A stretch of 64,000 nucleotides of DNA from NCBI GenBank assembly GCA_019637335.1, contig JAHBVV010000009.1, positions 1 to 64,000 on the forward strand, read 5' to 3'. The notes under the pieces are model-generated. The model was given only the letters and a program-made list of their open reading frames with translations. It was not told where the DNA came from and searched no databases. Shown here piece by piece: positions 1-64,000 of the stretch (position 1 is its first letter; the number at the start of each line of letters is the position of its first letter). The DNA is from Candidatus Hydrogenedentota bacterium. Lineage in GTDB: Bacteria > Hydrogenedentota > Hydrogenedentia > Hydrogenedentales > JAEUWI01. The translations under genes and the position numbers were made by a program.

Positions 1-38
1 GTTGGGGCCTCCGTTGGAGTAATCGTATCGACTGCTCT

Positions 39-252
39 TTCGGCCCGAAGGGCCAGTGCAGCTCCCAGCCCCGGGCAACGCCCGGGGAATACGGGGGCAC
101 CACCTTCCCCGCCCTGAAAGGGCAGCGCAGTGAGCCAGTCCAGCGTTTCCGAAGTTCAACTGCGCTGCCCTTTCAGGGCGTATGAGAAACCCACCGCTCA
201 ATCCCTGGGCGTTGCCCAGGGCTGAAAACTGCGTTGGCCCTTCGGGCCGAAG
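39..252. repeat. Inverted pair of about 93-bp REP-like repeats
   Basis: Copy A (about 39-131) and copy B (about 160-252) are the same sequence in opposite orientation, separated by about 28 bp. Each copy contains three short palindromes in the same order: CGGCCCGAAGGGCC, a CCCGGGCAACGCCCGGG-type hairpin, and GCCCTGAAAGGGC, each followed by a short GCGCAG-like or similar tail. The outer palindromes are almost identical between copies while the central part has drifted (for example CCCGGGCAACGCCCGGGG against CCCTGGGCAACGCCCAGGG, with compensating changes that keep the hairpin). This pattern of stem-preserving variation is typical of REP/BIME-type extragenic elements. Confidence 0.8.
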
Positions 253-511
253 GCGTGCGTTGGCATCCGGTTCTGCTGCCGAATACACGGTCTGCACTAC
301 AGAGAAGGCCCAAGGAATCCCGTATCCGGTCTTGGCGTCGCCGCCCGGAAATGAGAACCGCGCAATCGACTCCTATTTGCCGTCATCGTTGCTGATGTAG
401 CTTCAAACCGGATGAGCCAGAATAATGACGGAAAGTGGTGCGAGTTCGCGCGAGAGAACCTCTGAATTGAGCGACAGCAATCCGGATCGCCAGACCCGTA
501 TGGCAGATATC

Positions 512-558
512 TTCGGCCCGATGGGCCAGCGCAGCATAGCGCCGGGCATTGCCATGGG
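512..558 (+). repeat. Degenerate partial third copy of the REP-like repeat
   Basis: The segment begins with TTCGGCCCGATGGGCCAGCG and continues with GCCGGGCATTGCCATGGG, matching the first half of copy A at 39-95 with mismatches that break the stems. It sits just downstream of the DedA-like gene stop on the opposite strand. Confidence 0.5.
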
Positions 559-594
559 AGGGCTGGCGCAATCTGCCCGGACGGGGGGCGAGGT

Positions 595-1305
595 CTATGC
601 AGCGCCGGGCCGGAGGATTAGTTTGCGTAGAATCCATACGACGGCGAGGCCGTACAGGATACAGAGGGCCACGAGCGGATAGACCAGGGCGGGGAATGCG
701 CGGAGCACGCCCTCGGCGAGGTAGGACTGAAGCCAGCACAGGGGGGCCATGCCGAAGCCGGTGCCGACGAGCACTTTCCAGGTGGGGATGGCGGCGAGGC
801 CGGCGGCGTAGGAAACGAGATCCGAAGAGGTGAAGGGGTTTATCCGGAGAAAGAAGACGATCCAGAGCCCCCGTTTTTCGAGGGCGGGCTGGATGCCGGC
901 GGCGGCGGCGCGCATTTTGTCGCCGAGGCGGCTTGCTCCGAGCATCCGGGCGAGCTGGCAGGCGATCGCGGCGCCGATGAGATTGCCGAGGAGCGAGTAG
1001 AGGCCCCCGAGGAAACCGCCGAAGATGACGCCGCCTGGCGCGTAAAGTATCAGGCCGGGCAGGGGCGCGATGAGCACTTCGGCGGTGACGAAGAGGACGT
1101 AGGCGAGGGGCGCCCAGGGGCCCCAGCCGTGGAAGAACTCGCGGAGCGCGGCGAGCTTCATTGTGGCCGGGACGCTCGTATCGAGGATTGAGGCCACCAA
1201 TCCGCCTGTGGCGAAGGAATAGCCGGCCCCGCCCGCGATCGCGAGCGCAGCGAGGACTGCCAGGACGTTGCCGCCCACCGTTAGATCAATTCGTTGGGTA
1301 CTCAT
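595..1305 (-). CDS. DedA/TVP38-like (VTT/SNARE-associated domain) membrane protein
   Basis: A 236-residue polytopic membrane protein of the VTT (SNARE-associated, PF09335) family, whose members act in lipid or small-molecule transport; the substrate here is not predictable. The N-terminal hydrophobic helix (about 10-35) is followed by the characteristic re-entrant segment with PLPGLILYAPGGVIFGGF (about 85-105) and, further on, FFLRINPFTSSDLVSYAAG, the second conserved VTT motif with its Arg-Ile-Asn-Pro core. The start was placed at ATG 1305 (MSTQRIDL) because the frame upstream is low-complexity and unrelated to the family; no strong ribosome binding site is visible. The gene stands alone between the REP repeats and a minus-strand GHKL ATPase. 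Confidence 0.8.
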   Translation of the reverse strand: MSTQRIDLTVGGNVLAVLAALAIAGGAGYSFATGGLVASILDTSVPATMKLAALREFFHGWGPWAPLAYVLFVTAEVLIAPLPGLILYAPGGVIFGGFLGGLYSLLGNLIGAAIACQLARMLGASRLGDKMRAAAAGIQPALEKRGLWIVFFLRINPFTSSDLVSYAAGLAAIPTWKVLVGTGFGMAPLCWLQSYLAEGVLRAFPALVYPLVALCILYGLAVVWILRKLILRPGAA

Positions 1306-1509
1306 TGGAATCGAAAGTTTCCGGTCCAAATCAATCAATAATCCGGGAGGCGTTCCTCGGACGGCGGGTAGCATAGTGGATCGGGCGCGTCCACTCCAAC
1401 ATTTTTTTACACTTTCGGACGCGCAATTGAGACTGTGGAGCGGCTGATCGCGTTCGCGACGAGGTGCGCTCCCATTCGTCCACACTTCCGTTGCGTGGCG
1501 GGCGGGGGA

Positions 1510-2745
1510 TTATCGGGCAATCAGCTCGAGGATGGCTTCTTCCTTTTCCTCCGGGAACTCCAGCACCTGGTCGAGGACGCGCGCCACGCGGGTCGGTTCG
1601 GAGGCGACCAGTTCCTTCAGGAGTGACAGTGTCAGGCGCTTGCTGCGGAGGGATGCGCCGGAGAAGTCGGGGAATATCTGGTGGAGGTGGGTGGCGTAGA
1701 TGTCGAAGATACGGCGTTCGTTGGCTTCCTGCTCATCGCGGGCCTCGCCTGCAAACGGATAGATTTGGTCTTCTCGCCAGCGTGCGAGCGTATCCTGGGC
1801 GCGGCGGGCCTCCTGGAGCGCGAAATGCTCTCGGAGTTGTGTGCGGGCGGCGTCCAGCAGCTGCCGCACGTCGGGCGCCAGATCGCCGGCCTGGAGCAGG
1901 CCTTCCCGGTCGAGCACGGTTACGTGGCTGGACTTGATGTAGGCGCTGTAGCTGAAGCCGCGAAAATGGAGGCGGGGCAGGGCGTTGTGCCGCATGAAGC
2001 CGTGTTCGTCGCAGAGGTAGACGCCGCGCTTGCCGGGGAGATTCCACTCGACGACCTCGAGTTCCGCGGTGACCCGTTCGCCGTTCTGCATCACCATTTC
2101 GTCGAGGGTGTAGCGCGCGAAGCCGTGTTCGGCGTTTGCGGGATCGATGACGGTGTTATCGTAGGTGATCCGCACGCCGGGGTACTGGCGGAGGTAGAGG
2201 GCGAAGATATCGGTGATTTCCTGGAGGGCCTTGACGCCGAGGAGTACGCCGCATTCCAGCGGCGGATCGAGCATTTCCACCGTCATCCCGGTGTGGGATT
2301 CCGGAGCTCCCTTCGGGTTGGAGACCTGAAATTCGCCCAGGCGGCCGGCCGCGCCGGAAATGGAGAACTTGTAACGGTCGCCGGCTTCGGCATAGATCGA
2401 ATGCCAAGTGACGCGCTGGCCCAGGGTAAACGCGCGGAAGCGGCCTTTGCCGTATTTGCCATGGAGCTCGCGCCGGAGCTCGTGGGTTCGCCCGTTGGGG
2501 CGTTTCCAGGAGCCGCCCAGGCTCTGGAACACGAGAATGCCGTCGTCGTAGTGGAGCCCGGTCCCGTTGTCGATGATGTGGATGGCTTCGAGGCCGTCCA
2601 GCTCGTTCATCTGGAAGGAGACGTTCACCTCGGTCGCTTCGGCGTCGAGCGCGTTCCAGATCAGTTCGGCTATGGCCGTCATGGGTTTGGTTCGGGCGAC
2701 GGTCTCCAGATGGTCTTCACGAACTTGAACGGTAATCGTCTTCAA
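1510..2745 (-). CDS. GHKL (HSP90-like) ATPase, short form
   Basis: A 411-residue soluble protein starting at TTG 2745 with AGAGGA eight bases upstream. Its first 130 residues are a GHKL ATPase domain: N-box ELIWNALDAEA (about 28-38), G1 box IDNGTGL (about 58-64) and G2 box HGKYGKGRFRAF (about 94-105). The rest is an alpha/beta transducer-like region without a recognised domain. From memory, bacterial relatives annotated simply as ATP-binding proteins are longer (roughly 650-700 residues) and continue after the LEFPEEKEEA segment, whereas this one stops about ten residues later; nothing downstream in any minus-strand frame looks like the missing part. It is therefore either a compact form or a C-terminal truncation. 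Possible roles include defence or DNA-related functions, as for many GHKL proteins, but none is shown. Confidence 0.7.
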   Translation of the reverse strand: MKTITVQVREDHLETVARTKPMTAIAELIWNALDAEATEVNVSFQMNELDGLEAIHIIDNGTGLHYDDGILVFQSLGGSWKRPNGRTHELRRELHGKYGKGRFRAFTLGQRVTWHSIYAEAGDRYKFSISGAAGRLGEFQVSNPKGAPESHTGMTVEMLDPPLECGVLLGVKALQEITDIFALYLRQYPGVRITYDNTVIDPANAEHGFARYTLDEMVMQNGERVTAELEVVEWNLPGKRGVYLCDEHGFMRHNALPRLHFRGFSYSAYIKSSHVTVLDREGLLQAGDLAPDVRQLLDAARTQLREHFALQEARRAQDTLARWREDQIYPFAGEARDEQEANERRIFDIYATHLHQIFPDFSGASLRSKRLTLSLLKELVASEPTRVARVLDQVLEFPEEKEEAILELIAR

Positions 2746-2903
2746 GCGAAGGGATCCTCTTCAGCGCGGGCGCATTGCGCCGGTGTAGCCGCCGCGGGTC
2801 ACGCCCCACCCGGACGCCCGCGGCCAGAACGCAGGATCATAGCATTCAGGCGCGGGCGGGGACAATTTCACGCGCTGGGCGGGGCCCGGCTCCAGGCGGG
2901 CGG

Positions 2904-3227
2904 CTAGTACTGGGGTACGCCGGGATCGATCTGGGTGGACCAGGCGTGAATACCGCCCGTCAGGTTGCGGACGTTCGTGAAGCCGGCGTGTTGCAGGATG
3001 GCCTGGGCGCGGGCGGAGCGCATGCCGTGGTGGCACATGCAGATGACTTCCTTGTCCTTCCAGGCGGCGATTTCCTCCGCGCGCATGGCGATTTCGTCCA
3101 GGGGGATGTGGCAAACGCCGCCGAGGTCGGCGATGGCGAGTTCGCTCGCGGTCCGGACGTCCACGATCAGGACATCCTCGCCGCGCTGGCGTTTTCCATT
3201 CAGTTCGTCTACGGTGCAGTTTTGCAT
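2904..3227 (-). CDS. Single-domain rhodanese-like sulfurtransferase
   Basis: A 107-residue rhodanese domain (GlpE/PspE size) expected to carry sulfane sulfur on its active-site cysteine. The loop CHHGMRS (catalytic Cys followed by the six-residue loop) is intact, as are the structural motifs VLIVDVRTASE and LTGGIHAW. ATG 3227 is preferred over the in-frame GTG 3242 because the bases from that GTG (GTGAAGGTAG) form a plausible ribosome binding site for the ATG. No export signal is present, so it is cytoplasmic. It lies between the GHKL ATPase and the sulfatase on the same strand; a sulfur link to the sulfatase is only contextual. Confidence 0.88.
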   Translation of the reverse strand: MQNCTVDELNGKRQRGEDVLIVDVRTASELAIADLGGVCHIPLDEIAMRAEEIAAWKDKEVICMCHHGMRSARAQAILQHAGFTNVRNLTGGIHAWSTQIDPGVPQY

Positions 3228-3329
3228 GGGTACTACCTTCACACTACAGTTTTGTCAGGGTGGCGGCATGGCCAGCGCGCGGGAACCCGCAGGGCGGACA
3301 ATCCCGCCCGCAGACGCTGTTGCGCCGCG

Positions 3330-4805
3330 CTACCGGGGCGTCGCGTTCGGATTCGGGCTCGGGAAGCGTGCGCCGGTTTCGGCCTGCCAGGCGTCCAGTT
3401 TGGCGCGCAATTCCACCGCCTTTTCGGGGTGATCGCCGGCGAGATCGCGTTGTTCGCCGGGGTCCGTGGCGAGATTATACAACTCGGGGGGACGATCTTC
3501 GAAGAATTCGATGAGTTTCCAGTCGCCCTGGCGTATGGCTGCTCCGGGCGTGCCGCCCTGGTTGCCGTAGTGTGGGTAGTGCCAGTAGAGCGTGTCGCGC
3601 TCCGGCGCGCCCTGGCCTTTGAGGAGTGGCGTCAGGTCGGCACCGTCCAGATGCTGCTCCGGGCGCGGCGGAAGGCCCGACATGGCGAGCAGGGTGGGGT
3701 AGAAGTCGGTGGTCGTGACGGGCGTGTTGATGACCGGGCCGCCGTCCGTGGTTCCGGGCCAGCGGACGAGGAGGGGGGTGCGGATCCCGCCTTCGTAGAG
3801 CCAGCCCTTGCCGGCGCGCAGGGGGAGGTTGGAGGTGGGATGTCCCTCGGACGTCGACAGCCCGCCATTGTCCGACAGGAAAACCACGACGGTGTTGCGT
3901 TCGAGATCGAGGCGTTTCAGACTTTCGAGCACACGGCCGACGGCCTGGTCCATGGCCTCGACCATGCCGGCGTACACAGCGTGGTTCTGGACGAGGCGCA
4001 CCTCGCGATCGCCCTCGACGCCCCAGATGGGTCCGGGATCCGGGAGGGCGGCCGCTTTCGCCTCGTACTTCGCCTTCAGGTCCGGCCGGGATTGCAGGGG
4101 CGTGTGGACTGAGTAGAGCGAGAGGTAGGCGAGGAATCGCTGGTCGCGGTGGGCCTTGATGAAATCAATGGTCTCTGTCGCCAGGCGATCGGGGAGGTGC
4201 TCGCCTTCGGGGCCGTCTTCGAGCTTCGGGTTCTTGTAGGGCGAGAAATAGCCGCCGGGCGGACCGCCCCGGTGGTGGCCCCCTTTGTTGATGTCGAAAC
4301 CCTGGTCCTCCGGGAGATAGCCTTCGCCGCCCAGATGCCACTTTCCGGCGAAGAAAGTGGCGTAGCCGGCTTCCTTAAGGGCTTCGGCCAGGGTGAATTC
4401 TTCCAGGGGGAGATGCTCCACGTAGGGCGCAGGCAGCAGCGGTTTGGTGCGGGTGAGCTTGTGGCTGTCCACGGTTTCCGGCTGGGGCGCGCCGAACCAG
4501 TCCGTGGTGGCCATGCGCGCCGGGTATTTGCCGGTCAGGATGCTTGCGCGGGTGGGGCTGCACACGGGGCAGGCGGTGTAGGCCTGGGTGAAGCGGGCGG
4601 ACGACTTCGCGAGGGTGTCCAGGGCGGGCGTTTCGTAGAAGGAGGAGCCGTAGACGCCGAGATCGGTCCAGCCGAGGTCATCGGCCAGGATGAAGAGATA
4701 GTTGAGCTTGTCCGTGGGGGCATCGGCCCGCACGCTGGCGGACCAGCACAGGGCCGTGGCGAGTGCTGCGCCGAGGGGGAGCCGGGCAAATCGGCGAAAT
4801 ATCAT
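3330..4805 (-). CDS. Exported type I sulfatase
   Basis: A 491-residue sulfatase of the alkaline phosphatase superfamily, hydrolysing sulfate esters, probably of polysaccharides. A signal peptide occupies residues 1-28 (MIFRRFARLPLGAALATALC, ending near VRADA). The metal-binding ILADDLGWTDLG follows at 39-50, and the formylglycine signature is CSPTR with the modifiable Cys at 82, so it needs an aerobic FGE or an anaerobic maturase, neither of which is in the window. Other family landmarks are GKWHLGG, SDNGG, and a C-terminal DWKLIEF strand. Start ATG 4805 has AAAGGG upstream and begins the signal peptide; the 13 residues before it in frame do not fit one. The substrate cannot be named from sequence. 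Confidence 0.92.
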   Translation of the reverse strand: MIFRRFARLPLGAALATALCWSASVRADAPTDKLNYLFILADDLGWTDLGVYGSSFYETPALDTLAKSSARFTQAYTACPVCSPTRASILTGKYPARMATTDWFGAPQPETVDSHKLTRTKPLLPAPYVEHLPLEEFTLAEALKEAGYATFFAGKWHLGGEGYLPEDQGFDINKGGHHRGGPPGGYFSPYKNPKLEDGPEGEHLPDRLATETIDFIKAHRDQRFLAYLSLYSVHTPLQSRPDLKAKYEAKAAALPDPGPIWGVEGDREVRLVQNHAVYAGMVEAMDQAVGRVLESLKRLDLERNTVVVFLSDNGGLSTSEGHPTSNLPLRAGKGWLYEGGIRTPLLVRWPGTTDGGPVINTPVTTTDFYPTLLAMSGLPPRPEQHLDGADLTPLLKGQGAPERDTLYWHYPHYGNQGGTPGAAIRQGDWKLIEFFEDRPPELYNLATDPGEQRDLAGDHPEKAVELRAKLDAWQAETGARFPSPNPNATPR

Positions 4806-5009
4806 GGGATGCCCTTTCCGTGGGTGGCATGCTGCGCGCCCCATGAGACAACAGGCCGAGCGGCGAAGTCAACCGCATTGCACGTGCTGCCGGTGGCGAG
4901 TTTGCGCTTGGCGGGACCGGTTTGCTGTGTCATACTACGGAAACGCGGCGCGGCGTCGCGGTGACGAACGGGCTATGAGGCCCGGGCGCAACATCGGAAG
5001 GATAATGAC

Positions 5010-6857
5010 ATGGCTGACGAGGGCTATAGCGCGGGGCCACCTCCGCTCAATCCATCGGGGAACATGGGGTTCGCCATTACGAGCCTGGTGCTGGGCATCC
5101 TGGCGATTTGTCTGAGCGTGCTGGCGGTTGGAGCGCTCCTGGGCATGCTGGGCGTTGTGTTCGGGGCGGTGCACCTGGCGAAGGGGCGCCCCGCCGCGCG
5201 CGCCATGGCCGGGTGGGGGCTGGGACTCTCGGCGCTGGGTACGGTGGCGGGACTCTCCTTTATCGGCCTGTACACGTATGCGTTTTTTCAGATTCTGCCG
5301 ATGTTCGACCTGGATGGCTACGAGGAGGACTTCTCCCGCTGGGAGGGGGTGCGCGCCCCTGATTTCACGGTCACGGATCTCGATGGCGCGGAGGTCACGC
5401 TGAGCGCATTGCGGGGGAAGCGGGTAATCGTGGATATCTGGGCGACGTGGTGTCCGCCCTGCGTTCAGGAGATCCCGCATTTTATCCAGCTTGCGAGTGA
5501 ACTGACGGATGATCTGGTGATCGTCGGCATCAGCGACGAGGACGAGGAGACCTTGCGTGCTTTCGCGGAGACAAAGGGGATCAATTACGTGCTGGCCTCT
5601 TCGGATGACCTGCCCTCTCCGTATGGCGACGTGGTGAGCATCCCGACGACTTTTTTTATTGACCGGAACGGGGTAATCCAGCAGGTGCTGACCGGGTATC
5701 ACGACCTGGAGGACCTGCGGGAGGCCGCCACGGCGCCGGATTTCGATGGGGAGGCGCTCGACGCGCCGCCGGTGGCGCCGGATGACCTGGTGGCCGCGGA
5801 ACGCCCCCTGGAGCCGCGCCAGGATTGGGCGCGGGAGGTGGCCGATGCGACCGCGATGTGCGTTGGGGACTGGAATGGGGACGGCGCGCCGGAAATCCTG
5901 GTGGCGGATTACACGCCCGCGGTTCACATCTTTGATCTGGACGGCCAGGCGCTGGGCACAGTGCCGCTGCCCGAAACGGTATCCGTTCTGTCGATGGGGC
6001 GGCATTCCAGCGGCCCCCGCCTGCTGGGCCACGAGGACTGGGGTGACGCGGTCTATGTGGTGGATGGGTCGGGTGAAACGATGTGGACCTACGAGAGCTG
6101 GATCGGGATCAATGGCGCGCATTGGGGCGATGTGGATGGCGATAGCGATGACGAGATGATCGTGGGCATGAACGGGGGCGGCGGATTGCATCTGGTCTCC
6201 GCGGACGGCGAGAGGCGCTGGAAGAAATCGCTGGGGAACGTCTGGAACCAATCCTATGTGCGATCGCCCGATGGCGCCGTGCGAATACTGGCGACGGAGG
6301 CCGGCGGATCGGTCCGGGTGTTTGATGGCGAGGGCAAACAACTTGACTCCCTGCAACCCGAAGGGGAGTACTGTTCGGAAGTCCTCGGGGGGCTCGGGCC
6401 CGGCGGGGCGATCCAGTTCATGACCTCCGGTTCGGGGCGCGCGATGCTGTGCGACGTGGATGGGACGGTTCTCTGGGGTACGCCGGTTCCCGACGATCAC
6501 GGGGCCTGGCGAAGCGTGACCTTCGCGCATGGGGATATCGATGGCGACGGGGTGGGGGAATGGGCCTTTGTCGGCCTGGATGACGAACTCGTGGTTGCGA
6601 CTGTCGCGGGCGAGCGCCTGGCGACCTTGCCGGGCCAGGAGGACCTCATGAGCTTTGCGATCGCCGCCGGACGCCTGATCACGCTTTCGGGGGAGATCCT
6701 GGCCGCGTACTCGTTCGAGCCCGGCGCGGTGTTGGAAGTCTCGCCCGACGGGGCGTTGACCGGCGAAGGAGAGGAGGCCGAAATGGCGGCGCCGGACGCG
6801 CCCGAGGAAGTACCCGCGGAGGCGGGGGCCCCGCAGGCCGAGACGCCCGATAATTGA
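5010..6857 (+). CDS. DUF4190-TlpA thioredoxin-FG-GAP/VCBS propeller fusion
   Basis: A 615-residue membrane-anchored redox protein with an unusual architecture. Residues 18-95 form two membrane helices of a DUF4190-like module (alternating GLAVGALLG type glycines). Residues 114-245 are a TlpA/ResA-like thioredoxin fold with the active site WCPPC (Cys148 and Cys151) and a cis-Pro region SIPTTFFID. From about 260 to 560 there are repeated DWNGDGAPE, DVDGDSDDE and DIDGDGVGE calcium-binding FG-GAP/VCBS-type loops, indicating a beta-propeller. A Glu/Ala/Pro-rich tail closes the protein. TlpA proteins usually reduce periplasmic disulfides; the propeller may bind a partner or ligand outside the membrane (inference). 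ATG 5010 is preceded by GGAAGGAT. Confidence 0.8.
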   Translation: MADEGYSAGPPPLNPSGNMGFAITSLVLGILAICLSVLAVGALLGMLGVVFGAVHLAKGRPAARAMAGWGLGLSALGTVAGLSFIGLYTYAFFQILPMFDLDGYEEDFSRWEGVRAPDFTVTDLDGAEVTLSALRGKRVIVDIWATWCPPCVQEIPHFIQLASELTDDLVIVGISDEDEETLRAFAETKGINYVLASSDDLPSPYGDVVSIPTTFFIDRNGVIQQVLTGYHDLEDLREAATAPDFDGEALDAPPVAPDDLVAAERPLEPRQDWAREVADATAMCVGDWNGDGAPEILVADYTPAVHIFDLDGQALGTVPLPETVSVLSMGRHSSGPRLLGHEDWGDAVYVVDGSGETMWTYESWIGINGAHWGDVDGDSDDEMIVGMNGGGGLHLVSADGERRWKKSLGNVWNQSYVRSPDGAVRILATEAGGSVRVFDGEGKQLDSLQPEGEYCSEVLGGLGPGGAIQFMTSGSGRAMLCDVDGTVLWGTPVPDDHGAWRSVTFAHGDIDGDGVGEWAFVGLDDELVVATVAGERLATLPGQEDLMSFAIAAGRLITLSGEILAAYSFEPGAVLEVSPDGALTGEGEEAEMAAPDAPEEVPAEAGAPQAETPDN

Positions 6858-6883
6858 CCCTTCCTGCGGGGGCTTGGTACAAT
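6854..6883 (+). promoter_or_regulatory. Sigma70-type promoter of the riboflavin operon
   Basis: TTGACC (6854-6859), an 18-bp spacer and TACAAT (6878-6883) lie 25 bp before the FMN riboswitch. The -35 hexamer overlaps the TGA stop of the upstream gene (6855-6857), so operon transcription begins within the end of that gene. Confidence 0.65.
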
Positions 6884-6907
6884 ACGCACAGATACATAGA
6901 AGTCCAG

Positions 6908-7018
6908 ACCTTCGGGGATTGGTGCAATTCCATACCGGCGGTGAGAGCCCGCGAGCGCTTTGGCGCAGACACCGGTGAAATTCCGGGGCCGACGGTTACA
7001 GTCCGGATGGGAGAAGGT
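6908..7018 (+). promoter_or_regulatory. FMN riboswitch (RFN element)
   Basis: The segment carries the conserved RFN core in order: ACCTTC closing strand, TTCGGGG, GGTGCAATTCC, ACCGGCGGT, AGCCCGCGAGCG, ACCGGTGAAATTCCGG, GGCCGACGGTTACAGTC, CGGATGGGAGAAGGT. The first and last strands (6908-6913 and 7013-7018) pair to close the multi-branch junction. It lies directly upstream of ribD, so FMN is expected to repress the operon. The 140 nt between it and ribD (7019-7160) must hold the expression platform; no U-tract terminator is obvious, so translational control is also possible. Confidence 0.95.
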
Positions 7019-7160
7019 CGGAACAGGCCGGTCTCGCGTCGTGCGGGCTGGTCCATGGCTGGCAACGCGTCATTTGTCCGCGCGGTCGGCGTGCGCCTGT
7101 ACACCCGGCGTACTGTTCCGCTCTTCCCTTCCCCGCCGGTCCAGGCCTGCGGGAATTTTA

Positions 7161-8243
7161 ATGCCTTCTGACCGAACGTATATGGATCGGGCCCTCTTGC
7201 TTGCCGCGCGGGGCCGGGGCCGCACTTCACCGAACCCGATGGTGGGTTGTGTTGTCGTTTCCGACAATGAGATTGTTGGCGAAGGCTACCACGAGTATGC
7301 CGGCGGCCCCCATGCGGAGGTCAACGCGTTTCGCGACATTCCGCGCGAGCGCCGTAAGCGCCTGACGGTCTATGTGACGCTGGAGCCTTGCGCTCACGAG
7401 GGCAAGACCCCGCCGTGCGTTGATTTTCTGCTCCAGGAGGACATTGTCCGCGTTGTCATTGCGATGGAGGACCCGAATCCGCTGACCCGCGGGAAGAGTA
7501 TGGCGAAATTGCGCGAGGCGGGCGTCCAGGTGGACGTGGGTTGCTGCGAGGCGGAGGCGCGGGCGCTGAACGAGGTGTTCGTCAAATACATCACGACGGG
7601 GCGGCCCTTTGTTATCGCGAAATGCGGCATGACGCTGGACGGCAAGATCGCCTCTCACACCGGGCACTCCAAGTGGATTACGTGCGAGGCCTCCCGGGAA
7701 CGTGTGCATGAGATCCGGTCACAGGTAGACGGGATACTGGTCGGCAGCCGCACGGTGATGGTGGACGATCCGAGTTTGACGTGCCGGCTGAGCAACGGCG
7801 TTCGAAAGGACCCGACCCGTATTATCCTGGACGCGGGCGCGTACCTCGACAGTAAACGGCGCATATTCCAGTTGACGAGCGAGGCGAAGACCTGGGTGGC
7901 GGTGTCGGAGGATCGGGATTACCCGGCGGCCGACGCGGTAATTCGTGTGCCCCGCGGTGACGGCGGGGTCGACATGGCGGCGCTGATGACGGAGCTGGGC
8001 CAGCGTGAGATCGCGTCGCTGTTGATCGAAGGCGGGGGCACCACGCTGGCTTCCGCGTTCAGTGCCGGGGTGGTGGACAAGGTGATGTTTTTCGTGGCCC
8101 CGAAGATACTGGGGGGCCGCGACGCGATTACGCCGGTGGAGGGTCCCGGATTCAGCACGGTCGATGAAGCGATCCAGCTTGGGCGCATGACGGCGGCGGC
8201 CATCGGCGAGGATATTTTGATCGAGGCGTATGTCCGCCCGTAA
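7161..8243 (+). CDS. ribD: Bifunctional diaminohydroxyphosphoribosylaminopyrimidine deaminase / uracil reductase
   Basis: A 360-residue cytoplasmic enzyme catalysing the second and third steps of riboflavin synthesis. The N-terminal cytidine-deaminase-like domain (about 1-145) has the zinc ligands HAEVNAF and PCAHEGKTPPC. The C-terminal reductase domain (about 148-360) begins at KCGMTLDGKIA and contains LLIEGGGTTLASAF, the NADPH-binding glycine motif. Start ATG 7161 (MPSDRTYMDRAL) matches the usual length before the PNPMVGCVVV motif; ATG 7182 is a shorter alternative. It is the first gene of the rib operon, under the FMN riboswitch. Confidence 0.96.
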   Translation: MPSDRTYMDRALLLAARGRGRTSPNPMVGCVVVSDNEIVGEGYHEYAGGPHAEVNAFRDIPRERRKRLTVYVTLEPCAHEGKTPPCVDFLLQEDIVRVVIAMEDPNPLTRGKSMAKLREAGVQVDVGCCEAEARALNEVFVKYITTGRPFVIAKCGMTLDGKIASHTGHSKWITCEASRERVHEIRSQVDGILVGSRTVMVDDPSLTCRLSNGVRKDPTRIILDAGAYLDSKRRIFQLTSEAKTWVAVSEDRDYPAADAVIRVPRGDGGVDMAALMTELGQREIASLLIEGGGTTLASAFSAGVVDKVMFFVAPKILGGRDAITPVEGPGFSTVDEAIQLGRMTAAAIGEDILIEAYVRP

Positions 8244-8303
8244 GGGCGTAGGTGACGGCGGCGCGGGAAGTATCGTTCCCGGGCCGCGGAACAAGAGGCA
8301 CCC

Positions 8304-8939
8304 ATGTTTACCGGGATTATCGAAGAGATCGGCCACGTGGCCTCGCTGCGCGGCGCCGAACTGGCGATTCGCGCGTCCACGATTGTGGAGGATCTTGCCG
8401 AGGGCGACAGCATTGCGGTGAACGGCGCCTGCCTGACCGCGGTGGCCTTCGACAAGACGGAGTTTCGCGTGCAGGTGTCGCCCGAGACCTTTGAAAAGAC
8501 GACGCTCGGCCGCCTCAAGCCGGGCGAGGGCGTGAACCTGGAACGCGCGATGCTCCCGAGCCGTCGCTTCGGGGGCCACTTTGTCCAGGGGCATGTGGAC
8601 GGTGTCGGGGAGGTGGTTGGGGTGGAGGATCAGGGCGAATTTCAGCTCTGGCGGTTCCGGGCGCCCCGGGATGTCGCGCGGTACCTGATCCCGAAGGGAT
8701 CGGTTGCGATTGACGGAATCAGCCTTACGGTCGTTGATCCCGTAGCGGACCGGTTCAGCGTGGCAATCATTCCGGCGACCCTGCGGAAGACGGTGCTGGC
8801 GTCGCGGAAGCCGGGCGACCCGGTTAACCTGGAAGCGGACATGATCGGCAAACACATCTACCATTTCATGCACCATGGGAAGAAGGAGCGGATTTCGCTC
8901 GACTTCCTGCGCGAGCACGGATTCGCCAAGGAGGCCTGA
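8304..8939 (+). CDS. ribE: Riboflavin synthase, alpha subunit type
   Basis: A 211-residue riboflavin synthase that dismutates two 6,7-dimethyl-8-ribityllumazine molecules into riboflavin. It starts with the diagnostic [12 protein letters not shown] and has the two expected lumazine-binding barrels: the first with VNGACLTAV and the second with [15 protein letters not shown]. The inter-domain [13 protein letters not shown] is intact. ATG 8304 is the only start that begins with the family's MFTG motif. The stop codon abuts the GTG start of ribBA. Confidence 0.96.
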
Positions 8940-10136
8940 GTGCCCACATCGATACCTGAAATACTCGCGGAATTGCGGGCGGGCCGCCAGATCATCCTGG
9001 TGGACGACGAGGACCGGGAAAACGAGGGGGATCTTGTTTGCGCGGCGGAGAAGGTGACCCCCGAGCACGTCAATTTCATGGCGCGTTTCGGGCGCGGGCT
9101 GATCTGCATGCCGATGACGGGCGAGGCGCTGGAGCGGCTTGATTTGCCGCCGATGACCCGCCGGAATACGGCGCCGCTGAATACGGCGTTTCATGTGTCC
9201 TTCGAGGCGGCCCGGGGGGTGACGACGGGCATCAGCGCGGCGGATCGTGCCCACAGTATCCAGGTCGCCTGCGATCCGCAGAGCGGCGCGGAGGATCTGG
9301 TGCGCCCGGGTCACGTGTTTCCCTTGCGCGCGCGGGAGGGGGGCGTGCTGGTGCGCGCGGGCCAGACCGAGGGATCGATTGATCTGATGCGCTTGGCCGG
9401 GATGCGCCCCGCAGCGGTCATCTGCGAGATTATGAGCGAGGATGGCACGATGGCGCGCATGCCGGAGCTGGAGGTGTTCGCGCGCGAGCATGGCCTGAAG
9501 ATCTGCACGATTCAGGACATCATCAAGTACCGGCGGGCCCACGAGACGCTGGTTACCCGCGCGGCGGAGACGATGCTTCCGACCGAGTTCGGGACTTTCA
9601 AGCTGGTGGTTTATGAGACGGACGTGGACGACCGCGAACATTTGGCGCTGGTGATGGGCGATGTGTCGGCCAGCGAGGGCGAGGCGCCGCTGGTCCGCGT
9701 GCACTCGGAATGTCTCACCGGAGACGTGCTCCACTCGCTCCGCTGCGATTGTGGCGAGCAATTGCACCGCGCCATGAGCATCATCGCCGAGGAAGGCTGC
9801 GGCGCGATTGTTTACATGCGCCAGGAAGGGCGGGGCATCGGGCTGGTGAACAAGATCAAGGCCTACCAGCTGCAGGATCAGGGGATGGACACGGTGGAGG
9901 CCAATATCCACCTGGGTTTTGATCCGGATCCCCGGGAGTATGGCTTGGGCGCGCAGATCCTGACCGACCTGGGCATTACGCGCATGCGGCTGTTGACGAA
10001 CAACCCGGTCAAGCGGGCGGGCCTGGAGGGGTACGGCCTGGAGGTTGTGGGGCGGGTTCCGCTCCAGATACCGGCGAACAAAATCAATGAGCGATATTTG
10101 AACACGAAACGTGAGAAAATGGGGCACCTGCTGTAG
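8940..10136 (+). CDS. ribBA: Bifunctional 3,4-dihydroxy-2-butanone-4-phosphate synthase / GTP cyclohydrolase II
   Basis: A 398-residue fusion starting at GTG 8940, immediately after the ribE stop. Residues 1-200 are the DHBP synthase domain with the acidic loop [11 protein letters not shown]. Residues 205-398 are GTP cyclohydrolase II with the zinc ligands in [21 protein letters not shown] and the RQEGRGIGL motif, so both halves look complete. One difference stands out: the second-metal motif usually written GHTEA reads GQTEG ([11 protein letters not shown], codon CAG at 9372-9374), replacing the histidine. This may be a natural variant of part of the family or may weaken DHBP synthase activity. 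Confidence 0.93.
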
Positions 10137-10195
10137 CTGGCCGCAACCGGGCGGCGCACGGGGGCTTTCGAGCACCCTGGAAAGGAAGGAAGACA

Positions 10196-10444
10196 ATGAG
10201 TGAACAGGAAGAGCATCACGGGCTGGTGTCGATTCACGCGTGCGGCAACGACGAGGAGGCGAATATTGTAATCTCGTTTCTGGCGCAGAACGGGATCACG
10301 GCCCAGCTTCAAACCGATCTGCCCCACAACGTGCTTCCCGTCAGCGGGGATTGCGAGGTGTATGTCCACGAGGACGACGCGGAAGAGGCGCTCCGGCTTA
10401 TCCGAGAGCAACTGAAGCGTACGGAAGGGGAGACCGCCGAATAA
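10196..10444 (+). CDS. DUF2007-family small protein in the rib operon
   Basis: An 82-residue acidic protein resembling DUF2007 (putative signal-transducing protein, PF09413). The fold signature is an ACGNDEEANIVISFLAQNGI helix with the downstream Val-Tyr-Val-(His/Ser)-Glu-Asp-(Asp/Asn) segment (CEVYVHEDDAEEAL) typical of the family. GGAAAGGAAGG lies just before ATG 10196. It sits between ribBA and ribH with short gaps, so it is co-transcribed with riboflavin genes; no role in flavin metabolism is established. Confidence 0.75.
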   Translation: MSEQEEHHGLVSIHACGNDEEANIVISFLAQNGITAQLQTDLPHNVLPVSGDCEVYVHEDDAEEALRLIREQLKRTEGETAE

Positions 10445-10468
10445 CGGCGGACGGAGAAGGAGCACAGT

Positions 10469-10942
10469 ATGCCCAGGATTATTGAGGGTCACTTCCATGT
10501 GACCGGAAAGAAGGTGGCGCTGGTGGTGGGCCGGTTTAACGCGTTCATCACGCAACACTTGCTGGACGGGGCCGTGGACACGCTGGTGCGCCATGGCGTC
10601 GACAGCGACAGCATAACGGCGGTGTGGGCTCCGGGGGCCTTCGAGATTCCGCTTGTGGTGAAGAAGGTGGCGGCCACGGGCAAGTTTGACGCCGTGATCG
10701 CGCTTGGCTGCGTGATCCGGGGCGGCACGCCCCATTTCGACTACGTGGCCGGCGAGGCCGCGAAGGGCATTGGCCAGCTTTCGCTCCAGTGCGATATTCC
10801 GATTCTTTTCGGCGTGCTGACCACGGACAGCATCGAGCAGGCGATCGAGCGCGCCGGTACAAAGGCGGGCAACAAGGGTGCGGACGCCGCCATGGCCGCG
10901 TTGGAGATGATGAGCCTGATGGAGCAACTGGAACGTGCTTAA
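10469..10942 (+). CDS. ribH: 6,7-dimethyl-8-ribityllumazine synthase
   Basis: A 157-residue lumazine synthase condensing 5-amino-6-ribitylamino-uracil with DHBP; the family assembles into pentamers or 60-mers. Seen motifs are [17 protein letters not shown] (substrate-binding loop with the conserved Phe-Asn), [30 protein letters not shown] with the catalytic His, and [14 protein letters not shown] 10469 follows GGAGAAGGAGC. Its last 8 bp overlap the start of nusB, suggesting translational coupling. Confidence 0.96.
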
Positions 10943-11360
10943 TCGCCAGGCACGGCGCCGCGGCCGCGAGCGCGCGCTTCAGTTTCTGTTCAGCCTGGAT
11001 TTCACGGGGGGCGACTACCGGGAACAACTGGAAGGCTTCTGGGCGATCAACCCGGTCAAGCCCGGTGCGCGGCAGTACGCCGAGAAGCTGATCCACGGGG
11101 TCTGCGGCTGCCGTCAGGAACTGGACGACGAAATATCGGGCGCGCTGGATCGCTGGACTCCGGATCGCATCGGCTACATCGAGCGGAGCGCGCTCCGGAT
11201 CGCGCTCTACGAGATGCGGCACTGCCCCGACGTGCCGGAGGCGGTGGCGATTAACGAGGCGATCGAGGTGGTGAAGATCTTCGGCGCCGACGAGGCCACC
11301 AAGTTTATCAACGGGGTGCTTGATCGGTTGAAGGGGGGGGCGCGCCCGGACTTGCGGTAG
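10935..11360 (+). CDS. nusB: Transcription antitermination factor NusB
   Basis: A 141-residue all-helical NusB that with NusE/S10 binds boxA RNA in rRNA antitermination. The N-terminal [16 protein letters not shown], the middle [16 protein letters not shown] and the C-terminal [26 protein letters not shown] segments are all diagnostic. It starts at GTG 10935 inside the end of ribH. The ribH-nusB linkage is widespread in bacteria, so this position is ordinary. Confidence 0.95.
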
Positions 11361-11417
11361 TTGCGCGCCACGGCCCGGCGCTTGCATCGCCGCGCGCCGC
11401 GCGGCTACGCTGTACCC

Positions 11418-12254
11418 ATGCCCTTCGTTGATCTTCACCTGCACAGCACTTGCTCCGACGGGTCGGATCCGCCCGAGACGGTGGCGGCGCGGGCGAAGGC
11501 GGCCGGGGCTGTTGCCATTGCGCTTACGGACCATGACACGATGGCGGGTGTGCCCGCCGCGCGCGCGGCCGCCGAGGCACTGGGGCTCGGGTATATCAGC
11601 GGAGTCGAAATCAGCGCGGGATTTGAGGGGCGGGAGATTCACGTGATCGGCCTCGGGCTGGATCACGAGGATACGGGTCTGGTGTCCGCGCTGGAAGCGC
11701 TGCGCGCCGCGCGCGACAGCCGGGGGCGCCTTATCCTGGCGCGGCTGGCGGAATTGGGGGTTGGCTTGCCGGCGTTTGAGATCGGGCCGGTGGATTCGGG
11801 ATCCGCGCTGGGGCGCATGCATATTGCCCAGGCCATGGCGGAGCGCGGTTACGTGAAGCAGGTGCAGGAGGCCTTTGACCGCTACCTGAATCCGGGCCGA
11901 CCCGCATTTGTGCCCAAGGAAACGATTCCGCTCGCGGCGTCCATTGACCTCATTCATGGTGCGGGCGGGCTTGCGTTTCTGGCGCATCCCGGGCTGGGGA
12001 ATTGGGTGCGCAAGGCGCTCCCCGCCTTGCTGGCCTTTCCCTTTGATGGGATTGAAGCGTACCACGTGAGCCATTCCCCGGGGCGCACGGAAGGTTTCCT
12101 CGCGCTTGCGCGCGAGCGCGGCCTGCTGGTCACCGGCGGCAGCGATTGCCACGGCACGATCAAGGGGAAGGCGCTGCTGGGCTCGGTCCAGACGCCGGAA
12201 CGGGTGTTTGCCGCGATCATGGCGCGGTTACGATCCGGCTTGTTGGCGGAGTAG
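11418..12254 (+). CDS. PHP-domain phosphoesterase (RNase AM / YciV-TrpH type)
   Basis: A 278-residue PHP-superfamily metal-dependent phosphoesterase. The metal-binding motifs are visible in order: HLHSTCSDGSDPPE (residues 5-18), LTDHDTMAGV, SGVEISAGFEG with EIHVIGLG, FLAHPG, and GGSDCHG near the C-terminus. Relatives such as RNase AM degrade 3'-5' adenosine bisphosphate or RNA 5' ends. ATG 11418 begins exactly where family members do, although no ribosome binding site is seen; the frame is open back to the nusB stop. It is the last gene of the rib/nusB run. Confidence 0.85.
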   Translation: MPFVDLHLHSTCSDGSDPPETVAARAKAAGAVAIALTDHDTMAGVPAARAAAEALGLGYISGVEISAGFEGREIHVIGLGLDHEDTGLVSALEALRAARDSRGRLILARLAELGVGLPAFEIGPVDSGSALGRMHIAQAMAERGYVKQVQEAFDRYLNPGRPAFVPKETIPLAASIDLIHGAGGLAFLAHPGLGNWVRKALPALLAFPFDGIEAYHVSHSPGRTEGFLALARERGLLVTGGSDCHGTIKGKALLGSVQTPERVFAAIMARLRSGLLAE

Positions 12255-12332
12255 ATGCGGCGCGCGTTCGCGGGAACCGCGGGTATTGCCGGGTCAGCCA
12301 GGGATGGCAAACCTCCCGCCATGCGGGAGCGC

Positions 12333-13592
12333 TCAGCCAGGCAGGCGGATCAATCCCTGATCTTTAAGCCAGGCGGCCACCCGCTCCGCGGCGAGCGCGT
12401 GGCCCGCTTCGTTCCAGTGCGAGTCCTCGAATTGGTGATACAGCACGGTCCCGGATTCCGACTGGGCGAGAAAGTCCGGCAGCAAGTCGAGGAACGGGAT
12501 TCCGGCCTCCTCGCAGATTGCGGCCAGCCGCTTGTGGGGCCGTTCAAAGTCGAGCGCCATATCGGGATAGCGCTCCCGGACGGCGGAACGGTGGGCCGGT
12601 ATCGCCTGTAATTTTGAGGGTACGGTGAAGACGGCGAGGGTGGCGCCCGCGCTCTCGACGTCTTGTTTGAGCTGCCGTAAGACGGCGCCCGTTACGCGGA
12701 AGGCGTCTTCCCATAGTTCGTCGAAGGGTTCCGCCGTTTCGTCCTCCGGATCGGGGTGGTTTTCCGCGTACACGCCGAGATGGATGGCTATTTCCTCGCC
12801 GGGCTCATGGATTTTCTGCCGGAATCGCGAGCGGGCGCGCTTGTAATAATTCTCGACCACGCTTTTCGTCAGGGCGTCGAGGCGCATCAGCCAGGGGCTG
12901 TACCGCCGCCACGCGGCCTCGAACTCCTCGGCGGCCCGTTCGTACTGGGGCGGCTGCAAGACCAGTTCGCCGTCTCCGCCGATCGCGGCGAATGGCGCGC
13001 TGAAGTAGCGCCCGTCATCCTCGCCCCACATCATTCGGGAGAGGCCCGCGACGTTGCCGTAGACGTCGTTCTCGGCGTAGAAGGCCAGCAGGACGACGCG
13101 CGGGTGGAAATGCCTGCCGCGCGCCTCGAACTGGCGCCAGGCCTGCACCGTGCTGAAGCCGCCTACGCCCAGGTTAATGACGCGGCGGGCGCCGGGGCTT
13201 GCGGCGGATTCCAGCGCGTGGCAGAATCCCGCTTCCTCGGGCACCTGGGATGCTTCCATAAACGAGTCGCCGAGCACGGCGATGGTGGTCACATCGGGTT
13301 CGGGTTCCGGGGTGTGATCGGGCCCGCGCAGGCCCTCGGCGTTCGTCTTGATGACGAGCTGGTAATCCAGGGTGCTCCGCGCGGCGACCTGATTGGGGGC
13401 GAGCCGCCAGCCGGTCTCCGGGTCGGGTTCATGCACCACGGGGGGCAGGTGGGCATGTTCCCAAACGAGGCCGCCATAGTGGTAGAGGCGCAGCCCGACT
13501 TCCGCGGCGAGAAAGGCTGCCAGGAGGCTCGCCACAACAAACCCGGCGTTGACCAATCCAGATTTCAGCTTGAGGCGGAATTCCCTCTTCAC
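12333..13592 (-). CDS. Membrane-anchored SGNH/GDSL-type hydrolase
   Basis: A 419-residue protein with one N-terminal membrane helix (about 12-35) followed by an extracytoplasmic SGNH hydrolase fold. Block I is VLGDSFMEASQV with the catalytic Ser; the Gly of block II is in INLGVGGFSTVQAW; block III is LLAFYAENDV with the Asn; block V is DSHWNEAGHALAAE with the Asp/His pair. Such enzymes deacylate or deacetylate lipids or sugars, and the overall layout recalls proteins acting in exopolysaccharide acetylation. Start is GTG 13592 with GGGAG seven bases upstream. It follows the nitrilase-fold gene by 26 bp on the same strand, so the two are probably one operon. Confidence 0.8.
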   Translation of the reverse strand: MKREFRLKLKSGLVNAGFVVASLLAAFLAAEVGLRLYHYGGLVWEHAHLPPVVHEPDPETGWRLAPNQVAARSTLDYQLVIKTNAEGLRGPDHTPEPEPDVTTIAVLGDSFMEASQVPEEAGFCHALESAASPGARRVINLGVGGFSTVQAWRQFEARGRHFHPRVVLLAFYAENDVYGNVAGLSRMMWGEDDGRYFSAPFAAIGGDGELVLQPPQYERAAEEFEAAWRRYSPWLMRLDALTKSVVENYYKRARSRFRQKIHEPGEEIAIHLGVYAENHPDPEDETAEPFDELWEDAFRVTGAVLRQLKQDVESAGATLAVFTVPSKLQAIPAHRSAVRERYPDMALDFERPHKRLAAICEEAGIPFLDLLPDFLAQSESGTVLYHQFEDSHWNEAGHALAAERVAAWLKDQGLIRLPG

Positions 13593-13618
13593 TACATACT
13601 CCCGTGTTGTGCGGGGGC

Positions 13619-14566
13619 CTACCGTTGCGCCGGGTCGTAGCGGGTTCCATCGTCCCGCTGCCGATCCCAGACGGGATCCCGCGCGGGATCGTCCAGCGCG
13701 CCGTAGCGGTGCGGTCTCCGGTAGGCGTTCCCCCAGATTGTGTTGCGGCGCCGCTCCCGCAGGGCGTCGAGATCGAAGGTTGCGATGTACACGCCCTCGC
13801 GCGCTCCGGCCATGACGAGCCGGTTTCCCGCGCCGTCGTAGGCGACGGAACGCCCGTTCTTGTGGGGCCGGGGGTAATTGGCCATGGCCACGCCGATGGC
13901 GTTTTCCCAGGCCCGAACCTTGAACTGGTCGAGGCGCAATTCATCGAGCTTACTGGCATTGGGCGTCAGCACGAGTTCGGCGCCTTTCAGCATCAGAATC
14001 CGGGCGCTCTCGGGATGCTCGCGATCGAAGCAAATCATGGCGCCGACCGACACCGTGCCGGCGGGCGTGTCCAGATCGCCGACAACGAATTCGTCGCCCG
14101 GCGTCGTGGCCGCCTCCAGCGGCGTGAAGTCGGATGTGTGGATTTTCGCGTAGGTAAAGACTTCTCTTCCGTGGCGGTCGAAGAGGGTAATGACGTTGCG
14201 TGGGGCGGGGTCGTGGGTTTCCAGGTAGGTGATGGCGATCGCCATCCCCAGTTCCTTTGCGAGCGCGGCGAAGCGCTGGATGGGTTCCGAATCAAGCGTG
14301 AGGGTCAGTTTCCGGTAGGCATCGAGCGCGCCCTCGCGGTTTTCCGGTGGGGTGAAACCGACGCTCCACAGCTCGGGCATCAGGGCGATATCGGCGCGTT
14401 TTGCGGCGGCTTTCCGGCAAAATTCCTCCGCTTTTTCGAGGTTGGCGGCGACGTCGGCCCCTTTCGGAGCCATTTGCAGGAGCGCCACCCGGATTTCCGC
14501 GGCGGCCGCCGCCGGACCGGGTCCGATCAGGGCGATCAGGGCACAGGCTACGAGGGTTCGTTTCAT
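13619..14566 (-). CDS. Exported carbon-nitrogen hydrolase (nitrilase superfamily)
   Basis: A 315-residue nitrilase-fold hydrolase with the complete Glu-Lys-Cys triad: Glu65 in LMPELWSVG, Lys in VFTYAKIHT and Cys in AMICFDREHPES. Members cleave amides or nitriles. A signal peptide (MKRTLVACALIALIGPGPAA, cleavage near AAAAAE) indicates secretion, which is unusual because most bacterial family members are cytoplasmic. The start ATG 14566 was chosen because it begins the signal peptide; ATG 14587 is an alternative. It is followed by the SGNH hydrolase gene. The substrate is unknown. Confidence 0.85.
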   Translation of the reverse strand: MKRTLVACALIALIGPGPAAAAAEIRVALLQMAPKGADVAANLEKAEEFCRKAAAKRADIALMPELWSVGFTPPENREGALDAYRKLTLTLDSEPIQRFAALAKELGMAIAITYLETHDPAPRNVITLFDRHGREVFTYAKIHTSDFTPLEAATTPGDEFVVGDLDTPAGTVSVGAMICFDREHPESARILMLKGAELVLTPNASKLDELRLDQFKVRAWENAIGVAMANYPRPHKNGRSVAYDGAGNRLVMAGAREGVYIATFDLDALRERRRNTIWGNAYRRPHRYGALDDPARDPVWDRQRDDGTRYDPAQR

Positions 14567-14616
14567 GAATGAGTTGCGTCGGGTCATGGGCGAATTCTTA
14601 TGGGTTTCGGCGTGGA

Positions 14617-17600
14617 TTACGGCGACACCTCGCAGTTTCTGAGGCTCGACTTCAAGGCCAAGATCCCCTCTTCGGTCACGCCCGAGCTCGGCGTGATGTG
14701 GAGGCGTTTGAGCGAGGGCAGGCCCTGGAAGAAGTCGATGCTCTGGTTGGAAATGGAGGCGCCCATAACGGTCACGTCGGCGAGGTAGGGCTGTTGCGAG
14801 AAATTGTTCAGACCGGCGTCGGTCATCCGGTAGAGGTTGATCAATTCAAGCGTCCGCAGATGCTTGAAGCGGCTCAGGGCGCCGAGGCCCGCGTCGGTGA
14901 CGTCGATTTCCTTCAGGGAGAGGTGGAGCAATCCGGTGTGGCGGCCGACATGCGCGAGCCCGCTGTCTTTCGTGTTGGGGCCGGAGAGGCCAACGCCCTG
15001 AAGGGCGCCCGGGTCTATAGCGTCCAGGAATGAGAGGTCGCTGGTGTCGTACCCAACTTCCAGGCGGGCCTCAACGCCTTCGGCCAGGGAGACGGATCCC
15101 TGCGCCTGGCCGCGTTCGGTCCAGCTTCCGGGGTTTTCGGGGTTCCACGGCCGGGTGAATATGCGTCCGACGGACGCCGCGGGGAAGGCGAGCGTGCGCG
15201 CGGGCGGCCTTGCGACAACCTGCCCGAAAGGCACGAGTTCCGCCGGGCGGTCTTGTATCACGGCGCGGGGCAGGACGGTGGCAAGCAAATCCCGGCCATC
15301 GCGGCTGATGGGCGCGTCGACCTCGAGTCTGCGCAATTCCGGCAATGCGGCCAGATGGCCCAGGTTATCGTCGTTCAGGATCAGGCGGGGCAGCGAGAGG
15401 GACCAGATGTACGGGGCGTCCAGCGTACGCAGGACCGAGAGGTCGGCGGCGGCCTCGTCGTTCATTTGCAGGCGGAACACCTGATCAGACATGGCGTTCA
15501 CGGCGCCCAGCGCGCCTTGTTCGACGGGCTCCCAGGCGCCGGTGTCAAAGGCGCTGCGCGCCACGGCGTAGAGATCGCCGAGGGAACGGTCGGCGGGGAA
15601 ATGCAGTACGATTTCCTGGACGGTCTCGACGGGGAGCGGCGTGGGCCTCAAGTAATTATTGTAGACGAAAATGAAGGCAATCCCCGCGGCGACGATGCCG
15701 CCCATGACGAGGTACGGGATGCGGCTTCCCGTGGAATAGCGCTCCTTGGCGCGTTTGAGCAGGAATTCCGTGCGCGCGAGGGTGTCGTCCTGCTCGTCGA
15801 GGGTCTTCCGCAGGGTTTCGACTTCGGCGCGGGCCTTTTCGAGGCTTTCCAGCTGCCTTCGTTCCTCGTCTTTGAGGAGTTCCAATTCCTTGTGGAGGGC
15901 TTCCTGCGAGGTGTCGGCGTCGGTGCGCTGCTTCTCCAGGAGCGCGAGCTCGCGCTTGAGCTCGTCGACGGCGGCCTGATTTCGGGCCTTTTCCTCGTTG
16001 GCGCGCTGTGCGGCGGCCTGCTGATCGGCGAGGGCCTGCTGGAGGGCTTCGAGCTCCTTGCGGGACTGCTCCAGCGCGGCGTTCTTTTCTTCCTCGTTCT
16101 TGCGAAGGGATTCGAGTTCGCCGGCGAGTTCGGATTCGGAGGATGCGGCTTCCCGGGCCTTGGCCTGGATTGCGGCGAGCTCTTCTTGAAGCCGCCGCAT
16201 CTGCTCCTGGCTGGCCTCGTCGGTGTCGGCGGCTTTCTGGACTTCCTGTTCGCGGGCGGCGAGGGCCTGGCGGAGCTCTTCGACTTCCTTGCGGGCATCC
16301 TCGAGGGCCTGGGATTTGCGGGACTCGTTTTCACGCAGTTGTTCGACTTCGCTCGAGAGGGTCTTTTCGGAGGAGTGGGCCTCGGTCGCCTGGCTGCGCA
16401 GGCCTTCGAGTTCCTTCTGCATGGCGGCGACCAGCGCTTCCTGCTCCGCATTGCTCGCACGGGCGTCATCCGCGGCGCGTTCGCGCGCCTCCAGGGCCTC
16501 GCGCAGCGCCACGAGTTCCTGGCGCGCGTCGTCGAGATCCTTTGTCTTTTGTGATTCGCTGGAGCGGAGCGAGTCGAGTTCCGCGGTGAGGTTCGCCTCG
16601 GAGGAGGATGCCTGGCTCGCCTTTTCGTGCAGCGAAGCGAGTTCCTTCTGCATTTCCGCGAGGCGGGCTTCCTGTTCGCTGCTGGTTTGCGCGGCCTGCT
16701 CCATGGCGGCCTCGCGCTCGCCCAACTGGCCGCGCAGGGCTTCCAGTTCCGCCCGGGCGTCGTCGAGGGTCTTGCTTTTCTCGGCTTCGCTTGCGCGCAG
16801 GGTTTCGAGTTCGGAGGCCAGCTGGGTTTCGGACTGGGAGGCCGACCGGGCCTCGTCCTGGAGCTTCGCAAGCTCCTGTTGCATCGCGGCGACCTGGGCG
16901 GCCTGCTCCTCGCTGGCCTTCCGCGCGGCCTCGACGGCGGATTCGCGATCATTGAGCTGGCTCTTGAGGGTTTCGAGTTCGCCCCGCGCGCTTTCGAGCG
17001 TTTCGGACTTGGAGGAGCCATCCTGGCGCAGCTGTTCGACTTCGCGGGCGAGGGTTTTCTCGGATTCGGCGCGTTCGTGCACCTGCTGACTCAGGGCGGC
17101 CAACTCGGCTTCGAGTTGCTCGCGCGCCTCCTGGCTCATGCTGGCCACGTCCTGCGCTTCTTTTTCTCGCTGCGCCAGCGCGGACTTCAATTGCTCGAGA
17201 TCGCCGCGGGTCTTTTCGAGGTACTCGGCCTTTTCCGCTTCCTTGGCCCGGAGGGACTCCAGTTCCGCCGCCAGGGCTTTTTCGGAGGAGGACGCGGCCT
17301 CGGCCTGCCGCTGAATGGCGGAGAGTTCGCCGTGGAGGGCGGCGATGGCCTCTTCCTTCTCCTTGCTTCGCGCTTCCGCCTCGGCAACTTCCCGTTCGCG
17401 CTCGTCGAGGGCGCCGCGCAACTTCGTCAATTCATTGCGCGCGTTTTCGAGGGCTTTGGTCTTGCTGCGTTCGTTGTTGCGGAGTTGTTCGAGTTCCGCG
17501 AGCAGCGCCTGCTCCGACGTGGAGGCCTGGGCGGCCTGTTCCTGGATGAGCGCGAGTTCCTGGTTGAGCTTCGCCAGGGCGGCTTCGCTCTCGCGGCTGC

Positions 17601-18879
17601 GGGCCTCGGCCTCCCGGACTTCGTTCTCCCGCTCGTCGAGGGCGCCGCGCAACTGGGTCAATTCGCCCCGTGCATTTTCCAGCGCCTGCGCCGCGCTTTT
17701 CTCGTTGGCGCGCAACTGCTCCAATTCCGCCTGCAACGCCTCCTCGGAGGAGGACGCGGCGGCGGCCTGGCTCTGGATGGCGCTCAGTTCGCTCTGGAGC
17801 GCGGCCATGGCGGCCTCGCTTTCGCGGCTGCGGGCTTCGGCGTCGGCGATGGCGGCCTCGCGGTCCTTGAGGCTGGCCTGAAGCTGCCCGAGTTCGGCGC
17901 GCGCTTGCTCCAGTGCCTCGGATTTGCTTCGTTCGTTGGCGCGCAGCTGTTCGAGCTCGGCGTGCAGGGCTTTTTCCGAGTCCGCCGCGCTGGCGGCGTT
18001 CTGCTGGATCTTTTGCATTTCGCCCTGAAGCTGCTGGATGGCGGCTTCCTGCTCGGCGCTGACGCGCTCGGCCTCCGCCACCGCCTTCTCCCGTTCCGAG
18101 AGCTTGTCCTGGAGGGAGGTGAGGGCGCCGCGCGCTTCCGTGAGGGCCTGTTCCTTGGTGGATTGCTCGGAGCGCAGCCGCTGTAATTCATCGTGCAGCT
18201 GGCGTTCCGATTCTGCGGCGGAGGTGGCCTCGGCGTTCAGCTCGGTGAGCTGTGCTTCCAACTCGGCCATCCGCGCTTCCTTGGCCTCGGAATCCTCGAC
18301 GACCTGGCGGATGGATGCCTCGCGTTCTTCGAGGAGGAGCTTGAGGTTTTCCAGCTCATCCTGCGAGCGCTTGAGGTTGGCGGCCTTCTCCTGTTCCGCG
18401 GCGCGCAGGGCGTCCAGTTCCGCCTGAAGGGTCGATTCCGATTCGGAGATGGAGCCGGCGTGGGATTTGAGGCGGGTGAGCTCCTCTTGCAACTGGGCCA
18501 CGGTCTGCTGGAGTTCGGCCTTGTCGAGCGCGTCGGCCAGCCGGTTGTCGAGCGTCTGCCGGAGCGTGTGGATGTGCTTATCCTGATCGGCGGCGGCTTG
18601 TTCGAGGCGCTGAAGCTGGGGGGCGTCGAGGAATCCGGCGAGGGCCTCGTACTGCTCTCGGGTGAGGGCGATCTGGCGCTGGGCGGCGTCACATTGCTCG
18701 AGCGCCTCGTCGACCCGGTTCAGGGCGGCGAGGTTTCGGGCATGCATGTAGGCGAGCACGGGGTTGCCGGGCAAGGTTGCGTTGAGCGCTTCAAGAAGGT
18801 TCAGCGCTTCGCTGTGCCTGCGTTCCCGGAAGTGTTCGTTGGACGCTTGAAACTTGTCTTCCAAGGTCGAAAACTGCAT
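14617..18879 (-). CDS. 1420-residue membrane protein of tandem 77-residue coiled-coil units with LRR-like C-terminus
   Basis: I recognise the architecture but no named family. Residues 1-85 form a TPR-like helical region (RRHSEALNLLEALNATLPGN). From about 88 to 1050 the chain is continuous coiled coil rich in Glu, Ala, Gln, Leu and Ser; from residue 145 it consists of eleven full tandem units plus one partial one, each 77 residues except one of 74, marked by SSSEEALQAELEQLR-like starts. One membrane helix lies at about 1053-1077 (LVMGGIVAAGIAFIFVY). The C-terminal 340 residues include leucine-rich-repeat-like segments (LRTLELINLYRMTDAGL, LKRLHITPSSGVTEEGI). With N-terminus inside, the coil would be cytoplasmic and the LRR part outside. 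A scaffold, polarity or motility role is possible but unproven. ATG 18879 follows a TTGACA promoter. Confidence 0.85.
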   Translation of the reverse strand: MQFSTLEDKFQASNEHFRERRHSEALNLLEALNATLPGNPVLAYMHARNLAALNRVDEALEQCDAAQRQIALTREQYEALAGFLDAPQLQRLEQAAADQDKHIHTLRQTLDNRLADALDKAELQQTVAQLQEELTRLKSHAGSISESESTLQAELDALRAAEQEKAANLKRSQDELENLKLLLEEREASIRQVVEDSEAKEARMAELEAQLTELNAEATSAAESERQLHDELQRLRSEQSTKEQALTEARGALTSLQDKLSEREKAVAEAERVSAEQEAAIQQLQGEMQKIQQNAASAADSEKALHAELEQLRANERSKSEALEQARAELGQLQASLKDREAAIADAEARSRESEAAMAALQSELSAIQSQAAAASSSEEALQAELEQLRANEKSAAQALENARGELTQLRGALDERENEVREAEARSRESEAALAKLNQELALIQEQAAQASTSEQALLAELEQLRNNERSKTKALENARNELTKLRGALDEREREVAEAEARSKEKEEAIAALHGELSAIQRQAEAASSSEKALAAELESLRAKEAEKAEYLEKTRGDLEQLKSALAQREKEAQDVASMSQEAREQLEAELAALSQQVHERAESEKTLAREVEQLRQDGSSKSETLESARGELETLKSQLNDRESAVEAARKASEEQAAQVAAMQQELAKLQDEARSASQSETQLASELETLRASEAEKSKTLDDARAELEALRGQLGEREAAMEQAAQTSSEQEARLAEMQKELASLHEKASQASSSEANLTAELDSLRSSESQKTKDLDDARQELVALREALEARERAADDARASNAEQEALVAAMQKELEGLRSQATEAHSSEKTLSSEVEQLRENESRKSQALEDARKEVEELRQALAAREQEVQKAADTDEASQEQMRRLQEELAAIQAKAREAASSESELAGELESLRKNEEEKNAALEQSRKELEALQQALADQQAAAQRANEEKARNQAAVDELKRELALLEKQRTDADTSQEALHKELELLKDEERRQLESLEKARAEVETLRKTLDEQDDTLARTEFLLKRAKERYSTGSRIPYLVMGGIVAAGIAFIFVYNNYLRPTPLPVETVQEIVLHFPADRSLGDLYAVARSAFDTGAWEPVEQGALGAVNAMSDQVFRLQMNDEAAADLSVLRTLDAPYIWSLSLPRLILNDDNLGHLAALPELRRLEVDAPISRDGRDLLATVLPRAVIQDRPAELVPFGQVVARPPARTLAFPAASVGRIFTRPWNPENPGSWTERGQAQGSVSLAEGVEARLEVGYDTSDLSFLDAIDPGALQGVGLSGPNTKDSGLAHVGRHTGLLHLSLKEIDVTDAGLGALSRFKHLRTLELINLYRMTDAGLNNFSQQPYLADVTVMGASISNQSIDFFQGLPSLKRLHITPSSGVTEEGILALKSSLRNCEVSP
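15730..18447 (-). repeat. Twelve tandem 231-bp coding repeats (77-residue units)
   Basis: Unit starts in the protein fall at residues 145, 222, 299, 376, 453, 530, 604, 681, 758, 835, 912 and 989. Spacing is exactly 77 residues in every case but one (530 to 604, 74 residues). Each unit follows the scheme Ser-x-Ser-Glu, ELxxLR, Lys, LExARxEL, LRxxLxEREx, then a Glu/Ala helix and a closing QxELxxI segment. 77 equals eleven heptads or seven hendecads, so the periodicity preserves the coiled-coil register. The DNA copies differ at many sites, so the expansion is not recent. Confidence 0.9.
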
Positions 18880-18926
18880 GGCGCGGCTCCATCAATCACA
18901 ATTTTTCTTCTTATGCGGCTTAGTGT

Positions 18927-18953
18927 AACATAATAAACGCGTTCCAGTGTCAA
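18927..18953 (-). promoter_or_regulatory. Likely promoter of the coiled-coil gene
   Basis: On the minus strand TTGACA (18953-18948) is followed after 15 bp by TATGTT (18932-18927), or after 17 bp by TGTTAC, 50-70 bp before ATG 18879. The stretch is AT-rich against its surroundings. The promoter is divergent from the HDOD gene starting at 19008. Confidence 0.5.
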
Positions 18954-19007
18954 GAGTTTAGTTCGCCCGGCGGCGACCTGCCGCCCGGCGAGCGGTGGAG
19001 AGATTAC

Positions 19008-20501
19008 GTGGCCGATACGTCTGAGGTTCTGGTGCTGTCCTGCGCTTGCGGGCAGAAGATGAAGATTCCCGCGGATGGCATGGGCCGCACCTTCAAGTGC
19101 GTCCGCTGTGGCGCCCACATCAAGGTCTCCGAAGAAAACAGCGCGCCCCTTCCAAGCCAGGCGCCGCCGCCCGCGGAGAAACCGCCCGCGCCGGAGAAGC
19201 CGCCGGCGCCCGAGCGGGAGCCCGCGGAGCCACCCGCCGCGCAGAAGCCCATCGGGGACTTGCTGGTGGGGGCGGGGCTGATCACCGAGGAGCAGCTTGC
19301 CGAGGCGCTGAGCCGCCAGAAGTCGCAGGGGGGCAAGACCTTCGAGATACTGCTTGCGCTGGGCTATCTCGACAAGGACGCGCTGCACGCGTTTCTTTCG
19401 CGGCAGCCGGGCATCGCGAACATTGATCTTTCGCGCTTCAATATCAGCCCCGAGCTGGTGAATCTCATCCCGAAGAAGCTCGCGGTTGAGAATCTGGTGC
19501 TGCCGATTGACCAGCTTGGGAAACTGTTGACGGTGGCCATGGCGTGCCCGCTGGACGTGGCCACGATCCAGCTTATTGAGCGAACGACGGGCCTGAAGGT
19601 CAAGGCGATGCTCTGCAAGCTGGAGGATATCCACGCGGCCGTCCAGAAGTATTACCCGGAGCGGAAGCATTTTGAATTGAGCCCGTCGAGCTTCGACCAC
19701 CTGCCCGGGGCTTCGGCTCCGCGGGACAAGGTGGATGAGAAGCTGAAGAAGTGGAACGGGATGATGGTTTCGGGTGAGCGCCTCAAGCAGATTGCGGAGG
19801 AGATCGCGCCCCCGGAGGTCACGCTGGATCTTGTTACGGCGGTTGTCCTGAATGAGCCGGCATTGGGGGCGACGCTGCTGCGGATTGCGAACAGCGAGCT
19901 TTACGGTCTTCGCGGCCAGGTCGATAGCATACCAATGGCCGTCGCTGTGATTGGAAAGCCGGGCATACAGCAGTTCCTGACGGAGTTCCTGGAGCCGGCG
20001 GACCCGAAGGCTATAGCGATCATTGCGCCGTGGGTCGAGACCAGCCTGCGGGCCGCGCAGTATGCGCGCGATCTGGCGCGCGAAAGCGGCGTGCTGGGCC
20101 CGCATGTGGCGTATTCGCTCGGCCTGGTGTCGGAGTTGGGCCGCATGGCGATGGCGCTGGTGTCTCCCCTGCAATACAAGCGCGTCAAGTCGAATTTGCA
20201 CGGCGAGCCGCTTGCGCAGGCTGAGTTGAAGGTGTTTACGATGGATCACTGCGAGGTTGCGGGGATGCTCGGGGTCCAGTGGCATTTACCGGCATCGATC
20301 ACGCGGCCGCTGGAGTATTACCTCGCGCCAAAGGAGGCCAAGGAGATGGCGCCGCAGTGTCACCTGCTCGCGCTGGCGGTCGGGTTGGCGAACAAGGCCG
20401 ATGAAGACCGGGAGAAGGTGCTCGCGGCGTACAGCGCTTCCATTGAGGCGCTTGGGATATCGGCTGACGCCGTTCGCAAGATAGTCGGGTCCGCGCGGTA
20501 A
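19008..20501 (+). CDS. Zinc-ribbon / MshEN / HDOD regulatory protein
   Basis: A 497-residue cytoplasmic signalling protein starting at GTG 19008 with GGAGAG upstream. Residues 10-40 form a zinc ribbon (CAC at 12-14 and CVRC at 31-34). A Pro/Ala/Glu-rich linker follows to about 80. Residues 84-215 are a type II/IV secretion ATPase N-terminal (MshEN) domain with IGDLLVGAGLITEEQLAEAL; this domain binds c-di-GMP in MshE, but the usual Arg-Leu-Gly-x-x-Leu boxes here read PIGDLL and TFEILL, so binding is uncertain. Residues 245-430 are an HDOD domain (AVVLNEPALGATLLRIANS, and GLVSELGRMAMAL). HDOD proteins lack catalytic HD residues and act as regulatory adaptors, often in motility. It forms an operon with the Nif11-like gene 28 bp downstream. 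Confidence 0.8.
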   Translation: MADTSEVLVLSCACGQKMKIPADGMGRTFKCVRCGAHIKVSEENSAPLPSQAPPPAEKPPAPEKPPAPEREPAEPPAAQKPIGDLLVGAGLITEEQLAEALSRQKSQGGKTFEILLALGYLDKDALHAFLSRQPGIANIDLSRFNISPELVNLIPKKLAVENLVLPIDQLGKLLTVAMACPLDVATIQLIERTTGLKVKAMLCKLEDIHAAVQKYYPERKHFELSPSSFDHLPGASAPRDKVDEKLKKWNGMMVSGERLKQIAEEIAPPEVTLDLVTAVVLNEPALGATLLRIANSELYGLRGQVDSIPMAVAVIGKPGIQQFLTEFLEPADPKAIAIIAPWVETSLRAAQYARDLARESGVLGPHVAYSLGLVSELGRMAMALVSPLQYKRVKSNLHGEPLAQAELKVFTMDHCEVAGMLGVQWHLPASITRPLEYYLAPKEAKEMAPQCHLLALAVGLANKADEDREKVLAAYSASIEALGISADAVRKIVGSAR

Positions 20502-20529
20502 GGCCGCGCGGTGAGCAGTCAGGGACACC

Positions 20530-20766
20530 ATGTCGGAAGAACAGGCGCGCGCCTTCATCGAGTTTGCCGGTAGAACGCCGGCGGTTCAGGCGGAGTTGGA
20601 AAAACTGCGAGGGCCGGGCGTATTTCAGCGGCTTATCGAGATGGGCTCCCGCTACGGCTACGAGTTCACGGAGGAAGCGTATCGGGATGCGGTGATCGCG
20701 ATGGCGGAGGGGGAACTGTCCGACGCGGCCCTGGATGAGGTGCTCCGGGAGACAGGGCTCAAATAG
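20530..20766 (+). CDS. Nif11-like small protein
   Basis: A 78-residue protein whose first 50 residues match the Nif11 / NHLP-leader domain (PF07862): MSEEQARAFIEFAG, then TPAVQAELEKL and a GYEFTEEAY helix. In RiPP precursors this domain is the leader and ends with ELSDEELE followed by a Gly-Gly cleavage site; here the equivalent is GELSDAALDEVLRETGLK, without Gly-Gly and without a Cys/Ser/Thr-rich core. It is therefore probably a stand-alone Nif11 protein rather than a lanthipeptide-type precursor. It follows the HDOD gene by 28 bp and ends 6 bp before the convergent SPASM-type gene. Confidence 0.75.
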   Translation: MSEEQARAFIEFAGRTPAVQAELEKLRGPGVFQRLIEMGSRYGYEFTEEAYRDAVIAMAEGELSDAALDEVLRETGLK

Positions 20767-20772
20767 GGGCCG

Positions 20773-21501
20773 TTACTTCTGGCAGAGGTGCCGCGCGACG
20801 AGGGGTGGGCAGCCGCTGCAGTTCCGGCCCGGGACCGGCTCGGAGGGGGTAACGCAGTGGGGCAAGCGTGGATTGTGCATGATGGCGTCGAGGCTTCCAT
20901 CCATCACGGAGCCGAGGTAGAACTCCTCTTCGCCCGCGACAAGCCCGCAGGTATAGAGGCGTCCGGAGGGGTCGACGTAGACCATTCGGGCGGGAAAATC
21001 ACACGCGGCGCCTTCCTCGGGGATGGGGGGCGCGGACTTTGCGACGCTGACGCCCCGGGCCTCAAGATCGGCGTATTCCCCGGCCGCTTCGGGCTCCACC
21101 AGCAGGATGCAGGCCTCTCCACGCAATTCCAGCAGCATTTCCCGCTCTTCCGGGCGCAACTCGCCCTCCGCCGCGTGAACACATACGGTCATGTCGTGTG
21201 TATTTCGGGCCCAGCGGCAAATGGCGGGTACGGCGGCGCGGGACGCTGGCGGTCCGAGGGTAACGACAAGCCAGTTCACGCCCAGGGATGCCGCTTCATC
21301 GATAATGTTCAGCCACTCGTCGTCGCCGAGCGCCTCCGATTCCGTCCCGGCGCCCATTTGCAGCCAGAGGTAGAAGATATCGCCTTCGGAGCGGGCGGCG
21401 CCGGCCCGGGCGCATGCGGCGAGCCCCTGGCGGATCCGGCGGCCGAGCGAAAAGAACTCGAGCGGCTCGCCCGTGGCTTTATCTTCCGGTGTGTGCGTCA
21501 A
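20773..21501 (-). CDS. SPASM-domain protein lacking the radical-SAM CX3CX2C motif
   Basis: A 242-residue protein starting at TTG 21501 with CAGGAGAG eight bases upstream. The C-terminal third is SPASM-like: Cys167, then Gly180-x4-Cys185 (PSGRLYTC), Cys216, Cys228-x2-Cys231 and Cys240, enough to hold an auxiliary Fe-S cluster. The N-terminal part (40-150) resembles a radical-SAM half barrel: LWLQ strand, DDEWLNIIDEAASLGV helix, then VVTLGPP in place of the usual TGGEP. No cysteine occurs between residues 31 and 94, so the AdoMet-binding CX3CX2C motif is absent. It is either a degenerate radical-SAM enzyme or a partner protein. It converges on the Nif11-like gene. Confidence 0.65.
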   Translation of the reverse strand: MTHTPEDKATGEPLEFFSLGRRIRQGLAACARAGAARSEGDIFYLWLQMGAGTESEALGDDEWLNIIDEAASLGVNWLVVTLGPPASRAAVPAICRWARNTHDMTVCVHAAEGELRPEEREMLLELRGEACILLVEPEAAGEYADLEARGVSVAKSAPPIPEEGAACDFPARMVYVDPSGRLYTCGLVAGEEEFYLGSVMDGSLDAIMHNPRLPHCVTPSEPVPGRNCSGCPPLVARHLCQK

Positions 21502-21622
21502 GGTTTTACTCTCCTGCGTTGGGCGGGTCGCCCGCCGCAGCCAGATTGCCGCGGCTGTGGAGAAGTAACACTCCCGGGGGGGCGGATCATTTCCGCTGTG
21601 GCGAGTTTCTTCGTGGCGAGGT

Positions 21623-21650
21623 TTGCCGGGCGGCGCTGGCGTGCTATAAT
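21623..21650 (+). promoter_or_regulatory. Strong sigma70-type promoter upstream of the candidate 6S-like RNA
   Basis: TTGCCG (21623-21628), a 16-bp spacer and a consensus TATAAT (21645-21650) occur in a region without protein genes. Predicted initiation is near 21657. The only transcript unit downstream before a terminator (21938-21964) is non-coding. Confidence 0.7.
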
Positions 21651-21721
21651 ACGTCGAACAGCGAGCAAGAAAATAGCATATCCACACGGTCCGCGCCAAG
21701 CGACCGTGGGGAGTTTATTGC

Positions 21722-21885
21722 GAACCGGTTTTTCCCTGCCGTGTGCGTTATGGCATGTAAGCGCCGCACCTTTCGCATTGAACTGGGTGTTCGATATTTG
21801 TGTAGCCAACGCCAGGCCTCCGTAGTTCAGTGGAAGGCGAAGGGCTATCGTGAGAATGCCCCCCTATTGAGGGAAAGGTTTGATG
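21722..21885 (+). ncRNA. Candidate 6S-like regulatory RNA
   Basis: No protein is plausible here, yet the region folds by eye into one long irregular hairpin. Closing stem: TTTCCCT (21731-21737) with AGGGAAA (21870-21876), extended by G-U pairs; next GGCAT with ATGCC; then a large internal bubble; then CCTTT with GAAGG, CATTGAACT with AGTTCAGTG (nine pairs), and GGTGTT with AACGCC near the apex. A closing stem, central bubble and apical stem is the architecture of 6S RNA, which mimics an open promoter and binds RNA polymerase. The 5' strand TTTCCCTGCCGTGTGCG resembles the E. coli 6S start TTTCTCTGAGATGTTCG, and CGATATTT recurs in the apical part. A strong promoter and a terminator flank it. 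A covariance search is required to name it. Confidence 0.45.
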
Positions 21886-21937
21886 CGCTCTTGGCCGGAC
21901 GGCATGCGCGGGGATTTTTTGAAGATTTATGGAATAG

Positions 21938-21964
21938 CGGGCCGCTGCGGGGCGGCCCGTTTTT
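21938..21964 (+). terminator. Rho-independent terminator
   Basis: The perfect 8-bp stem CGGGCCGC/GCGGCCCG (21938-21945 and 21952-21959), with a six-base loop, is followed directly by five T residues (21960-21964). It ends the non-coding transcript just before the pil promoter. Confidence 0.85.
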
Positions 21965-21982
21965 GGGGCCTCAAGTAAATAC

Positions 21983-22011
21983 TTGACAAACTGGTGAGGA
22001 GTGCGTAAACT
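21983..22011 (+). promoter_or_regulatory. Sigma70-type promoter of the pil operon
   Basis: A consensus TTGACA (21983-21988), a 17-bp spacer and TAAACT (22006-22011) lie right after the terminator. Initiation near 22018 would give an untranslated leader of about 220 nt before pilM. Confidence 0.75.
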
Positions 22012-22035
22012 AAATGTGCGGGCCCCTTCGGTGGC

Positions 22036-22095
22036 CTCTCGCCGTCAGATGTTCAGGCCGCAAGCCCTTTTGGGCGCGCGGCGCGCCGGCGAGAG
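22036..22095 (+). other. Structured leader of the pil operon
   Basis: CTCTCGCCG (22036-22044) pairs perfectly with CGGCGAGAG (22087-22095), enclosing a further CCGC/GCGG stem capped by GCCC-TTTT-GGGC. The leader then runs unstructured or weakly paired to the pilM start at 22240. No known riboswitch class (c-di-GMP GEMM, cobalamin, FMN) is recognisable, and there is no U-tract directly after the stem. Confidence 0.5.
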
Positions 22096-22239
22096 CGCTC
22101 CAGACAGGGTCCGGGCATGCCGTCGGCAGCCGCCTGTATGAGGCGTTTGGCGGGGTGTGCGCCAAATAGTGCGCGTGGTGACTACCAGGCCACCCGGCCA
22201 GAGCATCGGTTGGCCGGTCCGAATAGGAGCTCGGGTGTA

Positions 22240-23559
22240 TTGCTGTTCTTCAAAGCAAAGAAGTCGATAGGCCTCGATATCGGCACCCATTCCGTCAAGG
22301 CGGTGCAAATGTCCCGGCGGGGCGGTCGCCTGTGTGTGGACGAGGTGGGCTACGCCCTGGTCGACCGGAATCAGGTCAACGCGGATCCCGTCATGGCGCA
22401 CGCGTCGGCGGTGGCGGAGGCCCTTTCGGGCATGAACCTGAAATCGAGCCAGATTGTGGGGGCGCTACCGGGCCAGACGGTGGTGATCCGGTATCCACGG
22501 TATGCGGAGACGAATCGCGAGCAGCTTGACGCAATCGTCAATCGCGAGGCGGGCCAGAACATCCCCTACGATTTGAACGAGGTATCGCTTGATTGGACCT
22601 TGCTCGACGAAGTGGAAGAGGCCGGCCAGCGGCAGTTGAAGGTGCTGCTGGTGGCGGCTAAACATGAGATCATCGACTCGCGCGTGCAGATTATGGAAGC
22701 GAGCGAGCTGCAATACAGTATTCTCAGCGTGGATTCGCTCGCGCTTTCCGACGCGGCGGAGGCCTGCGATTTTCTCCGTGTGGGAGAGACGGTCGCCCTG
22801 ATCAATATTGGCCTGACGTCCGCGAGCATTCACTTCGTGAAGGACGGTGTGTCGAATTTCATTCGCGATGTGAATTGGGGCGCGCGCGAGTTGATTCACG
22901 GGATCGCGAAGGAGTTGCGCTGCGACTATGAAGAAGCGGAGCGGCGTCTTCAGGACTTCCTGTCGCGCGGACCGGCCCCGGCGCCCGCGGTCGCGGCTCC
23001 CTTAGCCGGCGAGCCGCTTGACAATCTCGAGGATTCGCTTGGGGGCGGGGCCGAGGGAATCCAGACGCCGGAGTCATTGAGCGATTTTGGCGACGATCCG
23101 TTTGGGGAGGCGGGTTACCGGCCCAAGCCGCCCGCGATGGGTGGCGGCGGGTCGCTCCTCGATCCACTGGACGACGAATTCGGCGGGGAGATGGGCGGCG
23201 CCATCACGGGCGCGAGCCCGATGGGCATGGCGGAAGAGGTTGTGCCCGAGATGGACGAAATCGTGTCTTCTTCTCTCAACCGGATGGTTTCGGAGATCCG
23301 GCGTTCATTTGATTACTACGAACATCAACTTTACGAGCGCCCGGTGGACCGCCTGATTGTGAGCGGCGGGATCGCGCATTCGACGCTGGTATGCAGTGTC
23401 TTGCTCGAAGAGCTGGGTGTGGAGTCCGTGGATGTGGCGAATCCGATGAACAGCGCGCTGTACACGGGCGACGAGTTCGCCATGGGCGCGATGGCGGAGC
23501 ATCCGTCGCAGTTCATGGTCGCTGTGGGGCTCGCAGCACGGGGAATGGCGGATCTATGA
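22240..23559 (+). CDS. pilM: Type IV pilus inner-membrane platform protein PilM, with acidic low-complexity insert
   Basis: A 439-residue actin-like ATPase of the PilM family that binds the N-terminus of PilN on the cytoplasmic face. It starts at TTG 22240, ten bases after AGGAG; the product begins FFKAKKSIGLDIGTHSVKAVQ, the phosphate-1 loop. Later signatures are QLDAIVNREAGQNIPYDL, LINIGLTSASIHFVKDG (phosphate 2) and DRLIVSGGIAHSTL (adenosine loop). An insert at about residues 243-333, rich in Gly, Pro, Asp and Glu, divides the fold and makes the protein about 90 residues longer than usual (around 350). First gene of pilMNOPQ; it overlaps pilN by ATGA. Confidence 0.92.
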   Translation: MLFFKAKKSIGLDIGTHSVKAVQMSRRGGRLCVDEVGYALVDRNQVNADPVMAHASAVAEALSGMNLKSSQIVGALPGQTVVIRYPRYAETNREQLDAIVNREAGQNIPYDLNEVSLDWTLLDEVEEAGQRQLKVLLVAAKHEIIDSRVQIMEASELQYSILSVDSLALSDAAEACDFLRVGETVALINIGLTSASIHFVKDGVSNFIRDVNWGARELIHGIAKELRCDYEEAERRLQDFLSRGPAPAPAVAAPLAGEPLDNLEDSLGGGAEGIQTPESLSDFGDDPFGEAGYRPKPPAMGGGGSLLDPLDDEFGGEMGGAITGASPMGMAEEVVPEMDEIVSSSLNRMVSEIRRSFDYYEHQLYERPVDRLIVSGGIAHSTLVCSVLLEELGVESVDVANPMNSALYTGDEFAMGAMAEHPSQFMVAVGLAARGMADL

Positions 23560-24227
23560 TTATCATCAATCTACTTCCCGAAGAACTTCGCCCGATCAAG
23601 CGGACGCCGCTGCCGCACCTGCTGAGCGTGGTGGCGCTTCTGCTCGCGCTTGCCAGCATGGGCTGGATGTTTGTCTCCATCACGGCGCGTATCGCGGGCA
23701 CGCGGGCCGATTTGGCCAAGGCGAACAGCGAGCTGGCGGGCCTCAAGGACGTGGTGGAAGAGTACAACGCTCTGAGCGCGAAGAAAGAGCAGCTGGAGAA
23801 CAAGATCAATGTTATCCAGGAAATCCTCAGCGACCGGATTATCTGGTCGGCGCAGCTTCACAAGCTATCGACGCTGACGCCCAACAATTTCTGGTACCGC
23901 CGGATCCGGGAAACGTCGAAGACAGTCACGATGGAGCGGGTGCAGATAGACGAGAAGACCGGCCAGGCGGTGCTGGACAAGGACGGGCGGCAGAAACTGA
24001 TCCGGGAGAACATCCGGCGTCCGATGCTGGAAGTCTCGGGGTATGTGATCAACGACGAGCAGGGCGTGAACTCCGTTGCGACATTGACGCAGAAGACGGC
24101 GGAGGACCCGGACTTTTCGTCGATGTTTATCCTGGACTCGCCACAGATAACGGATTCAGAGTACAACGGCTATTCCGTGCGCGGATTTACGCTGGAGTAC
24201 CGGATTGATACCGGAGGCGCACCCTGA
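23556..24227 (+). CDS. pilN: Type IV pilus assembly protein PilN
   Basis: A 223-residue bitopic inner-membrane protein. The N-terminal INLLPEELRP motif (residues 4-13) is the cytoplasmic segment that docks into PilM. One membrane helix spans about 22-45, followed by a periplasmic coiled coil (LAKANSELAGLKDVVEEYN) and a ferredoxin-like domain that pairs with PilO. Start ATG 23556 overlaps the pilM stop (ATGA). Its own stop overlaps the pilO start. Confidence 0.9.
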   Translation: MIIINLLPEELRPIKRTPLPHLLSVVALLLALASMGWMFVSITARIAGTRADLAKANSELAGLKDVVEEYNALSAKKEQLENKINVIQEILSDRIIWSAQLHKLSTLTPNNFWYRRIRETSKTVTMERVQIDEKTGQAVLDKDGRQKLIRENIRRPMLEVSGYVINDEQGVNSVATLTQKTAEDPDFSSMFILDSPQITDSEYNGYSVRGFTLEYRIDTGGAP

Positions 24228-24820
24228 TGCTGGATTTCTTTAAAGGAACCGTAACGCCGAAGGATTGGGCCTTTGTGGGCGCGGTGCTGGGGCTGACGGG
24301 GCTGATCTGCGCGGGCTTTTATTTCGGGCTCTACCGGGGGCGGGAGGACGTGCTGGCGCAGGTGACGGCGGAGCTTGCGGATACCCGGCGTGAGCTTAAC
24401 GAGGCCCGCGAGACCCAGGCGAAATTTGACGAGTTCAAGCTGGAGGCGGAGAAGGCGGAGCAGCTGGTGCAGCTTTTCGAAGAGCGGCTTCCCGAGGAGC
24501 GGGAAATACCGCGGCTCCTGGCGCAGTTCGAGAGCCGGGCGAAGGAGCTCGGGTTGAGCGTGGAGTTGACCCAGCTTCCCACCAAGACCGATCTCAACAA
24601 GGAAACCATACCGTATGAGGTGATCGCGCGCGGCGATTTCCACGAAATCGTACAGTTCATTAACCTGCTCGAGCGGGACAAGCGTTACCTGAAAGTGTCG
24701 AATCTGAATATCGGTGAGGAAGTTGCGGGCGTTTCGCAGGCTTCCTTTCACCTGAGCACGTTCCGGTTTATCCAGCGGGCAACAGATATGAGCGTGGCGA
24801 GCAATGAACCAGGAAAATAA
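24227..24820 (+). CDS. pilO: Type IV pilus assembly protein PilO
   Basis: A 197-residue bitopic protein with a short cytoplasmic N-terminus, a membrane helix at about 15-38 (FVGAVLGLTGLICAGFYFGL), a periplasmic coiled coil to about 85 and a ferredoxin-like C-terminal domain (IPYEVIARGDFHEIVQFINLLE), the standard PilO layout. PilO forms heterodimers with PilN in the alignment subcomplex. Start and stop overlap those of pilN and the next gene. Confidence 0.88.
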   Translation: MLDFFKGTVTPKDWAFVGAVLGLTGLICAGFYFGLYRGREDVLAQVTAELADTRRELNEARETQAKFDEFKLEAEKAEQLVQLFEERLPEEREIPRLLAQFESRAKELGLSVELTQLPTKTDLNKETIPYEVIARGDFHEIVQFINLLERDKRYLKVSNLNIGEEVAGVSQASFHLSTFRFIQRATDMSVASNEPGK

Positions 24821-25352
24821 GAAACAAGTCATTATAGCCGCCGTTCTGGGCGTGGTGCTGGTATGTGTACTCGTATACCAGTTTCTCATCGCGGGCGGCC
24901 CGGCGGCGCCCACGCAGACCGCGTCCTCCCGGCCCGCCACCGCGGCGGGCTCGGCGCCCGCGGCGCCCGCCACCGCGGCAACGCCAGCGCGCCTGCGCAA
25001 GGTGGATGTGGATCTGGACAAGCTGATCCGCAATATCGAACCGGTGACGTTTATCTACAACAACGAACGGATCACGAGAAATCCGATGACTCCGCTTGTT
25101 GGCCGGATCTTTTCGGCCAGCGCCACGGACCAGCCGGCGCGCACCTCTATCGGTATTGATTTCAGCATCCGGCAGAAGAAAGTTACCGGGATTATTTACA
25201 ACGAATACAACCCGGTCGCGGTGGTGGACGATGAATTGGTTACGGAAGGACATCAGTATCCGGACGGCGTGATCGTATTCAGGATCGAACCCAAGCGGGT
25301 TTGGTTTGAGTGGCGCGACTCGCAAATACCCGTAGAGCTGAAGGAGCTATAA
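24804..25352 (+). CDS. PilP-position inner-membrane protein
   Basis: A 182-residue protein in the place of pilP. It has an N-terminal membrane helix (about 8-30, VIIAAVLGVVLVCVLVYQFL) rather than the lipobox of classic PilP, then an Ala/Pro/Thr-rich linker and a beta-rich domain with NPMTPLVGRIFSA, VTGIIYNEYNPVAVVDDELV and GVIVFRI, resembling the PilP/GspC homology region that contacts the secretin. It probably couples the PilNO complex to PilQ. The assignment rests on position and weak similarity. Confidence 0.75.
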   Translation: MNQENKKQVIIAAVLGVVLVCVLVYQFLIAGGPAAPTQTASSRPATAAGSAPAAPATAATPARLRKVDVDLDKLIRNIEPVTFIYNNERITRNPMTPLVGRIFSASATDQPARTSIGIDFSIRQKKVTGIIYNEYNPVAVVDDELVTEGHQYPDGVIVFRIEPKRVWFEWRDSQIPVELKEL

Positions 25353-25355
25353 GAA

Positions 25356-27875
25356 ATGACCACGATGCGATGGAATGCCGGGGTTGCGACAGCGTTGTCC
25401 GTGCTCCTGTCAACGGCGCTGGCGGCCGGCGCGGCCCCACAGACAACGTCGAAGTCGCCCGGTCTGGAGATGGCCGGCGTCCAGCCCAGCGTGGCGGTTC
25501 ACCGGATTGCCCAGCCCGCGAACGATCCACACCGGATCGATGTCTTCGTGGAAGAGATTCGCGGGGTGCTCGTTTCCGACGGCGCGCTACCCGGATCGAT
25601 AGAGATCCTGCTTACCGGCGCCCGCATACCATCGGATCTGGAGCGCGTGCTTTATCCCGCCAGCGCGATGGTCGAACGGATTCACTTTGCGCGTTCCGCC
25701 TGGGGCCGGGAGACGGAGGCCCAGATTACGCTTTCCGTGGCCGAGGGCGTGTCCGCGCGCACGCGGGAGCGCGGCGGGGTGCTCGATATCGAACTTGTCT
25801 CCGGAGAAGCCGAGGCGAAAGGATTTGTCGTGCGGCTGCACGCGCAGCCGTTTCCCGGTGGCGATCCCGCCCTGTTCAGCACGGTGCGCCAGGATCTTCA
25901 GGAAATCGCCGCGGCGCCCGCCGTCGCGGACGCGGGTTGGTGGAACGAGGCCGCGCCGTCCACGCCGGTGACGGCGGCCCAGCTGGCCGCGGTCCGGGAT
26001 GCGCAATTCGCGCTTCCGGTATTTGAGAATCTGGTATCGGCGGCGCAGGATGAACGCGCAGCCGGCTCCGAAGGCGGCGCCGAGACTGGAGAGACCGGTC
26101 CGGACGCCCCGGCCGAGCCGCAGGCCCCGGCCGAACCCGCGGCGCCTGTGGATGCGCCTGTGCCGCCGGAACGGCGCGTGCCCACCGCGCCGAACACCGC
26201 CGAGGCCAACAAGGCCCTCACACGCCAGATGGTTGCCGAGGAAAGCCGCCTGGCCCCCGCGGAGGAGGCTCCGGCCAGGGCCGCCAAGCGGGTCTGGACC
26301 GGTAATCCGCTACAACAGCCGGTAACCATCGACTTCCGGGACATGGATCTTCTGAATGTGGTGCAGATACTTGCGGACATGGCCGGCATCAACGTCGTGG
26401 CCGGGGCCGATCTGACCGGGCCGGTCACGCTGAATCTCAGAGATGTGCCCTTGATGCAGGCCATGGAGACCGCGCTCCGCCTGAACGGTCTGGGCATTGT
26501 TGAGGAGGCCGGAATTTACCACATTAAGCCGTACGTTGACGCCATCGCCTCCCAGCGATCGACGGAAGTCATCGAGATCGAGAACGGCGATGTCGAGGAA
26601 ATCGTGACGACGCTGAAGAGTGTGCTTCAGGGGTCGGAATATGAAGCGTTTATCAGCCTGTCATCAAACAAGACGGCGAGCACGGTTATCATTGCCGGGC
26701 CGGAGGCGCACATCGCACCGTTGGTTACGATGGCGAAGCGGCTGGATGTCGAGCAGGCGATACTCCCCACGGTAACGCTTCCACTCAAGCTGAATTACGC
26801 CGAGCCGCAGCAAATGATGGCGGCCATCGATGGAATATTGACGCCGGAGATAGGCCGGGTCGCGCTGGACGAGCGGGCGCGGATCATTATCGTAACGGAT
26901 ATTCCCATCGTGGTGGAGAAGATCAAGGATCTGGTCGAGCAGCTCGACATTCCGGTGAAGCAGGTGGCGATCGACGCGATGATTGTGGACGTGACGTTAA
27001 CGGATGCGGCCGATACGGGCGTGGATTGGCTTATCAGCGCGGTGCAGAGCCAGAGCCGGCGAAATGCGGCGGCCAACAATGGAATCTTCACGGGCAACCT
27101 GCAGGAGTTGAGCTTTGGATCGGATTTGAACATTGGCGATGCGGCCGGCTTGCTTAACTTTGGTATCCTGTCCGGCGATATCGACTGGCGCGGCGTGATC
27201 CAGGCGGAAGTCCGGAACAACAACTCGACGCTGCTTTCCAATCCGAAGCTGATCACCGTGGAGAATCAGAAGGCCACTATTACAATCGCGTCGGAGATCC
27301 CGTATGTCGAGCTGACGCAGACCGACCAGGGCGGCCAGCAGACGAGCACGGAATTCAAGCCGATCGGCACGACGCTGGAAGTAACGCCGAAGGTGACGCA
27401 CGACGATCACATCATCGCGCAGATCGTGGCGAAGGAGAGTACAACCACCCAGGTGCTCAATGGCGTTCCGGTGGAGGATCTACGCCAGATCGACACGACG
27501 CCCCACATTGCCAGCGGGCAGACGATCTATGTGGGCGGCCTGCGCAAAAACAACGATACGGTGTCCATCCGAAAAGTTCCCGTGCTGGGCGACGTGCCGG
27601 TCGTGAATTTCCTGTTCCGGTCCAATCAACGCAGCGAAACGGTCAACGAGTTGCTAATCTTCCTGACGTGCAGCGTGCTGGAGGAACGCCCGAGCCTTAC
27701 GGGTTACCAGCGGGAGAAGGTGGAGCTGGTGCGGAACGCGGAAGTGAAGGTATCCGCGGAGACGGCCTTGATCTACGATGCGGTGCACCCGTCGGAGTTC
27801 CGGGATCCCGCGTGGAAATGGCGCAAGCACGGGCAGGCGAAGGAGAGCGTTGAGGCGTCGGATCCGGCCGAGTAG
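25356..27875 (+). CDS. pilQ: Outer-membrane secretin PilQ
   Basis: An 839-residue secretin that forms the outer-membrane pore for the pilus. Signal peptide 1-27. Residues 50-150 resemble an AMIN domain. A Pro/Ala/Glu-rich linker covers about 235-310. The STN domain is at 320-395 (VTIDFRDMDLLNVVQILADM). Two N-domains follow (about 402-470 and 478-545; VEQLDIPVKQVAIDAMIVDV). The secretin barrel domain is at about 630-820, with PIGTTLEVTPKV and the C-terminal KVPVLGDVPVVNFLFR signature. AAGGAG inside the preceding gene's end serves ATG 25356. Last gene of the operon, followed by a terminator. Confidence 0.93.
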   Translation: MTTMRWNAGVATALSVLLSTALAAGAAPQTTSKSPGLEMAGVQPSVAVHRIAQPANDPHRIDVFVEEIRGVLVSDGALPGSIEILLTGARIPSDLERVLYPASAMVERIHFARSAWGRETEAQITLSVAEGVSARTRERGGVLDIELVSGEAEAKGFVVRLHAQPFPGGDPALFSTVRQDLQEIAAAPAVADAGWWNEAAPSTPVTAAQLAAVRDAQFALPVFENLVSAAQDERAAGSEGGAETGETGPDAPAEPQAPAEPAAPVDAPVPPERRVPTAPNTAEANKALTRQMVAEESRLAPAEEAPARAAKRVWTGNPLQQPVTIDFRDMDLLNVVQILADMAGINVVAGADLTGPVTLNLRDVPLMQAMETALRLNGLGIVEEAGIYHIKPYVDAIASQRSTEVIEIENGDVEEIVTTLKSVLQGSEYEAFISLSSNKTASTVIIAGPEAHIAPLVTMAKRLDVEQAILPTVTLPLKLNYAEPQQMMAAIDGILTPEIGRVALDERARIIIVTDIPIVVEKIKDLVEQLDIPVKQVAIDAMIVDVTLTDAADTGVDWLISAVQSQSRRNAAANNGIFTGNLQELSFGSDLNIGDAAGLLNFGILSGDIDWRGVIQAEVRNNNSTLLSNPKLITVENQKATITIASEIPYVELTQTDQGGQQTSTEFKPIGTTLEVTPKVTHDDHIIAQIVAKESTTTQVLNGVPVEDLRQIDTTPHIASGQTIYVGGLRKNNDTVSIRKVPVLGDVPVVNFLFRSNQRSETVNELLIFLTCSVLEERPSLTGYQREKVELVRNAEVKVSAETALIYDAVHPSEFRDPAWKWRKHGQAKESVEASDPAE

Positions 27876-27894
27876 CGGAATACATTTCAAGGTC

Positions 27895-27926
27895 CGGCCG
27901 CCTGTGGGAACGCAGGCGGCCGTTTT
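27895..27926 (+). terminator. Rho-independent terminator of the pil operon
   Basis: CGGCCGCCTG (27895-27904) pairs with CAGGCGGCCG (27913-27922) around an eight-base loop, followed by TTTT. It lies 20 bp after the pilQ stop and 18 bp before the next start. Confidence 0.85.
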
Positions 27927-27944
27927 AAATTTCAGGAGCAGTCC

Positions 27945-28658
27945 GTGATCGAGCTGGACAACTACGGCGGCGAAGCGTGGGGGTCGCCGGAGGGGATCGA
28001 GGCCGTAGCGGTGCGGTCGACGGCCTACTACGTGACGCAGGCGCCCGACAGGGGCGTTGGCCCGAACACGACGCCGCTGGTGGTGTTGCACGGGTGGGGG
28101 CAGAGCGCGCCCTCGTTTATGCGCCGGTTCCGCGGACTCGCGGGCTCGGATGTGCTGGTCGTGGCAATGCAGGGGCCGCACCAGATCTATCTGGATCGGG
28201 ACACGCGGAAGGTGGGCTTCAGCTGGCTTACCGCCTTTGACCGGCGCCGCGGGGTGGCGGATTTCGTGAATACGCTGGATACGGTTATGGCCCGTGTGCG
28301 CGCCGACTTCGGGGTGAACGCGCCGCCGTACGTCCTGGGGTTCAGTCAGGGCGTTTCCATGGCGTATCGGTACGCGATCCTGAGCGACATGGAGGTGGCG
28401 GGCGTGATCGCGTGCGGGGGCGACCTGCCGCCGGACGTGGCGGACGCTATGCCTGGCGCGCGGCGTTTTCCGGTCTTGCTTGTGCACGGGCGCGACGACG
28501 CTATCGTGCCCGAGTCGAAATGTGACGAGGCTGAGTCGGCCCTGGCGGGACTATCGTGGCCGCATGAGCGCTTTTCATTCTCGGGCGATCATGAAGTGCC
28601 CTCGGAGGTTGTTGAGCGTATTGCGGAATGGATCATGCGCGATCAGGGTATTTCATAG
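27945..28658 (+). CDS. Alpha/beta hydrolase (phospholipase/carboxylesterase type)
   Basis: A 237-residue cytoplasmic hydrolase. The nucleophile elbow is GFSQG with Ser134; the acid is in VHGRDDAIVPES and the His in FSGDHEVPSEV; the oxyanion motif is VVLHGWGQ. This set fits the YpfH/EstB-like carboxylesterase family (PF02230). GTG 27945 follows CAGGAGCAG. The gene overlaps the convergent CDGSH gene by 6 bp at the stops. The natural ester substrate is unknown. Confidence 0.85.
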   Translation: MIELDNYGGEAWGSPEGIEAVAVRSTAYYVTQAPDRGVGPNTTPLVVLHGWGQSAPSFMRRFRGLAGSDVLVVAMQGPHQIYLDRDTRKVGFSWLTAFDRRRGVADFVNTLDTVMARVRADFGVNAPPYVLGFSQGVSMAYRYAILSDMEVAGVIACGGDLPPDVADAMPGARRFPVLLVHGRDDAIVPESKCDEAESALAGLSWPHERFSFSGDHEVPSEVVERIAEWIMRDQGIS

Positions 28659-28889
28659 ATTGCGATGGGTCCCGTCGCAGAAGGCGCCGTTCGCGCTGTG
28701 CTTGCACCGGCATAGGGCGTAGTTCTTTTTTGCTTCGATGACCACTTCGCGGGGCGAGAATCCGGTGCCTTTGTGTGATCCGTCGCACCAGGGCTGGTTG
28801 GCGGAACGGCCGCATGCGCACCACCAGTAGGTTCCGGGCTCCAGTTCGAGCACGGCGGGTGACTTCTCGGCAATGACGGGTGATTCCAT
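28653..28889 (-). CDS. Double CDGSH iron-sulfur protein
   Basis: A 78-residue protein with two CDGSH-type 2Fe-2S motifs: CACGRSANQPWCDGSH and CRCKHSANGAFCDGTH, each with the 3Cys-1His ligand set. Such proteins transfer electrons or clusters. ATG 28889 has AGGAGG ten bases upstream; the longer frame before it lacks similarity. It stands alone, convergent with the hydrolase gene. Confidence 0.92.
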   Translation of the reverse strand: MESPVIAEKSPAVLELEPGTYWWCACGRSANQPWCDGSHKGTGFSPREVVIEAKKNYALCRCKHSANGAFCDGTHRNL

Positions 28890-29038
28890 CGGCTTGATAT
28901 CCTCCTGGGACGTGGGGAGTTGAACTCCGGCGAGTATAGCACTACCCGGGCCGGGGATTGTACGGCGGGCAATTGCATGGCGGCGGCGGTGTGCGCTATC
29001 GTAGCGCGCCAACCCCTCGTTCACGGAAACCTTCCTTC

Positions 29039-30970
29039 ATGTCTCAGGCCACGCCATCCGACGCCGTGCTTACCGCACGGGAAATAACGCACTCCTACGG
29101 ATCCCAGCCCGTGCTGCAAGATATTTCGATGACCGTCCACGACGGGGATCGGATCGGGCTGATCGGGCGGAACGGCTGCGGTAAATCGACCCTGCTGAAG
29201 ATCATGGCGGGGCTTATCGCGCCGGATTCCGGGGAGGTGGTTCGCCGGCAGGGCCTGTCGGTTGGGCTCTTGCAACAACAATGCCCGCTGGATCCAGAGC
29301 TGACGGTTGCTGCGGCGCTGGAGTCGGCCGTGGCGGGCCGTCAGGCGCGGGTGGACGAATACCATGCGCTCCTGCATCGGCTGGCGGAACTTCCCACTTC
29401 GAGCGCGGCGTACGACGATCTGGCGCACCAGGTGCATGATCTACAGCATGAGATCGAGGTGCACGGCGGATGGCATCTGGATCAGGAGCTCCGGAAGGTC
29501 TCGATGGCGCTGGGGCTGGCGGAGGGGGATCGCCCGTTGCGGTCGCTTTCGGGGGGTGAGTTGCGGCGGGTCGATCTTGCACACAAGCTGCTGCAACATC
29601 CGGATGTGCTCATCCTGGACGAGCCGACCAACCACATCGACACTGCGAGTGTGGTTTGGATCGAGCGCTTCATGGAGCAGTACGAGGGGAGTTGCGTATT
29701 AGTGACGCACGACCGGTATTTCCTCGACCGGATTGTGAACCGCATTGTGGAGATCGAGTTTGGCAAGGTGTACGCCTTTCCCGGGAACTACGGGCGGTTT
29801 CTTGAGTACAAGGCCCAGGTGGAGTCCAGCGAGCAGCAGGCGGAGTCCCGGCGGCTGGCGCTTATCCGGCGGGAGCTCGTGTGGTTTCGCCGCGGCGCCA
29901 AGGCGCGAACCTCGAAGGAGAAGGTGCGGGTCGACCGCTTGAAGGAAATTCAGGAAGAAGGCCCGCCGATAAAGCACCGGGAGTTCATGTTTGCGATCCC
30001 GGAACCGGAGCGCCTTGGGAAGACCATTCTGGAGGCGCGCGACATTACGTTTGCGATTGAAGATCGGGTGCTGATCCGGAACTTCTCGCTCATCATGCAG
30101 CCCGAGATGCGCGTGGGGATCGTCGGCCCCAACGGGGCGGGAAAGACGACGTTGCTCAAAGTACTGATGGGCGAGGGCCGCCCGAAGAAGGGCAAGGTCA
30201 TCATCGGCGAAAATACGCGCTTTTTGTACGTGGACCAGACCCACGAGGACGTCGACCGGAGCAAGGGCATTCTGGAGCACGTTACCGATGGCGCGCGTTA
30301 TTGGGACATCGGGAAGCGGCGGCTGTATGTGCCGGCGTACCTGGGCAGCTTTCTTTTTGACGCCAACGCGCTGGAGATGCCGATCGGCCAGCTTTCGGGC
30401 GGGGAATTCAACCGGCTGGAGCTTGTCCGGAAGTTGCTGCGGGGCGGGAATTTTCTCATTCTGGACGAGCCGACGAACGATCTGGATCTGTATACGCTGC
30501 GGGTGTTGGAGGAGACGATCGAGGCCTTCGAGGGCTGCGCCCTGATTGTGAGCCACGACCGGTATTTCCTGAATCGCGTGTGCACGCACATCCTCGTATT
30601 TGAGGGGGATGGCCGCCTGACACTCTTGCCGGGGAATTACGACGACTATGTGTTGTATTGCGAGCGGCGCGCGGAGGCCGAGAAGGCCGCTGCGCGGGAG
30701 GAGCGCGCCGCCGCGCCGACCGCTGCGCCGGAGCGGCGGGCGGGGTCAAGCAAGCTCACGTGGAACGAAAAGCGGGAGCTGGAGGGCATGGAGGCGGCGA
30801 TTGGCGAGGCGGAGGCGCGGGTCGCCACGCTGGAATCCGAGATTCAGGCGCCGGGCTTCTACGAGCGGGGCCACCCCGCGGTGGACGAGACGCTTGCCGC
30901 CCTGCGCGCCGCGCAGGAGCAGGTGGGGGCGCTCTTCGAGCGGTGGGAGGAACTGGAGCAGAAGAAGTGA
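29039..30970 (+). CDS. ABC-F family ATPase (Uup-like)
   Basis: A 643-residue soluble protein with two ABC ATPase domains and no membrane part, typical of ABC-F ribosome-acting factors. Domain 1: Walker A GRNGCGKST, signature LSGGELRRVDLA, Walker B VLILDEPTNHID. Domain 2: GPNGAGKTT, LSGGEFNRLELV, FLILDEPTNDLD. The interdomain linker (about 240-300) is Arg/Lys-rich, and a C-terminal coiled coil (about 570-643, KRELEGMEAAIGEAEARVAT) matches the DNA/RNA-binding tail of Uup. The second-domain Walker B ends DLD as in Uup. ATG 29039 starts the conserved region. The stop lies 6 bp from the convergent metX-metW stop. Confidence 0.9.
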   Translation: MSQATPSDAVLTAREITHSYGSQPVLQDISMTVHDGDRIGLIGRNGCGKSTLLKIMAGLIAPDSGEVVRRQGLSVGLLQQQCPLDPELTVAAALESAVAGRQARVDEYHALLHRLAELPTSSAAYDDLAHQVHDLQHEIEVHGGWHLDQELRKVSMALGLAEGDRPLRSLSGGELRRVDLAHKLLQHPDVLILDEPTNHIDTASVVWIERFMEQYEGSCVLVTHDRYFLDRIVNRIVEIEFGKVYAFPGNYGRFLEYKAQVESSEQQAESRRLALIRRELVWFRRGAKARTSKEKVRVDRLKEIQEEGPPIKHREFMFAIPEPERLGKTILEARDITFAIEDRVLIRNFSLIMQPEMRVGIVGPNGAGKTTLLKVLMGEGRPKKGKVIIGENTRFLYVDQTHEDVDRSKGILEHVTDGARYWDIGKRRLYVPAYLGSFLFDANALEMPIGQLSGGEFNRLELVRKLLRGGNFLILDEPTNDLDLYTLRVLEETIEAFEGCALIVSHDRYFLNRVCTHILVFEGDGRLTLLPGNYDDYVLYCERRAEAEKAAAREERAAAPTAAPERRAGSSKLTWNEKRELEGMEAAIGEAEARVATLESEIQAPGFYERGHPAVDETLAALRAAQEQVGALFERWEELEQKK

Positions 30971-30976
30971 GGCGTG

Positions 30977-32779
30977 TTACGGCGAGGTGATGACGTAGAG
31001 GGCTTCCTCGGCGAAGAGATTCGGCCAGAAGCGCACCACGCCTTCGCTGTAGAGGGGAACCTCGCGCTCAATCTTCGCGTTCAGGTCATTGCAGAGTTGC
31101 CGGAAGTCATCGATGGCCAGCACGTGCCGGTTTGGCGTCTGGTACCAGGCGTAGGGCAGGTTGCGGGTCACGGGCGCGCGCCCCTCGAAGAAGGTCATCC
31201 AACGCACGCGCCAGTGCCCGAAATTGGGGAAACTCACGATGCACTTCTTGCCGACGCGCAGCATCTCGCGGAGGGCCTGATCCGGCTTCCGGATGACCTG
31301 CAGGGTCATGCTGAGGATGATGTAGTCGAAGCTCTGGTCGGGCAGGGCGCTGAGCCCCTTGTCGATGTCCGCCTGAATCACGGAAATGCCGCGGCGGATG
31401 CAGGTGACAACGTTGCCCTGGGCGAGTTCGAGGCCGACGGCGTCGACGTTCTTACGCGCGGTGAGTTTGCAGAGGAGTTCGCCGTCGCCACAGCCGATAT
31501 CGAGCACGCGGCTGCCCTCTTCGACCAGATCGACAATCATATCGTAGTCGACGCGGTGTCCCTCGTAGATGTTTTCGAGGGCGGCGGCCGGGGGCGCGGA
31601 TTCGGTCTCGGAGTCGGCGGTGAGCAACTGTGTTCGCACGAGTTCGGGGTTCTTGCAGTGCTCGAGGAAGCCGCCGATAATCTTGGAAAGCACGCTAACT
31701 TCGAGCAGGAAGGCGTCGTGGCCGTAGTCCGACTGGATATTGCAGTACGTGACGTTTTTCTTCTGGCGCGCCAGGGCGTAGACGATTTCCTGGGAGAAAT
31801 AGGGCGGGTACAGCCAGTCGGATGAGAAGGAGATGACGAGCACCTTGCCGAGAATGCGTTTCATGGCGTCGTCCAGGGAGCCATACCCGGAGGAAATATC
31901 GAAGTAGTCCATCGCCTTGGTGACGTAAAGATAGGTGTTGGCGTCGAAGCGGTTGACGAACTGCTCGCCCTGGTAGTCGAGGTAGGTTTCCACGGCGAAT
32001 TCGCTGTCGAAATCGTACTTCAGGGCGTCGGCGCTGCGGAGGTTGCGGCCGAATTTCAAGCGCATCGACTCGTCGGAGAGGTAGGTGATGTGCGCGAGCA
32101 TGCGCGCGATCGCCAGTCCCTGTGCGGGCCCCTCCGTGCCGTAGTAGCGCCCATTCCGAAACTCGTAGTCGCCCTGGATGGCGTGCCGGCCCACGGCGTC
32201 GAAGGCGATTTGCTGGGCGCCGCTGAGGTGCGTTGAGGCGATGATCATCGCCGAGCCGATATGGTCCGGATAGCGGGTCGCCCATTCCAGGGCCTGCATT
32301 CCGCCCATCGATCCGCCCGCCACGGCGAGGAGGCGATCGATGCCCAGGTGGGCAATCAGGTGAAACTGCGCGCGCACCATGTCGCTGACGGTGATCACCG
32401 GGAAATCCAGCCCATAGGGCTCGCCGGTGGCGGGATTGACGGAGGACGGCCCGGTGGAGCCCATGCAGCCGCCGAGCACATTGGAGCAGATCACAAAATA
32501 GCGGTTTGTGTCGAAGGCCTTTCCGGGGCCGACCATGGAGTCCCACCAGCCGGGCTTGGGATCGCTTTCCCTGTGGCGTCCCGCCACGTGCGCGTCGCCG
32601 GAGAGGGCGTGGGTGATCAGGATGGCGTTGGTCTTCTGATCGTCCAGTTCGCCGTACGTCTCGTAGGCCAGGGTGATGGGTCCCAGCCGCGCGCCGCTGT
32701 CCAGCTGGAGTTCGTTGGGGGGCTCGGCGAAGGTGAAAGTCTGAACCTGGACGATGCCTACGGAATCCGCGTCGTGCAT
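30977..32779 (-). CDS. metX-metW: Fused homoserine O-acetyltransferase MetX and MetW
   Basis: A 600-residue fusion. Residues 1-385 are MetX, which acetylates homoserine from acetyl-CoA: nucleophile Ser157 in GGSMGG, Asp321 in FSSDWLYP and His354 in YGHDAFLLE, plus the GGCMGSTGPSS substrate loop. Residues 405-600 are MetW, a methyltransferase-like fold with the SAM-type loop RVLDIGCGDGEL (424-435) and NFGHWRVRW. In many bacteria metX and metW are adjacent separate genes, and MetW activates MetX; here they are one chain joined by a short acidic/Ala-rich linker (388-402). GGAAGG precedes ATG 32779. It follows metY by 63 bp. Confidence 0.95.
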   Translation of the reverse strand: MHDADSVGIVQVQTFTFAEPPNELQLDSGARLGPITLAYETYGELDDQKTNAILITHALSGDAHVAGRHRESDPKPGWWDSMVGPGKAFDTNRYFVICSNVLGGCMGSTGPSSVNPATGEPYGLDFPVITVSDMVRAQFHLIAHLGIDRLLAVAGGSMGGMQALEWATRYPDHIGSAMIIASTHLSGAQQIAFDAVGRHAIQGDYEFRNGRYYGTEGPAQGLAIARMLAHITYLSDESMRLKFGRNLRSADALKYDFDSEFAVETYLDYQGEQFVNRFDANTYLYVTKAMDYFDISSGYGSLDDAMKRILGKVLVISFSSDWLYPPYFSQEIVYALARQKKNVTYCNIQSDYGHDAFLLEVSVLSKIIGGFLEHCKNPELVRTQLLTADSETESAPPAAALENIYEGHRVDYDMIVDLVEEGSRVLDIGCGDGELLCKLTARKNVDAVGLELAQGNVVTCIRRGISVIQADIDKGLSALPDQSFDYIILSMTLQVIRKPDQALREMLRVGKKCIVSFPNFGHWRVRWMTFFEGRAPVTRNLPYAWYQTPNRHVLAIDDFRQLCNDLNAKIEREVPLYSEGVVRFWPNLFAEEALYVITSP

Positions 32780-32842
32780 GCGAGCCTTCCTGGTGGGTAA
32801 TGCGCGCGCCGGCGGCCGGAGGGGCCGCCGGCGGGATGAATC

Positions 32843-35232
<2,390 letters not shown>

Positions 35233-35495
35233 TGGAAAGCTCCTCTATCCCTGACAGGATTGATTTCGTGTGGTACACGTACAGCATTGATGAAAAGGAG
35301 ATTGTACCGCACGCCAGCCTGTGATTGGCGAGTCCCGGCCCAGGTGGGACGTCATTGCCGTGTGGTGTGTCTATATGCTAGCACCCGCCGGGGCGTGTTT
35401 CAACTGCCGGGCGCCTTGAAAACGGGCCGCGCGCACCCTAGAATGCGCTTGTCCTCCTGGCGGTTTCGGGGATGGACTACGCGCGAAGGGGTACC

Positions 35496-36350
35496 ATGTC
35501 CCTGCTGATATCCTGCGCGGCGCTTCTGGGCATCCTCTCGTCGGACCCGGGCGCGCCGGTCATACTCGACAACGGGCGGGTTCGCCTGGAAGTGGATCCG
35601 CGCGTGTTCGGCGTGCGGTTTGCGGGCTTTTCCGGCGGGCCGAATTTCCTGGATACCGTATTTCCGGGGGAGCCCCAAAGGCCCGGTGCGCCCGGGATTG
35701 ATATCGGGGGCTTTGTGGCGGATGTGCTGCCCCGGGCCGGCGATCCGGGGCCGCGGCGTCACGCACCGGCCGAGATCGTCGAGCACGACGCCCGCTATGT
35801 ATTGCTGCTGGGCCCGGAAGATCCCGAAACGCACTGGCGGGTGAAGAAAGAGTTTTTCCTGGAGCGCGATTCCGCGACGGTGCGCTGCCGCACGGCCCTA
35901 CTCACCTCCCGCAAGGTTGAGCGAAGCGGGGGGCTGCGGCTTACCGCGCAGGTGGCCCGCACCGGGACGGTGATGCTTCCGCGAACGGAGGGGGAGATCG
36001 GGCTGTACTGGGGGACGTTTCCGGGCCTCGCCGAATTGCGCCGCGGCCCGGAGGACTGGGCGCGTATTCCAGTGTCGGGCCGCGGCCGCGATGCGCGCGC
36101 GGTGCTCGTTGCTCCGGTGACCGCGATGGTAATGGAGGCTCCCTTCGGCCGCTGGACGCGCCGCCTCGAATCGCCCGAAGCGGGCGGCGGCCCGGGCGGC
36201 CGTGGCCGGATGTTTATTGTTGTGGACGATCGGTCCCATGTCTGCCAGGTCACGCTGGAGGTAACGGGATCGGGGATCAACGCCGGGGCGCCGCTCGTGG
36301 TGGAGGAGATCTGGACCTTTGAATCGGAGGCGGGCGCGCCGCGGCGCTAG
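35496..36350 (+). CDS. Exported protein of unknown function in an ABC transporter operon
   Basis: I do not recognise a named family. The 284-residue product starts with a short signal peptide (MSLLISCAALLGILSS) and continues as mostly beta strands: VILDNGRVRLEVDPRVFGVR, FLDTVFPG, WRVKKEFFLERDSATVRCRT, LTAQVARTGTVML, IVVDDRSHVCQVTLEV. The opening pattern (an object value followed by DNGRVRLEVDP) recalls secreted sugar mutarotase-like or galactose-binding beta-sandwich proteins. GAAGGGG precedes ATG 35496. It stands 21 bp before the sugar-type permease, in the place where an ATPase gene would be expected. Confidence 0.65.
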   Translation: MSLLISCAALLGILSSDPGAPVILDNGRVRLEVDPRVFGVRFAGFSGGPNFLDTVFPGEPQRPGAPGIDIGGFVADVLPRAGDPGPRRHAPAEIVEHDARYVLLLGPEDPETHWRVKKEFFLERDSATVRCRTALLTSRKVERSGGLRLTAQVARTGTVMLPRTEGEIGLYWGTFPGLAELRRGPEDWARIPVSGRGRDARAVLVAPVTAMVMEAPFGRWTRRLESPEAGGGPGGRGRMFIVVDDRSHVCQVTLEVTGSGINAGAPLVVEEIWTFESEAGAPRR

Positions 36351-36371
36351 CTTCAAGACGGGAACGACTTG

Positions 36372-37379
36372 ATGGAAGCTGAACGACACGGCGAAACGCC
36401 GATCGGCGCCGCGCTGGGAAGCCCGGCGGCCCGGGCGCTGTTGGCGCTTGCGGCGGTCGTGGCGCTTGGCCTGTACTTCCACGCGGATGGCGCCTTTCAC
36501 GAGTGGCGGACCCACCGGGACATGCTGCGGCAGGTTTCCGTATATGGCATTCTCGCCTGCGGGATGACGCTGGTCATCATTACGGCGGGCATCGACTTGT
36601 CCGTGGGCAGCGTGCTGGGCCTGGTCGCGGTCCTGTTTTCCCTGATGACGATACACTGGGGCTGGAGTGCGTGGCTGGCCGTGCCGTTGTGCCTGGCGGC
36701 GGGTTGCGCGTGCGGATCCGTTTCCGGGGCGCTCATCGCCCGCTACCGCCTGCAACCGTTCATCGTGACGCTGGCGATGATGGTGTTTGCGCGGGGCCTC
36801 GCCAAGTCCATTTCGGGCGGGCGAAAGATCTCCACGTACGTGCAGCATTCCGACGGAAGCTTCGAGAACGTGCCCATGCCGGCGGTGTTCTCGCTCATTG
36901 ACACCCGCGTGTTCGGGGGAAACGTCGCGGTCGTCACCGTCATTTTTTTGATCTGCGTCGCGTCGGCGTGGTTTCTGCTGGCGCGCACGCGCGCGGGGCG
37001 CTACCTGTACGCCCTCGGCGGCAACGAAACGGCCGCGCACCTCTCGGGCCTGCCGCTGTTTCGGCTGAAGGTGCTCGCCTATGGGGCCTGCGGGTTCTTT
37101 GCGGCGGTTGCGGGTATCTGCCAGGCCGCACAGGAGACCCAAGGCGATCCCGAGGCCGGCGCGGCCTATGAATTGACCGCCATCGCCATCGTTGTTATCG
37201 GCGGGACCAACCTTATGGGGGGGCGCGGGAGTGTGCTGCTCACTTTGCTGGGCGCCCTCACAATCGGGTATCTTGAGAAAATACTGAGCCTGAACGCCGT
37301 GGGCGAGTCCAGCCGCCTGATGTTGACGGGCGGCATTATCGTTGCCGCTGTTCTGATGCAGGGGCGTCGGCGCGCGTAG
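36372..37379 (+). CDS. Ribose/simple-sugar ABC transporter permease
   Basis: A 335-residue polytopic permease of the RbsC/XylH family (PF02653). Motifs: GMTLVIITAGIDLSVGSVLGL (family-defining), PFIVTLAMMVFARGLA, ALGGNETAAHLSGL and IAIVVIGGTNLMGGRGS, the EAA-equivalent coupling loop region. About ten membrane segments are visible. ATG 36372 is used; the TTG just before it is also in frame. The operon continues with the binding protein gene 28 bp downstream, but no ATPase gene accompanies it. Confidence 0.92.
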   Translation: MEAERHGETPIGAALGSPAARALLALAAVVALGLYFHADGAFHEWRTHRDMLRQVSVYGILACGMTLVIITAGIDLSVGSVLGLVAVLFSLMTIHWGWSAWLAVPLCLAAGCACGSVSGALIARYRLQPFIVTLAMMVFARGLAKSISGGRKISTYVQHSDGSFENVPMPAVFSLIDTRVFGGNVAVVTVIFLICVASAWFLLARTRAGRYLYALGGNETAAHLSGLPLFRLKVLAYGACGFFAAVAGICQAAQETQGDPEAGAAYELTAIAIVVIGGTNLMGGRGSVLLTLLGALTIGYLEKILSLNAVGESSRLMLTGGIIVAAVLMQGRRRA

Positions 37380-37407
37380 TCGGGCAATTCCGGAAGGAGA
37401 GGGAATC

Positions 37408-38403
37408 ATGCGTATATGGCCGAATTGGACCGGTGTGCTGCTTCTGGTGTTTGCGTCGCTGGCGGGCTGCGGGGGCGGGGGACAGTCCGGGGGGCAAGCG
37501 ACGGGTGGCGCGGCCGATATGGCGGATCCGGGCGGAAAGCGGGCCGTGATCGGGATGAGCCAGTGCAACCTGGGCGAGCCCTGGCGCGTGCAGATGAATG
37601 AAGATGTGGCCCGCGCGGCCGCGCAGCACCCGGAGATTCAGGTGATCTTCAAGGATGCGCAGAACGACACCCTGACACAGCGCGCGCACATCGAGGAGTT
37701 CATCAACCAGGGGGTGGACGTGCTGATTTGTAGCCCGAAAGAGGCCGCGCCGCTTACCGAGCCGCTGAAGCAGGCCTACGACGCGGGGATTCCGGTCATC
37801 GTGCTGGACCGGGCGGTGAATGGCGATGCGTACACCCAGTTCATCGGCGCGGACAACAAGATCATTGGCGAGGCGGTGGGGCGCTGGGTTGTTGAGGCGC
37901 TCGGCGGCCAGGGCAAGGTCGTGGAGTTGAAAGGCCTGATGACGAGCACGCCCGGCCAGGATCGCCACAGCGGATTTCGCCAGGGGATCGAAGGTAGCGG
38001 CATTGAGGTGATTTTCGAGGCCGATATGAAGTGGCTCGAGCCCGAGGCGCGGAAGGAAATGGAGTCCGCGCTGGCGCGCTTTCCAGAGATCGACCTGGTG
38101 TACGGCCACAACGACCCTGCGGCGCACGGCGCGTGGCTCGCGGCGAAGGCGGCCGGCCGGGAACAGGCGATGCGCTTCGTGGGCATCGACGCGCTGGCCC
38201 ACGAGGGGATGCAGTACGTGCGCGAGGGGATTCTGGACGCCTGTTTCGAATACCCCACGGGCGGCGGGCAGGCGATCGAGACGGCCCTGCAGCTTCTGCG
38301 GGGTGAAGACGTTCCGAAGTCCATTGTGCTCCCGTCGCGCTTCTTTACGCCGGACAACATCGAGGGGGGCGGTGAATGGCTGGCCGCGCCCGTCGCGGAG
38401 TGA
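37408..38403 (+). CDS. Sugar-binding lipoprotein of an ABC transporter (RbsB-like)
   Basis: A 331-residue type I periplasmic binding protein (PF13407). The signal ends in the lipobox LAGC (Cys21), so it is lipid-anchored. Binding-fold marks: IGMSQCNLGEPWRVQMNEDV, GVDVLICSPKEAAPLTEPL, GIPVIVLDRAVNGDAYTQF, YGHNDPAAHGAW and FVGIDAL. The ligand is likely a pentose, hexose or related compound. GGAAGGAGAGGG precedes ATG 37408. It pairs with the permease upstream. Confidence 0.92.
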   Translation: MRIWPNWTGVLLLVFASLAGCGGGGQSGGQATGGAADMADPGGKRAVIGMSQCNLGEPWRVQMNEDVARAAAQHPEIQVIFKDAQNDTLTQRAHIEEFINQGVDVLICSPKEAAPLTEPLKQAYDAGIPVIVLDRAVNGDAYTQFIGADNKIIGEAVGRWVVEALGGQGKVVELKGLMTSTPGQDRHSGFRQGIEGSGIEVIFEADMKWLEPEARKEMESALARFPEIDLVYGHNDPAAHGAWLAAKAAGREQAMRFVGIDALAHEGMQYVREGILDACFEYPTGGGQAIETALQLLRGEDVPKSIVLPSRFFTPDNIEGGGEWLAAPVAE

Positions 38404-38410
38404 TTCGGGC

Positions 38411-38965
38411 ATGATTGGATTCCGCTCTCCTATCTTCGTGGTGCTGTTCGCCCCGCTGGCGTTGGCCGGATGTTCGCCATCGCTTCACGACACCATCGGC
38501 CGCGGCGATATCGAGAGCGTGCGCGCGATGCTGGCCGAGGATCCCGGGCGCGTCTCGGATACCAACGCCCTGGGCAAGCAGCCGTTGCAGTATGCCGTGA
38601 TGTACGCGCAACGCGAGGCCATGGAGGCGCTTGTCGAGGCGGGCGCGGACCTGAATGCGCGGGACAACACCGGGATGACCGCGCTCCATGTTGCGGCGAT
38701 GTACGGGCGCAAGGGGCCTATCCGCTGGCTTGTTTCGCGCGGCGCGGATGCGCTCGCCGTGGATGATTTTGGCGATCGCCCGAGCCATCTGGCCGCCATC
38801 TACGGGCAGGCCGACGCCGTCGCCCTGCTCCATGAAAGCGGGGATGACTTGCGTGGAAGAAATGAGAACGGGATGACGCCGCTCGATCTCGCCATCAAGC
38901 ACCGGCGAACGGAAGCGGCGGACCGCATTCGGGCGCTGATCGGAGAGGCGGGCGATTCGCCCTGA
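38411..38965 (+). CDS. Ankyrin-repeat lipoprotein
   Basis: A 184-residue lipoprotein: the signal peptide ends in LALAGC (Cys20). The rest is about five ankyrin repeats, clearest in ADLNARDNTGMTALHVAAMYG and in DDLRGRNENGMTPLDLAIKH. Ankyrin modules mediate protein contacts; here they would sit in the periplasm or at a membrane face. ATG 38411 lies 7 bp after the binding-protein stop, so it belongs to the same transcript. Confidence 0.88.
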   Translation: MIGFRSPIFVVLFAPLALAGCSPSLHDTIGRGDIESVRAMLAEDPGRVSDTNALGKQPLQYAVMYAQREAMEALVEAGADLNARDNTGMTALHVAAMYGRKGPIRWLVSRGADALAVDDFGDRPSHLAAIYGQADAVALLHESGDDLRGRNENGMTPLDLAIKHRRTEAADRIRALIGEAGDSP

Positions 38966-39036
38966 CGCAGACTGCCCCGGGAGTCTTCCGTCCGCCTGTT
39001 CACCCGCGTCCGCCGGGGTAAACCGCGGCTCCGTAT

Positions 39037-39066
39037 TTGCAGCGGAAAGCCCGCGGGCCGTACAAT
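39037..39066 (+). promoter_or_regulatory. Possible promoter upstream of the EamA transporter
   Basis: TTGCAG (39037-39042), an 18-bp spacer and TACAAT (39061-39066) precede the EamA start by about 95 bp. The match is moderate. Confidence 0.35.
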
Positions 39067-39161
39067 AATAAGCCGGTACGCAATCCGGCGTACTTCTCTT
39101 CCTTTTTCCGCCGATGGGCCTTTGTCCATCCACAAGCACCTGTCCATTGAGCGCCTCCCGG

Positions 39162-40109
39162 ATGAGCAAATCCCAAAAGCAAGAACGCCTGGGCTTTCTC
39201 TGCCTCCTCGGCGCCATCAGTCTCTGGAGCACCGTGGAAGTGGTGACGCGGACTCTGCATGCCGACATCCGGCCGGTGCAACTGGCGTGGGTTCGCTTTC
39301 TGCTCGGCGGCGGGCTGCTGTGCGTGCTGCTTCCGTTTCACCTGCGCCGCCGCGGGCTGAAACTTGACCGGCGCATCCTGGTATTCGCGATGATCCTGAG
39401 CTGGCCCGGGGTGGTGATGTCGAACATTGCGCTCCAGTACAGCCTGACGGCCGCGGGCGCCGCGGTCGTGGCGACGGTTTACGGGGCCGCGCCGCTTATC
39501 GTGCTGGCGCTCTCTCGTGTGCTGCTGGGCGATCCCTTGACCTTGCCGCGTATTGCCGGTCTTGCGAGTGGTTTTCTGGGCATAACCATCCTGAGTTTTG
39601 GGAAGCCTTCGCCGGATTTCTCGTTGTTTGGCGTGGTGTGCGCCCTTGTGGCGGCCGGTTCCTTCTCGCTCTGGACGGTACTCGTGAAGCGATCCGCGGG
39701 GCCCTACGCCGGCCTTCCGGTGACGGCGCTGTGCTGCGCGTTCGGCGTCTTGTTCATGACGCCGATGGCGTGGATCGAAAACGACGGCTTTAATCTGCGT
39801 GCGCTGGCCCCCCATGCGGGACTGGTGCTCTACCTTGCGATCGGGGGCACGGGCCTGGCGTACTGGCTCTATTTCACGGGGCTTGAGCACGTTGATGCCA
39901 CCCGCGCCATGAGTGTAATCTTGCTCAAGCCCCCCGCCGCGGCCCTGCTGGCCTGGTTCTGGCTCGGCGAACCGCTCACCTGGAATGTGCTCGTGGCGAT
40001 GGCGCTGATTCTGGTCGCGCTGTATGGCGTCTTTGTGTGGGACCGCAATCGCCGCCTTCGCGCCCTTCAACATCCGGATGAAACAGGGCGTCCCGCTCAT
40101 TCCGGTTGA
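39162..40109 (+). CDS. EamA-family (DMT superfamily) transporter
   Basis: A 315-residue inner-membrane protein with ten predicted helices and two EamA repeats. Family features: LGAISLWSTVEVVTRTL at the first helix, TAAGAAVVATVYGAAPLIVLAL at the end of repeat one, and ARAMSVILLKPPAAALLAWFWLGEPLTWN at the end of repeat two. Members export amino acids, sugars or metabolites; no substrate can be assigned. ATG 39162 begins the conserved part, with a weak ribosome binding site. Confidence 0.88.
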   Translation: MSKSQKQERLGFLCLLGAISLWSTVEVVTRTLHADIRPVQLAWVRFLLGGGLLCVLLPFHLRRRGLKLDRRILVFAMILSWPGVVMSNIALQYSLTAAGAAVVATVYGAAPLIVLALSRVLLGDPLTLPRIAGLASGFLGITILSFGKPSPDFSLFGVVCALVAAGSFSLWTVLVKRSAGPYAGLPVTALCCAFGVLFMTPMAWIENDGFNLRALAPHAGLVLYLAIGGTGLAYWLYFTGLEHVDATRAMSVILLKPPAAALLAWFWLGEPLTWNVLVAMALILVALYGVFVWDRNRRLRALQHPDETGRPAHSG

Positions 40110-40123
40110 GGTACACGTAAACT

Positions 40124-40579
40124 ATGGATGTTAGTGACGGCATGGTGACCATCTACACGGATGGTGGATGCGATCCCAATCCGGGGATCGGGGGGTGGGG
40201 GGCCATACTGATTTTCAAAGGGCGGGAGCGGGAGCTTTCGGGCAGCGATCCGGAGAGCACGAACAACCGCATGGAAATGACGGCGGCCATAGAGGCCCTT
40301 TCGGCGCTTAAGCGCCCGTGCACGGTCGTGTTGCACACGGATTCCGAGTACCTGAAGAAGGGCATCACGGAGTGGCTACCGGGCTGGAAGCGGCGCAACT
40401 GGCGGCGCAAGGGCGGCCCGATCAAGAATCTGGACCTCTGGCGCGAGCTGGATCGGCTTGCGGGGCTTCACCAGGTCCAGTGGCGCTGGGTCAAGGGGCA
40501 CGCGGGGCATCACTACAACGAACGTTGCGACGCGCTTGCGACCGCGGCGATCGCGCGCGCCAAAACGGGTTGTGGTTGA
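40124..40579 (+). CDS. rnhA: Ribonuclease HI
   Basis: A 151-residue RNase HI, which cuts RNA in RNA-DNA hybrids. The four catalytic carboxylates are present: Asp in [12 protein letters not shown], Glu in [12 protein letters not shown], Asp in [13 protein letters not shown] and Asp in [11 protein letters not shown]; the basic handle region [11 protein letters not shown] is also there. It starts 14 bp after the EamA stop. Confidence 0.96.
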
Positions 40580-40592
40580 GGGGTGTTTTAAA

Positions 40593-40614
40593 CCACAATA
40601 TGTTGTGGTATACT
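40593..40614 (+). promoter_or_regulatory. Dyad and extended -10 promoter of the hybrid histidine kinase gene
   Basis: CCACAA (40593-40598) and TTGTGG (40603-40608) form an inverted repeat around TATG; directly after it lies TATACT (40609-40614) with TGG before it, an extended -10 element. The -35 region is weak. The dyad touches the -10 and could be an operator. The kinase starts at 40646. Confidence 0.5.
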
Positions 40615-40645
40615 GCCCCCGGTTTCTCAACGCACGGATCCGGCC

Positions 40646-43423
40646 ATGTTGCACAGCCGATACCCCAGAAAGCGCCTGATACTCTACCTGATCCCCATTT
40701 TGATGGGATTGGTCGGGCTTCAGTTTTCGCTGTTGCTGGACAACAGCGTCCTGCGTGGTCTCACGGCCATGGTTGCGGTCGCTATTCCGCTGATATCCTT
40801 TGGCAACCTGCTGGCGCGCTTTCAGATAAGTCTCGTGGAGCGCTTTTTCCTGCTGCTGGGCGTGGTGTTGCTTCTGGTTGGCGCCGGGCTGAGCGTATCC
40901 GGCTTTTCCTGGGGCCTGGAAGACGGGGGGTTCACGCCGGAACCTATCGCGTTCCTTTCGCGCCTGATCGGCATCGGCAGCCTGATGCTCGGGCTGGTGG
41001 TGGTGCTGTATATGGTGGCGCGGACCGGCGAGGACGTGGAGGCGGCGGCGGAGCGCTTCAGTTACCTGGCGAACCATATCCACGAGGGGTTTATTCTCAG
41101 CCGTGTGGATGGGCCGGTACTGATGGTGAACAAGCGCTTCCTCGACATGTTCGGAATCCCCGAGAGCGAGGTTATTGGGCAGAGCCCGCTGTCTCTCGCC
41201 GATCGCTTCGACTTGCGCGGCGCCGCGGAGCATTTCGAGCGGCAGGGATCGGGCGAAGCGGACGAATACGAAGTCACCTGGACGGTGGACGGGGAAGAGC
41301 GGCATTTCTGGTTCAGCAGCACACCGGTCCGAAACCGTTTCGGGCGGCAGTACGCCACCTTGGCGACGGTGCGCGAAGTGACCGAGCAGCGGCGTCTTGC
41401 GAAGCGCGTGGAGCGCTATGCGGAGGGGCTGCAAACCCTGGTCGAAGAGCAGACGCAGAAGCTCAAGCAGTCGGAAGAGCGCTTCCGGACACTGCTGCTG
41501 TCCATGAACGAGGGATTCCTCACGGTGGACGGGAGCAACCGCATCCAGTTTGCGAACAAGCGCATCTGCGACCTGCTGAAGATCCGGGAGAACGGGATTA
41601 TCGGCCGGGATATTCTGGATTTCGTGGATCCGGCGGGCCGGGTTCGGCTGTTGAATATTCTGGTTCGCCGCGGGGCCATGCCCGACGAAGAGGCACGCCT
41701 GGAGTTGAATTTTGTGGACACGCACGGCGAGCCGCTTCCCGCCATGCTCGCGATTACGTACTTGCGCCACGGCATTAACATGGAGCCGGCGCATTCGCTG
41801 GTGGTGACGGACGTCAGCGAGCTTATTCAGATGCAGCACCAGCTGAAGCAACGCGCGGCCGAGCTGGAGGAGCTGAACGAAGAGTTGCTCATGCACGATC
41901 GCGCGAAGGACAGCTTTCTTTCAAACGTGAGCCACGAACTCCGCACCCCCCTGAGCACGATCCAGGGGTATGTGGAAATGCTCGATTCGGGCAGCCTGGG
42001 CGCGCTGGAGAGCGCGCAGCATTCGGCGATCCGGGTGATGGATCGGAACGTGCGGCGTCTCGTGGGGCACTTGAACGAGATCATCGAATTCAGCCGGATG
42101 GAGATTCGCGGCGTACAGATATCCCGCCGCCTGATGAGCCCGGCATATCTGGTGAACGAGACGGTGTCGTCGTTTCATCCGGCGGCGCTGGCGCGCGAGA
42201 TCACGCTGGTGGCGGATCTGGCGGAAAACCTGCGCCCGACCTGGTGCGACCGCCAGAAGATGGACCAGGTGCTGGGCATCCTCTTTAACAACGCCCTGAA
42301 ATTCACCCCGGAGGGCGGCACGATAACCGCGCGCGCGGCCTGCCTGCCCGATCGGACCTTTCGGGTTTCGGTTTCCGACACGGGCATCGGGATCCGCAAG
42401 GAACATCACCAGAAGGTGTTTGACAAGTTTTTCCAGGTCGACAGCTCCAAGACGCGCCGCTATGAGGGCACGGGTATCGGTTTGTCGATAGCGAAAAGCA
42501 TCGTGGAGGCGCATGGGGGAACGATTGCCCTGGAGAGCGAGGAGGGCAAGGGCGCGACGTTCATCGTGGAACTGCCGAACGCGGTGTTCGACGATCGCTG
42601 GGACCGGAGCAGCCTGGGCGAGCTCGGCGGGCTGGATGTGCTGGTGGTGGACGAGGGAGAGGCGTTTCCGCTGGCGCTTTCGAGCGTGCTGGACGAACTG
42701 GCGGTGTCGCGGCGCCAGGCGGCCAACGGGTACGAATGCGTACGGGAGCTGGAGCGGAAGAAGCCGGATCTGATCCTGTTGAACGATACCATTAGCGATG
42801 TGGCCGGGCTGAACACGCTGGCGCTGCTTCGCCAGAATCTGGCGTCGGACACGGTCCCTGTCATAGCGTTTTCGGGGGAGTCCGGCGAGCGCCTGCGGGA
42901 GGCGGGCAGTATCTGGGGGGACATCCAATTCGTTTCCAAGCCATTCAGCGCGCAGGATTTCGCGGATGCGCTCCATCTGGTGAGCACCGCGGGGGACGTG
43001 CGTTTTGAGTCCGCCCGCCCGGTGCGGTCCCGGGACGAGCAGCCGGTCGCGGGACGGATTCTGGTGGTCGATAGCGACCCGGGCCTGCTGGAGTGGGTCG
43101 AGACGGCGATGGGCCGGCGCCGGGTGCTGGCGTTTTGCGCGAGTTCACCCGCGCAGGCCATGGAGCTGGTGAAGATCGAAACACCCGATACCATATTTGT
43201 TGATGTGGATGTGCCGGGCGTCGCCGCCGAGGAGCAGTTGCACCGGCTGCTTCCGTATGCGTCCGCGCACGGCATTCCCCTGTACGTAATGACCGGTTTG
43301 CCCCGGCGAACGCCGGCGCCGGCGGAGGTGGCGGGCTACCTTCGCAAGCCGTTTAACGCGGACGAAATGATCAGCCTGTTGCGCCACCACGTTTCTGTGG
43401 AAAGCGCGCACCAGATAACTTAG
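40646..43423 (+). CDS. Membrane hybrid histidine kinase (PAS-PAS-HisKA-HATPase-REC-REC)
   Basis: A 925-residue sensor kinase. Four membrane helices lie within residues 10-127. PAS 1 covers about 135-255 and PAS 2 about 278-400, with a coiled coil between and after. The HisKA phosphorylation site is His430 in SNVSHELRTPLS. The ATPase domain has N-box FNNALKFTPEGG (548-559), DTGIGI (578-583) and GTGIGLSIAKSIVEAHGG. Two receiver domains follow: the first (about 662-780) has lost the acid pair pattern and has Asn713-Asp714 at the phosphorylation position; the second (about 802-918) keeps Asp853 and the Lys in YLRKPF. No partner regulator is adjacent. Confidence 0.9.
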   Translation: MLHSRYPRKRLILYLIPILMGLVGLQFSLLLDNSVLRGLTAMVAVAIPLISFGNLLARFQISLVERFFLLLGVVLLLVGAGLSVSGFSWGLEDGGFTPEPIAFLSRLIGIGSLMLGLVVVLYMVARTGEDVEAAAERFSYLANHIHEGFILSRVDGPVLMVNKRFLDMFGIPESEVIGQSPLSLADRFDLRGAAEHFERQGSGEADEYEVTWTVDGEERHFWFSSTPVRNRFGRQYATLATVREVTEQRRLAKRVERYAEGLQTLVEEQTQKLKQSEERFRTLLLSMNEGFLTVDGSNRIQFANKRICDLLKIRENGIIGRDILDFVDPAGRVRLLNILVRRGAMPDEEARLELNFVDTHGEPLPAMLAITYLRHGINMEPAHSLVVTDVSELIQMQHQLKQRAAELEELNEELLMHDRAKDSFLSNVSHELRTPLSTIQGYVEMLDSGSLGALESAQHSAIRVMDRNVRRLVGHLNEIIEFSRMEIRGVQISRRLMSPAYLVNETVSSFHPAALAREITLVADLAENLRPTWCDRQKMDQVLGILFNNALKFTPEGGTITARAACLPDRTFRVSVSDTGIGIRKEHHQKVFDKFFQVDSSKTRRYEGTGIGLSIAKSIVEAHGGTIALESEEGKGATFIVELPNAVFDDRWDRSSLGELGGLDVLVVDEGEAFPLALSSVLDELAVSRRQAANGYECVRELERKKPDLILLNDTISDVAGLNTLALLRQNLASDTVPVIAFSGESGERLREAGSIWGDIQFVSKPFSAQDFADALHLVSTAGDVRFESARPVRSRDEQPVAGRILVVDSDPGLLEWVETAMGRRRVLAFCASSPAQAMELVKIETPDTIFVDVDVPGVAAEEQLHRLLPYASAHGIPLYVMTGLPRRTPAPAEVAGYLRKPFNADEMISLLRHHVSVESAHQIT

Positions 43424-43487
43424 GGTTGGTGGATTCATGCCTTTTGCACACACCGCGCACGCCACCGCGCGCACCATGGAGTTTCGC

Positions 43488-44693
43488 ATGTCTGTTTTTG
43501 CTGCCCGATTCATTCTCGCGGCCTCGGTATCCGCGCTGTTTCTCGGCGCGCCCGGCGCCGTGGCGCAATCGCTTGACCAGCCCAGCATTATTTGCGTCGA
43601 GGTGGACCGGGATCTGGTGCTTTACGAAGAAAACGCCCAGCTTCAGCGCCCGCCCGCGAGCATGATCAAGTTAATGCTTATGCTACTCGTCGTCGAGGGC
43701 TACGGGCGTGGCGACTGGGACGAGGATACGCCGATTACGGTGTCGCCACGGGCCGCGGGCATGGGTGGAACCCAGGTCTACCTCAAGGCCAACGAGACGT
43801 GGCCGCTGGATCACCTTATGCAGGCGATTGCCGTGGCGTCGGCGAACGATGCCGCGCAGGCGGTGGCGGAGGGGCTCTGGGGGAGCGAGGCGGACTACCT
43901 GGCCGCGGCGAATGCGCGCGCGAAAGAGCTTGGCATGAAGAACACCGTGATCAACGGGGTGCACGGGCTGCCGCCGGATGATGGCGTCTCCTTCGACCTG
44001 ACGACCGCGTCGGACATGGCGAAGCTTGCCCGGGTATGCGTGGGGATTCCGGAAATCATGTCGCTGGCGCGGCAGAAGGAACTCCAGTTTCGACCTAAAG
44101 ACGCCACGAAGTACAACACAAACAAGATGCTCTGGCGCATGGAGGATTGCGACGGGCTCAAGACGGGGTTCATCCGCGCGGCGGGCTTTTGTGTGGCGGC
44201 GACCGCCGAGCGGCATGGGCGGCGGCTGATTTGCGTTATCATGGGTTCGCCGAGCAAGTACGGACGGTTTCAGCTTGCCGAGGATCTGTTCAACCGGTTT
44301 CTGGATGACTACGGCGAGATTCAGCTGCTTGCAAAGGGCGCGCCGATCGGCGTGGGGGTTCCAGTGGCCAACGGCCGCGCGCCGATGGCCTCGGTGGCGG
44401 CGGCGGGGGATGTCTCGGTCATGCTGCCGCGCCATTTGCTTTCCCAGCTTGAAGTGTCCGCCACCCATCCCGAGCGGCTGACGGCCCCGGTTTATCCGAT
44501 GACGGTGGTTGGCGAGTTGACCGTGTCGCTGCACAACCAGACGATTGCGTCCGTTCCCCTGATGGTGGCCGGCGCGGTGGCGGCGGACGGCTGGTACCTG
44601 AGCATTCAGGACGGGGTGGCGCGGTGGAACGGGCTGGAGAAGCTGAACGCCATCGCGGGGTCCTCCGAAGGGGAGGCCTTACCGGAGGAATAG
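43488..44693 (+). CDS. D-alanyl-D-alanine carboxypeptidase (PBP5/DacF type)
   Basis: A 401-residue penicillin-binding peptidase S11 that trims the terminal D-Ala of peptidoglycan pentapeptides. Signal peptide MSVFAARFILAASVSALFLG to about AVAQS. Active-site motifs: SxxK in PPASMIKLML, SxN in AVASANDAAQAV and KTG in CDGLKTGFIRAAG. The C-terminal PBP5-associated beta domain is present (about 290-390). ATG 43488 is preferred because GGAG sits seven bases upstream; ATG 43437 and 43476 are alternatives. Confidence 0.9.
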   Translation: MSVFAARFILAASVSALFLGAPGAVAQSLDQPSIICVEVDRDLVLYEENAQLQRPPASMIKLMLMLLVVEGYGRGDWDEDTPITVSPRAAGMGGTQVYLKANETWPLDHLMQAIAVASANDAAQAVAEGLWGSEADYLAAANARAKELGMKNTVINGVHGLPPDDGVSFDLTTASDMAKLARVCVGIPEIMSLARQKELQFRPKDATKYNTNKMLWRMEDCDGLKTGFIRAAGFCVAATAERHGRRLICVIMGSPSKYGRFQLAEDLFNRFLDDYGEIQLLAKGAPIGVGVPVANGRAPMASVAAAGDVSVMLPRHLLSQLEVSATHPERLTAPVYPMTVVGELTVSLHNQTIASVPLMVAGAVAADGWYLSIQDGVARWNGLEKLNAIAGSSEGEALPEE

Positions 44694-44730
44694 GCGCGCC
44701 GGGTGTTCGGGTCCGATTCTGGCGCGGCCG

Positions 44731-45375
44731 CTAGGTTGCCGGGCGCAGGGACTCGATGGCTTCGAGGTACGATTCGTTGCGGAACACGTAGGACCCGGCG
44801 ACGAGCACGTTCGCGCCGGCCTCAATCACCAGCGGGGCCGTATCGCGGTCGATGCCGCCATCGACCTCGACGTCCCGATCACCCATCATCGCGCGGATGT
44901 TCTGGATCTTGCGGAGCATGTCCGGGATGAAGGCCTGGCCGCCGAAACCGGGATTCACGGTCATCACGAGCACCATGTCGATGTGCTCCGTGATGAATTC
45001 GATGTCGTCTTCCGGCGTGCCGGGATTGAGCACGATACCGGCCTGGCATCCGAGCTCCTTGATGCGGTCGATTACGCGTAAGGGGTGATCGGTGGCTTCC
45101 ACGTGGAAGGTGATCATGTCCGCCCCGGCATTGGCGAAGTCCGCCACGTAGGACATGGGGTCCGCGATCATCAGGTGGACATCCATGGGGACGGTGCAGT
45201 GGGGGCGGAGGGAGGCGACCACGGGCGGCCCGATGGTGATGTTGGGGGCGAAATGGCCGTCCATGACATCCACATGGATCAAATCGGCCCCGGCCTCGAT
45301 AACCGCGCGGACCTCTTCGCCGAGGCGGCTGAAATCGCTGGAAAGTATGGACGGGGCGATCTTGATGGAGGGCAC
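44731..45375 (-). CDS. rpe: Ribulose-phosphate 3-epimerase
   Basis: A 214-residue TIM-barrel enzyme of the pentose phosphate pathway. The metal site is formed by IHVDVMDGHFAPN (His and Asp) and EVDGGID; the substrate loop is VMTVNPGFGGQAF. It starts at GTG 45375 after AAAGG. It is the last gene of the ybaB-fmt-rsmB-PASTA-rpe run. Confidence 0.95.
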   Translation of the reverse strand: MPSIKIAPSILSSDFSRLGEEVRAVIEAGADLIHVDVMDGHFAPNITIGPPVVASLRPHCTVPMDVHLMIADPMSYVADFANAGADMITFHVEATDHPLRVIDRIKELGCQAGIVLNPGTPEDDIEFITEHIDMVLVMTVNPGFGGQAFIPDMLRKIQNIRAMMGDRDVEVDGGIDRDTAPLVIEAGANVLVAGSYVFRNESYLEAIESLRPAT

Positions 45376-45396
45376 GGAACGACCTTTCTTTACACG

Positions 45397-46524
45397 CTAC
45401 GGCGTGGTTCTTACCGGGGGCTGGCCATCTTCGATGGCGTAGGATGCGACGACGATTTCGTCGACGTAGAAGTCGATGCGGCAGCGTTCGCGGTACTCCA
45501 CGTCGACCTTTAGGGAACTTCCCAGCACGCGGCTGGCGCGCGATACCTCGTCGTTGGAGGCGGGGAAGGTTTCCAGCACGGTGCGGTTGCCGTCCCGGTC
45601 CACCTGTTCGATGCGCACGTCGCGGTTGTACCAGTCATAGCGCATTTCGTGGCTGACCGTGGCGCGAACGAGGGGAGCGGGTGTGGGCTCCGGCCGGGAG
45701 GACTTGACTTTATACGTCACCACCTGGCCGTTGAACAGGAGCGTCGCCGGCTGGGGATCCTGGTCAAGCACCACGTCTTCCCGGGCGCCGGGCATGTTCT
45801 CGACTTCCTGGGCGACGAGGGTTACGTTATAGGGCTTCATGATGGCCTCGATCTCGGAAACGGGCCTTCCGCGAAGGTCGGGCATATAGTCGCGGTATTG
45901 GCCGTCGCCGTCACTGACCAGCAGGTGGATGCTCGCGCCCTTTTCGATGTCGTATCCGGGGGGCGGATCCTGGGCGAGAATCATGTTGCGCGGCTTGGAA
46001 TCGGGCACGCGCGCAACGCTTCCCAGGCGGAATAGAGAGGTTTCGAGTTCCTCGCGGGCGTTTTCCAGGTAGCGGTTCGCGAGGTCCGGCGCGGTGAGGT
46101 AGTCGCGCCCCATACTGACCGTGGTGTAGACCTTCCGGCCCGTGCGCACGACACGTCCGGGCGCGGGCCGCTGGCTGATGATGTGGTTTTCGGGCAGGGT
46201 GTCGTGCGGGGCCAGATCCTGCTTGCCCATTTCGAGCCCCTGCTCGCGGAGTCGTATCATGGCCTCGTTCACGGGGAGGTTGACGATGCTCGGCACCTGT
46301 ACGGGCTCGCCCGCCTGGAGGGTGACGGTGTAGACGTAGTAACCGGACGCCGCCATGACGGCAACGAAGATTACCAGGGCGACGGACCACTGGATGCTCC
46401 AGGCGGCGAACTTTAGCAGGAAGAAGACAAAGTTCAGGATCGTTTCCGAAACCGCGTCAAGAAGAATCCGTCCCACGCTCCGTTTGATGGGAGGCTCTGA
46501 TACATTCCTTGCGCTGTTTTCCAC
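45397..46524 (-). CDS. Single-pass membrane protein with PASTA domains
   Basis: A 375-residue protein: a short cytoplasmic N-terminus, a hydrophobic region at about 30-66 and three PASTA-like domains (about 72-140, 142-210, 215-280), each with a V/A-P-x-(I/L)-x-x-x-x-x-x-x-A pattern (VPSIVNLPVNEAMIRLREQG; APDLANRYLENAREEL; MPDLRGRPVSEIEAIM). The remaining part is beta-rich. PASTA domains bind peptidoglycan fragments or act as spacers. The usual Ser/Thr kinase domain is absent. Start GTG 46524 has AGGAG eleven bases upstream and overlaps rsmB by 91 bp; a longer frame exists but lies entirely inside rsmB. Confidence 0.8.
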   Translation of the reverse strand: MENSARNVSEPPIKRSVGRILLDAVSETILNFVFFLLKFAAWSIQWSVALVIFVAVMAASGYYVYTVTLQAGEPVQVPSIVNLPVNEAMIRLREQGLEMGKQDLAPHDTLPENHIISQRPAPGRVVRTGRKVYTTVSMGRDYLTAPDLANRYLENAREELETSLFRLGSVARVPDSKPRNMILAQDPPPGYDIEKGASIHLLVSDGDGQYRDYMPDLRGRPVSEIEAIMKPYNVTLVAQEVENMPGAREDVVLDQDPQPATLLFNGQVVTYKVKSSRPEPTPAPLVRATVSHEMRYDWYNRDVRIEQVDRDGNRTVLETFPASNDEVSRASRVLGSSLKVDVEYRERCRIDFYVDEIVVASYAIEDGQPPVRTTP

Positions 46525-47765
46525 GAATTGAGATACTCCTGGCCGTCTTCGGGTGTAATGGCGCCTTCGTCCAGCAACGGTTGAACGACGGCGGCTGTTT
46601 CCTCGGGGGTAAAGGTGCAGACGGAATAGACGATAGTCCCGCCATTTTTGCAGAGCTTGACCGCCGATCGCAATAGATCGCGTTGGATGGCGCCCAGATC
46701 CGCGATCGACTCCGGGGTCATGCGCCATTTAATGTCCGGATGCCGCCGCAGGGTTCCAAGCCCGCTGCACGGGGCGTCCACGAGGATGCGGTCAAAGCCG
46801 TCCTGAAGGGGCGGGGCCGCGCCGTCGCCGCAAATCAACGCGATTCCGGGCGTTTCCAGGCGCTCGATGTTCTCCAGCACCTTCCAGAGGCGGCGCCGGC
46901 TGGCGTCCATCGCCACAATGTGCGCGTTGCCGCCCGAAAGCTCCGCGAGATGGGTTGTCTTCCCGCCCGGCGCGGCGCACATGTCCAATACCCGTTCCCC
47001 CGGTTTTGGTTCCAGAAGCAACGCGGGCAGCATCGAAGCGGTGTCCTGGAGGAAGAAGTGGCCCTGCTGGAACCATTTCGTCCGCGAGAGGCCGCCGCCC
47101 TGAACGACCCGCAGCGCGTCCGGCAGGGGCACATCATCCGTCACCAGGCAGCCGGACTTTTCGAGGTTGGCGCGGAGGGCGTCCTTGGTCGTTTTCAGGG
47201 TATTGACGCGCAAAATGGAATCCGCCGGTGTGTCGGAGGCGGCGCAGAGGGCGGCGGCGCCTTCCTCGCCAAACTGCGCGATCCATTGGCGGACGAGCCA
47301 TTTCGGTATGGAATACCGGATCTTGAGAAATTTGGGCAGATCCTGCGCCGGATCGGGGAGGCCGGCCGCTTCGAGGGTTTGCGGAATCCGCCGCAGCACC
47401 GCGTTCACCATGCGCCCGAGTCCGGCGTGGGTGCGCGCGCGCGCCAGATCCACCGAGGTGTGGACCATGGCTGGCGGCGTGACCTGGTCACAGAACAGGG
47501 ACTGGTAGACCGCCATGCGCAGGATGATCAGGACCGGAAGCGGCAGTTCGTTCAGGGGCTGGTGGCAGTGCTGCTGGAGGATATAGTCGCAGAGCGTGCG
47601 GTGGCGCACTGTGCCGTAGACGAGCATGCCGAGAAAGCGCCGCCCGCGTTCGGAGAGCTTCTTCCGGCGCTGTGTCTTATCCAGCGAGGCGTCGAGATAT
47701 ACGTTGCGCTCGAAGACACGCAGCAGGACGTCAACCGCGGCGTCGCGGACGGGATCGACGGGCAT
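46434..47765 (-). CDS. rsmB: 16S rRNA (cytosine-967-C5)-methyltransferase
   Basis: A 443-residue RsmB. An N-terminal NusB-like RNA-binding domain (about 1-140) precedes a Rossmann methyltransferase domain. SAM motif: VLDMCAAPGGKTTHLAE. Catalytic cysteines are in DAPCSGLGTLRRHPD and YSVCTFTPEE. Start ATG 47765 overlaps the fmt stop (TGATG). Confidence 0.95.
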   Translation of the reverse strand: MPVDPVRDAAVDVLLRVFERNVYLDASLDKTQRRKKLSERGRRFLGMLVYGTVRHRTLCDYILQQHCHQPLNELPLPVLIILRMAVYQSLFCDQVTPPAMVHTSVDLARARTHAGLGRMVNAVLRRIPQTLEAAGLPDPAQDLPKFLKIRYSIPKWLVRQWIAQFGEEGAAALCAASDTPADSILRVNTLKTTKDALRANLEKSGCLVTDDVPLPDALRVVQGGGLSRTKWFQQGHFFLQDTASMLPALLLEPKPGERVLDMCAAPGGKTTHLAELSGGNAHIVAMDASRRRLWKVLENIERLETPGIALICGDGAAPPLQDGFDRILVDAPCSGLGTLRRHPDIKWRMTPESIADLGAIQRDLLRSAVKLCKNGGTIVYSVCTFTPEETAAVVQPLLDEGAITPEDGQEYLNSWKTAQGMYQSLPSNGAWDGFFLTRFRKRS

Positions 47766-48700
47766 CAGGTGATATCCGTGAAGGCGTCGCCGGGGCCCAG
47801 CTTATGGCCGCGCAGGAAATCACCCGCCGCCATGGCGCGCTTGCCGGGGGCCTGCAGTTCCGTGATGGCAATCCGTCCGTTTCCGGTGGCGACAATGATG
47901 CGATCCTTCAGGATTTCCTCGACCGCTCCCGGTTCGGCGGTTGCCTTGCCTTCGGCGAGCCGGGTTTCGTGGATGCGGTAGACCTCGCCACCGAGGTGGC
48001 AGTGGGCGATGGGCCAGGGCTGGGCCGCGCGCACGAGATTGTGGATTTCGCGGGCCGCCGCGCCCCACCGGATGCGCCCGTCGGCCTTCTCGAACATGCG
48101 GCACTCCACCGCGCGGGCGTGATCCTGCGGGGTAAAGACCGCCGTGCCCTCTTCGATTTGCCGCAGGCTTTTTAACATGAGGTCGGCGCCCAGCTTGCCC
48201 AGGCGATCGGCGAGTTCCACGGCGTTTTCGTTTTCGCCGATCACCACCTTCTCCTGCATCAGCACATCGCCCGCGTCCATCTCCAGCACGAGGCGCATGA
48301 TGGATACACCGGTTTCGGTATCGCCATGGAGGATGGCGGAGCGGATGGGGGAGGGTCCACGGTATTTGGGCAGGAGGCTCGGGTGCAGGTTGATCCAGCC
48401 GTGCGGCGGAATATCGAGCAGGGGCTGTTTCAGCAGGCGTCCGTAGGCGGCAATCACGCAGACCTCCGGCTTCAGGTCGCGGAGCCAGGCCTCAAAGGTC
48501 CCATCGTTGAGCTTCGCCGGCTGATGCACGGGAATATCGAGCTTAAGCGCGGCTTCCTTCACCGGGGGAGGGACGGGACGGTTGCTCCGGCCCTGCGGCT
48601 TGTCGGGCTGACACACGACGGCGGCCACGTCGTGGAGGGCCTCGACGGCCTGAAGGGTGGGGACGGCAATCGCCGGCGTACCAAGGAAGACGACGCGCAC
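47765..48700 (-). CDS. fmt: Methionyl-tRNA formyltransferase
   Basis: A 311-residue enzyme that formylates initiator Met-tRNA. The catalytic domain has MRVVFLGTPAIAVPTLQA at the N-terminus and WINLHPSLLPKYRGPSPI, the 10-formyl-THF/catalytic loop; the C-terminal OB-like domain follows from about 205. Start is GTG 48700, overlapping the ybaB stop by one base. A def gene, often linked with fmt, is not in the window. Confidence 0.96.
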   Translation of the reverse strand: MRVVFLGTPAIAVPTLQAVEALHDVAAVVCQPDKPQGRSNRPVPPPVKEAALKLDIPVHQPAKLNDGTFEAWLRDLKPEVCVIAAYGRLLKQPLLDIPPHGWINLHPSLLPKYRGPSPIRSAILHGDTETGVSIMRLVLEMDAGDVLMQEKVVIGENENAVELADRLGKLGADLMLKSLRQIEEGTAVFTPQDHARAVECRMFEKADGRIRWGAAAREIHNLVRAAQPWPIAHCHLGGEVYRIHETRLAEGKATAEPGAVEEILKDRIIVATGNGRIAITELQAPGKRAMAAGDFLRGHKLGPGDAFTDIT

Positions 48701-49032
48701 TAGCTGGTCAATCCGGGGATATCGATCCCGCCGGCCATTTCGCTCATCTTGGCCTTGACGAGATCCTGGGCCTTGTGGACGCCCTCGTTGACGGCGGCCT
48801 GGATCAGCGTTTCAAGCACCTCGGGGTCTTCGGGGTTGATGATTTCGGGGTCGATCTTGATGGACACGAGTTCCATCTTGCCCGTCATCACGACATTTAC
48901 CATTCCCCCGCCCGAGGAAGCTTCCACCCGCTCGTTGGCGAGTTCCTCCTTGACTTCTTCCATCTTCGCCTTCATCTCCATCGCCTGTTTGATCATGGCG
49001 CCCATTTTGCCAATATCGCCAAAATTCAGCAC
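48700..49032 (-). CDS. YbaB/EbfC nucleoid-associated protein
   Basis: A 110-residue DNA-binding protein of the YbaB/EbfC family. Signatures: MGAMIKQAMEMKAKMEEVKE helix, ASSGGGMVNVVMTGKMELVSIKIDPE strands and the NEGVHKAQDLVKAKMSEM helix. Start GTG 49032 has GAGGAA upstream; the longer frame adds unrelated residues. It is usually found beside dnaX/recR, but here it heads the fmt-rsmB run. Confidence 0.9.
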   Translation of the reverse strand: MLNFGDIGKMGAMIKQAMEMKAKMEEVKEELANERVEASSGGGMVNVVMTGKMELVSIKIDPEIINPEDPEVLETLIQAAVNEGVHKAQDLVKAKMSEMAGGIDIPGLTS

Positions 49033-49150
49033 GGCAAGTTCCTCGTGTGGTGGGTGTACGTGATTTGGGCGCCCGCAAATGCGCCGGGGATAAACGCATA
49101 GTATAGCGCCGGGGCGGGCGCCGGGTAAAGCTGGCGGCGCGCAAACGAAC

Positions 49151-49176
49151 GGCCCCGCCGACAATCCGGCGGGGCC
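49151..49176 (-). terminator. Hairpin downstream of the GlcG-like gene
   Basis: A perfect 10-bp GC-rich stem (GGCCCCGCCG/CGGCGGGGCC) with a six-base loop lies 21 bp past the stop at 49198. The T-tract is short and interrupted (GTTCGTTT), so termination strength is uncertain. Confidence 0.5.
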
Positions 49177-49197
49177 GCAAACGGTTCGGGGGAGTAT

Positions 49198-49599
49198 TTA
49201 CAGCGCGGCGGCGCCGGCCTCGGCCACGGCGTGATCGTCTTCCACGGAGGAACCGGAGACGCCGATTGCGCCGATGATCTCGCCGCTCGCGTTTTTCAGC
49301 GGCACGCCGCCCGGGAAGGTGATCAGGCCGCCGTTCGAGTGCTCAATGTTGTAGAGCGACCCGCCGGGCTGGCTCAACTCGCCAATCGTGCCCGTGTTCA
49401 TGTCGAAAAAGCGTGCGGTGCGCGCCTTCTTCTGGGCGATATCGATGCTGCCGAGCCAGGCGCCGTCCATCCGCACGAAGGCTTTGAGGTTGGCGCCCGC
49501 GTCCACCACCGCGATGTCCATCTTGGTGTTGATCGCCTCGGCTTTTTTCACCGCCGCCGCTACGACCCGGTTGGCCTGTTCGAGGGAAATGTCGCTCAT
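49198..49599 (-). CDS. GlcG/HbpS-like (DUF336) protein
   Basis: A 133-residue protein of the GlcG/HbpS family (PF03928). Motifs: [25 protein letters not shown] (cut here) at the N-terminus, [39 protein letters not shown]. Relatives bind heme (HbpS) or accompany glycolate oxidase genes; no such partner is adjacent. ATG 49599 follows AGGAAT. Confidence 0.88.
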
Positions 49600-49805
49600 A
49601 GTGGTACGATTCCTTTTTCTTGGGGTTAGTTGGTTCACCGGGAGTGACGGCGTCCTCGCGGGCCTCGCCGTACTCCGCCCTGCAATGAACGTTCAATTCT
49701 ACGGGATTGCCGCGGGCAGGTCAATGATTATGGCCGGGTTGCGCGCATGCGTTATACTGATGCGAGCCCAGGACCCGTCCCAACCAGCCTATAAAAGGAA
49801 TTCCC

Positions 49806-51215
49806 GTGACGCCATCGATCGCCAATCCCGCCATGCAGGAGAGCCTGGAGGTAACCCGAGAGCTACTGGACCGATACGACCGGCCCGGCCCGCGATATAC
49901 CAGCTACCCGACCGCGCCGGAATGGAGCCACGAGTTTGGCGAGGCGGACTACCTTCGGGCGCTGGCGAATGCGGCGGAGCGGGCGGACGAGCCGCTCTCG
50001 ATTTACGTTCACCTTCCCTTCTGCTGGGAACGTTGCCATTTTTGCGGTTGTAACGTCGTCATTTCGAAGCACCCCGAGGTCTCCGAGAAGTACCTGCAGT
50101 ACGTGTACAAGGAGATCGGGATGGTGGCGCGGCGGCTGGGGAACCGGAAGACCGTCAAGCAACTCCACTGGGGCGGCGGCACCCCGACGTACCAGTCCGT
50201 CGAGCAGATCAAGGCGCTGCATGGGGTCCTGGCGCGCGAGTTCGAGTTCGCGCCCGACGCCGAGATCGCGCTTGAGGTCGATCCGCGGGTTACGTCCAGC
50301 GAGCAGCTCGAGACGCTCCGCGCGCTCGGCTTCAACCGCATCAGCATGGGCGTGCAGGACCTCGACCCCAAGGTTCAGGCGACGATCAACCGCAACCAGA
50401 CGGAAGCGCAGACCCGGGCGCTGTTCGGGAAATGCCGCGAGCTGGGTTTTGAGGGCATCAACATCGACCTCATTTACGGGCTCCCGGATCAGACGCCGGA
50501 GGGCTGGACGCGCACCGTAGAGGCCGTGATTGATATCCGGCCCGATCGGCTGGCCGTGTACAGCTATGCGCACCTGCCGGATCAGATCAAGCACCAGCGG
50601 AAGATGGACGATCACCTGCGGCCGACCGGCGCGGAGAAGTATGATCTCTTCGCCATTGCACGGCGGCTCTTCGTCGCCGCGGGCTACCGCATTATCGGGA
50701 TGGACCATTTCGCGCTGCCGACGGATGAACTTGCGGTTGCGCTGGACGAGCGGCGGCTGCACCGGAATTTCATGGGCTACACGGTCGTGCCGGCGGAGGA
50801 TATGGTGGCGTTTGGCGTTTCCGGGATTGGCGAAGTGGGGGGCGCCTACGCGCAGAACGAGAAGCGCCCGGCGATGTACTACAAGGCCCTCGACGCCGAT
50901 ACGCTGCCGGTGCTCTGCGGGACCTGGCTCACGGAAGACGATCAGGTGCGCCGCTGGGTGATCCGGCAGCTCATGTGCAATTTCTACCTGAGTTTTCAGG
51001 CGCTTTCGGAACGCTTCGGCGTTGATTACGATGCCTATTTCGCGGATGAAGAGTCGCGGCTGCAAGAGTTCTACCAGGAGCAATTCCTGGCGCGCGAGGG
51101 CGACAGTATCCGCGTGCTGCCTCTGGGCCAGGCTTTTATCCGGAATGTGGCGATGGTGTTCGACGCGCACTTGAAGAAACCGGCGCATTTTACGAAGTTT
51201 TCTCGGACGATTTAG
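49806..51215 (+). CDS. hemN: Oxygen-independent coproporphyrinogen III dehydrogenase
   Basis: A 469-residue radical-SAM enzyme converting coproporphyrinogen III to protoporphyrinogen IX without oxygen. The cluster motif is CWERCHFCGCN, the CX3CX2CXC form diagnostic of true HemN rather than HemW. Further marks: YTSYPTAPEW near the start, HWGGGTPTY, GFNRISMGVQDLDPKVQ, and the C-terminal MGYTVVPAEDMVAFGVSGIG. Start GTG 49806 has AGGAA upstream. hemG follows by 58 bp. Confidence 0.95.
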   Translation: MTPSIANPAMQESLEVTRELLDRYDRPGPRYTSYPTAPEWSHEFGEADYLRALANAAERADEPLSIYVHLPFCWERCHFCGCNVVISKHPEVSEKYLQYVYKEIGMVARRLGNRKTVKQLHWGGGTPTYQSVEQIKALHGVLAREFEFAPDAEIALEVDPRVTSSEQLETLRALGFNRISMGVQDLDPKVQATINRNQTEAQTRALFGKCRELGFEGINIDLIYGLPDQTPEGWTRTVEAVIDIRPDRLAVYSYAHLPDQIKHQRKMDDHLRPTGAEKYDLFAIARRLFVAAGYRIIGMDHFALPTDELAVALDERRLHRNFMGYTVVPAEDMVAFGVSGIGEVGGAYAQNEKRPAMYYKALDADTLPVLCGTWLTEDDQVRRWVIRQLMCNFYLSFQALSERFGVDYDAYFADEESRLQEFYQEQFLAREGDSIRVLPLGQAFIRNVAMVFDAHLKKPAHFTKFSRTI

Positions 51216-51273
51216 GGGCGGGGGCCCTTCTCAGTATTTAACCGGCGTCCAGCCGGGCCTTGCGAGGATTGGC

Positions 51274-52641
51274 ATGACCGAACCACGGAAAGTTGTCGTT
51301 ATTGGTGGCGGCATTACGGGATTGTGCGCGGGCTACTACGCGATGAAGCGTCACGGGCGGGACGCGGTTGCCGTGCTGGAGGCGGGACCGACGCCGGGCG
51401 GCACGGCGTACACCGAGACGGTCGACGGATTCACCTTTGAAAAAGGCCCCAACGGCTTTCTAGACAAGGAGCCGAAGACACTCCAGTGGGTTCGCGATCT
51501 GGACCTGGAGAACCGCGTGGTGAAGGCCAACACGTTGGCGGCACGCCGCTTTATTTACCGGAATGGCGCGCTACACGAAGTTAAGCCGCCGCCCGCGTTT
51601 CTGGCGTCGAAGTTGCTCTCGCTCCAGGGCCGCTTGCGTCTGCTCGGCGAGCCCTTCATCCCGCAGCGGGTGTCCGAGGAGGAAGAGTCCATCTGGGATT
51701 TCGCCGCGCGGCGTATCGGCGCGGAGTCGGCGGATACCCTGGTATCGCCGATGGTCAGCGGGATATTCGGCGGCGACGCGAAGCAGCTGCACCTGGCCTC
51801 GTGTTTTCCGAGGATGGCGGCGATGGAGGCGGAGCACGGCGGCCTGGTGAAGGCGATGCTGGCGAAGCGCAAGCAGAAGGGGTCGGGCCAGGGCTCGGCG
51901 ATGGGCCCTGGGGGAACACTGACCAGTTTCAATGGCGGCATGGCGGTGTTGATCGATCGCGCGGCGGAGGAGCTCGGAGCGAGCCTGCGCCTCAACACGC
52001 CTGCGGCCCGAATCGAACGCGCGGACGGCGTGTATCGCGTCCAGATCGAGGGCGGCGAGACCCTGGAGGCGGAGTCGGTCATTGTCGCGGCGCCGGCGCA
52101 CGTGGCGGCCGGCCTGACGCACGATCTGGACGCCGATCTCGGTGCGGCGCTTTCGGAAATCCCCTATGCCAGTATGACCGTGGTCTGCACCGGTTACGAG
52201 CGGAAGGCCATAGGCCACGATCTGCACGGTTTCGGATTTCTGGTTCCGCGCACCCAGCAGAAGCGCATTCTGGGCTGCATCTGGACTTCCACGCTCTTCC
52301 CGGGGCGCGCGCCGAAGGACAAAGCGATTCTGAGGACGATGATCGGCGGCGCGACCGATCCCGGCGCGGTGGAACTGGACGACGAGGCTTTTCTCGCGAT
52401 CCTCCGCGAGGAATTGTTCCCGATGCTCGATATCCAGGCCGATCCCGTTGTTTACCGGATTTACCGCTGGGAAAAAGCGATTCCCCAATACACCTTTGGG
52501 CACCAGGCCCGCCTGCGGCGCATTGAAGCGGCGGAGGCGCGCCACCCGGGCCTGCGCTTCGCCGGCAATTCTTATCGCGGCGTGGGGATCAACGACTGCG
52601 TGTTGTCCGCGTTGCGCGCGCTGGGGGAAGAAGTCCCCTGA
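51274..52641 (+). CDS. hemG: Protoporphyrinogen oxidase (HemG/HemY, FAD type)
   Basis: A 455-residue FAD enzyme oxidising protoporphyrinogen IX. FAD loop: VVVIGGGITGLCAGYYAMKR; family marks: FEKGPNGFLDKEP, SPMVSGIFGGDAKQLHL and the C-terminal GLRFAGNSYRGVGINDCV, the second FAD-contact region. It follows hemN, so both late heme steps are consecutive. The true product could be coproporphyrin III for oxygen-dependent CgoX-like enzymes, but pairing with HemN favours protoporphyrin. Confidence 0.92.
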   Translation: MTEPRKVVVIGGGITGLCAGYYAMKRHGRDAVAVLEAGPTPGGTAYTETVDGFTFEKGPNGFLDKEPKTLQWVRDLDLENRVVKANTLAARRFIYRNGALHEVKPPPAFLASKLLSLQGRLRLLGEPFIPQRVSEEEESIWDFAARRIGAESADTLVSPMVSGIFGGDAKQLHLASCFPRMAAMEAEHGGLVKAMLAKRKQKGSGQGSAMGPGGTLTSFNGGMAVLIDRAAEELGASLRLNTPAARIERADGVYRVQIEGGETLEAESVIVAAPAHVAAGLTHDLDADLGAALSEIPYASMTVVCTGYERKAIGHDLHGFGFLVPRTQQKRILGCIWTSTLFPGRAPKDKAILRTMIGGATDPGAVELDDEAFLAILREELFPMLDIQADPVVYRIYRWEKAIPQYTFGHQARLRRIEAAEARHPGLRFAGNSYRGVGINDCVLSALRALGEEVP

Positions 52642-52679
52642 GCCGCGGCGCCCGTTGAACCGAACAGGCGGCAGGTTCC

Positions 52680-53225
52680 ATGAGCCCACACCAGAACCCA
52701 TTTCTCGATCCGTCGCAACCGCACATGATGACGTGCACCGTGCTGCACTGGATTCCCGTGTTCACCCGGGAGGAAACGGTTTCCATCGCGCTGGACGGAT
52801 TGGCGTACCTTGCGGGCGAGGGGCTGGAGGTGCATGCCTACGTCGTGCTGGACAACCACCTGCAGCTGATCGCGCGCAGCCGGAACCTGGACAAGTCGAT
52901 GATTCGCTTCAAGCAGAACACCGGCCGCCAGCTGCTCAAGTACCTGGCGGACCACGACGTTCGGGTCATTCTGGACCAGTTCGCGTTTCACCGCGATGCC
53001 GGGCAGGACGAGCGGGATGTCGCCTTCTGGCAGGAAGGGATGCACCCGGAACTGATCATCAGCGACCGGATGATGCGCGAAAAGATTGAGGAGCTTCACG
53101 CCAATCCGGTTAAACGCGGTTATGTGGATGAGCCTGAGCACTGGCGCTTCTCCAGCGCGCGGGATTATGCGGGGGGGAAAGGGCTCATCCCGATCGTGCC
53201 TTGGGACTTGGGCGGGCGCGGGTAG
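52680..53225 (+). CDS. RAYT/IS200-like transposase homologue with altered catalytic motifs
   Basis: A 181-residue Y1-transposase-fold protein. The family layout is recognisable: TCTVLHWIPVFTREET at the N-terminus, the HUH region VVLDNHLQLIAR, FWQEGMHPELI, and HANPVKRGYVDEPEHWRFSSARDYAG at the C-terminus. Typical relatives read NHIHLI and YIHNNPV at the two active positions; here the second His of HUH is Gln (HLQ) and the Tyr of YIHNNP is Leu (ELHANP). It sits 38 bp after hemG in the same direction. It may be catalytically dead, or a domesticated REP-handling protein. Confidence 0.82.
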   Translation: MSPHQNPFLDPSQPHMMTCTVLHWIPVFTREETVSIALDGLAYLAGEGLEVHAYVVLDNHLQLIARSRNLDKSMIRFKQNTGRQLLKYLADHDVRVILDQFAFHRDAGQDERDVAFWQEGMHPELIISDRMMREKIEELHANPVKRGYVDEPEHWRFSSARDYAGGKGLIPIVPWDLGGRG

Positions 53226-53332
53226 CGGCGCTGCCGCGCGTGAATTTTTCCGGGCGTCCCGGGGTATAATCCCTCAAACAACACCGAGATCCGAATTGGG
53301 CCGCGATTGCCCCGCATGGAAGGGACTATGCC

Positions 53333-54025
53333 GTGAGTGACGCTACACCTACACCCGCCGAGACCCCAGTTCCGCCCGCGAAGGGCGCGCGCCGCTTTGG
53401 CTGCGTGCATGTTCTGGCCGTGATCCTGGCCGGGCTGTTGTTGTCCGTGCTCGCGAGCGCGTGGTGGGTCAAGCGGAATGTCTACGCGTCGCCCTTCCGC
53501 ACCACAGAGCTGAACGCGCGGGAGCAGGCGGAATTCGAGGCGAAAGTCGCGCAACTTGAGGCGGCGGGCGGCGCGGCGCCGGCGCCGGGGCGGGAGGTCG
53601 CGGTTCCGGAGGCGTATAGCGAGGAGGGCGCGAACCGGGAAATTCGCATTACCGAGAAAGAACTCAATGCGCTGATCGACAAGAACCCGCAGTGGGCGGA
53701 TCGGGTGGCGATCGACATTTCGCCGGACCTGCTGAGCCTCGTCCTGCTCGTGCCGGTCGATCCGGAATTCCCCATTATCGGCGGCACGACGGCGCGGATT
53801 ACGGCGGGCGCGACGCTCCGCTTTGAGAACGACCAGCCGGTGGTCATTGTCCGCGGTATCAGTATCGGCGGGATTCCGCTGCCGTCGGCGTGGATGGGCG
53901 ACTTGAAGAACAAGGATCTGATCCAGGAGTATGGCGGGCAGGGTGGCTTCTGGGATGGCCTGGCGCGCGGCGTCGAGGCGATCAAGCTCGAAGAGGGCAA
54001 CCTTTATTTGAAACTCCGGGAATAG
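53333..54025 (+). CDS. Membrane-anchored protein of unknown function
   Basis: I recognise no firm family. The 230-residue product has one membrane helix at about 25-47 (VLAVILAGLLLSVLASAWWV), an Ala/Glu-rich stretch to about 95, and a beta-rich extracytoplasmic domain with REIRITEKELNALIDKNP, then LSLVLLVPVDPEFPIIGGT and VVIVRGISIGGIPLPSAW. The ITEKELNALI segment recalls lipid/sterol-binding tubular domains (DUF2140/YpmS-like), a weak resemblance. GTG 53333 follows GGAAGGGA; the ATG five bases before leads at once into a stop. It precedes the SLC13 gene by 29 bp. Confidence 0.65.
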   Translation: MSDATPTPAETPVPPAKGARRFGCVHVLAVILAGLLLSVLASAWWVKRNVYASPFRTTELNAREQAEFEAKVAQLEAAGGAAPAPGREVAVPEAYSEEGANREIRITEKELNALIDKNPQWADRVAIDISPDLLSLVLLVPVDPEFPIIGGTTARITAGATLRFENDQPVVIVRGISIGGIPLPSAWMGDLKNKDLIQEYGGQGGFWDGLARGVEAIKLEEGNLYLKLRE

Positions 54026-54054
54026 CGCGCCGCGCGGGCGCGAGGAGCGGTGCG

Positions 54055-55917
54055 TTGGGGCTATCCGGCGATCAGTGGTTTACTCTCGGGGTCCTTGCGG
54101 CCGCGCTCGGGCTGTTTGTCTGGGGCCGGTGGCGCTACGACCTCGTGGCCATCGCGGCCCTGCTTGCGGTGGTGATGTGGGGGCTTGTGCCGCCGGAAGA
54201 GGCCTTCGCGGGCTTCGGGCACCCGGCTGTGGTCACGGTGGCCTGTGTGCTGGTGTTGGGCCAGGGCTTGCAGAGCAGCGGCGCGGTGGATGTGCTCGCG
54301 AGACGCTTGCTACCCTCCTCCGCCGGCCCGTCCGCGAGCATACTGGCGCTCTCGGCGCTGGCCGCGCTTCTCTCGGGCTTCATGAACAACGTGGGCGCGC
54401 TGGCCCTGCTGATGCCGGTGGCGATCCAGCTTGCGGGCAAGCACGACCTGCCGCCGGGCCGGGTCTTGATGCCGCTGGCGTTCGCTTCGATCCTCGGGGG
54501 GACGACAACGCTGATCGGGACGCCGCCCAATCTGATCGTATCGGGGTTTCGCCAGGCCGAGGGGGCCGGGGGCTTCGGCATGTTCAGCTTTGCAATGGTG
54601 GGCGCGCCGCTGGCGCTGGCGGGGGTGGCTTTTATCGGCCTGGCGGGCTGGCGTCTGGTTCCGGGGCGCAAACAGCCGGCGGGCGGTAGCTTCGAAACGG
54701 GATCGTATCTGAGCGAGGTGCGCGTAAAGGAAGGCAGCAAGGCCGCCGGCAAGCGCATCCGCGAAATCGACCAACTTCTGGACGAGTCCGACGCGCAGAT
54801 TGTCGGCCTGGTCCGTCACGAGGTGCGGCTGTCGGCCCCGAATCCGGGGCGCATCGTTCGCGCGGGGGATATTCTCGTCATTGAAATCGACCCGGAGTCC
54901 ATTTCGTCCGCGCTTTCGGGGCTGGGGCTCGGGCTGGAGGAAGACCGGAAGTCCAAGAAGCGGGAGCAGGAAGGCGAGGAGGCCGGGCCGGATGCGGGGC
55001 CGGATTCCGGGGAGGATGGGGGGGAGGAAGCGCGGGAGGCGGAGTCCGGGGCCCCGGGCGATATCGTTATTCAGGAACTCGTCGTGGCGCCGGGCGCGCT
55101 GATCGCTTCCCGATCGGCTACCGATATCGAATTGCGGACGCGCTACGGGATCAATCTGCTCGCGATTTCGCGTCAGGGCCGCCGGTCCATCAAGCGACTT
55201 CGTTCCACCCGGCTCAAGCCCGGCGACGTGTTGCTCCTTCAGGGCGCGGAGGAGGCGCTGGCCGGCTTCGCCTCCCAGTTTGGCTGCCTTCCGCTGGCCG
55301 CGCGGGGAATTCGCGTTCCGCGGAAGGGCGAGGCGCTGGCCGCGGCCCTTGTGATGGCTTGCGCGGTTGCCGCCGTGGTTGCGGGGTGGTTCCCCGCTTC
55401 CGTTGCATTCGCCGCGGGCGCCCTGGCGATGGTCCTGGCCGGGGTTGTGCCGGTCCGTTCCATCTACACGTCCGTGGACTGGCCGGTGGTGGTGCTGCTG
55501 GGGGCGATGTTGCCGGTGGCGGGGGCGATGGCCAGCACTGGGGCGGCGGATGTTATCGCGCGCCTGGTGCTTGACTCGCTGGCGGGCGGCAATGCCATTG
55601 TGGCGTTGGCGCTGCTGCTCATTGCGACCATGCTGCTGACGGATCTGATGAACAACGCCGCGACGACGGCGGTCATGTGCCCGATAGCGCTCAGCTCCGC
55701 GTCGCAACTCGGGGTGAACGGGGATACGTTTCTCATGGCGGTGGCTGTGGGCGCGTCGTGCGCGTTTCTGACGCCGATCGGCCACCAGAACAACACGCTG
55801 ATCCTCGGCCCGGGCGGCTTCCGGTTTGGCGACTACTGGCGGCTCGGGCTGCCGCTGGACGTGATTGTCGTGGGCCTCGCGCTGCCGCTTCTGCTGTGGG
55901 CGTGGCCGTTGGGGTAG
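54055..55917 (+). CDS. SLC13-family transporter with two TrkA-C (RCK_C) domains
   Basis: A 620-residue divalent-anion transporter of the DASS/SLC13 type. The membrane part is split: helices 1-6 up to about residue 205 and the rest from about 425. Each half has the SNT-like motif: FMNNVGALALLMP and DLMNNAATTAVMCP. Between them are two TrkA-C domains (about 218-300 and 345-420) separated by an acidic Glu/Asp/Gly-rich linker. Start is TTG 54055, seven bases after AGGAG; the upstream frame overlaps the previous gene. Substrate could be sulfate, dicarboxylate or phosphate. Confidence 0.88.
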   Translation: MGLSGDQWFTLGVLAAALGLFVWGRWRYDLVAIAALLAVVMWGLVPPEEAFAGFGHPAVVTVACVLVLGQGLQSSGAVDVLARRLLPSSAGPSASILALSALAALLSGFMNNVGALALLMPVAIQLAGKHDLPPGRVLMPLAFASILGGTTTLIGTPPNLIVSGFRQAEGAGGFGMFSFAMVGAPLALAGVAFIGLAGWRLVPGRKQPAGGSFETGSYLSEVRVKEGSKAAGKRIREIDQLLDESDAQIVGLVRHEVRLSAPNPGRIVRAGDILVIEIDPESISSALSGLGLGLEEDRKSKKREQEGEEAGPDAGPDSGEDGGEEAREAESGAPGDIVIQELVVAPGALIASRSATDIELRTRYGINLLAISRQGRRSIKRLRSTRLKPGDVLLLQGAEEALAGFASQFGCLPLAARGIRVPRKGEALAAALVMACAVAAVVAGWFPASVAFAAGALAMVLAGVVPVRSIYTSVDWPVVVLLGAMLPVAGAMASTGAADVIARLVLDSLAGGNAIVALALLLIATMLLTDLMNNAATTAVMCPIALSSASQLGVNGDTFLMAVAVGASCAFLTPIGHQNNTLILGPGGFRFGDYWRLGLPLDVIVVGLALPLLLWAWPLG

Positions 55918-55942
55918 GCCGGGGGGCGCGATTGACGCCGGT

Positions 55943-56479
55943 TTACGCGGTTCGGGCGCGAATGGCGTCCGCCGCTTCCCGGGCTCCTTCCGGCGCTTCG
56001 AAGCCGCGTTTCGGGATGATGAAGGCGTTTATGCCGCCGGTGAAGAGGAATATGAATTCATCGGTCTCGGCCACTTCGGTGACGTGGCTCCAGGCGAGGC
56101 TGCCTTCGCCCATCGGGGTTTTGATGGCCAGGTGCTCGTCCGTCACGGTAATGGTGGTGTCGGTGAACATGCCCTTCTGCGGCGAGCGCTTGATGGCGCC
56201 CTGTGCGATAATGGGCCAGATCCTGTGGATGCAGTACCAGTAGGCCCCGCCCAGCAGCGCGGCGGAAATCATCAGGTACGCGGTGAAATAGGCGGGGTGG
56301 TGGATGCCGAATTTCGGGTGGTCGTATTCGAGGCCGACGAAGAACAGGAAGAGCGCCACGCCGAGCAGGTAGAGCCGCCGGACGTGCCGACGCCCCGCAC
56401 GGGTATGGCGGTAGAAGTGGCGCAGGTAGGCTTCGTAGTCTTCGCCGGTCAGGGTGAATCGGGCGGTAAGTTCGGGCAT
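55943..56479 (-). CDS. YcxB-like domain membrane protein
   Basis: A 178-residue protein with two membrane helices (about 38-57 and 68-90) and a C-terminal YcxB-like domain (PF14317): TITVTDEHLAIKTPMGEGSLAWSHVTEVAETDEFIFLFTG (cut here to a marker) ending in AFIIPKRGF. The family has no established function. ATG 56479 with AAGG just upstream is preferred over ATG 56491. Confidence 0.8.
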   Translation of the reverse strand: MPELTARFTLTGEDYEAYLRHFYRHTRAGRRHVRRLYLLGVALFLFFVGLEYDHPKFGIHHPAYFTAYLMISAALLGGAYWYCIHRIWPIIAQGAIKRSPQKGMFTDTTITVTDEHLAIKTPMGEGSLAWSHVTEVAETDEFIFLFTGGINAFIIPKRGFEAPEGAREAADAIRARTA

Positions 56480-56557
56480 GGGGCCTTGCATTCCTGGGGA
56501 GGCCGGATAGCCGTTGGGGCGGCGGCGGGCGGCAGACAGATCGGACGTATGGGATAT

Positions 56558-56591
56558 GTAAAACGGCCTCCGGGGAATTCCGGAGGCCGTT
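56558..56591 (-). terminator. Rho-independent terminator of gnd
   Basis: A 12-bp stem (AACGGCCTCCGG with CCGGAGGCCGTT, 56562-56573 and 56580-56591) and a six-base loop is followed on the minus strand by TTTTAC. It lies 14 bp after the gnd stop. Confidence 0.75.
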
Positions 56592-56605
56592 CATGCAACT
56601 AAGGT

Positions 56606-58063
56606 CTACACGTTGTACGTGGTCGAGGCGGTGGTTCCGCCGCGGCCGGTCCAGTTCGTGTGGAAGAACTCGCCCCGGGGCTTGTCGAGGCGTTCGTAGG
56701 TGTGCGCGCCGAAGTAGTCGCGCTGCGCCTGCAGGAGGTTCGCCGGCAGGACTTCGGCCCGGTAACTGTCGTAGTAGGCGATGGCGGAGGACATGCAGGG
56801 GGTCGGGATGCCGTGCTTGACGGCCTCGGAGACCGCCCAGCGCAGTGCGGGCTGCGCCTTGTCCACCGCCTGCTTGAAGTAGGGGACCAGCAGGAGGTTG
56901 ACGCAGTTCGGATCCGCGTCGAAGGCCTTCTTGATCTCGTCGAGGAACTGGGCGCGGATGATGCAGCCGCCGCGCCACATGAGCGCGATGTCGCCGTAGT
57001 TCAGGCTCCATCCGTATTCCTTCGCCGCGTACTGGATGAGCTGGAAGCCCTGGGCGTAGGAGCAGATCTTGGACATGTAGAGGGCCTGGCGCAGGTTTTC
57101 GAGGGCCTCGACGATGTTGTAGTTTTCCGCGGAGGCCTGCGGCCCGCCGAGCACCTTCGAGGCGGCCACGCGCTCTTCCTTCACGGCGGAGAGGCAGCGC
57201 GCGAACACGGCCTCGGCCACCGTGGGCACGGGCGCGCCGAGGTCCAGGCCGCTTGTCGAAGTCCATTTTCCCGTGCCCTTCTGGCCGGCGGTGTCCAGGA
57301 TGACATCGACCATCGGCTTGCCGGTTTCGTCGTCGGCCTTGGCGAGGATTTCCGAGGTAATCTCGATGAGGTAGCTGTCCAGCTCGGTCTTGTTCCAGGC
57401 GGTGAAGACCTCCGCCTGTTGCGGGGCGGACATGCCCAGGAGGTGCTTCATGATCGAGTAGACCTCGCAGATCATCTGCATGTCGCCGTACTCGATGCCG
57501 TTGTGCACCATTTTCACATAGTGGCCGGCGCCGTCCGCGCCGATGTACTCGCAGCACGGGGAGCCATCCGCGACTTTCGCGGCAATCGCCTGGAAAATTG
57601 GCTTGACGTGCGTCCAGGCGTCCTTCGATCCGCCCGGCATGATGGAGGGCCCCATCAGGGCGCCTTCCTCGCCGCCGGAGACGCCGGTGCCGATGAAGAG
57701 CAGACCCTTCTCTTCGAGGTACTTCGCGCGGCGGATCGTGTCGGGGAAGTGGGTGTTCCCGCCGTCGATGATGATGTCGCCCGGCTCCAGGTGCGGGATC
57801 AGCTGCTCGATGAAGTCGTCCACGGCGCTGCCGGCCTTGACGAGCATCATGACGCGGCGCGGCTTTTCGAGGCTCGCGCAGAGCTCCTCGACGCTGTGGC
57901 AGCCCTTGATGTTCTTGCCCTTGGCGCGTCCTGCGACGAAATCATCCACCTTGGAGACGGTGCGGTTGTAAACCGCGACGCCGAAGCCGTTGCGCTCCAT
58001 GTTCAGCACCAGGTTTTCGCCCATGACGGCCAGGCCGATAAGGCCGATATTCATTTTGTCCAT
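56606..58063 (-). CDS. gnd: 6-phosphogluconate dehydrogenase, decarboxylating
   Basis: A 485-residue enzyme of the oxidative pentose phosphate pathway producing ribulose 5-phosphate, the substrate of Rpe. Motifs: nucleotide-binding [20 protein letters not shown] and VYNRT (NADP preference), [19 protein letters not shown] and the catalytic [17 protein letters not shown]-terminal residues complete the long (GndA-type) subunit. A DUF4177 gene precedes it by 48 bp. Confidence 0.96.
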
Positions 58064-58111
58064 GTTCGCTCTTTCTATGGTTTGTCGCGCATGCCCGCGT
58101 ATGTATCGGGG

Positions 58112-58327
58112 CTACGGCTGAAAGCCGACCTTGCGCGTCCGTTCTTCGTTGCGCCGAAAATGATGCAGCAGGGAGGCGGTCTTGCCTTCCACGACCAAGG
58201 GGGTCACCGCCACGAGTTCCCAGCCCTGGTTGCCGAGTTCCTTCAGCTGTTCGTCCAAGGTGTTGTCGTGGACATGCCCGTTAATCACATTGACCGACAG
58301 CGTCTTGTAATCCCAACCGTCCGGCAT
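58112..58327 (-). CDS. DUF4177 family small protein
   Basis: A 71-residue protein matching DUF4177 (PF13783): WDYKTLSVNV opening strand, LDEQLKELGNQGWELVAVTP and a final TASLLHHFRR strand. Function unknown. It lies 18 bp after the phosphofructokinase gene and 48 bp before gnd on the same strand. Confidence 0.8.
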   Translation of the reverse strand: MPDGWDYKTLSVNVINGHVHDNTLDEQLKELGNQGWELVAVTPLVVEGKTASLLHHFRRNEERTRKVGFQP

Positions 58328-58345
58328 CGTCTGCCTCCTCGTTGT

Positions 58346-59632
58346 TCAGCCTCGCGCCGCCTGCAACGCGTACGCGGGCAGTTTCTTCTCGGCGAACAAC
58401 GGCGCGAAGCGCGTAAAGCGCTGGCGTCCGTTTACCACGGGCACGCTGGGCCAGTCCTCGCCGATCAGGGGGGTCACATACTGCAGGAAATCATCGGTGA
58501 CGTCGATCTTGCTCGGGGCGATCCACTGCCTGGGGAAGGTGCGCTCCGAGTTCGCCACCTTCTCCAAGGGTACCTTGTCGTATTCCACGTTGTAAATCAG
58601 GCCGGGTTTCCGGAGGATGGTGGACATCCAGCCGTTTTCGCCGCTTGCGGCGATTTCCGCGGCCTTCTGGCCCACGCGGTAGGCTTCGTCGAGGTCGACA
58701 ATGGAGGCGTAGGCGCAGGTGTCACGCTGGTCGCAGCCGGGGACCTGGCCGCGCGCCGCGCCCCGGGCCGCGAGGCCTTTTTCGTTCAGCAGGTTGACGA
58801 CTTTCTGCGCCACCGTCAGCTTTGACGCGCCGAACTGGGCGTGGCCGAACGAATCCTTCACCTCGCCCAGCTCGCCGACATCGAATCCTTCGCTGACCAC
58901 AACCACGCAGCGGCCGTCCCGGCGGAGCTGGTCGTTGATGTTGTCGCACATCTCCTCGGCGGTCACATCGGATTCGCGCAGGTAGATCTGGAGGGGCAAT
59001 TCGCGCTTCGGATCCGCCAGGCGCGCGGCCGCGGGGATGTAGCCGATCTTGCGGCCCATGGCCTGGAGCACGAGGACCGGGTCGGCGGGGCAGGAACCGG
59101 CGTTCTCCTCGTTGGCGTTCTGCACGATACCCATCCAGTAGCGCGCGACGCTGCCGTAGCCGGGCGTGTGGTCGATCAGCTTGAATTCGGAGTCGCCGAC
59201 GTCGTTGTCGATCGTTTTGGGCACGCCCACAGCGACCAGGTCGAGCCCCTTCTCGTGCGCGAGCTTCGCCACCTTGTTCGCGGTGTCCATGGAGTCGTTG
59301 CCGCCGTTGTAGAAGAAGTACCCGATGTCGTGGGCCTTCATCACTTCGATGATGCGGTCGAAATCCTCGGTCTGGCTGTCTTTCAGCTTGTAGCGGCAGG
59401 TTCCGATAGCGCCGGCGGCGGGGGTGTAGCGCAGGAGCGCGATCTCTTCCTCACTCTGCGCGGAGAGATCGAGCAATTCCTCTTTCAGCACGCCCTCGAT
59501 TCCGTGCCAGCCGCCGTAGATCGTGCCGAACTGATCCGGGAAGGCCTTGCAGCCGTCGATGACGCCGCGCAGCGAGCTGTTGATAACCGGGCTGGGGCCA
59601 CCGGACTGCGCCACAATAACATTCTTACCCAT
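58346..59632 (-). CDS. pfp: Pyrophosphate-dependent 6-phosphofructokinase
   Basis: A 428-residue phosphofructokinase predicted to use PPi rather than ATP. Evidence: the donor-site motif is GGNDSM (Asp where ATP enzymes have Gly of GGDGS) and the next is PKTIDND with Lys where ATP enzymes have Gly; both residues are known markers of PPi use. The catalytic Asp pair is in TIDND. ATG 59632 has AAGGAG upstream; the frame before it is unrelated. PPi dependence makes the step reversible. Confidence 0.93.
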   Translation of the reverse strand: MGKNVIVAQSGGPSPVINSSLRGVIDGCKAFPDQFGTIYGGWHGIEGVLKEELLDLSAQSEEEIALLRYTPAAGAIGTCRYKLKDSQTEDFDRIIEVMKAHDIGYFFYNGGNDSMDTANKVAKLAHEKGLDLVAVGVPKTIDNDVGDSEFKLIDHTPGYGSVARYWMGIVQNANEENAGSCPADPVLVLQAMGRKIGYIPAAARLADPKRELPLQIYLRESDVTAEEMCDNINDQLRRDGRCVVVVSEGFDVGELGEVKDSFGHAQFGASKLTVAQKVVNLLNEKGLAARGAARGQVPGCDQRDTCAYASIVDLDEAYRVGQKAAEIAASGENGWMSTILRKPGLIYNVEYDKVPLEKVANSERTFPRQWIAPSKIDVTDDFLQYVTPLIGEDWPSVPVVNGRQRFTRFAPLFAEKKLPAYALQAARG

Positions 59633-59664
59633 GGTGTAACTCCTTTTCCGCAGACCGGGCGCGG

Positions 59665-60537
59665 TCACTCGCCCGGGGTATTGTTGCGGTCTTCCTCGGG
59701 TCCGCCGTCCGGGGGCGTTTCGCCGCCGCGCTCGGTGAACCACCGCAGGAGGAACCCGCGATCCTTGTTTTGCATGCAGGCCTTCAAATAGAGGGCGGCG
59801 GGATGATCCGGGAATCGCGCCAGAAACCGGTTCATGGCCTTCACGCCCTCCAGCTCGCCATGGCGGAGGTAGAATGCAAGCCCTTCCAGCAACATCGCGC
59901 GCGAATCCAGCGCTACCTGGTTCCGCATTCGCTCGTACAGGCGCAGGGTTTCGTCGTAGCACCGGTTCGCGGCTTCGCGATCACCCGATTGGTCCCATAG
60001 TATACCTTCCAGCAGATGGGCCTGTACAAGATCCGGCGAGCGGGCCGTCAGGGCTGTGCAGATGGCCAGGGCCTCGCCGTACTGCCCGGCCCGGCCCAGC
60101 AGCGTGGCCTGGAGCAGGGCGGCGTCGTCGAATTCCGGGTCGGCCTCGGCGGCTGCGCTCGCCTGGCGGATGGCCTCTTCAAGATTTCCCTGGCCGAGGG
60201 CGGATTCGGCGCGCTGGTAGTGGTGTTGGGCCGCGTTTGTGGGGTTGTAGGCGCGATCGACGCCGGCCTCATAGCATCCGGCCAGGAGCGGGATGGCGCA
60301 CAGGGCGAAGCGCCTGACGGGAAGCCTTGGGGACCTGAGGGACGGCAGGGACGGCAGGGACGGCAGGGACAGCAGGGACAGCAGGGACAGCAGGGACGGC
60401 AGGGGCTTCAGGAAACTCCGGGAGCGCCGCGAATCTCGGATGGGATGGCCCCCGTTCCGTCGCCGATGTCTCTGTCGTCCCTGGAGTCCCTGCAACCCCG
60501 CGGTATCCGCGTGTCTCGCTGCGTCCGTGGCTCCCAA
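59665..60537 (-). CDS. TPR-repeat lipoprotein with repeat-rich N-terminus, start uncertain
   Basis: The part from RRFALCAIPLLAGC onwards is clear: a lipobox LAGC and then about five TPR-like units (HHYQRAESALGQGNLEEAI, LLGRAGQYGEALAICTAL, LEGILWDQSGDREAANRCY). The upstream part is odd. No ATG or GTG precedes the lipobox closely; the nearest usable start is TTG 60537 just after the larA stop, giving a 90-residue N-terminus in which seven 9-bp units encode (Leu-Leu-Ser)/(Leu-Pro-Ser). Possibly the repeat expansion displaced the original start, or CTG is used. 290 residues as given. Confidence 0.7.
   Translation of the reverse strand: MGATDAARHADTAGLQGLQGRQRHRRRNGGHPIRDSRRSRSFLKPLPSLLSLLSLLSLPSLPSLPSLRSPRLPVRRFALCAIPLLAGCYEAGVDRAYNPTNAAQHHYQRAESALGQGNLEEAIRQASAAAEADPEFDDAALLQATLLGRAGQYGEALAICTALTARSPDLVQAHLLEGILWDQSGDREAANRCYDETLRLYERMRNQVALDSRAMLLEGLAFYLRHGELEGVKAMNRFLARFPDHPAALYLKACMQNKDRGFLLRWFTERGGETPPDGGPEEDRNNTPGE
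60338..60400. repeat. Seven tandem 9-bp units in the TPR lipoprotein gene
   Basis: Seven exact-length units AGGGACGGC or AGGGACAGC occupy 60338-60400 in the order three GGC, three AGC, one GGC. As the unit is three codons, copy-number change keeps the frame. Similar GTCCCTG words also appear near 60470-60495. Confidence 0.9.
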
Positions 60538-60540
60538 TGC

Positions 60541-61794
60541 CTATTCGCCCTCGATTCGATAGAGGATCTCGCCCGCATTGTGGACCACCAGGATACCCTC
60601 GTCTTCGCGGTTTTCGAAATCGGCGATGTTAATCGAATCGATATCGCGGTAGCCGAGGTTGATGGCGTCGCAGACCTCTTCCGGGATGGAAGTCGCCAGG
60701 GTTGCCGTCACCCTGGGCGTCTCCACGCCGTTCTCAAACGTGCCCGCGCCTTTCACGTGCGTCGAATGCGCCTTGATCGTGCCGGGGACATCCTTGAAGC
60801 GCTCGGCCTGTTTGGTGAAGTAGTCGCGCACGTGGTAGCCGACCGCCTTGATGTGCTTGTCGTGCGTGATGCTCACTTCGTGGATATGGCCGCCGTAGAT
60901 GATGAGTTCGCCGCCGTCCGCCACCACGGGTTCGAGCTTGTACATGCACTTGCCGGCGACCCAGATTTCGTCGTACATCGGCGGGGCGATGGCGAGGACC
61001 TGTTTGAAGGGCTTCTTCTTCCAGACGATGTGGGTTCGGGCCGAGAGGTCCGCGGCCGCGCTCCAGGCATCGAGGGGATGGCCGAAAAAGACCGCGCGGG
61101 TGTCCTTGCGGACCACGGTGAGGCAAAAACAGACCGTCTCCGTGGGGATGAGCTTCGCCGCCGCGTTGATCACTTCGCGGACTGGCGTGTTTTTCGTTCC
61201 GTTGATCTTGTAGTTTGTGATCAGTGCGCCGAGCCAGTGAAACACGTTGAGGATGGCCTCGCCGGCGACACCGGGGAAGAAGTACTTGTAGCCGCCGCTG
61301 AAACCGACCACCTCGTGCGGGAAAACGGGCCCCACGATGCAGATCAGGTCATACTCCAGCACGCGCTTGTTGATCGTCACTTCCACGGACTCGCGCAGCA
61401 GGCCGCCGGAAATCTCCGCGATCTGGTCCTCGGTGAGCGTGCCGATGGTGGTGAGGGCCTCCGGATCGCGCCAGGCATGGTTGAAGATTCCGACCTCCGC
61501 ATACTTTCCGGCGCGATCTTGCGGCGTCAGGCCGAACATCTTGTTGATCGCCTCTTCGGGCATGGGGGGGTGCGTGCCGAGGGCGATGAGATAGTCCATC
61601 TTGGCGGCGCGCCCGTGCAGGGCGTCGAAGAGCGTCTCGAAAACCAGCGGGAGCGGCATGCTCCGCGTGCTGTCAGGCACGATGAAGAGCACCCGTTTGC
61701 CGTCGGCGGGCATCGTGGCGCAGGCCTCGGTCATGATGTCGCGGATTTCGCTCTCGCTCAGGAAGCCGTTCTCGGCGATCTTCTGGATTAACAT
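60541..61794 (-). CDS. LarA-family nickel-pincer-dependent racemase
   Basis: A 417-residue LarA/DUF2088-family enzyme. Conserved features: PDSTRSMPLP (41-50), LGTHPPMPEEAINKMFG, a His at 106 in NHAWRD, and HEVVGFSGGYKYFFPGVAG, in which His160, Lys170 and His186 keep the exact spacing of His174, Lys184 and His200 of Lactiplantibacillus LarA, the pincer-attachment lysine and nickel/catalytic histidines. It thus probably uses the nickel-pincer nucleotide. Substrate differs among LarA homologues (lactate, malate, phenyllactate, sugars acids), so none is claimed. GAGG precedes ATG 61794. No larB, larC or larE is in the window. Confidence 0.85.
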   Translation of the reverse strand: MLIQKIAENGFLSESEIRDIMTEACATMPADGKRVLFIVPDSTRSMPLPLVFETLFDALHGRAAKMDYLIALGTHPPMPEEAINKMFGLTPQDRAGKYAEVGIFNHAWRDPEALTTIGTLTEDQIAEISGGLLRESVEVTINKRVLEYDLICIVGPVFPHEVVGFSGGYKYFFPGVAGEAILNVFHWLGALITNYKINGTKNTPVREVINAAAKLIPTETVCFCLTVVRKDTRAVFFGHPLDAWSAAADLSARTHIVWKKKPFKQVLAIAPPMYDEIWVAGKCMYKLEPVVADGGELIIYGGHIHEVSITHDKHIKAVGYHVRDYFTKQAERFKDVPGTIKAHSTHVKGAGTFENGVETPRVTATLATSIPEEVCDAINLGYRDIDSINIADFENREDEGILVVHNAGEILYRIEGE

Positions 61795-61936
61795 GGTTGT
61801 CCTCGGTTGGCCGGCGGCCTGTGCTTTTTCGGTAATTTTGCGCCGCTCGCCGCAGGCCTTGTGATACGGCGCTGGCTCGTTCACAACGGGCACACGAACC
61901 GGCGTTGCCGGATCGCGTGGCACGCACTGCCTCTGT

Positions 61937-63070
61937 CTATTGTACGCGAAAACCGATGCCCCGCAGACTTTTCGCCAGTTCGGGGTTTGGCGCCGCCAGG
62001 GTGATCGCCGTATTCTGGAACTCGCGCCGGCGCGGGTAGGTCTTCCGGAGCATATCGAAATACGCGCCGCGATCGGCTTCCGGTTCGTCCGCAACACGCC
62101 GCATCCGGGCGTCGTCCTCGAGAATCGGGTATGCCGTGTCCACCGCCCGTTTCAGGTCGACATCGGACCCGTCCAGCGCCAGGACGGGATAATCCGGCGC
62201 GGGGAGGAGGGTGTCCGGCGTCCAGGCCGCGTTGACACCCAGATGGCGGCAGGCCGCTTCGTAAATCTGGCGCGTCCCGTTCACCTTGCCGTCGAAGGAA
62301 TAACCCGCAATATGCGGCGTGGCGATATCCACCCGGTCCAGGAGGTCCGCGCGCACCAGGGGTTCGCCTTCCCAGACGTCCAGCACGGCGCCGCGCAACT
62401 GGCCGCTGTTCAACGCGTCCAGCACGGCGCTATTGTCGGCCACGGCGCCGCGCGCGGTGTTCAGGTAGAAGCCGCCGGACTTCATCCGCGCCAGGAAGGC
62501 CGCCTCCACCAGGTGGTGCGTTGGGTGCGGGCCGCCCTTTGTCAGAGGCACGTGGGTGGTAATGAAATCACACGCCAGAATCTCGTCGAGCGGGCGGTAC
62601 TTCGGATCGCCCGTGGCTTCCTCAAGCGGGGGATCGTTCAGCACCACGCGCATGCCCAGGGCCTCGGCTTTCCGGGCCACGTTTGAGCCGACATTGCCGA
62701 CGCCCACGACGCCGATGGAACGGCCCGCGAGCGGGGTGTTGTGCTTCTCGGCCAGGTGCAGTAGCGCGGCGACGATATATTCGCCCACGCTGTTGGCGTT
62801 GCAGCCGGGCGCACTCGAAAAGCCGATGCCCCGGCTGTCGAGCCAGACGCGGTCGATATGATCCTCGCCGATGGTCGCCGTGGCCACGAAGCGCACGGAG
62901 GAGCCTTCCAGGAGCGCCTGGTTTACTTTCGTAATGGACCGGACGAGGAGCATGTCCGCGTCGCGCACGTCTTCCGGCGTAATCGCGCGGCCCGCGCGCG
63001 TCACCACGTCGCCCAGGGAGGAAAAAGCCTCCCGGACGTAGGGGATGTTTTCGTCGGCGATGATTTTCAC
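61937..63070 (-). CDS. pdxB: Erythronate-4-phosphate dehydrogenase
   Basis: A 377-residue D-2-hydroxyacid dehydrogenase of the DXP-dependent pyridoxal phosphate pathway. It starts MKIIADENIPYV, the characteristic PdxB opening, contains GVVGVGNVGSNVARKAEALG for NAD, FYLNTARGAVADN, and the catalytic Arg/Glu/His set with ATPHIAGYSFDGK, ending in a PdxB dimerisation domain. Start is GTG 63070. A divergent or further pdx gene is not in the window. Confidence 0.92.
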   Translation of the reverse strand: MKIIADENIPYVREAFSSLGDVVTRAGRAITPEDVRDADMLLVRSITKVNQALLEGSSVRFVATATIGEDHIDRVWLDSRGIGFSSAPGCNANSVGEYIVAALLHLAEKHNTPLAGRSIGVVGVGNVGSNVARKAEALGMRVVLNDPPLEEATGDPKYRPLDEILACDFITTHVPLTKGGPHPTHHLVEAAFLARMKSGGFYLNTARGAVADNSAVLDALNSGQLRGAVLDVWEGEPLVRADLLDRVDIATPHIAGYSFDGKVNGTRQIYEAACRHLGVNAAWTPDTLLPAPDYPVLALDGSDVDLKRAVDTAYPILEDDARMRRVADEPEADRGAYFDMLRKTYPRRREFQNTAITLAAPNPELAKSLRGIGFRVQ

Positions 63071-63124
63071 GGTAATGGCGCTTTGTTGCTTCAGACTATC
63101 CAGCGGATTAGATGCGTTGTAATA

Positions 63125-63337
63125 CTTTAGCCGTCTGAAGTAAGGCGTTCGCCGATAGGAGATGCCTCATTTACACAGGATGTATTCGTCATTCCCGCGA
63201 AGGCGGGAATCCAGAGGGTTTGCGAGGTCAATGTTGCATGGTCTCTGGATCCCCACTTTCGTGGGGATGACGGTGTTCGAACACCGATAGCCGCTACCGT
63301 TGGGTGCGACGAGGGTGGCTACTTCAGACGGCTAAAG
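63125..63337. mobile_element. Nested inverted-repeat (MITE-like) element
   Basis: An exact 18-bp inverted repeat, CTTTAGCCGTCTGAAGTA (63125-63142) and its reverse complement (63320-63337), bounds a 213-bp segment. Inside lies a second, imperfect 30-bp inverted pair of the GTCATTCCCGCGAAGGCGGG type (63187-63216) facing GTGGGGATGACG (63243-63272), a repeat class common in many proteobacterial genomes. No gene is present. Target duplications are not clear. Confidence 0.75.
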
Positions 63338-63351
63338 AATTGCGATGTGTT

Positions 63352-64000
63352 TTATTTCCAGGGCGGCGTTTCGGGGAGGTACGTTTCGAACTCGGCGATC
63401 ACCTTCGCCTCGTAGTCGCCGGCATACTCGCCCGCGAAGAACTTATCGAGGGCCTCATCGTGGAAGCGCTTCCAGGACGCGTCTTCGTGGCCGGGATTGA
63501 TCGGGTAGAAAAGCACGCCATTCGCCTCGGCCGCTTTCCGATCACCCGGGGCGTCGCCCACCATGATAATGTGCGACTTCGCGTAGCGGCCCTCGGAGGC
63601 GTAGGCGATGTGTTCGGATTTCTTGCCCTGTTCCTGACCCGCGATGGTGAAGACCAGGTGGGCCATGTTCTGGCCTTCCCACTCTTCGCGCAGCGCCACG
63701 ACCGGCGTGGCCGAGCACACCATCAGATCGGCTTTCGGGCCCGCTTTTTCCAGGGATTCGCGCACGTAGGGGAAGGGGGGCAGCCCGGCGCCGACCACGT
63801 CCTTGACGGTCGCGTTGACGGCTTCGCTCCAGGCCAGCGTGCGGTGCATGTCGAGGTCGTGCAGGCGCGCGCAGTAGGCCTTCAGGGCGGGATTGCCGAG
63901 CATGGATTCGGTCTCGATCCACTTGCGGAGGTTGGGGACGTCCGGCAAGGTCACGCCGCGCGCCTTTACCTCGTCGCGTTCCGCGAGCAGGTCGAAGGTC
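63352..64000 (-). CDS. HAD-family hydrolase, 5' end beyond window
   Basis: The frame runs open to the right edge of the window, so the N-terminus, including HAD motif I (DxDxT), is missing. The visible 216 residues hold the cap-like helical region, motif II VCSATP (Ser/Thr), the motif III lysine region in EQGKKSE and motif IV VGDAPGDRKAAEANG. It is likely a phosphatase or dehalogenase-type enzyme. An in-frame GTG at 63954 is not the true start, since coding continues upstream with TFDLLAERDEVKARG. Confidence 0.8.
   Translation of the reverse strand, partial: TFDLLAERDEVKARGVTLPDVPNLRKWIETESMLGNPALKAYCARLHDLDMHRTLAWSEAVNATVKDVVGAGLPPFPYVRESLEKAGPKADLMVCSATPVVALREEWEGQNMAHLVFTIAGQEQGKKSEHIAYASEGRYAKSHIIMVGDAPGDRKAAEANGVLFYPINPGHEDASWKRFHDEALDKFFAGEYAGDYEAKVIAEFETYLPETPPWK

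Follow-up and report, generated by a model that had tools for sequence, protein, structure and literature searches.

What does a giant coiled coil, built from units of one fixed length and ending at a membrane helix, do in a bacterium, and what holds its unit at 77 residues? The question is raised by a reverse-strand gene (14617..18879) within the window, i.e., the whole 64,000-nucleotide stretch of Candidatus Hydrogenedentota DNA that was analysed; we know of no cultured representative of this phylum. The 1420-residue product comprises a TPR head, a coiled-coil array, a membrane helix and a leucine-rich repeat (LRR) ectodomain (coordinates of its parts, given below, are all on the reverse strand). 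The lag-77 BLOSUM autocorrelation for residues 146-1060 was 1.84 (42% identity), compared with 0.18 +/- 0.08 for shuffles that kept the heptad composition (n=200), and lags 154 and 231 were next best; the 77-residue period proposed by the sequence-only reading is thus present. A unit profile placed full units from residues 154, 231, 308, 385, 462, 539, 613, 690, 767, 844 and 921, with partial units at both array ends (residues 88-153 and 998-1047). The eleven full units (residues 154-997, 15889..18420; ten of 77 residues and one of 74) and the last partial unit (15739..15888), which runs up to the membrane, agree with the earlier count, to which the N-terminal partial unit is now added. The 74-residue unit (residues 539-612, 17044..17265) lacks three residues at unit positions 42-44, within the polar layer of heptad 7. 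The units had been called exact, which holds for their length and fails for their sequence: mean identity between units was only 40%, so that they are alike in length and not in sequence, and Tandem Repeats Finder found no DNA-level array of the unit period at the gene.

The domains proposed for the two ends of the protein were borne out. The head (residues 1-153, 18421..18879) consists of two TPR hairpins followed by the onset of one long helix; it exceeded the cut-off for TPR_19 (27.0 bits vs 25), and an AlphaFold2 model of the first 230 residues (pLDDT 92) showed two TPR-like hairpins plus a single helix at 86-229 (pLDDT >90 over most of its length), with Foldseek matches to TPR domain structures. 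A single membrane helix was placed at about residue 1054 (residues about 1055-1077, 15649..15717; hydropathy 2.27), and its flank on the coil side is K/R-rich. The model of the C-terminus (pLDDT 84) contained this helix at positions 8-30, then two five-stranded beta modules with LRRs after each. Alignment and model together placed the first beta module (LxFPxDxSxGxLYxR..W..EAxG) at residues about 1089-1139 (15463..15615) and its second copy (RTLxFPxxSxGxxxxRPW...AxGxV) at about 1228-1275 (15055..15198). The C-terminal LRR stack (residues about 1281-1420, 14620..15039), with repeats of about 24 residues, drew no Pfam match from the single sequence; the C-terminus matched many LRR structures by profile search, and the model and Foldseek also matched LRR proteins. 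Other proteins of the same genus also contain the beta-module/LRR segment, which thus serves these bacteria as a common ectodomain module. In two of these proteins (L069:4934-8935, on contig C23 of genome G000, and L071:3420-7361) it is fused to an M56/BlaR1-like membrane peptidase that also bears carboxypeptidase-regulatory-like domains; these fusions suggest a periplasmic sensor module shared within the phylum. A 649-residue protein (L070:5950-7896) has TPRs followed by the beta-module/LRR region, and is in its architecture a coil-free cousin of the coil protein.

No named family with this layout emerged, as had been anticipated: Pfam returned only generic coiled-coil and TPR families, and no NCBIfam model reached its cut-off. 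The best Pfam match was ATG16 (57.6 bits vs 33.7), obtained through six stretches inside the repeat; we take it to reflect coiled-coil character in general, and it is not credible that a bacterial protein acts as an ATG16. NCBIfam matches to SMC/Rad50 proteins lay far below cut-off and were confined to the coil (SMC, 107.7 vs 567), and do not place the protein in that group. A search for solved structures related to the coil found none, and a literature search on Hydrogenedentes coiled coils or 77-residue coiled-coil repeats returned nothing relevant.

We examined if the unit is kept elsewhere in the phylum. Relatives (E<=1e-20) were present in 50 of 68 genomes of the class, which in the set searched made up all of Candidatus Hydrogenedentota; none of 115 Verrucomicrobiota genomes matched the head profile, which did match a Hydrogenedentota-like genome at 5e-20. 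Unit spacings in 32 relatives were 77 residues (265 times), 74 (22 times) and 71 (6 times), and spacings of 70 or 84 did not occur among these 32 proteins; the other spacings, mostly terminal in the array, include a step of 73 residues that recurs between the N-terminal partial unit and the first full one. Spacings of 77 again dominated in 13 further proteins, with irregular stretches in three (L140, L141 and L144). The first half of the array is irregular in L140 and L141 (genomes G053 and G054, family f5), with spacings of 28, 32, 52 and 24, which sets these two apart from the other families studied. The search for homologues with other unit counts, suggested earlier, was positive, with 7 to 19 full units. 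A seven-unit protein occurs in nine of the ten families examined (f2, f3, f7, f8, f9 and f10, some members of f1 and f5, and f11 as far as its array can be recognised), and other members have 9-19 units: 9 to 13 full units in the remaining members of f1 and f5, and 13 to 19, with runs of 74, in f4. The stretches on either side of the array are also fixed in length, except on the membrane side in f11. The head is 153 residues long and gap-free in 23 aligned homologues, and in the other families the membrane helix starts 52-60 residues (~55) after the last full unit, a range from which single proteins depart slightly; in f11 the post-array stretch is ~190 to 640 residues, while the seven units stay at exactly 77. 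The coil gene was not found in several f5 genomes that are 93-100% complete and contain PilM (G010, G029, G033 and others); this appears to be a lineage loss.

Unit anatomy was assessed in 250 full units from 32 proteins. Hydrophobic core positions fell in two of the seven heptad phases (0.63 and 0.47; the others were <=0.06) and no 11-residue phase preference stood out in this sample; the unit is therefore 11 heptads, and of the two decompositions of 77 that had been offered only this one stands, the other being 7 hendecads. A 74-residue unit resolves as 9 heptads plus 1 hendecad and a 71-residue unit as 7 heptads plus 2 hendecads, so hendecads would occur only in shortened units. Polar residues occupy the core in heptad 2 (Glu at a9, Lys at d12), at d33 (Arg), in heptad 7 (a44, mainly Ser, and d47, Arg/Ser) and at a72 (Glu); the other core layers are apolar, those of heptad 10 being alanine. 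The tropomyosin core likewise has alanine and charged layers. The polar layers of heptads 2 and 7 are 35 residues apart, and the 3-residue deletions that produce 74-residue units occur only there (positions 7-11 or 42-45). We looked for a tropomyosin-like quasi half-unit of 38.5 residues and saw no strong correlation, shifts of 35 and 42 being slightly higher. When unit positions were ranked by conservation, a, d, e and g positions took the first 34 places and no b, c or f position came before rank 35; the conserved positions thus sit almost wholly at the predicted helix-helix interface. Across units, position g is acidic and e is basic (E1-R6, E22-R/Q/K27, E57-R/Q62), and this g-e' charge pattern is as expected of a parallel dimer, which the molecule probably forms.

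Units were orthologous by position within the genus, and comparison of a 13-unit with an 11-unit protein of that genus showed that units 3 and 9 had each been duplicated whole. Same-index units were the more alike in 174 of 179 pairs of seven-unit proteins, across families (38.5% vs 33.1%), so the seven-unit array looks ancestral and unhomogenised, as judged from unit identities. The number 77 could represent mere inheritance, i.e., the units spread by tandem duplication, heptad-sized insertions and deletions are simply rare, and the length itself has no function. Units do duplicate as wholes, and SMC proteins, which are also coiled coils, had nearly constant matched lengths in the same genomes, so that exact length is not unique to the coil gene. 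We nevertheless consider this explanation unlikely: identity between units has fallen to ~34-40% across the phylum with no 7-residue insertion or deletion, the 3-residue deletions are found at two places only, and the post-array stretch in f11 varies freely. The SMC comparison itself favours constraint over neutrality, since SMC arms have been found by experiment to be sensitive to length (PMC5344682). The protein had also been suggested to define a length; this stands insofar as nine of the ten families examined show a quantised membrane distance, and does not extend to f11, where the post-array stretch varies and the units are constant. Since total length varies in f11 and the units do not, the constraint would bear more on the unit than on how far the molecule reaches.

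The neighbouring genes offer a candidate partner. Divergently transcribed from the coil gene is a gene for an MshEN plus HDOD protein (19008..20501, forward strand; both domains by Pfam), in which residues 81-133 (19248..19406, forward strand) carry a predicted two-part c-di-GMP-binding motif of the MshEN region (NCBIfam NF053729, 54.6 bits vs cut-off 38), a motif described previously (PMC5013675). This gene was adjacent and divergent in 24 of the 36 loci with enough sequence, from ten families, and was missing from the other 12; it is the most persistent neighbour of the coil gene, and MshEN-HDOD proteins have many paralogues. Beyond it lie pilM-pilN-pilO-pilP-like type IV pilus genes (22117..25352, forward strand; PilM and PilO by Pfam, PilN and PilP by position). 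Close PilM relatives on named contigs came almost entirely from Candidatus Hydrogenedentota, which placed the DNA in that phylum. Further along the window, 60338-60404 holds 7.4 copies of a 9-bp repeat (AGGGACGGC, 96% matches); the TPR protein ORF there (59665-60537, reverse strand) has an uncertain start, relative to which the repeat is either internal or upstream.

The coil protein could accordingly be read as a polar scaffold for type IV pili, of the kind exemplified by PodJ and working with the neighbouring PilMNOP machine. Its domain order is that of PodJ (PMC8980812), PilM-N-O(-P) genes lie near the gene, beyond the MshEN-HDOD gene, in seven loci (families f1, f2, f3 and f10), and the c-di-GMP motif of the neighbour is related to pilus ATPases. 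Against this, the examined loci of f4, f5, f7, f8, f9 and f11 showed no pilus linkage, and almost every genome of the phylum has PilM, among them G010, G029 and G033, where the coil gene was not found; a strict role in pili is for that reason improbable, and we give the scaffold reading as a whole a low probability. The protein is also not assigned to PodJ by its content: the ectodomain is LRR plus beta modules, and showed no peptidoglycan-binding match.

A membrane-anchored cortical filament was also considered, in which the 77-residue (~11.4 nm) repeat would set the stagger of molecules packed side by side, as in the myosin rod or crescentin. The strict long-range period would suit such packing, changes in length by whole units would preserve the stagger, and there is a weak Pfam match to the crescentin (CreS) rod, which at 10.7 bits vs a cut-off of 100 does not make the protein a crescentin-like rod. 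The outer positions b, c and f are, however, not conserved, and no charge period at 77/n exceeded that of heptad-preserving shuffles other than one marginal value at 77/10 (p 0.025 among 19 tests). Because the charges show no long period beyond chance save this one, myosin-like packing is disfavoured, and a filament seems quite unlikely.

The side of the membrane on which the coil lies was judged from charge. Lys and Arg residues numbered 149 before the membrane helix and 64 after it in 32 homologues, with more before it in 28 of the 32, and no hydrophobic N-terminus or signal peptide was detected; on these grounds the coil is predicted to lie in the cytoplasm. A coil that instead bridges the periplasm from inner to outer membrane, like Omp-alpha of Thermotoga, would equally be a rod-like coiled coil with a membrane helix, and is highly improbable given the lack of a signal peptide, the positive charges on the coil side, and a length of ~140 nm, far above the Omp-alpha span of roughly 50 nm (PMC5082667).

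The explanation that we favour, with moderate confidence, is a stalk or tether at the inner membrane, consisting of a cytoplasmic parallel dimer that changes length by whole units and carries a TPR head, possibly under c-di-GMP control. The earlier suggestion of an inner-membrane scaffold or tether is retained as the most economical reading, which we infer from architecture. The N-terminal residues, about 1050 of them, would form a cytoplasmic, parallel, in-register homodimeric coiled coil with the TPR head at its free end, and the LRR domain would lie in the periplasm behind the single membrane helix. Each unit would be a self-contained stretch of 11 heptads in which the polar layers of heptads 2 and 7 may act as soft joints, and whole units gained or lost would account for most changes in rod length. 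Such a stalk could keep a cytoplasmic partner bound by the TPR head at a set distance from the membrane, and the divergently encoded MshEN-HDOD protein may confer control by c-di-GMP. Telling against this explanation are the many MshEN-HDOD paralogues and the 12 loci without this neighbour, the variable total length in f11, the f5 genomes in which the coil gene was not found, and the irregular arrays of L140 and L141. Predicted rod lengths (computed at 0.1485 nm per residue, one unit being ~11.4 nm) are ~142 nm for the protein described here, ~98 nm for the seven-unit form, and up to ~238 nm.

A more specific version of the tether, suggested by analogy with golgins, is that unit number sets the reach and that c-di-GMP controls the capture of a cargo or compartment by the TPR head. 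This is a speculative extension with perhaps a small chance of being correct; if true, the natural 7-to-19-unit series would be a ready-made length ruler experiment. The series of rods of about 98 to 240 nm would in any case permit hypotheses on length, joints and register to be tested. A single gene family here combines an exact unit, a widespread seven-unit form, independent gains of whole units and deletions at two polar layers, and a poorly known phylum gains a phylum-wide, unnamed cell-envelope protein together with a candidate signalling partner.

Among known systems, PodJ has N-terminal cytoplasmic coiled coils, a single membrane helix and a C-terminal periplasmic repeat domain (PMC8980812). 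The likeness to the coil protein is one of layout (cytoplasmic coil, one membrane helix, periplasmic repeats), with no kinship claimed; in PodJ the coiled coils are six distinct segments without an exact unit array, and the protein also contains a disordered region and, in the periplasm, a TPR and a peptidoglycan-binding domain, whereas the coil protein has its TPR at the cytoplasmic end and LRRs outside. In golgins, giantin in particular, an extremely long coiled-coil spacer separates a membrane segment at the C-terminus from a binding region at the opposite end, and length is better preserved than sequence (PMC5082667). The resemblance of the coil protein to these, in its long spacer and C-terminal membrane segment, is a comparison of how they may work, drawn from architecture and implying no homology; golgins are eukaryotic, have irregular coil breaks and no such ectodomain, and no exact 77-residue unit is reported for them. 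Tropomyosin forms one uninterrupted coiled coil made of seven units of similar length (PMC5344682). Its unit is about 40 residues, the molecule is soluble, and its outer binding surfaces are conserved, whereas the outer surface of the coil protein is not. The arms of SMC proteins naturally fall into distinct length classes separated by about 100 residues (PMC5344682). Like the coil protein they are constrained in length, and the matched length of SMC is almost constant across the same genomes; the coil protein has neither the ATPase head nor the hinge of SMC. What is new relative to these long coiled-coil spacers is the exact unit and a copy number that is quantised across a phylum.

Follow-up and report, generated by a model that had tools for sequence, protein, structure and literature searches.

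The radical-SAM proteins make up one of the largest enzyme superfamilies, and its noncatalytic members have hardly been described. Two families known from other phyla, pseudo_SAM_Halo (TIGR04347) and pseudo_rSAM_GG (TIGR04150), carry NCBIfam names for what we take to be radical-SAM/SPASM-type proteins without the catalytic motif. A further NCBIfam model, GeoRSP_SPASM (TIGR04304, 293 positions), stands for a SPASM partner protein. The closest described enzymes are the twitch enzymes BtrN and MoaA and the SPASM enzymes PqqE, SuiB, SkfB, and anSME, in which a partial barrel is followed by an auxiliary-cluster domain. The auxiliary sites of BtrN, MoaA, PqqE, and SuiB bind Fe-S clusters (PMC9012708), the twitch and SPASM domains have both been described (PMC9012708), and the role of the auxiliary cluster in these enzymes is still an open question (PMC9012708). 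A literature search found no paper on a Hydrogenedentota pseudo-radical-SAM family or on radical SAM in Hydrogenedentes and, among the papers listed, none that uses “pseudo-rSAM” or “GeoRSP,” and it returned nothing relevant on such pseudoenzymes.

Here we analyze a protein family of the Hydrogenedentota that resembles the twitch and SPASM enzymes in its order of domains (partial barrel, then auxiliary-cluster domain), in its CX(9-15)GX4C ... CX2C site, and in finding its best fold matches among them, but that differs from them in being shorter (~240 aa) and in lacking both CX3CX2C and GGEP in 40/40 members, and with them any catalytic cluster site. In this respect, it is of the same kind as pseudo_SAM_Halo and pseudo_rSAM_GG. 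The locus studied here gave no match to either of those models, even at E 1, and none to GeoRSP_SPASM, and we therefore treat the Hydrogenedentota family as separate; proteins of this kind have already been named, and the Hydrogenedentota family itself appears to be new and so far unnamed. The likeness to GeoRSP_SPASM is partial: the SPASM part of that model matches 10 of the 40 members at E <= 0.01, but the match is confined to that part and reaches ~20 bits of a 300-bit cut-off (the best among the matches listed), and no PqqD-like or radical-SAM partner gene was seen beside the Hydrogenedentota gene. Fixed in nearly the whole phylum, with its auxiliary site retained and its catalytic cluster gone, the family offers a clean natural separation of the two clusters and lets one ask what the auxiliary cluster does alone.

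Layout of the locus

The locus lies in what we call the window, that is, the whole stretch of DNA analyzed (64,000 nucleotides). An earlier sequence-only reading had described a Nif11 gene that ends 6 bp from a convergent gene retaining SPASM cysteines. Its coordinates proved exact, and Pfam calls both proteins over cut-off. The features are as follows.

19008..20501, plus strand: Zn-ribbon/MshEN/HDOD regulator-like protein, 497 aa (HDOD, 99.2 bits; MshEN, 61.3 bits)
20530..20766, plus strand: Nif11-domain mini-protein, 78 aa (open reading frame; Pfam Nif11 PF07862, 28.4 bits; cut-off, 23.8)
20767..20772, no strand: 6-bp gap, stop codon to stop codon, between the convergent Nif11 and SPASM genes (read from the sequence)
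21501-20773, minus strand: pseudo-radical-SAM/twitch (SPASM) protein, 242 aa (open reading frame; Pfam SPASM, 22.1 bits; cut-off, 21.5)
20809..21003, minus strand: putative auxiliary metal site, C167-X12-G180-X4-C185 ... C228-X2-C231, twitch-like, with four Cys (Cys invariant in 40/40; Pfam SPASM match, residues 167-232)
21364..21366, minus strand: W46 codon (invariant column in the 40-member alignment; part of the YLW of beta-1)
21502..22275, no strand: intergenic stretch upstream of the SPASM gene (read from the sequence)

The SPASM gene starts with a TTG codon at 21501, with AGGAGAG just upstream, and its stop codon occupies 20773-20775. The MshEN-HDOD gene lies on the same strand as the Nif11 gene, 28 bp upstream of it, and its product begins with a Zn-ribbon-like segment and passes the NCBIfam c-di-GMP_motif model (54.6 bits against a cut-off of 38). 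Divergent from the HDOD gene is the gene for a 1420-aa coiled-coil protein with an LRR-like C terminus (window 14617-18879, minus strand), homologues of which occupy the equivalent place in 12 genomes. On the other side of the pair, a predicted sigma-70-like extended -10 promoter at 21623-21650 (plus strand) points at pilM, and the protein read from 22276 gives a PilM_2 match. A pilMNOPQ-type operon (window 22276-27875, plus strand) lies directly beyond the SPASM gene, and the same order is found in ~12 relatives.

Spread and conserved residues of the SPASM family

A search with the single window sequence found orthologues of the SPASM protein in 52 of 60 relatives, and a profile of 40 rows found them in 58 of 68 Hydrogenedentota genomes and in 34 of the 38 good ones, usually as a single copy per genome. 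Extra profile matches, near E 1e-6, were ordinary radical-SAM proteins with their motifs intact. Pfam SPASM matched 34/40 aligned members at E <= 0.01. A scan for relatives outside the Hydrogenedentota with a 12-row subset and two peptide patterns found none; because it used two such patterns, a distant relative could be missed, and absence outside the phylum is unproven. Genus g36 is a separate case, in that all three of its genomes (G048, G052, and G062) are without the family, which suggests a real loss.

According to the sequence-only reading, the window protein had kept SPASM cysteines (GX4C and CX2C) and lost the AdoMet motif CX3CX2C, and we found that both statements extend to the whole family. 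CX3CX2C is absent from all 40 members, the window protein included, also when the upstream open frame is read, and no relative with the motif intact, which would have refuted the sequence-only reading, was found. Equally, none of the 40 members has a GGEP-like AdoMet-binding motif after beta-2. The C-X(9-15)-G-X4-C...CX2C pattern, in contrast to these motifs, is present in 40/40 members. Only 11 columns of the alignment are invariant (W46, D68, E69, W97, C167, G180, C185, V188, C228, C231, and P232), and beyond C167, C185, C228, and C231, no cysteine is invariant among the 40 members; two others are partly conserved (32/40 and 28/40). The loop after beta-1 varies across the family in both length and sequence. 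A full SPASM domain would have seven cysteines for two clusters; only four are invariant here, which fits a twitch-like site with one cluster and not a complete SPASM site. As a rejected candidate, we also considered an intact CX3CX2C reached through another start or lying upstream in frame; none occurs in the full open frames of the 40 members.

In four pairs, dN/dS was ~0.04-0.23 for SPASM and ~0.09-0.32 for Nif11; these values are rough, with dS often >1 and synonymous sites often saturated. Purifying selection acts on both genes. Decay of the SPASM gene is ruled out by this selection together with the retention of the gene across the phylum.

Predicted fold and remote homology

The AlphaFold model of the SPASM protein (pLDDT 85, pTM 0.80) starts with a helix at its N terminus and comprises a shortened beta/alpha barrel together with twitch hairpins. 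Its top match in VIA-align was PqqE (Z 15.8 over 181 residues, rmsd 3.6 A), and SuiB (Z 14.3), BtrN (12.6), SkfB, anSME, and MoaA were matched as well; unrelated barrels reached only Z 6-7. The top structural neighbors are thus all radical-SAM enzymes, mostly of the SPASM or twitch type, and the model and the PqqE match together identify the radical-SAM partial-barrel fold. BtrN and one SPASM enzyme were also matched by sequence profile, and when the family was compared by hhalign with the catalytic radical-SAM/SPASM proteins found in this phylum, the result was 97.5% with E 5.8e-12. In the latter comparison, the catalytic “LPDERWLxLVDEAAxLGV” aligns with “LSxxDWLNVVDEAASLGA” of the SPASM family, and the positions of the catalytic GGGEP and TNG are taken by other residues. 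In the model, beta-1 comprises residues 44-48, the strand that leads into the CX3CX2C loop in active radical-SAM enzymes. Residues specific to the family and fixed or nearly so are W46, the W97-A98-Q99 (WAQ) motif, and H109, which, judging from secondary structure and the alignment, would sit at the mouth of the barrel.

From the fold, the loss of motifs, and the four cysteines, we are nearly certain that this is a phylum-wide family of pseudo-radical-SAM proteins. The window protein had been suspected of being noncatalytic, a view strengthened by the fact that the loss of CX3CX2C is fixed family-wide and that GGEP has been lost too; with both AdoMet motifs gone, the protein should not make the 5'-deoxyadenosyl radical.

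The Nif11 protein

The Nif11 protein shares its leader domain with the Nif11-derived precursors (TIGR03798, N11P), although its score against the NCBIfam leader_Nif11 model TIGR03798 (22.7 bits) is under the cut-off of 32.3. AlphaFold predicts an all-helical protein of five helices (pLDDT 82). The last segment follows the published leader logo, which has Gly-Gly at positions 12-13 (PMC2887384), up to position 10, as in the precursors. Unlike them, the mini-protein has neither the Gly-Gly at 12-13 nor a core peptide, as the sequence-only reading had stated: Gly-Gly is absent from those logo positions in 12/12 aligned members, and their tails are short and not core-like, that of the window protein ending in LRETGLK. 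It differs from the precursors further in being encoded as a single copy and in having no modifying enzyme or transporter seen in its vicinity. On the gene maps, no maturase, protease, or peptidase-type ABC transporter was evident within ~6.5 kb of the pair, and in none of the 68 genomes did the nif11-peptide radical-SAM maturase TIGR04064 pass its cut-off. We rejected the reading as a standard Nif11 RiPP cluster, there being no core peptide and no TIGR04064 member.

Gene neighborhood

A profile of 12 Nif11 members found the protein in 13 of the 68 genomes and nowhere else in the phylum. In 12 of these 13, the Nif11 and SPASM genes are immediate convergent neighbors, so that a search for co-occurrence in related genomes, proposed in the earlier reading, shows the pair to be conserved; the pattern of SPASM/Nif11 conservation is far above chance. 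In genome G047, Nif11 adjoins the HDOD gene, 15.8 kb from the SPASM gene, and has a giant 2286-codon open reading frame beside it, and in G011, the Nif11-SPASM pair is present without an HDOD gene next to it. The HDOD regulator that had been noticed upstream is an MshEN-HDOD gene and a conserved neighbor, adjoining the SPASM/Nif11 pair or SPASM alone in ~20 genomes. SPASM is present without any Nif11 in 45 genomes (58 minus 13), and its core function is therefore independent of Nif11.

The pair is part of a syntenic block of ~20 kb that comprises rib genes, nusB, PHP, the coiled-coil protein, HDOD, Nif11, SPASM, and pilMNOPQ, and because the whole block is syntenic, adjacency within it is weaker evidence for joint function. 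The SPASM tree mostly follows taxonomic families, indicating vertical descent, and on this tree, ~four changes are needed to explain the presence of Nif11 and five to explain HDOD adjacency. Given such synteny, vertical descent, and so few changes, the conserved adjacency may be inertia. Pairwise distances are correlated between SPASM and Nif11 (rho 0.47, permutation p 0.0025), between HDOD and Nif11 (0.53), and between SPASM and HDOD (0.27), but correlations of this sort are expected from common descent alone.

The genomes of family f5 carry the SPASM gene at a different site; in several of them, it lies upstream of the genes for trigger factor, clpP, and clpX. This argues for a core role independent of both Nif11 and HDOD. 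No neighbor is common to the SPASM gene across the whole phylum, and the neighborhood gives no pointer to that core function. A link of SPASM to Nif11 and HDOD is plausible. At four loci, mostly from f5 (L068, L058, L076, and L067), the SPASM gene lies on the same strand as trigger factor, clpP, clpX, and sometimes lon, upstream of them, with a tRNA-like sequence between SPASM and these genes.

Proposed role and alternatives

We propose that the SPASM protein has kept the partial barrel and C-terminal twitch of a radical-SAM enzyme, has lost the AdoMet motifs, and would perform no radical chemistry. The four invariant cysteines (C167, C185, C228, and C231) probably hold an Fe-S cluster, most likely a single auxiliary-type [4Fe-4S] cluster. 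The site at the barrel mouth that would have bound AdoMet most likely takes another ligand by way of W46, W97-A98-Q99, and H109. The protein is then best read as a noncatalytic sensor or adaptor, its state set by the cluster and the ligand, and in one large clade, Nif11, a leader fold without a core, would be its binding partner or modulator. We give this reading as a whole about an even chance. Its physical link with Nif11, taken by itself, is a tentative proposal that we doubt slightly; if Nif11 does bind the SPASM protein, a RiPP leader fold would be in use without any peptide product. Nif11 could possibly feed into the neighboring MshEN-HDOD (c-di-GMP type) regulator. We regard as a hypothesis the suggestion of the sequence-only reading that these proteins form a recognition system, and its extended form, in which RiPP leader recognition has turned into a signaling module where a dead radical-SAM Fe-S sensor reads, or is read by, a clade-specific Nif11 mini-protein and the output goes to a c-di-GMP-type HDOD regulator, strikes us as unlikely.

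SPASM and Nif11 might instead be adjacent through a retained block of gene order, with SPASM working alone and Nif11 belonging with HDOD or with nothing nearby. Such an explanation draws on the syntenic genes that flank the pair (the coiled-coil gene, HDOD, pilMNOPQ, and others), on the 45 genomes that have SPASM and no Nif11, and on G047, where Nif11 stays with HDOD and not with SPASM; on the other hand, the restriction of Nif11 to these loci within the phylum and the pair that G011 keeps with no HDOD gene beside it both argue against it, and we consider it a serious possibility while leaning the other way. The nature of the metal site admits a different doubt, as four-Cys sites can also hold Zn and the surroundings show no evident Fe-S assembly gene: the cysteines might bind zinc and do no more than stabilize the fold of a structural or ligand-binding protein that has no redox role. 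Their spacing, however, is that of the SPASM/twitch auxiliary sites that bind Fe-S in BtrN, MoaA, PqqE, and SuiB (PMC9012708), and we judge the probability of the zinc alternative to be low.

The pair could also be what is left of a RiPP system, the pseudoenzyme binding the Nif11 leader or a trans precursor and presenting it to a catalytic radical-SAM enzyme encoded elsewhere. The predicted fold is indeed closest to peptide-modifying enzymes, the Nif11 protein has the fold of a leader, 24 radical-SAM matches occur in the genome, and the model that weakly matches 10/40 members through its SPASM part, GeoRSP_SPASM, is a named SPASM partner in a peptide system. We nevertheless find this improbable: the Nif11 protein has neither a core peptide nor Gly-Gly where the logo places it, maturase, protease, and transporter genes were not seen next to the pair, TIGR04064 is over cut-off in none of the 68 genomes, and most SPASM genomes are devoid of Nif11. 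Finally, the Cys spacing differs in certain radical-SAM proteins, and the two partly conserved cysteines might be taken as a sign that the SPASM protein has remained an active radical-SAM enzyme with a noncanonical cluster. That no further cysteine is invariant anywhere, that GGEP has been lost as well, and that the loop after beta-1 is so variable make continued activity extremely improbable, and we return to a noncatalytic sensor or adaptor as the preferred reading.

Related sequences

Several observations concern individual members or neighbors of the family. Two contigs deposited as Nitrospiraceae OTbin.67 (L134) and Rhodothermaeota Bin_8_9 (L135) have match coordinates that coincide with those of the Hydrogenedentota genomes G054 and G032, for which reason their labels are probably misnamings by the depositors. 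Genome G053 (family f11) has two SPASM-family copies, one in L067 and one at G053:C123:503-1210, and the tree places the L067 copy with family f5, as would follow from transfer or contamination. In G031, a 413-codon open reading frame (L140:1-1241, minus strand) lies beside two intact radical-SAM/SPASM genes; by eye, it is radical-SAM-like without the Cys motif (“LRTDGSGEVEALAQLAGEGLEDVLLV”) and may represent a further pseudo-radical-SAM family.
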